Shown here in pieces: positions 1 to 33,508 of a DNA stretch of 33,508 bases. Under the pieces are notes generated by a model. It was not told where the DNA came from. It saw nothing but the letters and a program-made list of their open reading frames with translations, and made no database searches. The position numbers were made by a program, and so were the translations under genes. Location: the NCBI GenBank assembly GCA_015490805.1, contig WFXC01000026.1:1-33508 (forward strand). Reading direction: 5' to 3'. The stretch is from Candidatus Kapaibacterium sp. Lineage in GTDB: Bacteria > Bacteroidota > Ignavibacteria > Kapaibacteriales > WFXC01. How positions within the stretch are numbered: position 1 is the first letter of the stretch; every line of letters starts with the position of its first letter.

Positions 1-1656
1 CTGATCTATCTGGCGAGGGTTATCGTTGGGTTTACCGTTGCGCTCTTCCCAAGCAGTAAAGTCATAATCGCCACAGTCCTCTACAAACTCCAGCACTGGC
101 TCTAAGGTATCCAGCTCATCGATCTTATTGACGGCGGTCGCGGCGGGCCATGCGTAGGATTCCCATGTCGCAAAACCATAAATATATCCTCCAAAAGGAG
201 TTTCGCCCTCGATACGATGGGGTCCAGGATTGACGTTTAGTACAGCATAGTATACATTGGTTCCTGGAATCTGCTGGGTCAGGAATGACGGAACTCTTTG
301 CCACACGTACTGTCCGTCCAGCTTAATCGTCTTGAGTTTCCGCTGTTCTGGATCATCCGGATCGCCAATTGCCAGAATATTGAAATAGTTTTTGGTAAAT
401 GCTCGATTGGAAGGTGTCTGGAAGACCGTTCCCTTCGTGTACTGCTCCACAGGAACGACCCAGTAATAGAAGGGATCAAAATTCTGGGCATTGTCCCAGG
501 CGGCAGAATACGAATACTGACAGACCAAAACCGGCTTATCGGCTGTCCACACGGAAAATCCGCGAATCGATTCCAATTGTCCCGGCTGCCAGTCGTTCAG
601 GTACTCAAAAAACTCTCCAGCTTTTTTCAAAAGTCCTGACAACTGGCCAATCAGCGCCCCAGATCGCTTATCATACCACTTAACTTCCCAAATTGTATTA
701 TCCTGTGAAGCGACGATCCGGAAGAAATCTCCGCGATTTTCTCGCAGTAGTTCTCCCGTGATATATTGTTTTCCCCACGCATGCACTGGTGGCGGCATCG
801 TCAGCAGGTGATCCCGACTGGTAAGCCCAGCAGCAATTGGTATAATACTCCGAACGTGATAGGAGATAATACCAATAGGTTTCGTTGCTATAACCTCCGT
901 GCCCGTAATATCGAACAATTGTTCCTGGGATTCACCGGTAGTCTGAAAAACGAAAGCTTCACCTTCATTCAAAGTGATTGTGTATGGCTTGTTCCAATCC
1001 CGTGGAAATTGAATCTGTTGCTTGCCCCCCTGCCAGAAAATATACCCGCTATTCTGACCCCGAAGCTTGACCTGGACAACTGTCCCATCGTATTTTGCCA
1101 GAATCACAAATCCCGAACCGCGGGGGTAATTCCAGCTCAGATCTTTGTAATCGTAATGTCCCACGTGGATATACCGCTTGCCCCACACTTCCACGGGAAG
1201 TGCCAGGTAGCCTTCTGAAGTAAACTGATGAGCGGACATCACATAGACAGAAATCGGATCTTCAGCAGTAATGTGAATGGCTTTCAGCGATTTTCTACCT
1301 CCTTCATCTCGCATTTGATGTGATTCAGAAAGATATCCATCTCTCGAAGATATTGTGGTAATCTTCATCGCTTTCACTTCAAACGTATATGGTCCTTGAT
1401 TTAATCCGGGGATACTCATCGTGAATCGTGTATCCACCGACGAAGTGACATAAATTTCCATCAAGCGGAAGGCACCATCCCCACCGGGTCCACGGTAATC
1501 TGTGTTTTCGTTCTGCGGAAAAGCAATCCAGAACTCTCGTCCCTGTGTACCGTTGGCTAACAACCACTGCGGGGAAATTGCTTCCCGCTTTTGTGCAGAA
1601 AGACTGAGCGCTCCCCCAAGAAAGACAAACAAAGGAAAAAGCCACCACCGCATCAT
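1..1656 (-). CDS. Secreted IgGFc-binding-domain surface protein, 3' end outside window
   Basis: This is an open frame of 552 codons without a stop, running off the left edge, so the C-terminus is missing. Translation begins with a Sec signal peptide (basic MMRWW, hydrophobic LFPLFVFLGGALSLSA, then Q). The mature part opens with GREFWIAFPQNE and continues with repeated beta-rich segments such as KPIGIISYHVRS and GKQYITGELLRENRGDFFRI. I recognise this as the IgGFc-binding N-terminal family common in secreted adhesin-like proteins of Bacteroidota relatives. The end of the visible part (residues about 520-552) starts a new module with a Cys (VEDCGDYDF). Two ATGs abut at the start (1654-1656 and 1651-1653); a GAGGG ribosome site lies 5 and 8 bases upstream respectively, so the second may be used. 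A TAAGTTTG promoter lies at 1709-1739. By analogy with neighbours it probably ends in a T9SS sorting domain, but that is not visible. Binding to IgG is a family name, not a prediction here. Confidence 0.85.
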   Translation of the reverse strand, partial: MMRWWLFPLFVFLGGALSLSAQKREAISPQWLLANGTQGREFWIAFPQNENTDYRGPGGDGAFRLMEIYVTSSVDTRFTMSIPGLNQGPYTFEVKAMKITTISSRDGYLSESHQMRDEGGRKSLKAIHITAEDPISVYVMSAHQFTSEGYLALPVEVWGKRYIHVGHYDYKDLSWNYPRGSGFVILAKYDGTVVQVKLRGQNSGYIFWQGGKQQIQFPRDWNKPYTITLNEGEAFVFQTTGESQEQLFDITGTEVIATKPIGIISYHVRSIIPIAAGLTSRDHLLTMPPPVHAWGKQYITGELLRENRGDFFRIVASQDNTIWEVKWYDKRSGALIGQLSGLLKKAGEFFEYLNDWQPGQLESIRGFSVWTADKPVLVCQYSYSAAWDNAQNFDPFYYWVVPVEQYTKGTVFQTPSNRAFTKNYFNILAIGDPDDPEQRKLKTIKLDGQYVWQRVPSFLTQQIPGTNVYYAVLNVNPGPHRIEGETPFGGYIYGFATWESYAWPAATAVNKIDELDTLEPVLEFVEDCGDYDFTAWEERNGKPNDNPRQIDQ

Positions 1657-1708
1657 TAATTCCCTCGTCGTTTATTTGGACCTACCATCTATTATCACTC
1701 CATCAAAA

Positions 1709-1739
1709 CAAACTTACGAAAAATTCCGAAGATTTCCAA
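1709..1739 (-). promoter_or_regulatory. Bacteroidota-type promoter for the IgGFc-domain gene
   Basis: On the minus strand TAAGTTTG (plus 1709-1716) matches the Bacteroidota -7 consensus TAnnTTTG exactly. A TTG (plus 1737-1739) sits 20 bases upstream, in the expected place for the -33 element. The predicted transcript would start about 45 bases before the ATG at 1656. The element lies in the 91-base gap after the upstream gene's stop codon, so the IgGFc gene can be transcribed independently of the 1402-residue gene. Confidence 0.55.
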
Positions 1740-1747
1740 TACCGCCG

Positions 1748-4700
1748 CTACTTTACCACCCAGAAATATCCCTTCGCCATCTCCAGCGGCGACCGCAATT
1801 CCCAGAAGTACACTCCACTGGACAGCGTATTCGGCAGTGGTATCGAATGCTGCCCTGCGCTGATGGTGATGGTTTGCTGAGCCGAAAGCACACCCGTCAT
1901 ACTATAAACAGAAAGCTGGAGTTCAATCTCTCCTGTGGCATCTACCAGAATCACTGGCTGTGATGCTGGATGTACAACTCGGATAACACGGAACGTAGGA
2001 GCAAGCTGGACAGTACGTAAATCCAACAAACATATTTGTTGTAGCTTAAGTGTCCCATCAATAGTAGTAACGGCAAAACGATCAGGAGACTGAATCGTAA
2101 CATCTGCAATCGTTAAGGGGGAAACGCTTGGATCAGACAACTGGACAACGCCACGCAGTGTGACCAAAGTATCCTCTCCAGGTGTGGTAAAGGATAAGAT
2201 CGATCGAGCTAACAACAGGGAATCCAGAGTAACGATAGCCCGCCCTAAATGATACACAAATGGAACGACAACACGACTGTTGCCCAGATATATCTGTAAT
2301 GGTAGAAAAATGGTCGGCAAAAAGTCTACAGTAAATCCCATCTGCTGCATGTCCGCATCTTGCCCATCCAGTCGTGCCAGAACGGCAATGTCAATGGTAT
2401 CACCCGGAATTGCCTCGTACGCTGGTATGCTGAGCACCAACGAATAGACTTTTTCAACTGCCATCACCGCCACTCCTGCAGTGCTTTGTCGATCACAGCG
2501 TGGACCAATCGTTGCACGCAATGCAGTGCTGACCGTATCGGGAACCAGTGGCGCATAGCGAATCGAAATGGGCAATGAATCGGCCGCTGCTACTGTTATC
2601 GGGAGCGGAGGATGTGACAGCGTCAGCGCTGCTGGCACAGGAGAATCCCACTGAATGTCCGTTACTTCGATCGGAAAATAAGCAGAGGGATTGATCAGAT
2701 AGACCGTTGTAGTCACTTGCTCCTTGCGCGCAAACACGGGACCAACCTGCACATTGGCTGGACGGAAAACTGCTCGTGGGTCTCGAATCGCCACGCTGAG
2801 TTCAACAGTATCCTGTCCCCCACACTGCCGCCAGACAAGGACAACCGGAATGCGATAAATCCCTTCCTCTAAGACTGCTGGATCCAACTGGACAGCAAAG
2901 GAACGTTGCTCACCAACCGACAGGGGAAATGAAAGCGGTGTAGCGGAAACAGCCGCTGCAAAGGAAGCAGGAAGTTGCACATCCACCGTATCGGCGAAAT
3001 TCCCACTATTGCGTACCTTCCATTGCCACTGCTGCACCGGATCACACCGGAACAGGGTATCTGGAAATGACGCTGGCGCTTCCATAATTTCCAGTTCCGG
3101 ACGATACCATCCAAAAGTCACCGGAATCGCAATGGTGTCAACAGAAGCAAAGATACGGAGTGTATCGAGCGCAGTCCGAGGCGCAATCGGTGTCCAGCGA
3201 ACAACAAAGAAAGCAGCAGCACCTGGACTCAGATCAAAAGGCAATCCATAGTCAAATTGCCACTCCAACTCCGGCGCTGTCACCGCCGCTCCATAAATCG
3301 TCACACTCTGACTACCAGCGTTAGTAATCCATACCGTATCCTGCACGGGCGTGGCAGAACAAATAAATTCCGGCAGTGCCAGCATACCCGGCTGCACTGT
3401 AAGCAATTTGTTCTTTGCTGCAATATCGACATCGACACAAATGCTCCACGGACATTCAGCATCTCCCGAAGCACATATTTTACCCACGTATACGGTATCG
3501 CGGGACGGAAACAGTTTGAGCTGTACAGTGAGTTCCTCGCCGGACTGCAATGTTTGTGGCAGCGCTGGCGCAACGATCATCCAATCAGACCGCTGGGGTG
3601 TCAGGAGAATCGTATCGATCACCGCAGCGGCAGTCCCTATGGATCGGAATCGGACAGGAACAACGGTAGTGTCACCGGGACTGATCGTCATCTGGATCTG
3701 TGCTGGCGTAGCAGCTACATCCGTCGTGATTGCCTGTCCGTGCAATACAATGGCAAAGCGGAGATTGCACGGTTGTACCAGAACAATCAACGTATCCGTA
3801 AAATCACCCAATGTGGTTGGAGCAAATCGCAGTTGCAGGTTGATTTGCTGATTCGGGGAAAGCTTCACCGGGGAATTTGCCGGGCTGATCAATTGAAAAG
3901 CGGTGGACGGCACGATGAAATCCAGCACTGATGATTGCGGCGAAAGATTCTGGATCGAGATAGCGGTATCTTTTGGAGTGTTGATGCAGACGGTCCCGAA
4001 ATCGACCTGCGTTGCACTCAGTTCAAGCTCGGGCTGAAAACTGGAAATCTGGATAGCAACAATCTTTGGATCTGCATTTCCCCGTACCTGTGTCCGATCA
4101 TTGTTAGCAAACGCTAAGCTGAAGTTGTAAGACTGATTCTGCTGCACCTGGATAACAAGCTGGAGAGTATCTGCTGCTTTTGGCGGAATAGCAACTGGAA
4201 GCGTTTGTCCTGAACGCCAGAACAGCGCCTGCACGATCGCAGTATCTGAACCCTGAAGTGTCACAGCAGAAATTTTCAACGTGTCGTTTCCACCATTACG
4301 GACAGGAACAGCTACCGTATCAACATCCCGACAGGCAGCAATGTGCTGTACTCGCTGCGGAGCGACAATGATGGGAGAGACACCATATGCTCGAACGACA
4401 ATCTCTGTATCAGGCGAGCATTGATTCACAAAGAGTCGGAAGCGGGCTTCATACCATCCGGTGTCTGGCGGATTGATCTGGAACAACAGATCCGTTCCCG
4501 GCTCCGTAACCTCTAAAGGTAACGTGGAAGCAATACGGATGTTCGAGCTACCGGAAATACGCTTCACGGACTGCAAAGAAAACGCAGCAGTATCAACGGG
4601 CTGCAACGTAACCCCACCAGTGTTATTTTGTCCACAGAATGCAGGATTGATGATCAGGGTGTCGCGGCTGACCTGGTAATGGGTCGGCGGTAGCGCATAC

Positions 4701-5956
4701 CCTTCGATGTAGATAAGGAAGGATCGTCCCACCGTTGGCGTTGTGAAGCGCAACACAGCCGTATGCTTGCCAGCTCGTTGCGGTTCAAAAACAATGCGAG
4801 CATCCATCGAGTCACAGCCAGCAACGGTAAGCGTTGGGCGGAGATCAGTGGTAAAAGCAGAGGAACCTATCAATTCGGTATACGCAGGATAGTCTTTGCG
4901 CCAGTAATTTTTGATCCAGACCTTCTCAACCTGTTTATCACCGACGCAGACCGTATCAAACCGCACAGTATCCGGGTGGGGTTGGACGGGGGGCCAGACC
5001 ATTCGGTATAGTCCACCAGCGCCGGCAATGAACGCTGTGGTATCGTTGACAAACCAGATGTCGTCCAGATTGATTCCTTCCACTCCACAGTTAAGCAATT
5101 CCCAGGAATACCCTCCATTTGTCGTGCGGATCGCTGTTCCACTATCGCCCACGCCCCAGCCAACACGCGGAGTCAGCAGGAAAGAGCCAAACATTCGCTT
5201 GCCCGTAGAGTATGCCACCCAGGTGTTTCCATTATCCAGCGAAAACCCCATTTCACCGCCGGGACCATCTCCATTGCAGGTATTACCTGCTGAAGGGAGC
5301 AGAAAAGAATTCCCATTTTTCGAAATTTCTTCCTGCCAGTGTTTCGGACCAGTGATAGCAAAGATACTCCAGGTACGTCCTCCATCGGTGGTTCGCCAGA
5401 TGCGACCGCTGCTGATAGCATAGCCCAATCCGTTCTCTGAATACAAAATTGCATCACTGAGCCCTGATCCTGGCTCGTTATATTGCGTCAATGACCAGGT
5501 CGCTCCTCCATCGGTAGTACGGTAAAAATTCTGAGGGGTTCCACACCCACCTCCAATGACGACACCGACAGAGTCATTGACAAAGTAGCATCCCCAGAGT
5601 TCTCCAGAGGGATTTGGCGTTACGTCTGTCCACGTACGCCCCCCATCAGTGGTGCGATAAATTCGATCGGGATTCGTGCCAGAGCACCATCCAACAAGTG
5701 GGGAAACAAAGTGAATACTTTCCATATGATTTGCGGGAGCGGGCAATTGAGTTCCTTTCCAAGTTTTCCCACCATCGGTGGTGCGCACCACATAACCGTT
5801 GAAACCACACGCCCATCCATATCGTGGATCGGTAGGAAGAAAGAAGACATCAAGGAAATATCCATACCGATAGGGTGCTGGTAGCTCGACCCGCTGCCAT
5901 TGCGCCATTGCCGGAAGGACAAGGATCACTAACATTCCGTAGAGCCACCGCCGCAT
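1748..5956 (-). CDS. 1402-residue T9SS cargo: Asp-box propeller, anchor-D Ig repeats, sorting domain
   Basis: This is a secreted mosaic protein. A signal peptide (MRRWLYGMLVILVLPAMAQ) leads into a beta-propeller over about residues 20-330, with six Asp-box motifs of the S/T-x-D-x-G-x-T-W type (TTDGGKTW, TTDGGRTW, TTDGGATW, SLDNGNTW, TTNGGYSW and one more), similar to YCF48/sialidase-like folds. Residues about 330-1130 are many Ig-like 'choice-of-anchor D' modules, recognisable by recurring 'VDFGTVCINTPKDTAISIQN' and 'LQLRFAPTTLGDFTDTL' type segments. A cohesin-like segment (YSLVLSIPAYEAIPGDTIDI) follows, and the last ~80 residues form a T9SS type A sorting domain ending GVYFWELRS...YFWVVK. 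It is therefore predicted to be exported and cell-surface attached or released. The ATG at 5956 has GGAGG 8 bases upstream; an in-frame GTG at 5957-5959 is too close to that site. The actual ligand or role is unknown; a structural or adhesive role is inferred. Confidence 0.9.
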   Translation of the reverse strand: MRRWLYGMLVILVLPAMAQWQRVELPAPYRYGYFLDVFFLPTDPRYGWACGFNGYVVRTTDGGKTWKGTQLPAPANHMESIHFVSPLVGWCSGTNPDRIYRTTDGGRTWTDVTPNPSGELWGCYFVNDSVGVVIGGGCGTPQNFYRTTDGGATWSLTQYNEPGSGLSDAILYSENGLGYAISSGRIWRTTDGGRTWSIFAITGPKHWQEEISKNGNSFLLPSAGNTCNGDGPGGEMGFSLDNGNTWVAYSTGKRMFGSFLLTPRVGWGVGDSGTAIRTTNGGYSWELLNCGVEGINLDDIWFVNDTTAFIAGAGGLYRMVWPPVQPHPDTVRFDTVCVGDKQVEKVWIKNYWRKDYPAYTELIGSSAFTTDLRPTLTVAGCDSMDARIVFEPQRAGKHTAVLRFTTPTVGRSFLIYIEGYALPPTHYQVSRDTLIINPAFCGQNNTGGVTLQPVDTAAFSLQSVKRISGSSNIRIASTLPLEVTEPGTDLLFQINPPDTGWYEARFRLFVNQCSPDTEIVVRAYGVSPIIVAPQRVQHIAACRDVDTVAVPVRNGGNDTLKISAVTLQGSDTAIVQALFWRSGQTLPVAIPPKAADTLQLVIQVQQNQSYNFSLAFANNDRTQVRGNADPKIVAIQISSFQPELELSATQVDFGTVCINTPKDTAISIQNLSPQSSVLDFIVPSTAFQLISPANSPVKLSPNQQINLQLRFAPTTLGDFTDTLIVLVQPCNLRFAIVLHGQAITTDVAATPAQIQMTISPGDTTVVPVRFRSIGTAAAVIDTILLTPQRSDWMIVAPALPQTLQSGEELTVQLKLFPSRDTVYVGKICASGDAECPWSICVDVDIAAKNKLLTVQPGMLALPEFICSATPVQDTVWITNAGSQSVTIYGAAVTAPELEWQFDYGLPFDLSPGAAAFFVVRWTPIAPRTALDTLRIFASVDTIAIPVTFGWYRPELEIMEAPASFPDTLFRCDPVQQWQWKVRNSGNFADTVDVQLPASFAAAVSATPLSFPLSVGEQRSFAVQLDPAVLEEGIYRIPVVLVWRQCGGQDTVELSVAIRDPRAVFRPANVQVGPVFARKEQVTTTVYLINPSAYFPIEVTDIQWDSPVPAALTLSHPPLPITVAAADSLPISIRYAPLVPDTVSTALRATIGPRCDRQSTAGVAVMAVEKVYSLVLSIPAYEAIPGDTIDIAVLARLDGQDADMQQMGFTVDFLPTIFLPLQIYLGNSRVVVPFVYHLGRAIVTLDSLLLARSILSFTTPGEDTLVTLRGVVQLSDPSVSPLTIADVTIQSPDRFAVTTIDGTLKLQQICLLDLRTVQLAPTFRVIRVVHPASQPVILVDATGEIELQLSVYSMTGVLSAQQTITISAGQHSIPLPNTLSSGVYFWELRSPLEMAKGYFWVVK

Positions 5957-5990
5957 CACTAATGCCTCCGTGGATTGTTTTTACTTCAGG

Positions 5991-6005
5991 TAAAGTTACA
6001 AAATC
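5991..6005 (-). promoter_or_regulatory. Promoter-like element upstream of the 1402-residue gene
   Basis: The minus strand reads GATTTTGTAACTTTA here; TAACTTTA differs from the TAnnTTTG -7 consensus only at the last base and lies about 35 bases before the ATG at 5956. A TTG lies 23 bases further upstream. The same 14 bases recur exactly at 13681-13694 upstream of another minus-strand T9SS cargo gene, which is the main reason to list it. Confidence 0.4.
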
Positions 6006-6109
6006 CCAGCGAAAGAAAGGGCAACCGAAAGACCCACATTGTGAGTTCTTTCTGTCCAACCAGTGTTTCCGGAATAGTACAAACACCTGTCAAACTTGGT
6101 CCGGTTTCA

Positions 6110-6140
6110 CCCTATGCTCAGCTTCGGCTGCACAATAGGG
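6110..6140 (+). promoter_or_regulatory. UUCG-capped hairpin in the dxs leader
   Basis: The plus strand can fold as CCCTAT (6110-6115), an internal loop, CAGC (6119-6122), the loop TTCG (6123-6126), GCTG (6127-6130), CACA, and ATAGGG (6135-6140). C(UUCG)G is the extra-stable RNA tetraloop only when read on the plus strand, which suggests the element acts in the dxs transcript. No T-run follows, so it is not a classical terminator. It lies 60 bases before the dxs ATG. It might be an mRNA-stability or attenuation element; there is no match to the TPP riboswitch core. The rest of the 243-base gap between 5957 and 6199 holds only the promoter-like element at 5991. Confidence 0.4.
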
Positions 6141-6199
6141 AATGCAAGGCAACGTTTCCATTGGTGCAAATAGCAAGGGTCATAGACATCAAGACAAAA

Positions 6200-8146
6200 A
6201 TGCAAGAGCAATTTCCGCTCCTTTCCCGGATTCACGATCCCGATGATCTCCGAAAACTCCCCATTGAGCAACTGCCACAACTGGCAACCGAAGCTCGACA
6301 ATACCTTATCGACACGATCACCAAAGTTGGTGGACACTTCGGCTCAGGACTGGGAGTGGTGGAGTTGACCATTGCTCTCCACTACGTATTCCAGACCCCG
6401 AAGGACAAACTGGTATGGGATACAGGACACCAGGGGTATCCGCACAAAATCCTGACCGGGCGAAAGCACCTGCTACCGACAATTCGGAAAAAAGGAGGCA
6501 TCTCTGGCTTTCTGAAACGGAGTGAAAGCATTTACGACGTTTTCGGTGCTGGGCACGCCTCAACCAGCATCTCAGCTGCACTGGGTATTGCTACCGCACG
6601 GGATTTAATGAAAAAAGATTTTCACGTTGTCGCTATCATTGGCGACGGGGCAATGACGGGCGGACTGGCGTATGAAGCGATGAATAACTGCGGCCTACAG
6701 CAGCGGAAATTGCTGGTCGTTTTGAACGACAATCAAATGTCGATAGCACCCAATGTCTGGGCGTTAGCCAACTACTTCACAGAGTTAGACACTACCCGCA
6801 TCGTTTTCAAACTGCGGCAAAATATTCAGCGATTGAGCGAACAACTGGAGCCTTTTGGTGATCGAATCCTGAAGCTGCTCCAGCGGATCGAAGGTGGCGT
6901 AAAATCGATCATCACCCCCGGAATGCTCTTCGAAGCCTTAGGCTTCAAGTACTACGGTCCAATCAATGGTCACCATTTGCCCCGGCTGATCAAGATTTTG
7001 CGATTTATCCGGGACACCTACGATCGTCCGGTATTGCTCCACGTTACAACGCAAAAAGGGAAGGGCTACGAAGCAGCGGAGAAACATCCGGAGGCATTAC
7101 ATGCCATTGGCAAATCAGCCACGCCGTCGCAGGATAAAATTGAGATCACCCCCACCCGCCGAAAAGGAAAAAAGTATCAGGATGTTTTCGCCGAGGCTCT
7201 GATTGAATTGATGCGACACAATGAGAAAATTGTCGCCATTACTGCTGCTATGCCAAGCGGAACCAGTCTGGATAAAGTTGCGGCGCACTTTCCTGATCGG
7301 GTTTTTGATGTTGGCATTGCCGAAGCGCATGCTGTTACGTATGCCGCCGGCTTAGCGACGGAAGGAATGATTCCTGTTTGTGCGATCTACTCTTCCTTCC
7401 TCCAGCGTGCTTTCGACCAGATCATCCACGATTGTGCCCTGCAAAATCTGCACGTTGTCTTTGCAATGGATCGTGCAGGCGTTGTTGGTGCGGATGGTCC
7501 TACGCACCACGGTGTTTTTGACCTGGCTGCGCTTCGAGTGATTCCCAATATGGTCTTGATGGCACCCAAAGATGAGCGTGAACTCCGGAATATGCTGTAT
7601 ACGGCAATTGTTGAGCACCAGGGTGGCCCCATTGCCTTGCGATACCCCCGGGGACAGGGACCAGGCAGTGCGTGGAATCCGGGTGATTTCGAGTCTATTC
7701 CCATTGGAAAAGCAGAAATTCTGCGAACTGGTGGCGATGTTGCGCTGCTGGCAATTGGCAAACCGGTAACAGAAGCGCTGGCAGCAGCAAGTATTCTGCA
7801 GCAGCACGATATTTCGGCAGCGGTGATCAATGCACGTTTTGCCAAACCGCTGGACACTGCTCTGTTAGACCAATTGTTCGATACCTATCCATTGATTGTT
7901 ACCATCGAAGACGGGCAAAAAATTGGTGGGTTTGGTAGCGGCGTTCTGGAATATTTTCACGCCCACCCCCGGTCTACCGCTCCCCATATCGTGGTCCACG
8001 GTATCGACGACCGCTTTGTGAGCCACGGTACGCAGGAAGAACTGTACGAAGAATTGCAGCTTAATGCTGCTGGCATCGCACGTCTGGTGCTGGAATCGCT
8101 GCATCTGGGCACTCAAATTCCCAGCTCTTCGTCTCTGGATTCTTAA
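6200..8146 (+). CDS. dxs: 1-deoxy-D-xylulose-5-phosphate synthase
   Basis: It condenses pyruvate and glyceraldehyde 3-phosphate to DXP using thiamine diphosphate, the first step of the MEP isoprenoid pathway in the cytoplasm; DXP also feeds thiamine and pyridoxal synthesis. The product is 648 residues, normal for the family (about 620-640). Visible motifs: DTGHQGYPHKILTGR near residue 70; the TPP/Mg motif GDGAMTGG at 148-155; HVTTQKGKGYEAAE around 300; the catalytic glutamate in DVGIAEAHAVTYAAG (E375); and DRAGVVGADGPTHHG. The residue after the catalytic Glu is Ala, where E. coli has Gln. The ATG at 6200 is chosen because it gives the family length. The same frame stays open upstream to 5975, and TTG 6161 is possible, but that extra sequence does not look like Dxs. 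The ribosome site is weak. It is followed 5 bases later by a tRNA gene. Confidence 0.95.
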   Translation: MQEQFPLLSRIHDPDDLRKLPIEQLPQLATEARQYLIDTITKVGGHFGSGLGVVELTIALHYVFQTPKDKLVWDTGHQGYPHKILTGRKHLLPTIRKKGGISGFLKRSESIYDVFGAGHASTSISAALGIATARDLMKKDFHVVAIIGDGAMTGGLAYEAMNNCGLQQRKLLVVLNDNQMSIAPNVWALANYFTELDTTRIVFKLRQNIQRLSEQLEPFGDRILKLLQRIEGGVKSIITPGMLFEALGFKYYGPINGHHLPRLIKILRFIRDTYDRPVLLHVTTQKGKGYEAAEKHPEALHAIGKSATPSQDKIEITPTRRKGKKYQDVFAEALIELMRHNEKIVAITAAMPSGTSLDKVAAHFPDRVFDVGIAEAHAVTYAAGLATEGMIPVCAIYSSFLQRAFDQIIHDCALQNLHVVFAMDRAGVVGADGPTHHGVFDLAALRVIPNMVLMAPKDERELRNMLYTAIVEHQGGPIALRYPRGQGPGSAWNPGDFESIPIGKAEILRTGGDVALLAIGKPVTEALAAASILQQHDISAAVINARFAKPLDTALLDQLFDTYPLIVTIEDGQKIGGFGSGVLEYFHAHPRSTAPHIVVHGIDDRFVSHGTQEELYEELQLNAAGIARLVLESLHLGTQIPSSSSLDS

Positions 8147-8151
8147 CTGTT

Positions 8152-8224
8152 GACCCCGTAGCTCAGCAGGTAGAGCAACGGCCTTTTAAGCCGTGGGTCG
8201 CAGGTTCGATCCCTGCCGGGGTCA
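8152..8224 (+). tRNA. tRNA-Lys (anticodon UUU)
   Basis: It forms a full cloverleaf of 73 bases. The acceptor stem is GACCCCG (8152-8158) with CGGGGTC (8217-8223) and discriminator A 8224. The D stem is GCTC/GAGC, the anticodon stem ACGGC/GCCGT with loop CTTTTAA, so the anticodon is TTT at 8185-8187. The variable loop is GGGTC, and the T arm GCAGG-TTCGATC-CCTGC. CCA is not encoded and must be added by CCA transferase. It starts 5 bases after the dxs stop and is followed by five T's (8226-8230). It is probably cut from a dxs read-through transcript, since no separate promoter can fit. Confidence 0.97.
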
Positions 8225-8252
8225 CTTTTTGCCAATTAAGCCGGATAGCGGT

Positions 8253-9647
8253 ATGGCAAGTGATCTGCAAGTGCTCCAGCAGTTGGAAGCCTATATCCGT
8301 TCCCATCGTGGGAAAATTACCATCGGTGACTTTGCTGCGGCCACTGGATTTCCCATAGAACAAGTCCAGAATGCCTTTTATACCCTCCTGGAACGCTATG
8401 AATGCAAAGTAGTGATGGATCCGGAAAGCGGGAATGTCGTTTTTGCTTTCCAGTATCCCCTCCGCCCCCGGAATGCGAAAAGTTTCCGCGAAATCGCTCT
8501 GTCAGTAGCCACAACGGCGTGGAAAATCTTCGTCAAAGTATACAAAGCAGCTATTGGCGTTATTCTCATTGTTTACACCGTGATCTTTGTGCTGCTCCTC
8601 CTCTTTGCCGCTGCTTCCGGCAGTAGCAGCGACTCTCGCAACCGCCGCTCCTCAGCGTCTATTGATCTTGGGGCTATATTTCGACTTCTATGGATTCTTG
8701 CTGAATGGAAGTCAGCCGAACGGAAGATACAGTGGCAAACCGATCCTTCTGGTTTCCGGTATCCAGTCTACCAAACGCCGTTAACAGATAAGGCTCACTC
8801 TAAGAAGAAGAAAAAGCGCTTTTTGCAAGCCGTTTACGATTTTGTTTTTGGTCCTGAGTATCCGAAGTATTCACCGCTGGAAGATGCGAAAGAAGCTGCG
8901 GCCTTCATCTACTTTAACGATGGATTGCTCACCAGTGGACATATCGTTGGATTAACCGGCAAATCGTATGCAGTAGCAGAATCTCGCTTAACTGAATATT
9001 TCGCTCGTTTTCAAGGCGATGCAGAAATTTCAGAAGAAGGCATCGTCATTGGACAGTTTCCGAAGCTGACTAAAGAAGCGATCAAAACTCCACCATCCAA
9101 GGAACTCATCATCCCTTACCCTGATGAGGCTGATCCACCAGTTGTTCACAATGGCAATACGACCGGGCAAAACATTGCGATCATCGCAATGAACGCTTTC
9201 AACCTGGGAATGTCGTGGGCAGTGATTAACTATTTCAGCCTTGCGGGAGCAAGCATAGGCACTGCTCAGTTGTTAGAGGTTGCTTTAGGTTATTTCCCCT
9301 TCATCGTGTCAGTCCTATACTTCATTATTCCCATTCTGCGGATTCCATACGTACTGCACCGCAAACAAAAGCGCGAGCAAGAAATCGTACGCAAAAAACT
9401 GTTCCGATCTATCCTCTGGCTTCGCGGCGCTGCGGCAACCGAGGACGATATTCTGCGCCGTGCGAATATCACCGACTCGGAAATGGCAATTGCTAAGTCA
9501 ATCTTAGCAAAGCTGGTCCGTGAATTACAGGGCGAATTGAGCCTTACCGATGATGGTAAACCGCAGTACGAGTTCTCCCGCCTGCACCGAGAAATCATCG
9601 TTGGTTCGTGGTTCCGCCGCTATCTGGGCATTCCAGCGGATCGCTAA
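8253..9647 (+). CDS. Membrane protein with N-terminal winged-helix-like domain, function unknown
   Basis: The protein has 464 residues. Residues 1-60 (LEAYIRSHRGKITIGDFAAATGFPIEQVQNAFYTLLERYECKVVM) look like a helix-turn-helix/winged-helix fold followed by a short beta segment. One or two membrane helices follow at about 95-130 (AAIGVILIVYTVIFVLLLLFAA), then a Ser/Arg-rich stretch and a soluble middle domain (FLQAVYDFVFGPEYPKY...). A second membrane cluster lies at about 305-370, with a charged C-terminal segment including another HTH-like stretch (ATEDDILRRANITDSEMAIAKSILAKLV). From memory, the order resembles a cyanobacterial/plastid membrane-protein family (Arabidopsis At5g03900-like); this needs a search. 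There is no signal peptide. The frame is open back to 8193, inside the tRNA, so I chose the ATG at 8253, which has only a weak ribosome site. It is co-directional with dxs and tRNA-Lys. Confidence 0.8.
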   Translation: MASDLQVLQQLEAYIRSHRGKITIGDFAAATGFPIEQVQNAFYTLLERYECKVVMDPESGNVVFAFQYPLRPRNAKSFREIALSVATTAWKIFVKVYKAAIGVILIVYTVIFVLLLLFAAASGSSSDSRNRRSSASIDLGAIFRLLWILAEWKSAERKIQWQTDPSGFRYPVYQTPLTDKAHSKKKKKRFLQAVYDFVFGPEYPKYSPLEDAKEAAAFIYFNDGLLTSGHIVGLTGKSYAVAESRLTEYFARFQGDAEISEEGIVIGQFPKLTKEAIKTPPSKELIIPYPDEADPPVVHNGNTTGQNIAIIAMNAFNLGMSWAVINYFSLAGASIGTAQLLEVALGYFPFIVSVLYFIIPILRIPYVLHRKQKREQEIVRKKLFRSILWLRGAAATEDDILRRANITDSEMAIAKSILAKLVRELQGELSLTDDGKPQYEFSRLHREIIVGSWFRRYLGIPADR

Positions 9648-10057
9648 CTTATGAAGTTGGGACAGAATTCAAAGCCATAGCGCAGGACCCCGAGCTGTCA
9701 GCAGGTTCAATGCGCATATCTTCCTCGTTCCTTCTTGAAGAGAAACAGGACCTAAGGATAGCACAATAACATCCTCACCAGAAGCGCACCCCCTTAGCGT
9801 GCATGAATATATCGGTACTTTCCCCAAAGTACTTCCGCTCTATGCCAGCGAAAGTGGCACATCAAAACTGCCGAAAGCTCACGCTTCAAGGATGCATTCT
9901 TCTTTGGCTAACGTGTCAGCACTTCCAGTGATTGCCGGCTCAAGCCGGCGCTCCCAGTGGAGCACACGCTCCAGTGTGCATCCCTTGCCGGCTCAAGCTG
10001 GTGCTCCCCAGTCGGCACTCCCGGTCAGTGCTCCTGTGACCGGAAAGCTGAGCTTGT
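9648..10057. other. 410-base gene-free region between convergent genes
   Basis: It lies between the 3' end of the membrane-protein gene (plus strand) and the 3' end of the 1151-residue cargo gene (minus strand). I see nothing notable in 9648-9781. From 9782 to 10057 it is occupied by a cluster of short hairpin repeats, described separately. A frame on the plus strand over 9799-10068 is a by-product of the repeats. Confidence 0.7.
9782..10057. repeat. Cluster of short hairpin repeat units (array 1)
   Basis: At least eight small inverted repeats follow one another. Examples: GTACTTT/AAAGTAC at 9815-9832; GCCA/TGGC at 9844-9858 around a GAAA loop; GCCGGC-TCAA-GCCGGC at 9934-9949; GCACAC/GTGTGC at 9962-9979; GCCGGC-TCAA-GCTGGT at 9987-10002; GCACT/AGTGC at 10015-10031; CCGGTCA/TGACCGG at 10021-10043. 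Several share the frame AGC-n-CACGCT-y-CA, four variable bases, GCATyc (9876-9898, 9959-9982). The unit TTGCCGGCTCAAGCyGGyGCTCCC occurs twice, 53 bases apart (9932, 9985). Stem sequences differ while pairing is mostly kept. The same family appears at 33025-33250. It resembles REP/MITE-like intergenic repeats; function unknown. Confidence 0.7.
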
Positions 10058-13000
10058 TTACCGGATAAACGTAAAGGTGGTTGTTGCAACTGGTTCCCCA
10101 TTGAACAGAAAGCGCAACAAGTATACATCGCTGCTTCCTGTAGGTTGCAGCGGGAACTGAAACTCACCTCTGCTGACCTGTTGCTCCAGCACTGTCTGCT
10201 GCAACCGCCCATCCAGCGTGTACAGTTCTACCGTAAGCTTGCCGGGTTGCTGTACCATTAGATGAACAGTTGCTTTCTCTACCACTGGGTTCGGAACGAT
10301 CTTCTGAATATGAATTGGCAGAGCAGGAGTTTTGCTTGACCGTTCAGGTGTTGAGTTAGGAATCTGGAAGCCAACAATTTTGTAAATAGAGCCAGCAAAG
10401 TCAGAAAGCCAGAAAGTGCCATCCCGCTGGTCATAGTCCGCACCACGGGCATTAATAATCCCAGACGGGCCTGTCAGCGCTAGCCGATCCTGTTCTACTT
10501 CATAATTCCCAGCCGGAATCTTGATGAGATAGGCACCTTGCAAACTTCCGCCGGTGAAATCCGTTGACACCTGATAGATATTGCCTTGCGGATCTCGACA
10601 TAGTCCTCGAGGACCAAAGTCACCCGTAAACGGATTGTCAAATGTTTCCAGAACTTTTTGTTCCGAAAGATCGTACAAATAAAGTTTTTCCTGATTTCGA
10701 TCGCCAACTAAGAGGGTATCGTTGGCTAACCAGACCAGGCCAATTGGGTACTGCGTTGCGGGTGATGGATAAGTTGCTTTCAAATTTCCATCCGAATCTA
10801 GAGCGATAATTGTTCCCTGTCCCCCGGAAAGCAGCGCCATCTTATGGACATAGATGGTTCCGTTATCACGGTTGACCGTGATATCGGTAAACAAGCTATC
10901 GCCGACAGGCATTTGGAACGAAGAAATGAGTTCTAAGGTTTCCGCATTGTATTTATACAACCGATTGCCATAGAAACTGGTTGCCCACAGATTACCTTGA
11001 CCATCGTAAGCAATACCATAGGGGACATGAGAAACACCGGAGAGTTTGAGCACTGCTCCCGGATGAATAGGCTGAATACTAAACGGTAAGGTAACGGCAA
11101 CTTGATCTGCATTACTCATCGAGGAGACTCGTATCCTCGCTGCTATCGTCGAAGTAGCAGGAAGCTTCCACAACGTGGAATTACCTGAAACATTATCGAC
11201 AATCAGTTGCCAAGTCTGCCCATCGTCCAAAGAGTATTCCACTTTCACCGGCAAATCAAAACCATACCAAGTTATCAGTTGCGTTGAAAGTGCTGAGAAA
11301 TCTTCGCCGCCGGCTGGTCGGAGAATAGCAAAAGCCTCAACGCCATCTTCAATGGGAACCTCCCACATAGAACGTCCGTGTGTTGCTGCCCGCAGCGCCA
11401 GTGATTCCTTATGGATACGGAGATCAACCACAGGTACTCTGGGCAATCCTACGCCATAAGGAAGCCAGGTATTCCCTCCATCATAGGTTGCAAAAACGCC
11501 AATATCCGTTCCCACAAAGATGTTATTGTCATCTTCTGGATTTACCGCAATCGCATTGCACGGAATATCAGGGAGCATGGAACCAATATTCTCCCAGCTA
11601 TCCCCACCGTCCGTGGTACGGAATACATGGGGAACCCCAAACCCCGAAAAGGAAATAAAAGCTGTAAGAGCATTCTGTTCAGAGCACACTATATCCGTCA
11701 CGTACCGATTAACCAGACCGTTTTCTGCAACACTGGTCCAGGTCTCACCAGCATCAGTACTTCGATACACTTCTCCCCGGCTGGTGCCAATGTAAAGGAT
11801 ATCTGGATTGACTGGCGAAATAGCAATCGCAGAAATCAATCCGTTCAATGAAGGGAAAGTTTCGGAAATAACTTCCCACGGCTGTTCTCCACCGAAGCTA
11901 TTAATGTACAGATTCCCCCGTCCGTGGTACAAAATCAAGGGATCTGCCGGATCAATAGCAATCGGTGCGGACCACAAGGCAGGATCATTGGCATCAATTC
12001 CATCAGTAATGCCTTTAAACTCTCCCGTCTGCAAATTCCGCTTCCACAACTGTCCCCTGAAAAATTCGCCGTAAATAATGTGGGGATTCTCATAATCCAC
12101 AACAACAAAGAACCCGTCACCACCAGCAACGCGCGACCAGCGGTCTTCCTGTTGGTAATTTCCTAAGGTTCCATTATCTTGAGTTCCACCGTAGGTCTTA
12201 TTATCCACTGACTGATCAACATCCATCGCATAAAACTGCGTGATTGTCAGATTGTTATTGATATTCTTCCACGTTTTTCCTGCATCAGTGCTCAAATACA
12301 CTCCCCCATCATTGACAGCATAAACGATATCAGGATTACTAGGAGCAAAAGCAGCATGATGTTGATCGACGTGTACTCGATCACCTCCATAAATGGGACC
12401 ACCACCATATCCATTGGTGATATTTACCCAGCTTTGTCCACCATTGGTTGTTCGCCAAATATCAATGCCTCCTGCTAAAACGGTATCCGGATGCGTCGGG
12501 TGAACAACAATGTATTGATCATACCATCCCTGTCCATTGAAAAAACTTGCAGAGCCTTGGTACACATTCTGCCATGAACCACCCCGATCCGTACTTTTGT
12601 AAATCGTTGCAATCCCTTGCACTTCCATCAGCACATAAAGAATATTAGGATCCGAAGGAGCTTGGTGTACCGATACGCGTCCTATACCAGAAATTGGGAA
12701 ACCAGAATTTCGGGGAAACCAGGTTTTGCCACCGTCACCCGAATAGTACACGCCTTTTCCCGTGACCCCGATGAACCATTCATTCGGGTCCGCAGGATTC
12801 ATAGAAACATCACTAACGATACCATCGAATGTTTTTTCCCATGTCAATCCACCATCGGTCGAACGATACACTCCCGCTCCATTTTTCGTTGCTCCAGCAA
12901 TAACAAGCGAGGGATTTTGGGGATGAATCCAGAGTTTTGAAAAAGCTCCCACGGTTACCAATCCAACCTGCTCCCAGGTTTCACCACCATCAGTCGAACG

Positions 13001-13513
13001 AAACACTCCATCGCCCAGATAGGCATCAATGTTGGAGCTCATTTCGCCTGTGCCAGCCAGTAAAATGTCGGGATTGGTAAAATCTATGGCTAAGGAACCC
13101 ATTGCAATTGCCGTTTCATTGTCGAACACAGGCGTCCAGGTCTCACCATAATCCGTGGTTTTCCAGATGCCTCCGGCTGCCGCTCCTATCCACGCTGTCG
13201 CCGGATCCGTTGGATGAACGACTACTGTGCGAGCTCGACCACCGATATAAAACGGGCCAATAGGATACCATTCAGGCTGGGTTGCTAACACTTGCGCTGA
13301 TGCTCGTTTACTCAACTGTGCTGCCTGTTGGATTGCCTTCACTCGCGCCCGGAAAGGGATACGATCGTAAGGATATGCACGCGCTTCATAGAAAAACCGT
13401 TCTCGCTCCTTTGGCTTCACGTTCGGCAGCGACCGATAATATTGTTCAACGGTTTGCGCAAAGACGCTATACCACGACACAAAGGCAACAAGACACAGAA
13501 CAACACCTTTCAT
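10058..13513 (-). CDS. 1151-residue T9SS cargo: Asp-box propeller plus NHL-like propeller
   Basis: This is a secreted protein. The signal peptide MKGVVLCLVAFVSWYSVFAQ is followed by a large beta-propeller region (about residues 55-740) with about ten Asp-box motifs (TTDYGETW, STDGGETW, STDGGLTW, SGDGGKTW, STDRGGSW, TTNGGQSW, STDAGKTW, STDAGETW, TTDGGDSW, TYDGGNTW), the sortilin/VPS10-like type. A FN3-like module comes next (FAILRPAGGEDFSALSTQLITWYG), then an NHL/SMP-30-like propeller (SHVPYGIAYDGQGNLWATSFYGN). The last ~75 residues are a T9SS sorting domain starting PNPVVEKATVHLMVQQPGKLTVELYTLDGRLQQ and ending TTTFTFIR. I chose the ATG at 13513 because it starts a compact signal peptide; the in-frame ATG at 13543, with AGGA three bases upstream, is an alternative, and the frame runs open to 13627. 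It may bind or process polysaccharide, as some Asp-box proteins do, but no catalytic residues are identifiable. Confidence 0.9.
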   Translation of the reverse strand: MKGVVLCLVAFVSWYSVFAQTVEQYYRSLPNVKPKERERFFYEARAYPYDRIPFRARVKAIQQAAQLSKRASAQVLATQPEWYPIGPFYIGGRARTVVVHPTDPATAWIGAAAGGIWKTTDYGETWTPVFDNETAIAMGSLAIDFTNPDILLAGTGEMSSNIDAYLGDGVFRSTDGGETWEQVGLVTVGAFSKLWIHPQNPSLVIAGATKNGAGVYRSTDGGLTWEKTFDGIVSDVSMNPADPNEWFIGVTGKGVYYSGDGGKTWFPRNSGFPISGIGRVSVHQAPSDPNILYVLMEVQGIATIYKSTDRGGSWQNVYQGSASFFNGQGWYDQYIVVHPTHPDTVLAGGIDIWRTTNGGQSWVNITNGYGGGPIYGGDRVHVDQHHAAFAPSNPDIVYAVNDGGVYLSTDAGKTWKNINNNLTITQFYAMDVDQSVDNKTYGGTQDNGTLGNYQQEDRWSRVAGGDGFFVVVDYENPHIIYGEFFRGQLWKRNLQTGEFKGITDGIDANDPALWSAPIAIDPADPLILYHGRGNLYINSFGGEQPWEVISETFPSLNGLISAIAISPVNPDILYIGTSRGEVYRSTDAGETWTSVAENGLVNRYVTDIVCSEQNALTAFISFSGFGVPHVFRTTDGGDSWENIGSMLPDIPCNAIAVNPEDDNNIFVGTDIGVFATYDGGNTWLPYGVGLPRVPVVDLRIHKESLALRAATHGRSMWEVPIEDGVEAFAILRPAGGEDFSALSTQLITWYGFDLPVKVEYSLDDGQTWQLIVDNVSGNSTLWKLPATSTIAARIRVSSMSNADQVAVTLPFSIQPIHPGAVLKLSGVSHVPYGIAYDGQGNLWATSFYGNRLYKYNAETLELISSFQMPVGDSLFTDITVNRDNGTIYVHKMALLSGGQGTIIALDSDGNLKATYPSPATQYPIGLVWLANDTLLVGDRNQEKLYLYDLSEQKVLETFDNPFTGDFGPRGLCRDPQGNIYQVSTDFTGGSLQGAYLIKIPAGNYEVEQDRLALTGPSGIINARGADYDQRDGTFWLSDFAGSIYKIVGFQIPNSTPERSSKTPALPIHIQKIVPNPVVEKATVHLMVQQPGKLTVELYTLDGRLQQTVLEQQVSRGEFQFPLQPTGSSDVYLLRFLFNGEPVATTTFTFIR

Positions 13514-13679
13514 ACTACTCTCTTTTTTATGATACCAACTCATTTTTCCTGCTTTTAATCTTGTGTATCCACTATTCGTTACAATGCCCCTTTTACTCGG
13601 CATCGCACACCATCGTGTCTCACTCAATGAGGCTCAGTTAACGATATCTACTAACCAAGGCTATCGATTAACCACATAA

Positions 13680-13694
13680 CAAAGTTACAAAATC
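13680..13694 (-). promoter_or_regulatory. TAACTTTG promoter-like element in the divergent gap
   Basis: On the minus strand GATTTTGTAACTTTG contains TAACTTTG, an exact TAnnTTTG -7 match. The 14 bases at 13681-13694 are identical to 5992-6005 upstream of the other Asp-box cargo gene. It lies about 167 bases before the ATG at 13513, giving a long leader. No clear -33 TTTG is seen at the right distance. The remaining gap between 13514 and 13810 shows no other recognisable signal for either divergent gene. Confidence 0.4.
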
Positions 13695-13810
13695 TTGCCT
13701 TAATAACCGCTACCTGCTACTCCTAACACACTAAAACAGCCGTTAGCTCGAATACTGTATATACGGCACAAGAGGAATGGAGAATACACCCCCTGACAAC
13801 ATCCGGCAGA

Positions 13811-15958
13811 ATGGCGCAAGACGCAGAAACCTTGGCACTTGAACTTCTAAAGGAAGCACGATCCTTTTTGGACTTCCAACCCATCTCTGGTATCGACTTA
13901 GCAACTGAAGCCTTAGAATATGCCCGTAGGCAGACCAATCGCCAGCTGGAACAACAGGCATTAGAACTGCTGGCAGAACTGAGTCTGAAAGCAGGAATGC
14001 CTACCCAGGCACAACAGTTTCTGGAGCAACTACTTCAGCTCTCCCTCCCTGATGCACAACGATCGGAAGTTTTATACAAACTTGGTCGTCTGCTTTTAGA
14101 CCAGCAGCGATTCGCCGATGCCGAAAAACTTCTTGCGCACGCACTCCCACAACTGGATATCAGCGACAGCAATACACTCGTAGCTCTCTGGACTACCCTG
14201 GGTATCGCGCTCACGAAGCAGGGCAAAATACAGGAAGCTGCTCACGCTTATCGCCAGGGATTGAAAGTTGCCACCGAAGAAACGTCTCCCAAAAGAAAAG
14301 CGATTTTGTACCGCTGTCTCGGCGCCAATGCTTTTTCCCTGCGCCAGTATGAAGAAGCTTTCCAGTGGTTTCAGCAATCGCTCCAACTGCGCCAGCAAAT
14401 TGGGGATAAACGGGGATACGCCATCACCTTAGGGAACTTAGCCAATTACTACACTTTCAAAGGGGAATACTACCAGGCGCTGCAACTACTGCTGCAAGCA
14501 CTGGACATTTATCAGGAACTGAACGATCAGGTAATGCTGATCTCCGCCCATACAACCCTGGGACTTCTGTTTAGCCAGTCACGACTCTTTCCGCAGGCAC
14601 TGCAATACTTCCACACAGCGCTCCAGTTAGCAGAAAAACTCCGGTCTCTGGAAAGAATTGCCAAGATCCACAATAACATCGGGGAAGTGTACCGGAAGCG
14701 GGGGAATTATCGCCAGGCTCGCTACCACTTCGGGAAAGCGCTTGCCGCTTTTACAGCGTTACAATTCACTGGTCCTGAAAAAGCAGCCGTCTTAGCCAAT
14801 GTTGGACTTACTTTCAAAGCAGAGGGCAAACTCGATGTTGCAGAACGCGTGCTTCAACTGGCACTCCGCTTCTTTACTCCACCAACGCCAGAGCTACTGG
14901 CAGGTATTCACATCGCCTTAGCTGAAATTGCCCTCCAGCGCGGCGCTATCGATCGCGCTGCTGAATCGATCGATGCTATCGCCCCACTCATCGATGATCC
15001 GGGACTGTGGGAATATGCAGCTCCATACTATCGCATCGCAAGTCAGATTGCCGCCGCCCGGAATCAGTTTGATCAAGCCTATCAACTGCTTCTGGTAGCA
15101 GCCGAGAAAGAACAGGCATTCCAGCGTCAACAGCAACAGCAACTTTTTGCTGAGCTGCAATTCAAACATCAATTAGAGCGGGAACAAGTTCAAATTGCTA
15201 CTCTCCGCAATCAGAATCTGGAACTGCTCCAACTGGTCGAGCAACTCCATACTGCCAATGATCAGCTCCAGCAACATTCCCACCATATCAGCAATATGCT
15301 GCACCTGATCGCACACGACCTGAAAAATCCTTTGTTCAGCATTCGCCTTCTGCTCTATCGCCTCCAGAAAGCACTTGAGACAGAGCAGGAAAATCCTCAA
15401 ACTTTGCTCCAGCAAGCTGAGCAAGTGGTAGAAACGATGCAGCACCTGATTGCAGAAACCCTTGAACAGGCGCGCGCAACCCCTGAAGCTGGACTTCCGA
15501 ATTGCACAACGCTCTATTTAACACAATTGATTGAACCGCTGGTGGAGCAATATATGCCGATGGCAAAAGCAAAAAACGTTTCCTTAGCAGTCCACGTCCA
15601 CGATCCTCAACTGACTTTATGTGTGATTCCGTTCTGGGCGAACCGAATTCTGGATAACCTCCTGTCGAATGCGCTCAAATACACCCGTGTTGGTACAACC
15701 GTCACGGTTCGGACCTTTGTTGCCGACGCCCAATGTGCCATTGCTATTACGGATCAGGGTCCTGGCATCGCTCCGGAAGAGCAGCAGCGGCTGTTCCAGC
15801 GGTTTACCACCCTTTCAGCAAAACCAACAGGAGGAGAAAGCAGTTCCGGAGTCGGTCTCTATCTCTCTCAACAACTGGCAGCACTGATGCACGGGCGCAT
15901 CACTGTCGACAGTACCGTTGGTGTTGGCTCCACCTTTACCCTCTGGCTCCCTCTCTAA
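13811..15958 (+). CDS. Cytoplasmic TPR-containing sensor histidine kinase
   Basis: The protein has 715 residues and no signal peptide or membrane helix. Residues 1-430 are helical tetratricopeptide repeats (for example YAITLGNLANYYTFKGEYYQALQLLLQALDIYQEL and AKIHNNIGEVYRKRGNYRQARYHFGKALAAF). A Gln-rich coiled coil follows at about 430-490, then the dimerisation helix with the phospho-acceptor in LIAHDLKNPL (H502). The HATPase_c domain has the N box ANRILDNLLSNALKYT (about 605-622), G1 DQGPGIAPE (about 647) and G2 SSGVGLYLSQQL (about 680), so all kinase motifs are intact. The kinase probably senses an intracellular signal or partner protein through the TPRs. No response regulator is encoded nearby. 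The ATG has no strong ribosome site. Its last 23 bases overlap the 3' end of lnt on the other strand. Confidence 0.92.
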   Translation: MAQDAETLALELLKEARSFLDFQPISGIDLATEALEYARRQTNRQLEQQALELLAELSLKAGMPTQAQQFLEQLLQLSLPDAQRSEVLYKLGRLLLDQQRFADAEKLLAHALPQLDISDSNTLVALWTTLGIALTKQGKIQEAAHAYRQGLKVATEETSPKRKAILYRCLGANAFSLRQYEEAFQWFQQSLQLRQQIGDKRGYAITLGNLANYYTFKGEYYQALQLLLQALDIYQELNDQVMLISAHTTLGLLFSQSRLFPQALQYFHTALQLAEKLRSLERIAKIHNNIGEVYRKRGNYRQARYHFGKALAAFTALQFTGPEKAAVLANVGLTFKAEGKLDVAERVLQLALRFFTPPTPELLAGIHIALAEIALQRGAIDRAAESIDAIAPLIDDPGLWEYAAPYYRIASQIAAARNQFDQAYQLLLVAAEKEQAFQRQQQQQLFAELQFKHQLEREQVQIATLRNQNLELLQLVEQLHTANDQLQQHSHHISNMLHLIAHDLKNPLFSIRLLLYRLQKALETEQENPQTLLQQAEQVVETMQHLIAETLEQARATPEAGLPNCTTLYLTQLIEPLVEQYMPMAKAKNVSLAVHVHDPQLTLCVIPFWANRILDNLLSNALKYTRVGTTVTVRTFVADAQCAIAITDQGPGIAPEEQQRLFQRFTTLSAKPTGGESSSGVGLYLSQQLAALMHGRITVDSTVGVGSTFTLWLPL

Positions 15959-17585
15959 GTCTTCGGCGGCGGAAGCCACCAATCAGCATGCCGCCAACAA
16001 TCACCAGACTTCCATAAGCCACCCAATCCCCCCACAGCAGATACAGGGATGTTCCTGCTGATAATGCCACGCTCTGCACCAACACTCCCTGCTTCCCATC
16101 CGGTATCTGCGCTATAACCTCGCCACTGGGCGCAATGATACCGGAAATACCCGTGTTTGCACACCGGAATACAACTCGCCGCGTTTCAATCGCCCGCATT
16201 CTGGCAATCTCAAAATGCTGTCGAGGACCGGGTGTTCCGGAAAACCAGCCGTCGTTGGTGATAATCACCAGCGCTTCTGCTCCTTTGTGAACAAATTCCG
16301 CAACGAATTGTGGAAAGATGGACTCAATGCAAATCACAGCTCCCAGCCGCAGAGTATCGCTATGGCGGGTTCGCAGCCATAGTATGTTCTGCCGACGTCC
16401 CTTTGCCCACGACGAAATCCCAACGCCCCACTGAATCCAATCTTGCAGAAAAGAAAGCACTTCGGTGTATGGCACGTGTTCCGCAAAAGGGGTCAGGCGT
16501 ATTTTATGATACGTCTGGTAATCTGCCTCTCCGGGCTGTAAGAGAAGCACCGCATTAAACGTTTCGTACCACAGATTACTGCCCTGTAACTTCCGGGCAC
16601 CCGGTGTGGGCGGCGCTTGATAGAAAACCAGATCCGGGAAACCGGTCAGGACAGCAATGCCAGTAGAATCTACCCAGCGCCGGAGCCGAAAAAATTCCGT
16701 GCGATACCGTTGCCACGTAATCCAGAACGGAATGGCTGTCTCGCTCCAGATCGTGAGATCCGGCTGGCGTGAGGATGCCCGAAGTGCCGAATCCAGCAAC
16801 TGGATGTGCCGTTGAATATTTTGCCAGGGTTTCAGTGTCTCCCACTTCCGCCACGGATTGATATTCGGCTGAACAATGGCAACCGTGAGCTGCTTGCCGG
16901 AATGGTGGGCAAAAGTCTCCAGCCGATACGTACCATAGACAGCGGGCAACAAGATGGCAACACTCCAGCCCAGCAGGAAGCAGCCGCTCCGACGCCACTG
17001 TCCCCATATAGCGGCGGATACTACTTTCCAGAGCAGCACATTCAGCAGCACTATCCATCCACTGACGAGCCAGACACCACCAATATCCGCCATTTGCACC
17101 CCGGCAAGCCACGGCAGCCACAGATTGCCGAGGGCAAGCCACGGATACCCCAGATCACCAAGGCTGTGCAACCATTCAAAAGCAATCCAGAGCAACGGCA
17201 AACTCCACAGTGCCAGGGAACTCCCCCAGCGGCGGTACAACACCCACCATCCCAGCCACGGGAGGGTAAAAAACAGGGGATGGACCAGCCAGACCAGCAC
17301 ACCGGAAAGTCGGAGAAAGGGATCTGCCTCAACCTGCCAGCTCCCAATCCACCAGTTAGCAACGCCGTGGTAGAAAAAGAATGCCAGGTAACTCCATCGA
17401 AACACCTGCTGCCATCGCCAGGCTTTCTGGAGTGCCCACAGTACAGGCAATAATGCGCCCAGGCTCAAGAACCATCCTTCAGGGAGCACGAATGCAGTAC
17501 CCAGCAGGCTACCGCCCAAGATAAGAGCATTGTAAACGCCAACCATACTCTGCGGCTGCTGCCATCGATTGCACCATCGCTTCAT
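15936..17585 (-). CDS. lnt: Apolipoprotein N-acyltransferase
   Basis: It transfers the third acyl chain from a phospholipid to the N-terminal cysteine of diacylated lipoproteins at the inner membrane. The product is 549 residues. The N-terminal ~230 residues hold Trp-rich membrane helices (LILGGSLLGTAFVLPEGWFL, WSYLAFFFYHGVANWWIGSW). The periplasmic nitrilase domain follows with a catalytic triad matching E. coli Lnt: Glu282 in WSETAIPFW, Lys361 in YHKIRLTPFAEHVPY, and Cys419 in VICIESIFP; NDGWF and ARMRAIETRR are also conserved. A final helix precedes a basic tail. The ATG at 17585 overlaps the stop of the eamA gene as ATGA, with GAGGG about 9 bases upstream, so translation is probably coupled. 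The frame extends to 17645 inside eamA, but that start is unlikely. It is the last gene of a five-gene operon and overlaps the kinase gene's 3' end by 23 bases. Confidence 0.95.
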   Translation of the reverse strand: MKRWCNRWQQPQSMVGVYNALILGGSLLGTAFVLPEGWFLSLGALLPVLWALQKAWRWQQVFRWSYLAFFFYHGVANWWIGSWQVEADPFLRLSGVLVWLVHPLFFTLPWLGWWVLYRRWGSSLALWSLPLLWIAFEWLHSLGDLGYPWLALGNLWLPWLAGVQMADIGGVWLVSGWIVLLNVLLWKVVSAAIWGQWRRSGCFLLGWSVAILLPAVYGTYRLETFAHHSGKQLTVAIVQPNINPWRKWETLKPWQNIQRHIQLLDSALRASSRQPDLTIWSETAIPFWITWQRYRTEFFRLRRWVDSTGIAVLTGFPDLVFYQAPPTPGARKLQGSNLWYETFNAVLLLQPGEADYQTYHKIRLTPFAEHVPYTEVLSFLQDWIQWGVGISSWAKGRRQNILWLRTRHSDTLRLGAVICIESIFPQFVAEFVHKGAEALVIITNDGWFSGTPGPRQHFEIARMRAIETRRVVFRCANTGISGIIAPSGEVIAQIPDGKQGVLVQSVALSAGTSLYLLWGDWVAYGSLVIVGGMLIGGFRRRRLREGARG

Positions 17586-18481
17586 ACTACTTTCCCTCTG
17601 GCTGACTGTTTCAACCGAACAGCAGTACGACGAACCGACCTCCACGCCCGAATTGCTAAGGTAACGAGAATCATTGAACCACCTGCAACAGCGTATGGTC
17701 CGGGCACTTCACCCACTGCCAGGTATGTCCAGATCGGATTCATCAATGGTTCCAGCATTGGAATGAGCACTGCTTCCAGTGCTCTCACCGATCGGATCGC
17801 GATACTGTACAGCACGTACGGAAGTCCCAACTGAAACACGCCCAGCAAAACCAGTGGAAGCCACGCATCCGATGGCGGTAGTGTCCATTGCACAAAGGGC
17901 AAACACAGCAGCACGGCTATCCCGTTTCCAATCACAATGGACTCCATCGGTGCCGCATCTTTCTGTTTGCGCAACAAAAGGGCGGTCAACCCAAAGCAGA
18001 TGCCACTGACGATCCCCAGTACGTTGCCCAGGAGCTGCCCGGATTCCAGACGATCGAAGAAGAACAGCACCATTCCAGCACAAACGATGAGCACACTCAT
18101 CCAGTCAAAAACTGTCGGCTTTTCGCCAACGATCCACGCAGAAAGAATCGCCACGTACAACGGAGCAGAATACTGCAAGACAATCGCATTCGCTGCCGTG
18201 GTCATTTTTGTTGCCAGCACAAAAAACACGACGGTGCCAGCGTACGCTCCAGCAGCCGCCAGTTGAGAAAGCGACCAGCGAAATTGAACCGTTCGGACCG
18301 CCAACCAGACGACGGGAAGGGCAATCAGACTCCGGGCTGCTGCGATGTTAATTGGTGACCAATGAATCAGTTTAACCAGAAAGCCGCTGGTACTCCACAG
18401 GGCAGCAGTGATAACCAACAGTAACACTGCCCGATGCGAAGAATCTCGCCCTGCTCGATTGCCGCGCACGACTGCAATCAA
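17582..18481 (-). CDS. EamA/DMT-superfamily transporter
   Basis: The protein has 299 residues with ten predicted membrane helices in two five-helix EamA halves. The first is AVLLLVITAALWSTSGFLVKLIHWSPINIAAARSLIALPVVW, and the second starts near LLGNVLGIVSGICFGLTALLLRKQ and has LEAVLIPMLEPLMNPIWTYLAVGE, the typical end of the second repeat. EamA proteins of the drug/metabolite transporter superfamily move small metabolites or amino acids; the substrate cannot be told from sequence. The start appears to be TTG 18479-18481, directly after the TAA stop of the upstream ytxH-like gene (TAATTG), or GTG at 18469; no ATG is available upstream of the first helix. The ribosome site is weak, consistent with translational coupling. 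It overlaps lnt by four bases. Confidence 0.88.
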   Translation of the reverse strand: MIAVVRGNRAGRDSSHRAVLLLVITAALWSTSGFLVKLIHWSPINIAAARSLIALPVVWLAVRTVQFRWSLSQLAAAGAYAGTVVFFVLATKMTTAANAIVLQYSAPLYVAILSAWIVGEKPTVFDWMSVLIVCAGMVLFFFDRLESGQLLGNVLGIVSGICFGLTALLLRKQKDAAPMESIVIGNGIAVLLCLPFVQWTLPPSDAWLPLVLLGVFQLGLPYVLYSIAIRSVRALEAVLIPMLEPLMNPIWTYLAVGEVPGPYAVAGGSMILVTLAIRAWRSVRRTAVRLKQSARGKVV

Positions 18482-18805
18482 TTATCGCAACTGTTTCCGG
18501 AGATCTGCTACGGTACTTTCCAGTTCCTTCAGAGTTCGGTCGATCCGACTGCGGGTGTCTTCTATCAGAGTATCGACTTTTTCCCGACTTTCTTCCAGCA
18601 GCGACTCGATCCGTTTCTTCTGATCCCGGTAGAGCCGCTCCGACCGATCAGAGATCCGCTCCCAGAGTTCTTCCACTCCTTCCCGAATGTCCTCCCGCAG
18701 CTCATCGCCAGACTTGGGTGCCAATAACAGAGCAGTGACTGCGCCCGCTAATCCTCCCAGAAAAACGCCTGCGAACAATCCCTTTGCAAAATCCTGTTGT
18801 GCCAT
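18482..18805 (-). CDS. YtxH-domain small membrane protein (second copy)
   Basis: The protein has 107 residues. One N-terminal glycine-rich membrane helix (GLFAGVFLGGLAGAVTALLLAPKSGDELREDI) is the YtxH signature, followed by a highly charged helix/coiled coil over residues 35-107 (REKVDTLIEDTRSRIDRTLKELESTVADLRKQ). YtxH proteins are linked to general stress in Bacillus; the molecular role is not known. A GGAG site lies 8 bases before the ATG at 18805. It begins 2 bases downstream of the stop of a homologous gene, so the pair looks like a tandem duplication: the first ~35 residues match closely (FxxGxxxGxxxGGxAGAxTALLLAPKxGxELR). Confidence 0.88.
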   Translation of the reverse strand: MAQQDFAKGLFAGVFLGGLAGAVTALLLAPKSGDELREDIREGVEELWERISDRSERLYRDQKKRIESLLEESREKVDTLIEDTRSRIDRTLKELESTVADLRKQLR

Positions 18806-18807
18806 TG

Positions 18808-19305
18808 TTATGCTCCTTCTTTGTTTTGCGTTGTCTGTTCATCATTCTTTTGCTGAGCATCCTGAACCGTTTCCTCTTCAGCATCGGCTGCTTCCGCCTG
18901 CACTTCCGCTTGGAAGGTCTCCGCTGCTTTCTGTGCTGCCTCTTTGAGTGTGTCGATATTCTGTTGCAACTGCGCTTCCGCTTCCTTTACCCGTTGCTGC
19001 GCTGCCTGCATCAATCGCTCTGCTTCAGCGATCAGTTTTTCTGCCTCTGCCTTTGCCGAACCAACAACCTCTTCGGATTTTTTTCGCCCCTCATTCATCA
19101 GCACCTGAAAACTTCTTCGCTTTTCACCGAATAGTTGCTGAGCTCGCTTTGTAACATCTTCATAGAGTCGCTCCGAATGGTGAGCAATCTCACTTCGCAA
19201 CTCCTCTCCTCGCTTAGGAGCTAACAACAATGCCGTGAGCGCCCCGGCAACGCCACCAATAAGGGCGCCAAAAGCAAAACCTTTGTGGAAATCATCCCGT
19301 GCCAT
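18808..19305 (-). CDS. YtxH-domain small membrane protein with long coiled coil (first copy)
   Basis: The protein has 165 residues. The N-terminal YtxH membrane helix (FHKGFAFGALIGGVAGALTALLLAPKRGEELRSEI) is followed by a long Ala/Glu/Lys-rich coiled coil (residues 50-145: KKSEEVVGSAKAEAEKLIAEAERLMQAAQQRVKEAEAQLQQ) and an acidic tail. The coiled coil resembles those of ATP-synthase b subunits and LEA-like proteins, so weak hits to those would be expected. Two ATGs abut (19306-19308 and 19303-19305); GGAG is 4 and 7 bases upstream, favouring the second. The start lies inside the last codons of kdsC in another frame (overlap about 14 bases). It is the longer member of a tandem pair; its function is unknown. 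Confidence 0.88.
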   Translation of the reverse strand: MARDDFHKGFAFGALIGGVAGALTALLLAPKRGEELRSEIAHHSERLYEDVTKRAQQLFGEKRRSFQVLMNEGRKKSEEVVGSAKAEAEKLIAEAERLMQAAQQRVKEAEAQLQQNIDTLKEAAQKAAETFQAEVQAEAADAEEETVQDAQQKNDEQTTQNKEGA

Positions 19306-19879
19306 CATCGGTCTCCTGTTTTATGAAACGATCCGTTTCCATACGCGTATCCTCTGCGGCAAGGTGTGGATAACGATCCTGCGCCACCAGAATGAGGTCG
19401 CAAAATTCCCGCGCAGCGCCGTAGCCTGCGGCTGCTTCCGTTACGTAGTCGACACGTTCTTTCACAGCAGTAACTGCATCGGCGGGACAGCCAGACACCC
19501 CAACCGCTTCTATTGCTGGGATGTCGTTTACATCATCACCCATATATGCAACGGCATCGAGGGTCACCCCCGCTTTCTGTGCTATCCGCCGCACTTCCTG
19601 CAATTTATCGTGCACTGACAACACAACATAATCCACCCGCAGCTTCTCTGCCCGACGCAAGGCAATGGTGGAAGATTCCGCCGTCACAAATGCCGTTTGA
19701 ATCCCTGCCTGGCGCAGCAGTGTAATGCCCATTCCATCTTTGACGGAGAACCGCTTCATCAGCTCACCGTCACTGCCGTAATACATACCGCCATCCGTCA
19801 GCGTGCCATCGACGTCAAACACCACCAGCCGTACCTTCTCAAACTTCCGGCGCAAATTTGGCAAAATGTTTAACGTCAT
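19292..19879 (-). CDS. kdsC: 3-deoxy-D-manno-octulosonate 8-phosphate phosphatase (KdsC-type HAD)
   Basis: It hydrolyses Kdo-8-phosphate to Kdo, a step in LPS inner-core synthesis. The product is 195 residues, close to family length (about 170-190), and is a C0-type HAD phosphatase without a cap. The nucleophile and acid are D22 and D24 in FDVDGTLTDGG. Motif II is VTAESS, a lysine lies in SVHDKLQEVRRIA, and motif IV is YMGDDVNDIPAIEAVGVSGCPADA, all typical of KdsC. The C-terminal extension DLILVAQDRYPHLAAEDTRMETDRFIKQE is a little longer than usual. Related HADs acting on neuraminate-9-phosphate are an alternative. The ATG at 19879 faces the M28 peptidase gene with only 19 bases between the two start codons, so its promoter must lie within the opposite gene. 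It is the first gene of the kdsC-ytxH-ytxH-eamA-lnt operon. Confidence 0.88.
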   Translation of the reverse strand: MTLNILPNLRRKFEKVRLVVFDVDGTLTDGGMYYGSDGELMKRFSVKDGMGITLLRQAGIQTAFVTAESSTIALRRAEKLRVDYVVLSVHDKLQEVRRIAQKAGVTLDAVAYMGDDVNDIPAIEAVGVSGCPADAVTAVKERVDYVTEAAAGYGAAREFCDLILVAQDRYPHLAAEDTRMETDRFIKQETDDGTG

Positions 19880-19898
19880 TGAGCATTTTCCGGGATCA

Positions 19899-20906
19899 AT
19901 GGTACAAGTTATGTTTGCACGTTGTGGTAAAGGACAACTACTGGTAGTGCTTATTGTAGCAACGCTGATTCGTTGCTCCCCTGAGCGATCTTTACAGGAG
20001 GTTGCAACACGAGATACTGGACGTCACAGCAACGCAGGCGCTGTCGTTCTTCCCTCTTTTTCTGGCGATTCCGCCTACTTCTGGGTGCAACAACAACTCC
20101 GATTTGGTCCAAGAGTACCGGGGACAGATGGACATCGCCAGTGTCGCGATTTCTTAGTTAGCCAACTCCGTCGCTGGGCGGATACTGTGTGGATCCAGCG
20201 CTTTACGTGGGAACTCTATGGCACGACGTATGAATTGAGCAACATCATTGCTCGATTTCAGCCACATCATCCAAAGCGCATCTGGCTCACCGCCCATTGG
20301 GATACTCGTCCCTTTGCTGATGAAGATCCGAATCCAGCCAATCGATCAAAACCAATCCCTGGCGCCAATGATGGGGGGAGTGGTGTTGCTGTTTTGTTGG
20401 AACTGGCTCGTATTTTTGCCCACCATCCGCCGGCTGTCGGCATCGACATCGTCCTCTTTGATGCGGAAGATATGGGCAAATCTTCCGATTTAGAGCGTTT
20501 CTGTATCGGATCCCAGTATTTTGCTGGAACATTGCCCATAGGGAGACCCGTCTATTCGATCAATCTGGATATGGTGGGCGATCATACAGCAAGGTTCTTG
20601 CTGGAAGAGAATTCGATGAAAGCAGCACCAGAGTTGATGCACCAGTTGTGGCAAATTGGTAGCAGCCTTGCACCTCAGCATTTTGTGTTTGAATCTGGCC
20701 CTCCTGTCTTTGATGACCACGTGCGCCTTATCGCGGTTGGTATTCCGGCTGTCAACATCATCGATCAGTTGCTCATTGGTCATCAGGACTCCGACCCCCG
20801 GCGACACTACTGGCACACGCTCAACGATACCATCGAAAACATCAGTCCGGCAACCCTGAAAGTGGTTGGACAAACGGTGCTCCAATGGGTGTATCACATT
20901 CAATGA
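19899..20906 (+). CDS. M28-family metallopeptidase / glutaminyl-cyclase-like exported protein
   Basis: The protein has 335 residues. A hydrophobic N-terminus (GKGQLLVVLIVATLIRC) suggests export; the Cys could be lipidated, but Arg at -1 makes a poor lipobox. The catalytic part starts FGPRVPGTDGHRQCRDFLVSQLR and carries M28 zinc-site motifs: TAHWDTRPF (H133), GANDGGSG (D158), FDAED (E190), INLDMVGD, and HYWHTLNDT (H306). The set, with the LGPRVPG-type opening, resembles bacterial glutaminyl cyclases, which form N-terminal pyroglutamate; such an activity would fit Sec-exported proteins starting with Gln. An aminopeptidase is equally possible. ATG 19899 has GGGA 5 bases upstream; ATG 19911 is the alternative. 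The frame reads open to 19803 inside kdsC, but that is unlikely. It overlaps prmA by four bases. Confidence 0.85.
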   Translation: MVQVMFARCGKGQLLVVLIVATLIRCSPERSLQEVATRDTGRHSNAGAVVLPSFSGDSAYFWVQQQLRFGPRVPGTDGHRQCRDFLVSQLRRWADTVWIQRFTWELYGTTYELSNIIARFQPHHPKRIWLTAHWDTRPFADEDPNPANRSKPIPGANDGGSGVAVLLELARIFAHHPPAVGIDIVLFDAEDMGKSSDLERFCIGSQYFAGTLPIGRPVYSINLDMVGDHTARFLLEENSMKAAPELMHQLWQIGSSLAPQHFVFESGPPVFDDHVRLIAVGIPAVNIIDQLLIGHQDSDPRRHYWHTLNDTIENISPATLKVVGQTVLQWVYHIQ

Positions 20907-21742
20907 AAGCTCCAGCGTGCTACCAGGTAACGTTCGAATGTCCAGAAAGTCAACGAGAGCAACTCTACGCAATTCTCGCGTTAATGCCGGTGCTGGGAAC
21001 TGAAGAATCGGATGATACCATTGTCGCCTACTTTCAGTGGGAAGGAACTGCCGAGCAGCTTTTGTCAGCACTATCCGAACACCTTACCGCAATGCCCGGC
21101 ATTGTGTTACACTATCCTGAGCAGTATCAGGAGCAGGACTGGTACCGCCGATGGATTGGGACATTGCAGCCAATCATCGTCTCTGACCGGATTGCGGTGG
21201 TACCGCCGGAAGTAGACACAGCGCTGGATCGCCCTATCACCCTGACCATTTCGCATCGAGCAACATTTGGCACCGGACAGCACGCAACAACACAGCTCTG
21301 TCTTCAACTGCTGGAAAACATTGTCGCGCCTGGACAGCAGTGGCTGGATGCCGGTACTGGAACGGGTATTCTGGCTATCGCCATTGCCCGGCTCGGCGCC
21401 CGTGGCGTCATCGCAGTCGATAGTGATCCGGCTGCTATTGCGGAAGCAGAGGAAAACGCACGAAACAATGGCGTACAGAACATTGAGTTCTTCTGCGCTG
21501 ATCTCCTCTCTTTCCCTTTTCCATCAGTGGACGGCGTTGTTGCAAACCTGTACCTGCACCTCCACCAGCAGCTTCTACCGCAGTACGAACGCGCCCTTGC
21601 AACTGGCGGACACCTCATCTGCTCTGGTGTTTTGCAGCAGGATCAAGCAGAGCTGGTAGCACTACTCCGTCAGCATCGCTTTGAGCCAGTGGAAATTCGA
21701 GAACGTCAGAATTGGATTGCGGTATGGAGCCGAAAACAATAG
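20903..21742 (+). CDS. prmA: Ribosomal protein L11 methyltransferase
   Basis: It trimethylates L11 using S-adenosylmethionine in the cytoplasm. The product is 279 residues, close to E. coli PrmA (about 290). The N-terminal domain (YQVTFECPESQREQLYAIL... QDWYRRWIGTLQPIIVSDRIAVVPP) recognises L11. The linker FGTGQHATTQLCLQLLE and the SAM-binding motif LDAGTGTGILAIAIARLGARGVIAVDSDPAA are characteristic, as is VVANLYLHLHQQLLP at the active-site strand, where the usual form is NIL. The ATG at 20903 overlaps the stop of the M28 gene as ATGA; an in-frame ATG at 20885 would add six residues. Its last 19 bases overlap the ppx/gppA start. It is part of a five-gene plus-strand operon. Confidence 0.93.
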   Translation: MKAPACYQVTFECPESQREQLYAILALMPVLGTEESDDTIVAYFQWEGTAEQLLSALSEHLTAMPGIVLHYPEQYQEQDWYRRWIGTLQPIIVSDRIAVVPPEVDTALDRPITLTISHRATFGTGQHATTQLCLQLLENIVAPGQQWLDAGTGTGILAIAIARLGARGVIAVDSDPAAIAEAEENARNNGVQNIEFFCADLLSFPFPSVDGVVANLYLHLHQQLLPQYERALATGGHLICSGVLQQDQAELVALLRQHRFEPVEIRERQNWIAVWSRKQ

Positions 21743-22728
21743 ACAGCTATCGACGCTGGCACATCCCGATTGCTACCGGACAACCGAAAACCTTAGCAGC
21801 TGTGGACATTGGCACTAACACGGTGCTGTTTGCCTGCGTTTGGTGGTCAGCCAGCGTTTTCGAACTGGTGTGCGACTACCATCGGATCGCCCGATTGGGC
21901 GAAGGCATCCAGGAATCGGGAGCAATTAGTGAGGCAGCGCTCCAGCGAACAATTCGTATCCTCCGGGAATACCGGCAGCTATGTGAAACTCACCATTGCA
22001 CCGCAATCGCTGCTGTGGCAACCAGCGCGCTGCGGCGAGCGACGAATCGCTCTGTGGTTCAACGCCAACTGGAAGCGGCGCTCCAATCCCCCATTACGAT
22101 CATCAGCGGCGAGGAAGAAGCAAAGCTTACCTACAGGGGGTCTGTGGATCCCGAAACGCCATCGCAGCGCTGTGCCGTCCTGGACATTGGCGGTGGTAGC
22201 ACCGAGGTTGCTACCGGTCGCGGATGGACGCCCGATTCTCTGTGGAGTCTGGAGCTCGGCGTTGTGCGGCTCACCGAAAAATTCTTCCCTGACTTCCCAC
22301 CAACCGATGCTCAGAGAACGGCAGCACAGCAAGAAATTCGGCGCAAACTCCAATCGCTCCCTCCTCAGGATCCCGGTCGCGTTTTTGCCGTCGGCGGAAC
22401 TCCAACCACCCTGGCAGCCTTAGCACTTCGGCTTCCGCGTTTCGATCCTGCTGCGGTGCACCACTACCACCTTTCGATTAACCAGATTGAGCATCTTGCA
22501 ACGTGGATATTTCGCCAGCCGCTTGCGACGCTCCAAGCACATCCGGTTATCCATCCTGATCGTGCCGATGTGCTTCCAGCCGGTACCCTGATTTTGCTGG
22601 AGTTTCTTCGCCATACCCAGACTTCCCATTGCATCGTCAGTGCCCGTGGTCTCCGGTTCGGTGTGCTTTTGCAATTAGCTCACTCGCTGAGCGATGCTCC
22701 AGATTCTTTTCCACCGGAAGGATCGTAA
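21724..22728 (+). CDS. Ppx/GppA-family exopolyphosphatase / pppGpp phosphatase
   Basis: The protein has 334 residues, the short (ppx-like) form without the C-terminal HD domain. The actin-like ASKHA fold is visible: phosphate-1 motif LAAVDIGTNTVLFACV (about residues 25-40), catalytic region ISGEEEAKLTYRGSV with the family Glu, phosphate-2 motif AVLDIGGGSTEVA, LELGVVRLTEKFF, and the adenosine-side motif FAVGGTPTTLAALAL. The family degrades inorganic polyphosphate or converts pppGpp to ppGpp; which one cannot be told from sequence. The start ATG 21724 lies inside the 3' end of prmA (19-base overlap); an in-frame TTG at 21712 is less likely. Its own 3' end overlaps the barrel gene by 35 bases. 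The C-terminus (SARGLRFGVLLQLAH) is typical. Confidence 0.9.
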   Translation: MEPKTIDSYRRWHIPIATGQPKTLAAVDIGTNTVLFACVWWSASVFELVCDYHRIARLGEGIQESGAISEAALQRTIRILREYRQLCETHHCTAIAAVATSALRRATNRSVVQRQLEAALQSPITIISGEEEAKLTYRGSVDPETPSQRCAVLDIGGGSTEVATGRGWTPDSLWSLELGVVRLTEKFFPDFPPTDAQRTAAQQEIRRKLQSLPPQDPGRVFAVGGTPTTLAALALRLPRFDPAAVHHYHLSINQIEHLATWIFRQPLATLQAHPVIHPDRADVLPAGTLILLEFLRHTQTSHCIVSARGLRFGVLLQLAHSLSDAPDSFPPEGS

Positions 22729-24577
22729 CAATGGGGTAAGGTGGGTCCTCATCGCTGCATCGCTTGCCTGCCTGCCACTGCTTCTGTATGGGCAGGATAC
22801 AACGCTACAGATGCAAACCACTTTCGAGCGTTTTTTCTCCACCCTCTCTCTGCAATCGCAACTACACCTGCAATGGCGCTCTCCGCTAGCTGCCGTAGAT
22901 TTCAGCAATCGGTACCAGGGCTCAACGATTCTGGATATTGCGCGCAATACCAGAGATCAGAACACATCCACCCTTCGCCTGCACTGGCAATTTTCTCCCT
23001 CATTCGCCTTTGTCACTCGCAGCGATTTCTGGCTGATTTCCGACTCTCAGGCGCAGCCGCTGAATCGGCGTTTGCAATTCGCTGCGCTCCCCGGCATCCG
23101 CTGGCGTCCTGCTTCGCCTCCGCTTTCTCTCTGGAGCGGGGCAGGGATAGTCTTTTCCACGCAGTTTGGCAAAAATGAATACGCTCCAGCTATAGGAATT
23201 GAGGGGCAGGCGCAGCTTCCCTGGGATTCGTACATTCTCCATCTGGAAACACAGGGACAATGGAGCTGGTTTTCGGAGCGGCAGAATGGCTTCTGGACAA
23301 CAAACGTTTCTATCGAAACGGGCACCCGGCGCAACCAACTGCGCCTTGGTGGCGCTACGGAAATTGCCCGTCGTGACTATTATCTCCCTTTTGGCTCCGA
23401 ACCGGTCTTGCTGATCGAGCAGCGGCAGGAGCAGCGTCATAGTGCCACTTTGCAGCTCAACTACGCTTTCAGTCACACGCTCCGCTCAACCCTTCGGACC
23501 AACTGGAGCATTTTTACCATCGAACGGCAATACAACCGTTTTCTGGCTCCCTTCTCCGAAACGGCTCTTCTCCGCAGCTTACAGCGCCAGCGGGCACACT
23601 TGCAACTCCAGTTAGACGGAGCGCTGGGCTCCAGACTTGGTTTCCAAACAATTTTAATGCTCCAGTACCACGCCGATGACGAAAGTGCCCGTTCCACTGG
23701 TTTTCCCATCACAGCAGCAGATCTTCGGCAGTGGCAGCAACGTGCCAACTTTATGGATTTTCAGCAATCAGACCGGCAGCTTCAAGTGCAACTTGCCTTT
23801 GCGCCAACTGATAATGACACGGTACAACTCCGCAGCTTCATCTCATTGCTGCAATACGACACACCCGCTGAAAGCAATGTGGATGACCGGGATGAGCTTC
23901 GGTGGAACGCAGCTCTGACATTTTCACACCGCCACTCTTCGCTGCTCCGATTCCAGCTTGCTACCGGCATCAGTTTCCATCATTTGGTGTATCTCAAGGC
24001 AGCACGGAGCGCACAGAATTATCGGGAATACAAACTGCACCTGATTCCTTCGGTTCGCTGGTCTCTTCCCCGATTTTCCCTCGCAGCTCGATTTTTCGTT
24101 ACCGCTCATTACGTGGTCTACGACTTTGAAACCCTCTCGCAAACTCCGCGCAGTTACAGCATTCGGCAAATTGGCTATCAGGATTCTCTAATCTGGAAGC
24201 TTGATCCACGAATGTGGCTACTCTTCCTGCCAGCGATTCGCTACGCAGAACGCGGCATCCTGTTCTGGGATCAATTTGCTGAGCATCCCGACACTCGAAC
24301 GTACGAACACGAATTGTTGCTGCTCTTCTACCGCCGCCTTGCACCATCCCTCACTGGTGGCTTTGGCGTTCGGTGGTTCCACTTACAACAACACTCGATC
24401 AGCTCACCAGCGCTCCAGCAGCGATCGAGCATCTTCGGACCTCAATTGGACTGGCAATTCCGCGTGGATGCACATAATACCCTTGTGCTTCGTGGATGGT
24501 ACGAATTACATTGGAACAACGAGAAGCTCGTTTTACAGCGACCGCAGTTACGCTTAGAAGCGAAGGTGCAACTATGA
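22694..24577 (+). CDS. Predicted outer-membrane beta-barrel protein, function unknown
   Basis: The protein has 627 residues. The N-terminus MLQILFHRKDRNNGVRWVLIAASLACLPLLLYGQ is a signal peptide with a long basic n-region, probably cleaved after a Gly-Gln. The remainder consists almost entirely of alternating polar/aromatic segments of 10-14 residues (for example STLRLHWQFSPSFAFVTRSDFWLIS, LRFQLATGISFHHLVYLKAA, LSLAARFFVTAHYVVYDF) ending LQRPQLRLEAKVQL, the pattern of a large outer-membrane barrel with perhaps 22 or more strands. There is no TonB box, plug domain or OmpA domain, so it is not a normal TonB receptor. I do not recognise a family. The ATG 22694 lies inside the ppx gene (35-base overlap), with no better start in this frame before the signal peptide. 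The stop overlaps the RsbW-like start as ATGA. Confidence 0.75.
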   Translation: MLQILFHRKDRNNGVRWVLIAASLACLPLLLYGQDTTLQMQTTFERFFSTLSLQSQLHLQWRSPLAAVDFSNRYQGSTILDIARNTRDQNTSTLRLHWQFSPSFAFVTRSDFWLISDSQAQPLNRRLQFAALPGIRWRPASPPLSLWSGAGIVFSTQFGKNEYAPAIGIEGQAQLPWDSYILHLETQGQWSWFSERQNGFWTTNVSIETGTRRNQLRLGGATEIARRDYYLPFGSEPVLLIEQRQEQRHSATLQLNYAFSHTLRSTLRTNWSIFTIERQYNRFLAPFSETALLRSLQRQRAHLQLQLDGALGSRLGFQTILMLQYHADDESARSTGFPITAADLRQWQQRANFMDFQQSDRQLQVQLAFAPTDNDTVQLRSFISLLQYDTPAESNVDDRDELRWNAALTFSHRHSSLLRFQLATGISFHHLVYLKAARSAQNYREYKLHLIPSVRWSLPRFSLAARFFVTAHYVVYDFETLSQTPRSYSIRQIGYQDSLIWKLDPRMWLLFLPAIRYAERGILFWDQFAEHPDTRTYEHELLLLFYRRLAPSLTGGFGVRWFHLQQHSISSPALQQRSSIFGPQLDWQFRVDAHNTLVLRGWYELHWNNEKLVLQRPQLRLEAKVQL

Positions 24578-24987
24578 TTCAACTTCGATTTGCCAGTATT
24601 CCCGCGAATGTGCACCGAGTGAAGGATTTGCTCCAGCGCATCGAAGAGACGTACCAGACTACGCTCTCCGAGGATGCCCGTTACCGGCTCATCATCGCTG
24701 TCAGCGAGGCAATCAACAATGCAATCGAGCACGGCAGCAGGGATCGGGAGGGAGCAATGGTAGAAATTCGATCGGAACGTCGGGATCGTGGACTCTATGT
24801 CTGGGTCATCGATGAAGGCTCTGGTTTTGAGCCTGCCGACTTGCCAGATCCCCGCACCGAAGAACAATTGCTCAGCGAGCGTGGACGTGGCATTCTGTTG
24901 ATGGAAAACCTGGCTGATCGCTTGCGGTTTTATCAGTCGCCAGAAGGATTTGTGACAGAATTGTGGTTCGACAACATCTTCCAATAA
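24574..24987 (+). CDS. RsbW/SpoIIAB-like serine-protein kinase (anti-sigma ATPase)
   Basis: The protein has 137 residues, the size of stand-alone GHKL anti-sigma kinases. The Bergerat ATP fold is intact: N box RLIIAVSEAINNAIEHGS (about residues 44-61), G1 DEGSGFEPADLPDP, and G2 ERGRGILLMENLADRL. Such proteins bind a sigma factor or phosphorylate an anti-anti-sigma (STAS) partner on Ser/Thr; no sigma factor, STAS protein or PP2C phosphatase lies nearby. The ATG 24574 overlaps the barrel gene's stop (ATGA), implying translational coupling; the frame extends further upstream to 24496 but without homology. It is the last gene of the operon and is followed 4 bases later by a strong terminator hairpin. 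Confidence 0.88.
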   Translation: MIQLRFASIPANVHRVKDLLQRIEETYQTTLSEDARYRLIIAVSEAINNAIEHGSRDREGAMVEIRSERRDRGLYVWVIDEGSGFEPADLPDPRTEEQLLSERGRGILLMENLADRLRFYQSPEGFVTELWFDNIFQ

Positions 24988-24989
24988 AA

Positions 24990-25015
24990 AAGGCACAGCA
25001 GCGACGCTGTGCCTT
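24990..25015. terminator. Bidirectional terminator between convergent operons
   Basis: A ten-base-pair stem AAGGCACAGC (24990-24999) / GCTGTGCCTT (25006-25015) encloses the loop AGCGAC. A-rich sequence lies on the left (24985-24991) and T-containing sequence on the right, so it can serve both the plus-strand operon ending at 24987 and the minus-strand lipoprotein operon ending at 25047. Confidence 0.85.
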
Positions 25016-25046
25016 CTTGCTTTCTCCAGACTTTTCACGAATTCCC

Positions 25047-25628
25047 TTACCGCACCGATTCAATCATATCTGCAATGATCACGTTCCAGCCACCACGACT
25101 GCGGATCTGCCCAACAATTCCCACCGGCGCACCTGCAAACTTCGCCAATTTCTTCCCGGCATAGCTTCCATCTGGATGATAGACCAGATACAGCGTATTG
25201 TGCGCAAGTATGCCAATAGGTTGTCCACGCTCGACCAGTTTCAATGCCTGCTGCCGGTCGAGTTTTCCACTTCCACCAGTGAGCACCTGCGCAATGTCCA
25301 CAACGTCACCAATGAGCGGATTTGCTGGCGATCCTAAGGGCTTCGCTGGCTTGGTCGGCTGTGGTTCTGCACTTTCCGCTTTTGGTTTTTCAGCCGTTGC
25401 CTCCGCCGCCTTCTCCGCAGGTTGTTCCTCTACGGCTTTTGGTTGTTCTGGCTGCAGTGCTGGTGCAATCGTGTCCACTGCCATTTCCGGTGCTTTTTCT
25501 TCTCGCTGCAATGTTACCTTCTCTCCGGGCGCTGGTTGTTTTTGCTGCTCGGAACTACAGCCAAGCAGATACAAACCCAGCAAGAGCACACCTGCGAGTA
25601 TGCTCATCGTCCGAATTGCTCGTTGCAT
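25047..25628 (-). CDS. Lipoprotein with variable linker and 91-residue paralogous domain
   Basis: The protein has 193 residues. The lipoprotein signal MQRAIRTMSILAGVLLLGLYLLGC has a good lipobox (LLGC; Cys24), so it should be membrane anchored. A Pro/Glu/Ala/Lys-rich flexible stretch follows (about residues 25-100: EKAAEATAEKPKAESAEPQPTKPAKP), and then a compact C-terminal domain of 91 residues beginning NPLIGDVVDI and containing GKLDRQQALKLVERGQ and YLVYHPDGSYAGKKLAKFAG. That domain is about 55% identical, without gaps, to the protein encoded just upstream. I do not recognise the family. ATG 25628 is preferred because GGGAGGG lies 7 bases upstream; the ATG at 25634 is too close to it. It is the last gene of a three-gene operon. 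Confidence 0.82.
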   Translation of the reverse strand: MQRAIRTMSILAGVLLLGLYLLGCSSEQQKQPAPGEKVTLQREEKAPEMAVDTIAPALQPEQPKAVEEQPAEKAAEATAEKPKAESAEPQPTKPAKPLGSPANPLIGDVVDIAQVLTGGSGKLDRQQALKLVERGQPIGILAHNTLYLVYHPDGSYAGKKLAKFAGAPVGIVGQIRSRGGWNVIIADMIESVR

Positions 25629-25646
25629 CCTCATCCCTCCCTTTTG

Positions 25647-26021
25647 TTATCGTATCACTTCGATCAGATCGGCAACAATGGCAGCCGCACCATAGCGGCG
25701 AACGACCTTTCCAACGACACCAACCTGAAAGCCCGCCATTTTCGCCAGCTTCTTCCCAGCATACGTGCCATCAGGATGAAACACCAGATACAGTTTCCCG
25801 CCGGCGACAATCCCCAGCAACTGCCCCCGCTCCACCAGATCCATCGCTTCCTGCTTCGACACCTTTCCCTCGCCGCCGGTCACATAGTCTCCTACATTCA
25901 CCACAACGCCAACAATGGGTTTGCCCTGTGCGACGGGTTCAGCACGAGACGGCAAAGAGAAAAGTCCTATGCCAACGATCAAGACAAGGGCAATCCCACC
26001 CACCACAATGCGTGCTCTCAT
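25647..26021 (-). CDS. Small exported protein, paralogue of the adjacent lipoprotein domain
   Basis: The protein has 124 residues. The signal sequence MRARIVVGGIALVLIVGIGLFSLPSRA is followed directly by the 91-residue domain: KPIVGVVVNVGDYVTGGEGKVSKQEAMDLVERGQ, LYLVFHPDGTYAGKKLAKMAG and a final IVADLIEVIR. There is no lipobox Cys, so it is predicted to be periplasmic or held by an uncleaved helix. Alternating V/G/I segments suggest a small beta-barrel (OB- or SH3-like), but that is inference. ATG 26021 overlaps the stop of the FN3-like lipoprotein gene as ATGA and has GGAGGAG upstream; the frame stays open further upstream but inside the neighbour gene. Its function is unknown. Confidence 0.82.
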   Translation of the reverse strand: MRARIVVGGIALVLIVGIGLFSLPSRAEPVAQGKPIVGVVVNVGDYVTGGEGKVSKQEAMDLVERGQLLGIVAGGKLYLVFHPDGTYAGKKLAKMAGFQVGVVGKVVRRYGAAAIVADLIEVIR

Positions 26022-26938
26022 TGGTCTCCTCCGTTGTTGTCCCTGGCTGTTCGAGCATACGGAACACCGGCTTCCTTCTGATACGAAACCTCGCACTCAA
26101 CGTACCGATGCGGCTCGCTGCCCTGCAAAAATGACCCATTGACATATTTGACCAGCACCTTTGCGTAATGATTATCCACTGTCCGCACAACCAGGACAAT
26201 ATTGCCGCTGTACTGGGTCAGATCAATTTCCCGCTCAGCAAAGGTTTTCGCATTCAATGCTTCACTGTCAAACACATCATTCAGGGAATTCACATTGGTA
26301 TAAACTTCCGCCGCAATTTCCGTTGCTCGAAGACTATCCGGCAACGTTTTGGGGTAATACTGCTTCAGCAAGGTCGGCGATGCAATGATGAGCTTGTTGT
26401 CGCGCGTGTACAGCCCCAGATCCCAATCCTGACCGCTGCTCGTTTTCAAATTCACCGGTCCTCCTTCGGTCGGATTATACAGGTCCACGCCACTGCCAAA
26501 CACGGAGGCAGATTCATACATCCGAATGGGATTGCCCGTTGTCAACTCCACAAATCGGGAGGCTGGCGACCACTGGATCTGTTTCGCCGGTCCTATGGTA
26601 TCGGCTGTCTCACCCGCCACTTCGCACGTATAAATCGTACCTTCCTGCAAGCCCGTTACCTGCACCTGCGTCCAACTGGCTGGCAGTAGCGTATCCAGCA
26701 TCGTAATGCCACCCGGATTATAGATCCGCACCCGATACCCCGCAAATTCGGCTGCGGTGTAATCGGGCGAATGATCCCACTTCAGGGCAATCGTTGCAGA
26801 ATCAATCGATGTCGCATACAGCGCTGCCGGAGGCTGGGGGACGAAAACCTGATCTGGACCCGTTGTCGTTTCACATCCCTGGATCGCGATGGCAAGAGCA
26901 AGCACAACACCAATACTGAAAATTCCAATTCCTCGCAT
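26018..26938 (-). CDS. Lipoprotein with fibronectin type III-like domain
   Basis: The protein has 306 residues. The lipoprotein signal MRGIGIFSIGVVLALAIAIQGC has a lipobox ending at Cys22. A FN3-like domain spans about residues 35-125 (PQPPAALYATSIDSATIALKWDHSPDYTAAEFAGYRVRIYNPGG...TGLQEGTIYTCEVAGETA). The second half (FVELTTGNPIRMYESASVFGSGVDLYNPTEGGPVNLK... DWDLGLYTRDNKLIIASP) is a beta-rich domain I do not recognise. The ATG at 26938 is preferred to the in-frame GTG at 26947, because AAGG lies 8 bases upstream of it. It is the first gene of an operon with the two small paralogous exported proteins. A TAATTTTG promoter with a palindrome lies 40-75 bases upstream. Confidence 0.85.
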   Translation of the reverse strand: MRGIGIFSIGVVLALAIAIQGCETTTGPDQVFVPQPPAALYATSIDSATIALKWDHSPDYTAAEFAGYRVRIYNPGGITMLDTLLPASWTQVQVTGLQEGTIYTCEVAGETADTIGPAKQIQWSPASRFVELTTGNPIRMYESASVFGSGVDLYNPTEGGPVNLKTSSGQDWDLGLYTRDNKLIIASPTLLKQYYPKTLPDSLRATEIAAEVYTNVNSLNDVFDSEALNAKTFAEREIDLTQYSGNIVLVVRTVDNHYAKVLVKYVNGSFLQGSEPHRYVECEVSYQKEAGVPYARTARDNNGGDQ

Positions 26939-26976
26939 TGCAAACACCTTCTTTGTGGAACATCCTTACTTGACAA

Positions 26977-27015
26977 TTTGCAAAATTACCAAAACTTTGC
27001 AAGATAGCAGTCAAA
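26977..27015 (-). promoter_or_regulatory. Promoter with overlapping palindrome for the lipoprotein operon
   Basis: On the minus strand TAATTTTG (plus 26981-26988) matches the TAnnTTTG -7 consensus, and TTTG (plus 27012-27015) lies 23 bases upstream as a possible -33 element. A perfect 8-base palindrome TTTGCAAA (26977-26984) overlaps the -7 box. A 7-base inverted repeat TTGCAAA (26978-26984) / TTTGCAA (26996-27002) spans the region between the two boxes, which could be an operator. The rest of the gap up to 27156 holds nothing I can identify. Confidence 0.5.
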
Positions 27016-27156
27016 TCTCCATTTCGTGATTTCCGTAGCTTACGCCTTCATAGGTTGTAGTTCTGCTTCGGGCATTGCTGCATCGACTCATCTTAGAAAG
27101 TATAAGCTCTCGCCAGCTTTTTGTACAAATCCACAGCGCAAACGCCCTATCTCACC

Positions 27157-30100
27157 TCACGGCTGGTACACCAGCGGGATTACCATCCCACCACGGGCGG
27201 AAACGATACGCAGCCAGTACGTACCGGCTGGAAGGTGGTCGAAGGACAAATGAAGGATCGTTTCTGGAGGCTGGAAAGGAGTAGTCCACTGACGCAGAAG
27301 CTGTCCCGCAGTGTTTCGCAACTCACACCGGACCGTCTGGAACTCAGCGGTTGCAACAACCACCGCTATCTGATCCCTGGTTGGCTGAGGATAAACGGCC
27401 GTCACTGAAAAAGGCAGTCGATAGACTCTTCGATGAGGATCGGGATAGCGAAAAACCAGCATTCCATCATAGGCGCGGGTATCAACTGCTGTGCCCCAGA
27501 ATATAGATGTCGGCGCCCATCGAATGGGAACGTGATCCTGCAATCCCAATCCCGGTATCCCCCGCAGGAAAAACAGCGTTCCGGCGGAATCAAAATGTCC
27601 CCAAATCCGAAAAGCCAACCGCCGCACTGTGTCAATGACCGTGTGCTCCAGTATTTCAACGGTTCTGCCCGGTGATCGCACCGAAAGCGGCAGGAACCGA
27701 TCGGCTGGCATCCAGAGTGCTGCCTCAAAAAACCGCTCATTGATGTACGGCGCATTCTCCGTCATCTCATACTGGATCGGGATTTCAACCGTATCGCGGG
27801 GATCGATGGTCATCGTGGGAATGCGTATGGTGCTGCGTGCCTGATAGGGGATCAATTGCAGAACGGCACTCAGGTCGCACGGTTCTCCTCGCAATGTTAA
27901 TGTAGCCGTTCCGCCCGGCGTTGCTTTGAGCTCGATCAATGCCGTATCCCCCGGCGCGATAACCAGTGGCAACGGCGTTTGCAATGTGTAGACCGGTGGA
28001 TCGATCGTTGCTTCCGTAAACCGGATTTCTTCCTCCGAAGCATTGATAATGGGCACTGTCTGCGAAGCAATTTCTGGAATAAAGGGCACTGTAGAAACCG
28101 AAAACCGGGCAGCAGGCAGAATGCCCCGTCCACGAATTCGGACTTTTTTCTTGAATTTCCCCTGATCTGCATAGTACACAAACACGGTCACCTGATACTC
28201 TTTCGGCTTTGTGGGCGTAAAGGCAAAAGCGACAAAGAGCGTATCGCCCGGTAGCAGCGTTGTATCTTTGACCGTCGACACCAGCTCAATTGGTGCCTGG
28301 TAGGGATTGTACAGTTGCAACCCATTGATTTTCAAAGGTTTGGGATCCAGATTCGCAACAAGCGGCACGATACGAACCGTTCGTTCCCCAACACAAACGC
28401 CGCCCAGAACCGTGCGCTGAGAATCAATGGCCATCGATCGATCTCGAACCGAGGCGACAAAAGGAAGAACAAACTGGCGGGAACACGTAGCCAGGAACAG
28501 GGTATCCGCTACTGCTCCCGTATCCCGCGCAATATACCGAAGCACTACGGTACGACACGCTCCCGGCTGGAGAGTATCAGGAACTGCCGGTGAGAGCATC
28601 ACAAACTTCTGGAAGCGTGTCCACTGCTGTTGCAACGGGATCGGTGCTTCTCCAACATTACAGATGGCGGCTGGCTCTTCCCACTGGACCGTATCTCCAA
28701 GATACAGCTCATCGACCGGCGGCACCAGTGTATCGGTTGCCAGCTTCGGCGGAACAATGCGCAGGTACTGCTCTACAACATCCTCTTCAGGATAGGAAAA
28801 CACCCGTTTCCGGAGATTTTTCCACTGACCTTCAGCAGAACTAAGCATAATAGGTGCCGCAGGGTGGAATTGAACATCTGTCAACCGGGTGGGATGTCCA
28901 GTGTAATTGGTATACAACTGATCGGTCACCAGATCCCAGACAACGATCTGCGGAATGCCGGGAATGCCAGCCACCAGGAAACGACCGGTGGAGCTAAAGC
29001 TCAACCGCTGCACTTCGCTCCATTGCCGCCGCTGGATTTTGATCAACCGCAATTTCTGCCGATCCCACAAATGAATCGCCATACTGGGCGAATGGAGCAG
29101 CCCAACCGGTGTCGGATACTCAGCAACAGCAAAAAATCGTCCGGTTGGATCCGCACCAATATGCCGCATACGCGGCGCGTCGTGGAAGGGAACCTCTGCC
29201 AGCAATCGATAATCTTCCAGCGAGCGGATCTGGACACTGCCTAAAAGCAGCACGTACAACTCTTTTTGTCGTTCATTGAGCGCAATATCCTCGATTGGCG
29301 CACCAACCACAATCTTACGCCGGAATGTCCCCGTTGAGTCATAGATCAACAATGCAGCAAGGTTTGAAGGAGCACAGACCAGCTCCTGGGCAGTTGCATT
29401 ATACACCATCTTTTGGATGTGTACCCGATAGGGCAACTGAACCTGGTGCACCGGATAGGGACTCTGCAGATCAAAGAATGCCAGTGTATCGTGAAGGCTA
29501 TGTTTCGTCACCAGCCGCTGCGCATTGGTATCGGGCCATCGGAATTGGGAACGGAAGATGACGGCCACCCCCATCGGGACAAAGCTGGCAGCAATCACCT
29601 GCACTCTTTCCGGCTGGTAGTACTCCACCACCTCATACTCAACAACACCCGTGTCTACCTCCAGTTTGCGTCGGAAACGCACGCTGTCAATAGCAGAATC
29701 ATAATCCCGAAGGCGCAGGCAGAGAAACTGCTGCCACATATCGGTAGTCCAGACACCGACACAGCCGTTATCGTAAGCAGTCAGGAAATGTGCTCCTGTC
29801 CGGTCAAATTGAATCTGCAAAATGCCGGCAGTATCGGCTGGTAAATACTCCGCCTCTGCCTCCATCGCAGGTTGACGGACTCGGATCAGGAGGGAATCTG
29901 TAATGATGTCAGGCACTTTCCAGGTGATGCGATTGGTATCATTGACCTTCTGGATCAACTGCCATCGGGCAGTATCGGACAGGCGATATTCGACAAACAC
30001 GGGCAACTGAGAATTGGCTCCGTCCCATCGGATTGGATACTCCATACACGGCGTGTAAATCTCTCCTCCCGCAGGCTGCTGAAGCTGCAACCTGGGCTCC

Positions 30101-30966
30101 GCTGTTACCTGCGGTCGATTGCCAAACAATGGCAAAACGGCATAGAGTCCCTGCTCCGCATAGATCCATAATTCCGCCTGCTGTGGTTCTGACGATGGGG
30201 GAAAAAACTCCAGATCGATCGGATACCGGAAGACTGGATAGGCAAGAACTGGAAAAATGGTATCGCCAGGCGCCAGGAAATTACCTCTCCATCGAGCCCG
30301 GAAATACGGTGAGGTGATTCGCATCGAATCAATCCGCACTGGCAACTCAGCCCTGATAACCGGATCGTAAAATCCCGACTGAGCTTGGAAATATACTCGA
30401 GTTCGTACTGTATCACCTGGTTCGCCATTACCAACAAAAAACTCCTTGATCGGTACATCGCCACGCAAAAATCGGAGCACTGGATGGGCAATGTTTGTGC
30501 TCCGATAATACGCTGTCTGATATCCCACATCCTCTCCGTCCACGACCACCAGTTCTGCTCGCATGTAGAGATATCGCGATGGATCGCAGTCATCATCTAA
30601 TTTGACCACCCGCTTGCCTGCATCCCGCGTTCGCCATTCAATCTCATACCAGCCATCCGGCATCTGCTCGAAGCGCTCCGGCACGTAAACAATATTTTCC
30701 TGTACAATCAAAACTTGATCCCGCTCGATGGGAATCTCGTAACCTTCGCGAAATGCTTTCAGTCGCACTCGAAGGCGCGGAAAATGTCGAATATCTAAGG
30801 TATTTACCTCCGTAAATTTCTCGACGCCCTGGAATGCTGCTTTGGGACATTGATACTCAAATATGCCCAGACTATCCAGTTGTACCGTGATCGCTCCATA
30901 AGCAGACAGCAGCCAGAATCCAGTAAACAGCAAGATAAGAGCCACTTTTGCCACCGAGCGTTTCAT
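27157..30966 (-). CDS. 1269-residue T9SS cargo: WD40-like propeller plus anchor-D Ig repeats
   Basis: This is a secreted protein. The signal peptide MKRSVAKVALILLFTGFWLLSAYGA is followed by beta-sandwich modules. A FN3/Kre9-like module lies around residues 290-365 (LQQPAGGEIYTPCMEYPIRWDG... FVEYRLSDTARWQLI). A WD40-like propeller spans about 380-730 (IQFDRTGAHFLTAYDNGCVGVWTT, LSFSSTGRFLVAGIPGIPQIVVWDL, VQFHPAAPIMLSSAEG). Anchor-D Ig domains follow at about 760-1010 (TLLPGDTLFVAFAFTPTKPKEYQVTVFV). The last ~75 residues are a T9SS sorting domain (VYPQPTRDQIAVVVATAEFQTVRCELRNTAGQLLRQ...GTYWLRIVSARGGMVIPLVYQP). GGAGG lies 8 bases before the ATG at 30966, which is 14 bases after the stop of the upstream barrel/OmpA gene. 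The two genes form an operon and the proteins may form a complex. Its function is unknown. Confidence 0.9.
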   Translation of the reverse strand: MKRSVAKVALILLFTGFWLLSAYGAITVQLDSLGIFEYQCPKAAFQGVEKFTEVNTLDIRHFPRLRVRLKAFREGYEIPIERDQVLIVQENIVYVPERFEQMPDGWYEIEWRTRDAGKRVVKLDDDCDPSRYLYMRAELVVVDGEDVGYQTAYYRSTNIAHPVLRFLRGDVPIKEFFVGNGEPGDTVRTRVYFQAQSGFYDPVIRAELPVRIDSMRITSPYFRARWRGNFLAPGDTIFPVLAYPVFRYPIDLEFFPPSSEPQQAELWIYAEQGLYAVLPLFGNRPQVTAEPRLQLQQPAGGEIYTPCMEYPIRWDGANSQLPVFVEYRLSDTARWQLIQKVNDTNRITWKVPDIITDSLLIRVRQPAMEAEAEYLPADTAGILQIQFDRTGAHFLTAYDNGCVGVWTTDMWQQFLCLRLRDYDSAIDSVRFRRKLEVDTGVVEYEVVEYYQPERVQVIAASFVPMGVAVIFRSQFRWPDTNAQRLVTKHSLHDTLAFFDLQSPYPVHQVQLPYRVHIQKMVYNATAQELVCAPSNLAALLIYDSTGTFRRKIVVGAPIEDIALNERQKELYVLLLGSVQIRSLEDYRLLAEVPFHDAPRMRHIGADPTGRFFAVAEYPTPVGLLHSPSMAIHLWDRQKLRLIKIQRRQWSEVQRLSFSSTGRFLVAGIPGIPQIVVWDLVTDQLYTNYTGHPTRLTDVQFHPAAPIMLSSAEGQWKNLRKRVFSYPEEDVVEQYLRIVPPKLATDTLVPPVDELYLGDTVQWEEPAAICNVGEAPIPLQQQWTRFQKFVMLSPAVPDTLQPGACRTVVLRYIARDTGAVADTLFLATCSRQFVLPFVASVRDRSMAIDSQRTVLGGVCVGERTVRIVPLVANLDPKPLKINGLQLYNPYQAPIELVSTVKDTTLLPGDTLFVAFAFTPTKPKEYQVTVFVYYADQGKFKKKVRIRGRGILPAARFSVSTVPFIPEIASQTVPIINASEEEIRFTEATIDPPVYTLQTPLPLVIAPGDTALIELKATPGGTATLTLRGEPCDLSAVLQLIPYQARSTIRIPTMTIDPRDTVEIPIQYEMTENAPYINERFFEAALWMPADRFLPLSVRSPGRTVEILEHTVIDTVRRLAFRIWGHFDSAGTLFFLRGIPGLGLQDHVPIRWAPTSIFWGTAVDTRAYDGMLVFRYPDPHRRVYRLPFSVTAVYPQPTRDQIAVVVATAEFQTVRCELRNTAGQLLRQWTTPFQPPETILHLSFDHLPAGTYWLRIVSARGGMVIPLVYQP

Positions 30967-30980
30967 CCCGTATTCCTCCA

Positions 30981-32873
30981 TCATTCTTGATCCTTCCCAT
31001 CTGTGCGTATCCACGCAATAACGCCTCGATTGAGCAGATGCTGATAAGGCGGTGGTAGCAGGTTCGGAGGATTCTGGATGAGCCGGATCGTCAGATGGGA
31101 CTGTGGTGGCAGTGCCAGCACCTGCAACGCATTCTGCAATCGCTGCTGCATCAATCGCCTGTTGAACCGCTCACTCCCAAACTGATCGCTCAATACCCAC
31201 AGCTCTACCTTTTCCCCCATAGCCACGCGCTGGCGTATTTGCCGAACCGCTTCGGAGTCCAGCAGGGAAAATCGCGGACTGTTGTAATCGCACAATCCCA
31301 GAATCAGCGGGATACGTCCTGTGGTATCAGCCCAGATTTGATACCGCTGGGTGTCAATGCGGTAATCGGGATACAGTAAAACGTGTTGCTGCCGGTGAAC
31401 AATCCGCCCCAGCGAATCCTGCACCCACACAGCTACTTCAATCGGTCTTGCTGCCTGCCCAATAACAATCTGCCGGGAAACAGTATCCTTCCGCCACGGT
31501 ATCACCTCATCTCCTATGCGCAATGTTCGCCCCAGTTGTTTAACCGGCGTCCAGGTGTGAATACGCGAAAGAGCTCGAATCGCAACGGATCGAGGATGGA
31601 CAAGGAATTTACTCCGCTCGAACCGCTGCAGCAACGGGTGACCATTTCGCAGAACACGAACAGCCCGCTGCTCCGCCAGCAGTTCCGGATAACGGGGCAT
31701 CTGGCGGAAGTGCTGTGTCCGGAGCTTTCCATACGGGCGAAGGTGTAAAGAATCCAGAATATGCTCCACCAGCCGCCGCCGCGCTTCAACCACCTCGGCA
31801 GACTCATCCGCACTGCCACTGATAACAATCTCCCACGCCGCTGGCTGCTGGCGGATTTCGGGTGCCAGAGCCCCGAAAAATTGCGCAAGATTTGCAGTGA
31901 CTCCATTTGGCAGCACTTGAGTGCTGTTTTTCTCAAAAAACACCACAGCAGGCAACGCAATGTCCCATTGGAGCAAATCTCCATTCACAGGAATTCCTAC
32001 AGTGGCATGCGCTCTGGCAATGCGAAGGGAATCCAGCCAGAGCACTGTTTCCACAGCCGGCGGTGGGGGTGGCGGTGGCGGCGGAACGGGAGGTCTGGAT
32101 GGCGGTAGCGTGGGGAAAAACACCGATGCACCAATTGTCAGGCTCCACAGGCGCCATCGTTGCTGCGGCACCAGTGAGGTTAACTGCACTATCAACCGCG
32201 TTTCCGGATAAATGCGCCATCGCCCAAGGGACACTGGTAGCCACCGGGCGCCGGCTACCAATCCAAAGTGCCATCGAGCAAGTGTTGAAATGGTACCAGT
32301 AAACTCATTTCGCTGCCGAAGTCCATTCTCATACCGGTACGCTGCCGGGGCTTCCAGTTGTTCCACCTGCTGCCCGTGAGCATACACCAGCGCAGCGACA
32401 CGAATGCCTCCATACAACGTCCGGACAAACTGCCACGGCGACGCAATTCGATGCCGGAGTTCTGAAAAAACCTGTACAAACTGCGTTTGCAACCTGTGGA
32501 ACGAATACACTGGCGTCGCTACCTGCTGCTGCACAGCGTATCCCAAAAATTCCTTTTCCCGAAACTCTCCCATCCACCACTCTGCTCCCACCGCAACCTC
32601 TGGCAGCCATCGAAGATCATCCGTAAGAAACACTTCGGGAAATCTCCGCCCCACAAAGAATCCTGTTCCCCATCCGAAAGTAGTGGTATAAGGAACGCAA
32701 CAGTTTGGAATCGCTGGCAGTTGGTCAAAACGGGCATCGAACAACGCTGAGGCTCCATAGAGCCCACCAAACCACGGCGATTCCGGTGCTTTCGATGGAA
32801 CTGCTCCGTCCACCGATTGCCCCCAGCTACTGTAAAAACTGACTATGAAACCGACAATCACAACGACAATCAT
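30981..32873 (-). CDS. Outer-membrane barrel protein with polyproline linker and OmpA-like modules
   Basis: The protein has 630 residues. The signal peptide MIVVVIVGFIVSFYSSWGQ leads into an outer-membrane barrel-like domain (about residues 25-255: FGWGTGFFVGRR, TLYGGIRVAALVYAHG, YPETRLIVQLTS, LWSLTIGASVFFP). A Pro-rich linker with an unbroken run of nine prolines follows (about 257-275). Two OmpA/MotB-like modules come next: VVFFEKNSTQVLPNGVTANLAQFFGAL... VISGSADESAEVVEARRRLVEHIL, and later SEAVRQIRQRVAMGEKVELWVLSDQFGSERFNRRLMQQRLQNAL. The layout is that of OmpA-family proteins which link the outer membrane to peptidoglycan, but with extra beta domains between the modules, and the Asp/Arg peptidoglycan-binding residues are not clearly conserved. 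ATG 32873 has GGGGG 5-8 bases upstream. It is the first gene of an operon with the WD40/anchor-D cargo. Confidence 0.82.
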   Translation of the reverse strand: MIVVVIVGFIVSFYSSWGQSVDGAVPSKAPESPWFGGLYGASALFDARFDQLPAIPNCCVPYTTTFGWGTGFFVGRRFPEVFLTDDLRWLPEVAVGAEWWMGEFREKEFLGYAVQQQVATPVYSFHRLQTQFVQVFSELRHRIASPWQFVRTLYGGIRVAALVYAHGQQVEQLEAPAAYRYENGLRQRNEFTGTISTLARWHFGLVAGARWLPVSLGRWRIYPETRLIVQLTSLVPQQRWRLWSLTIGASVFFPTLPPSRPPVPPPPPPPPPAVETVLWLDSLRIARAHATVGIPVNGDLLQWDIALPAVVFFEKNSTQVLPNGVTANLAQFFGALAPEIRQQPAAWEIVISGSADESAEVVEARRRLVEHILDSLHLRPYGKLRTQHFRQMPRYPELLAEQRAVRVLRNGHPLLQRFERSKFLVHPRSVAIRALSRIHTWTPVKQLGRTLRIGDEVIPWRKDTVSRQIVIGQAARPIEVAVWVQDSLGRIVHRQQHVLLYPDYRIDTQRYQIWADTTGRIPLILGLCDYNSPRFSLLDSEAVRQIRQRVAMGEKVELWVLSDQFGSERFNRRLMQQRLQNALQVLALPPQSHLTIRLIQNPPNLLPPPYQHLLNRGVIAWIRTDGKDQE

Positions 32874-33024
32874 TCAGCCCCCAGCATTCTATTCGGAGTA
32901 AAGTCGACAAAGACCGTAACACGAACGGCTGCCGGTTATAGCGCATTCACACCCGCAAATTTTATAAACCCCCTTATCCACAAAACGTTTCACAGCAGAG
33001 AAATTCAAAATCGGTGCTTCCAAT

Positions 33025-33250
33025 TTGCCGGGGAGCGCACGCTTCAGCAAGCATCGTCTCACCCTCACCCTCTCCGCAGGGAGAGGGGATTTTTGCACCG
33101 GTAGGAACGACCTGCTGGATCGCCCATCGGGCGAAGCACCGCTTCACCCCTCCATATCGTGCCGGGAACACACACTTCAGTGGGCATTTACCGGGAACAC
33201 ACCCCCTAGGGTGTACTTTCTCTACCGACGAAAGTCGGCGCTCCTGACCA
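33025..33250. repeat. Cluster of short hairpin repeat units (array 2)
   Basis: Units seen: GGAGCGCACGCTTCAGC...GCATC (33032-33055), a sequence match to 9959-9982 of array 1; CCCTCTCC-GCAG-GGAGAGGG (33068-33087) followed by ATTTTT; TCGCCC/GGGCGA (33120-33134); GAAGC/GCTTC (33133-33145); GGAACACACACTTCAGTGGGCATT (33165-33188, written here in its two parts GGAACACACACTTC and AGTGGGCATT); ACACCC-CCTA-GGGTGT (33199-33214); CCGAC-GAAA-GTCGG (33225-33238). CCGGGAACACAC occurs twice (33163, 33192). Stems vary, while loops (TTCA, CCTA, GAAA) and 3' flanks recur. Confidence 0.65.
33068..33094 (+). terminator. Strong hairpin followed by T-run, within repeat array 2
   Basis: An eight-base-pair GC-rich stem CCCTCTCC (33068-33075) / GGAGAGGG (33080-33087) with loop GCAG is followed by five T's on the plus strand (33090-33094). 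This is the form of an intrinsic terminator reading plus-ward, but both flanking genes read minus-ward and no plus-strand gene ends here. The CCCTCACCCTCTCC...GGAGAGGG pattern is a widespread intergenic repeat in many genomes, so it may be a repeat unit rather than a working terminator. Confidence 0.45.
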
Positions 33251-33299
33251 CACTACGAACACACAGATTTGCCTCGACGGTCAGGTGACGCCTTCCTCC

Positions 33300-33508
33300 C
33301 TACTTCACCACCCACACCGGCACCACCTGCTCATATCGACCGCTCCGCAAACGCACAAAATGTAACCCGCTGCTTAGCCCCTCCGTTCCAAGACGTACTT
33401 CTCTCCACCCCGCTTCCTGCTGCCCTTTCGCTATCACTGTTTCCTTTCGTCCATAGCTGTCGTACAGCACCACCTCCACCGCTCCACTGAGCCCAATCCC
33501 GTACCGCA
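33300..33508 (-). CDS. C-terminal fragment of a T9SS cargo protein, 5' end outside window
   Basis: A minus-strand frame enters from the right edge and ends at TAG 33300-33302. It encodes 68 complete residues: RYGIGLSGAVEVVLYDSYGR, KETVIAKGQQEAGWREVRLG, TEGLSSGLHFVRLRSGRYEQ, VVPVWVVK. This is the second half of a T9SS type A sorting domain: the strand VEVVLYDSYGR, then GLSSGLHFVRLRSG, and a short basic end. It ends in VWVVK, close to the FWVVK end of the cargo encoded at 1748-5956. The rest of the protein cannot be seen. The downstream DNA is repeat array 2. Confidence 0.85.
   Translation of the reverse strand, partial: RYGIGLSGAVEVVLYDSYGRKETVIAKGQQEAGWREVRLGTEGLSSGLHFVRLRSGRYEQVVPVWVVK

Follow-up and report, generated by a model that had tools for sequence, protein, structure and literature searches.

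A GGGAGC-headed hairpin family of the REP/BIME kind in one genus of Kapabacteria

A hairpin array between two convergent genes

The DNA analysed here (the window) is a 33,508-nucleotide stretch of contig WFXC01000026.1 from Candidatus Kapaibacterium sp. Two of its open reading frames (ORFs), at 8193–9647 on the forward strand and at 10058–13627 on the reverse strand, are convergent, and in the gap between them (9648–10057) small inverted repeats follow one another, with flanks that recur and stems that show compensating changes. With a covariance model a decayed array was recognised at 9783–10025, consisting of three clear units and several degenerate ones (Table 1). Two stem types occur, Y (GCCG[AG]C) and Z (GCAC[ACG]C), and the second clear Y unit lies 53 nt from the first. 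The match at 9783–9805 is weak when taken alone; its strand obeys the rule for arrays described below, with Z on the forward strand. A second array of this family, near the end of the window, has the same polarity. In an Rfam scan of the window only a tRNA was matched, and the array matched no curated covariance model.

Table 1. Units of the hairpin family identified in the window
Feature	Position	Strand	Evidence
Degenerate Z-type unit (AGC GCACCC..GCGTGC AT)	9783–9805	+	3.6 bits, E 0.35 in 601 bases
Degenerate Y-type unit without head (TGCCAGCGAAAGTGGCA)	~9843–9861	-	by eye only; no model score
Degenerate Z-type unit	9876–9898	+	2.5 bits, weak
Degenerate Y-type unit (TTGGCTAACGTGTCAGCACTTCCAGT)	~9905–9930	-	by eye only; no model score
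Y-type unit, near consensus (ACT GGGAGC GCCGGC TTGA GCCGGC AAT)	9931–9958	-	covariance model 32 bits, E 1.1e-6, whole window
Z-type unit, partly decayed (GGAGC ACACGC TCCA GTGTGC ATC)	9959–9982	+	12.8 bits; species alignment
Y-type unit, partly decayed	9984–10011	-	15.4 bits; direct repeat D1; species alignment
Truncated unit, head only (ACCGGGAG)	10018–10025	-	4.1 bits, weak
Second array, GGGAGC family	33028–33248		29.7, 23.8, 12.3 bits; pattern scan
Second array, Z unit	33028–33055	+	
Second array, Z unit	33161–33188	+	
Second array, probable Z unit	near 33193	+	
Second array, Y unit	33221–33248	-	

A first-pass annotation, which took only the 276 bases at 9782–10057 as the space between the genes, had described at least eight hairpins there, with mutually unlike stems and with recurring loops and 3' flanks. 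The inverted repeats are real, but they are not all of one family, as neither GTACTTT/AAAGTAC (about 9817–9833) nor CCGGTCA/TGACCGG fits the family unit. The apparent variety of stems comes down to two types read on opposite strands. Loops and flanks do recur, although not as independent features: the TCAA and GAAA loops are Y units read backwards, the TCCA loop is a Z unit read forwards, and the flank GCGCTCCC corresponds to the conserved 5' head GGGAGC read on the other strand.

Unit structure, copy number and distribution

When matches were read side by side, the unit could be written as ACT-GGGAGC-(6-bp stem)-TTYA-(stem)-A. The 5' ACT, the head and the loop are conserved and the stems vary; each position of the head is 84–99% conserved in Y and Z units, and a conserved C(C/T) directly precedes it.

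A search of the genome of origin with the sequence of this gap gave 99 matching places on many contigs. The unit was then expressed as a 22-nt pattern, GGGAGCGCNNNCTTYAGNNNGC, allowing up to two mismatches, with the reversed (backward) pattern as control. This pattern has 611 matches in the 2.67-Mb Kapabacteria genome (G000), about equally on both strands, and the backward control has none; the copies therefore extend well beyond the window, whereas their absence elsewhere would have refuted the idea of the first-pass annotation. The congeners G001 and G002 have 553 and 349 matches, respectively. Across 58 further genomes from the order, match counts were comparable to those of the backward control; matches were almost absent elsewhere in a sample of 395 genomes of the phylum, and an exact 25-mer matched only two named Candidatus Kapaibacterium metagenome-assembled genomes. 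The hairpin family is confined to one Kapabacteria genus, and the window array is a worn copy of this genome-wide REP/BIME-type family, of which there are some 600 copies per genome. No GTAG-headed units were found in G000, G001 or G002, where the tag is GGAG or GGGAG.

Stem pairing and covariation

To keep the pairing analysis from being circular, its units were selected on head and loop, irrespective of the stem. Among the 223 units thus obtained, 93.6% of the stem pairs are formed and 76% of the units are fully paired. In 72 distinct units, standard pairs account for 82.2% of the pairs in the named hairpin, compared with 64.5±1.5% after shuffling and 21–38% in slid versions. The covariation score in the same units is 0.472, against 0.210±0.019 for shuffled and 0.06–0.10 for slid versions. 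Stem pairs 3, 4 and 5 change on both sides, and the head tag falls outside the stem.

The paired changes that the first-pass annotation had taken as a sign of selected structure thus lie far above chance, but they do not imply present selection on each copy. Much of the covariation reflects a few amplified stem types, and a broken pair in many single copies is decay. The covariation shows that structure mattered during copying and is no proof of present selection on every unit.

Y and Z units always lie on opposite strands

The array statistics cover about 1.1 Mb of the 2.67-Mb genome. Of the arrays, 71 contain two or more units that could be typed; in each of them the Y units share one strand and the Z units occupy the other. 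Neighbouring units obey this rule in 294 of 294 cases: the 203 opposite-strand pairs all combine Y with Z, and the 91 same-strand pairs are all of one type. Such a rule would be expected if arrays change by duplication and deletion of blocks, without uptake of randomly oriented units.

The commonest close arrangement is a tail-to-tail pair of Z and Y, with a favoured spacing of 6–9 nt. For a consensus Z-Y doublet the predicted fold is a three-way junction (z -6.0), the outer stem of which could be TIR-like. Both observations would suit a MITE, in which the inverted doublet of about 57 nt is the mobile unit, bounded by terminal repeats (ACTGGGAGC/GCTCCCAGT) and moved by a DDE transposase. However, the heads of partners vary independently, being identical in only one of 56 variant pairs; this absence of covariation speaks against pairing of heads within doublets and indicates that the head is a linear tag and not a terminal repeat. 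Isolated fresh doublets and target duplications were not seen either, there being no empty site at which duplications could be scored, and a single-stranded hairpin with a linear tag is a better fit to elements of the RAYT type. A MITE is, in our judgement, a decidedly unlikely explanation.

Strong contig-wide GC skew occurs in G000, for instance in contigs C17 (+0.12) and C12 (-0.12). Array polarity leans towards the sign of the contig skew, with agreement in 38/59 arrays and in 31/42 in the contigs with strong skew. Tested against the marginals this is not significant (Fisher p 0.15), and replication strand is not claimed as the cause of polarity.

Location relative to genes

Genes were called as ORFs of at least 150 residues, setting aside ORFs that overlap two or more units. 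All 54 arrays that could be placed lie between genes, and none is inside a long ORF. Convergent gaps hold 25 of them where 11–13 are expected (p 1e-5, by number of gaps); 19 are in codirectional and 10 in divergent gaps. For the codirectional arrays the median distance is 66 nt to the upstream 3' end and 188 nt to the next start. There is a hint of a preference of Y for the coding strand, found in 15 of 19 codirectional arrays; the figure falls to 12 of 21 when genes are called more loosely.

This distribution bears on the alternative that the arrays are RNA-level elements, transcribed from the flanking genes as mRNA 3'-end protectors or terminators, with selection on RNA structure keeping the stems. 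The enrichment in convergent gaps, the proximity to upstream 3' ends and the Y preference under the stricter gene calls are in line with it, as is the folding of the window array, which as RNA is better than that of shuffled versions (z -3.1). On the other hand, nearly a fifth of the arrays (10/54) are in divergent gaps, the strand preference shrinks to 12 against 9 with looser gene calls, and a terminator scan of the window array found none, a T-run terminator being absent. Moreover, sequence conservation extends to the heads, which are not part of the stem, arrays reach 11 units, which exceeds what a terminator needs, and known REPs show the same bias towards convergent gaps and 3' ends (PMC3733652). 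An RNA-level element is an unlikely primary explanation; a secondary role of the arrays as 3'-end structures is possible.

Two more repeat families (GTAGGGGCGACC...GGTCGCCCCTAC and CCCTCACCCTTACCCTCTCCCAGAGGGAGAGGGAAT) are interleaved with arrays, for example in array regions L002, L003, L005, L016 and L018; their motifs have 51 and 40 matches in the 1.1 Mb.

Changes between species

The site of the window array is common to G001 and G002, with about 91–92% identity. G002 lacks 52 nt of the array, which is one repeat block containing the Y unit at 9984–10011, and the Z unit is better preserved in G001 (GGAGC GCACAC TTCA GTGTGC) than in G000. Every comparable array of at least two units has an array or units at the corresponding place in the relative, and array lengths mostly differ between species (590 versus 283, 199 versus 353, and 295 versus 557 nt). 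One array of G002 (L154) was considered as a new insertion and rejected, because a unit and its flank are duplicated in tandem there. No clean empty site or new insertion was seen in the species comparison, so that the mobility of the family is presumed rather than observed.

Polarity and species comparison together point to growth of arrays by block duplication. The first-pass annotation had suggested that diverged copies were inserted side by side; the perfect strand-locking and the block-wise changes in length argue for local duplication and deletion instead. The same comparison bears on a possible role in chromosome organisation, with the arrays kept as sites for gyrase, a nucleoid protein or a topoisomerase. 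REPs elsewhere bind such proteins (PMC2817692) and the array sites are conserved between species, but the number and order of units per site change freely and the relation of polarity to GC skew is not significant. We regard a function of this kind as the reason for the arrays as highly improbable.

The transposase question

Two RAYT-like genes are present in G000 (C44:112420-113055 and C38:1168-1707), both scoring below the NF047646 cut-off of 80, and the congeners carry related or broken RAYT-like genes. No GGGAGC units lie beside the two genes of G000, which themselves enclose a hairpin of another kind (GTAGGGGCGACCGGCCGGTCGCCCCTAC or a degraded version of it; GTAGGGGCGACC...), so they fit another, GTAG-headed family. 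A single sub-threshold PF01797 match in this genome, RAYT-like by NF047646, was rejected as the cognate enzyme, as it belongs with another hairpin. Other RAYTs were not found in the genus, nor was any RAYT flanked by GGGAGC units in inverted orientation; IS200 TnpA was not found in the genus, and no RAYT relatives were found in viral contigs.

The RAYT-like genes at G000:C38:1168-1707, in the region of G002:C109:34090-34118 and at G002:C23:2350-2380 harbour a hairpin (GTAGGGGCGACCGGCCGGTCGCCCCTAC, intact or worn), a REP inserted into the gene presumed to encode its transposase. The RAYT-like gene at G000:C44:112420-113055 overlaps both its neighbours, which resemble the type I restriction genes hsdS and hsdR. 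Another hairpin, GGAGCGCCGGCTTCAGCCGGC(TT), is present in single copies in five IMG/VR viral contigs, with two in one contig (L122:352-372 and 1410-1430; L123, L124, L125, L126); phages may have acquired them as REPs from some other, unrelated group of hosts.

The check for a RAYT proposed in the first-pass annotation therefore revealed no cognate enzyme in the genus, but it did so for a relative of the hairpin. In the class-mate G252 this core hairpin follows a GTAG head in 16 matches, and GTAG-headed hairpins in inverted orientation flank, on both sides, an intact RAYT (NF047646, 91 bits against the cut-off of 80; HUH motif MPDHVHLL). A RAYT flanked by inverted REPs is the defining RAYT-REP arrangement (PMC2817692). 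This supports a REP ancestry of the GGGAGC family, in which the head would have changed and the enzyme would have been lost or have gone unrecognised. The link to G252 rests on the common core hairpin, for which convergence could instead be responsible.

Relation to known repeats and proposed origin

BIMEs of E. coli combine Y with Z1 or Z2 REPs. The Kapabacteria arrays likewise consist of two REP types in inverted layout, with blocks reiterated in tandem. They differ in that head and stem sequences are unrelated, the stem has no bulge, runs of a single type on one strand are common, and type is linked to strand in every neighbour pair (294/294). REPINs (Bertels and Rainey 2011, PMC3116915) also have inverted doublets with outward heads as a frequent building block, whereas the partners here differ in stem and fold as a three-way junction, their heads are without covariation, and arrays dominate over single doublets.

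With the GTAG REPs and their RAYTs (Nunvar 2010, PMC2817692; Di Nocera 2013, PMC3733652) the family shares a conserved, unpaired tag followed by a short hairpin, a copy number in the hundreds, an extragenic location near 3' ends and in convergent gaps, dimers, clusters, sub-families with compensated stems, and a CT at the 5' flank. The TTYA-type loops resemble those of H. influenzae REPs (GTAGGGTGGGCTTcAGCCCACC). Unlike GTAG REPs, whose tag is GTAG or a variant (GYAG, GTRG or GTGG), it carries the tag GGGAG(C) and has no cognate RAYT in the genus. In being abundant tagged palindromes without a dedicated transposase, the units resemble the CGTC-tagged REPs (PMC3733652), from which they differ in tag, stems and taxa. 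GGGAG-tagged REPs in Kapabacteria were not reported in the literature searched.

The family is of the REP/BIME kind, and lies outside the GTAG superfamily in the strict sense on account of its tag and because no RAYT flanked by its units was found in the genus. It is unusual in its different tag, in having Y and Z always on opposite strands, and in having no recognisable transposase of its own. The REP/MITE-type assignment among the suggestions of the first-pass annotation is borne out by the high copy number, the extragenic location, the unpaired conserved head, the compensated stems and the BIME-like inverted layout, as well as by the relative that flanks a RAYT in G252.

We propose, with considerable confidence, that this is a REP/BIME family of one Kapabacteria genus, probably of RAYT-type origin, whose head would have changed from GTAG to GGGAG and which would now be altered mainly by duplication and deletion in place. 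A HUH nuclease of the RAYT/TnpA-REP type would likely have mobilised the units as single-stranded hairpins. By analogy with E. coli REPs it would read head and hairpin and may have cut at the conserved CT before the head; CT cleavage beside REPs is known (PMC8266576). The head would then have drifted from GTAG to GGGAG within the genus, with the cognate RAYT lost or unrecognised. Present-day arrays would change mainly where they stand, as Y-Z blocks are duplicated or deleted, and this would keep the two types on separate strands. That GGGAG defines a third tagged class of REPs, with about 600 copies per genome, no transposase of its own, arrays changing by duplication and deletion, and an absolute opposite-strand rule, is a more tentative proposal, which we consider somewhat doubtful.

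These findings extend REP/BIME elements to the Kapabacteria, where the tag does not follow the GTAG rule that RAYT enzymes are thought to require. They also link this GGGAG tag to the hairpin of a class-mate that has a GTAG head and flanks a RAYT. Together the GGGAG and GTAG forms offer a natural series in which to study shifts in REP recognition and the possible survival of REP populations beyond their transposase, and the exceptionless strand-locking of Y and Z offers a quantitative handle on the growth of BIME arrays.
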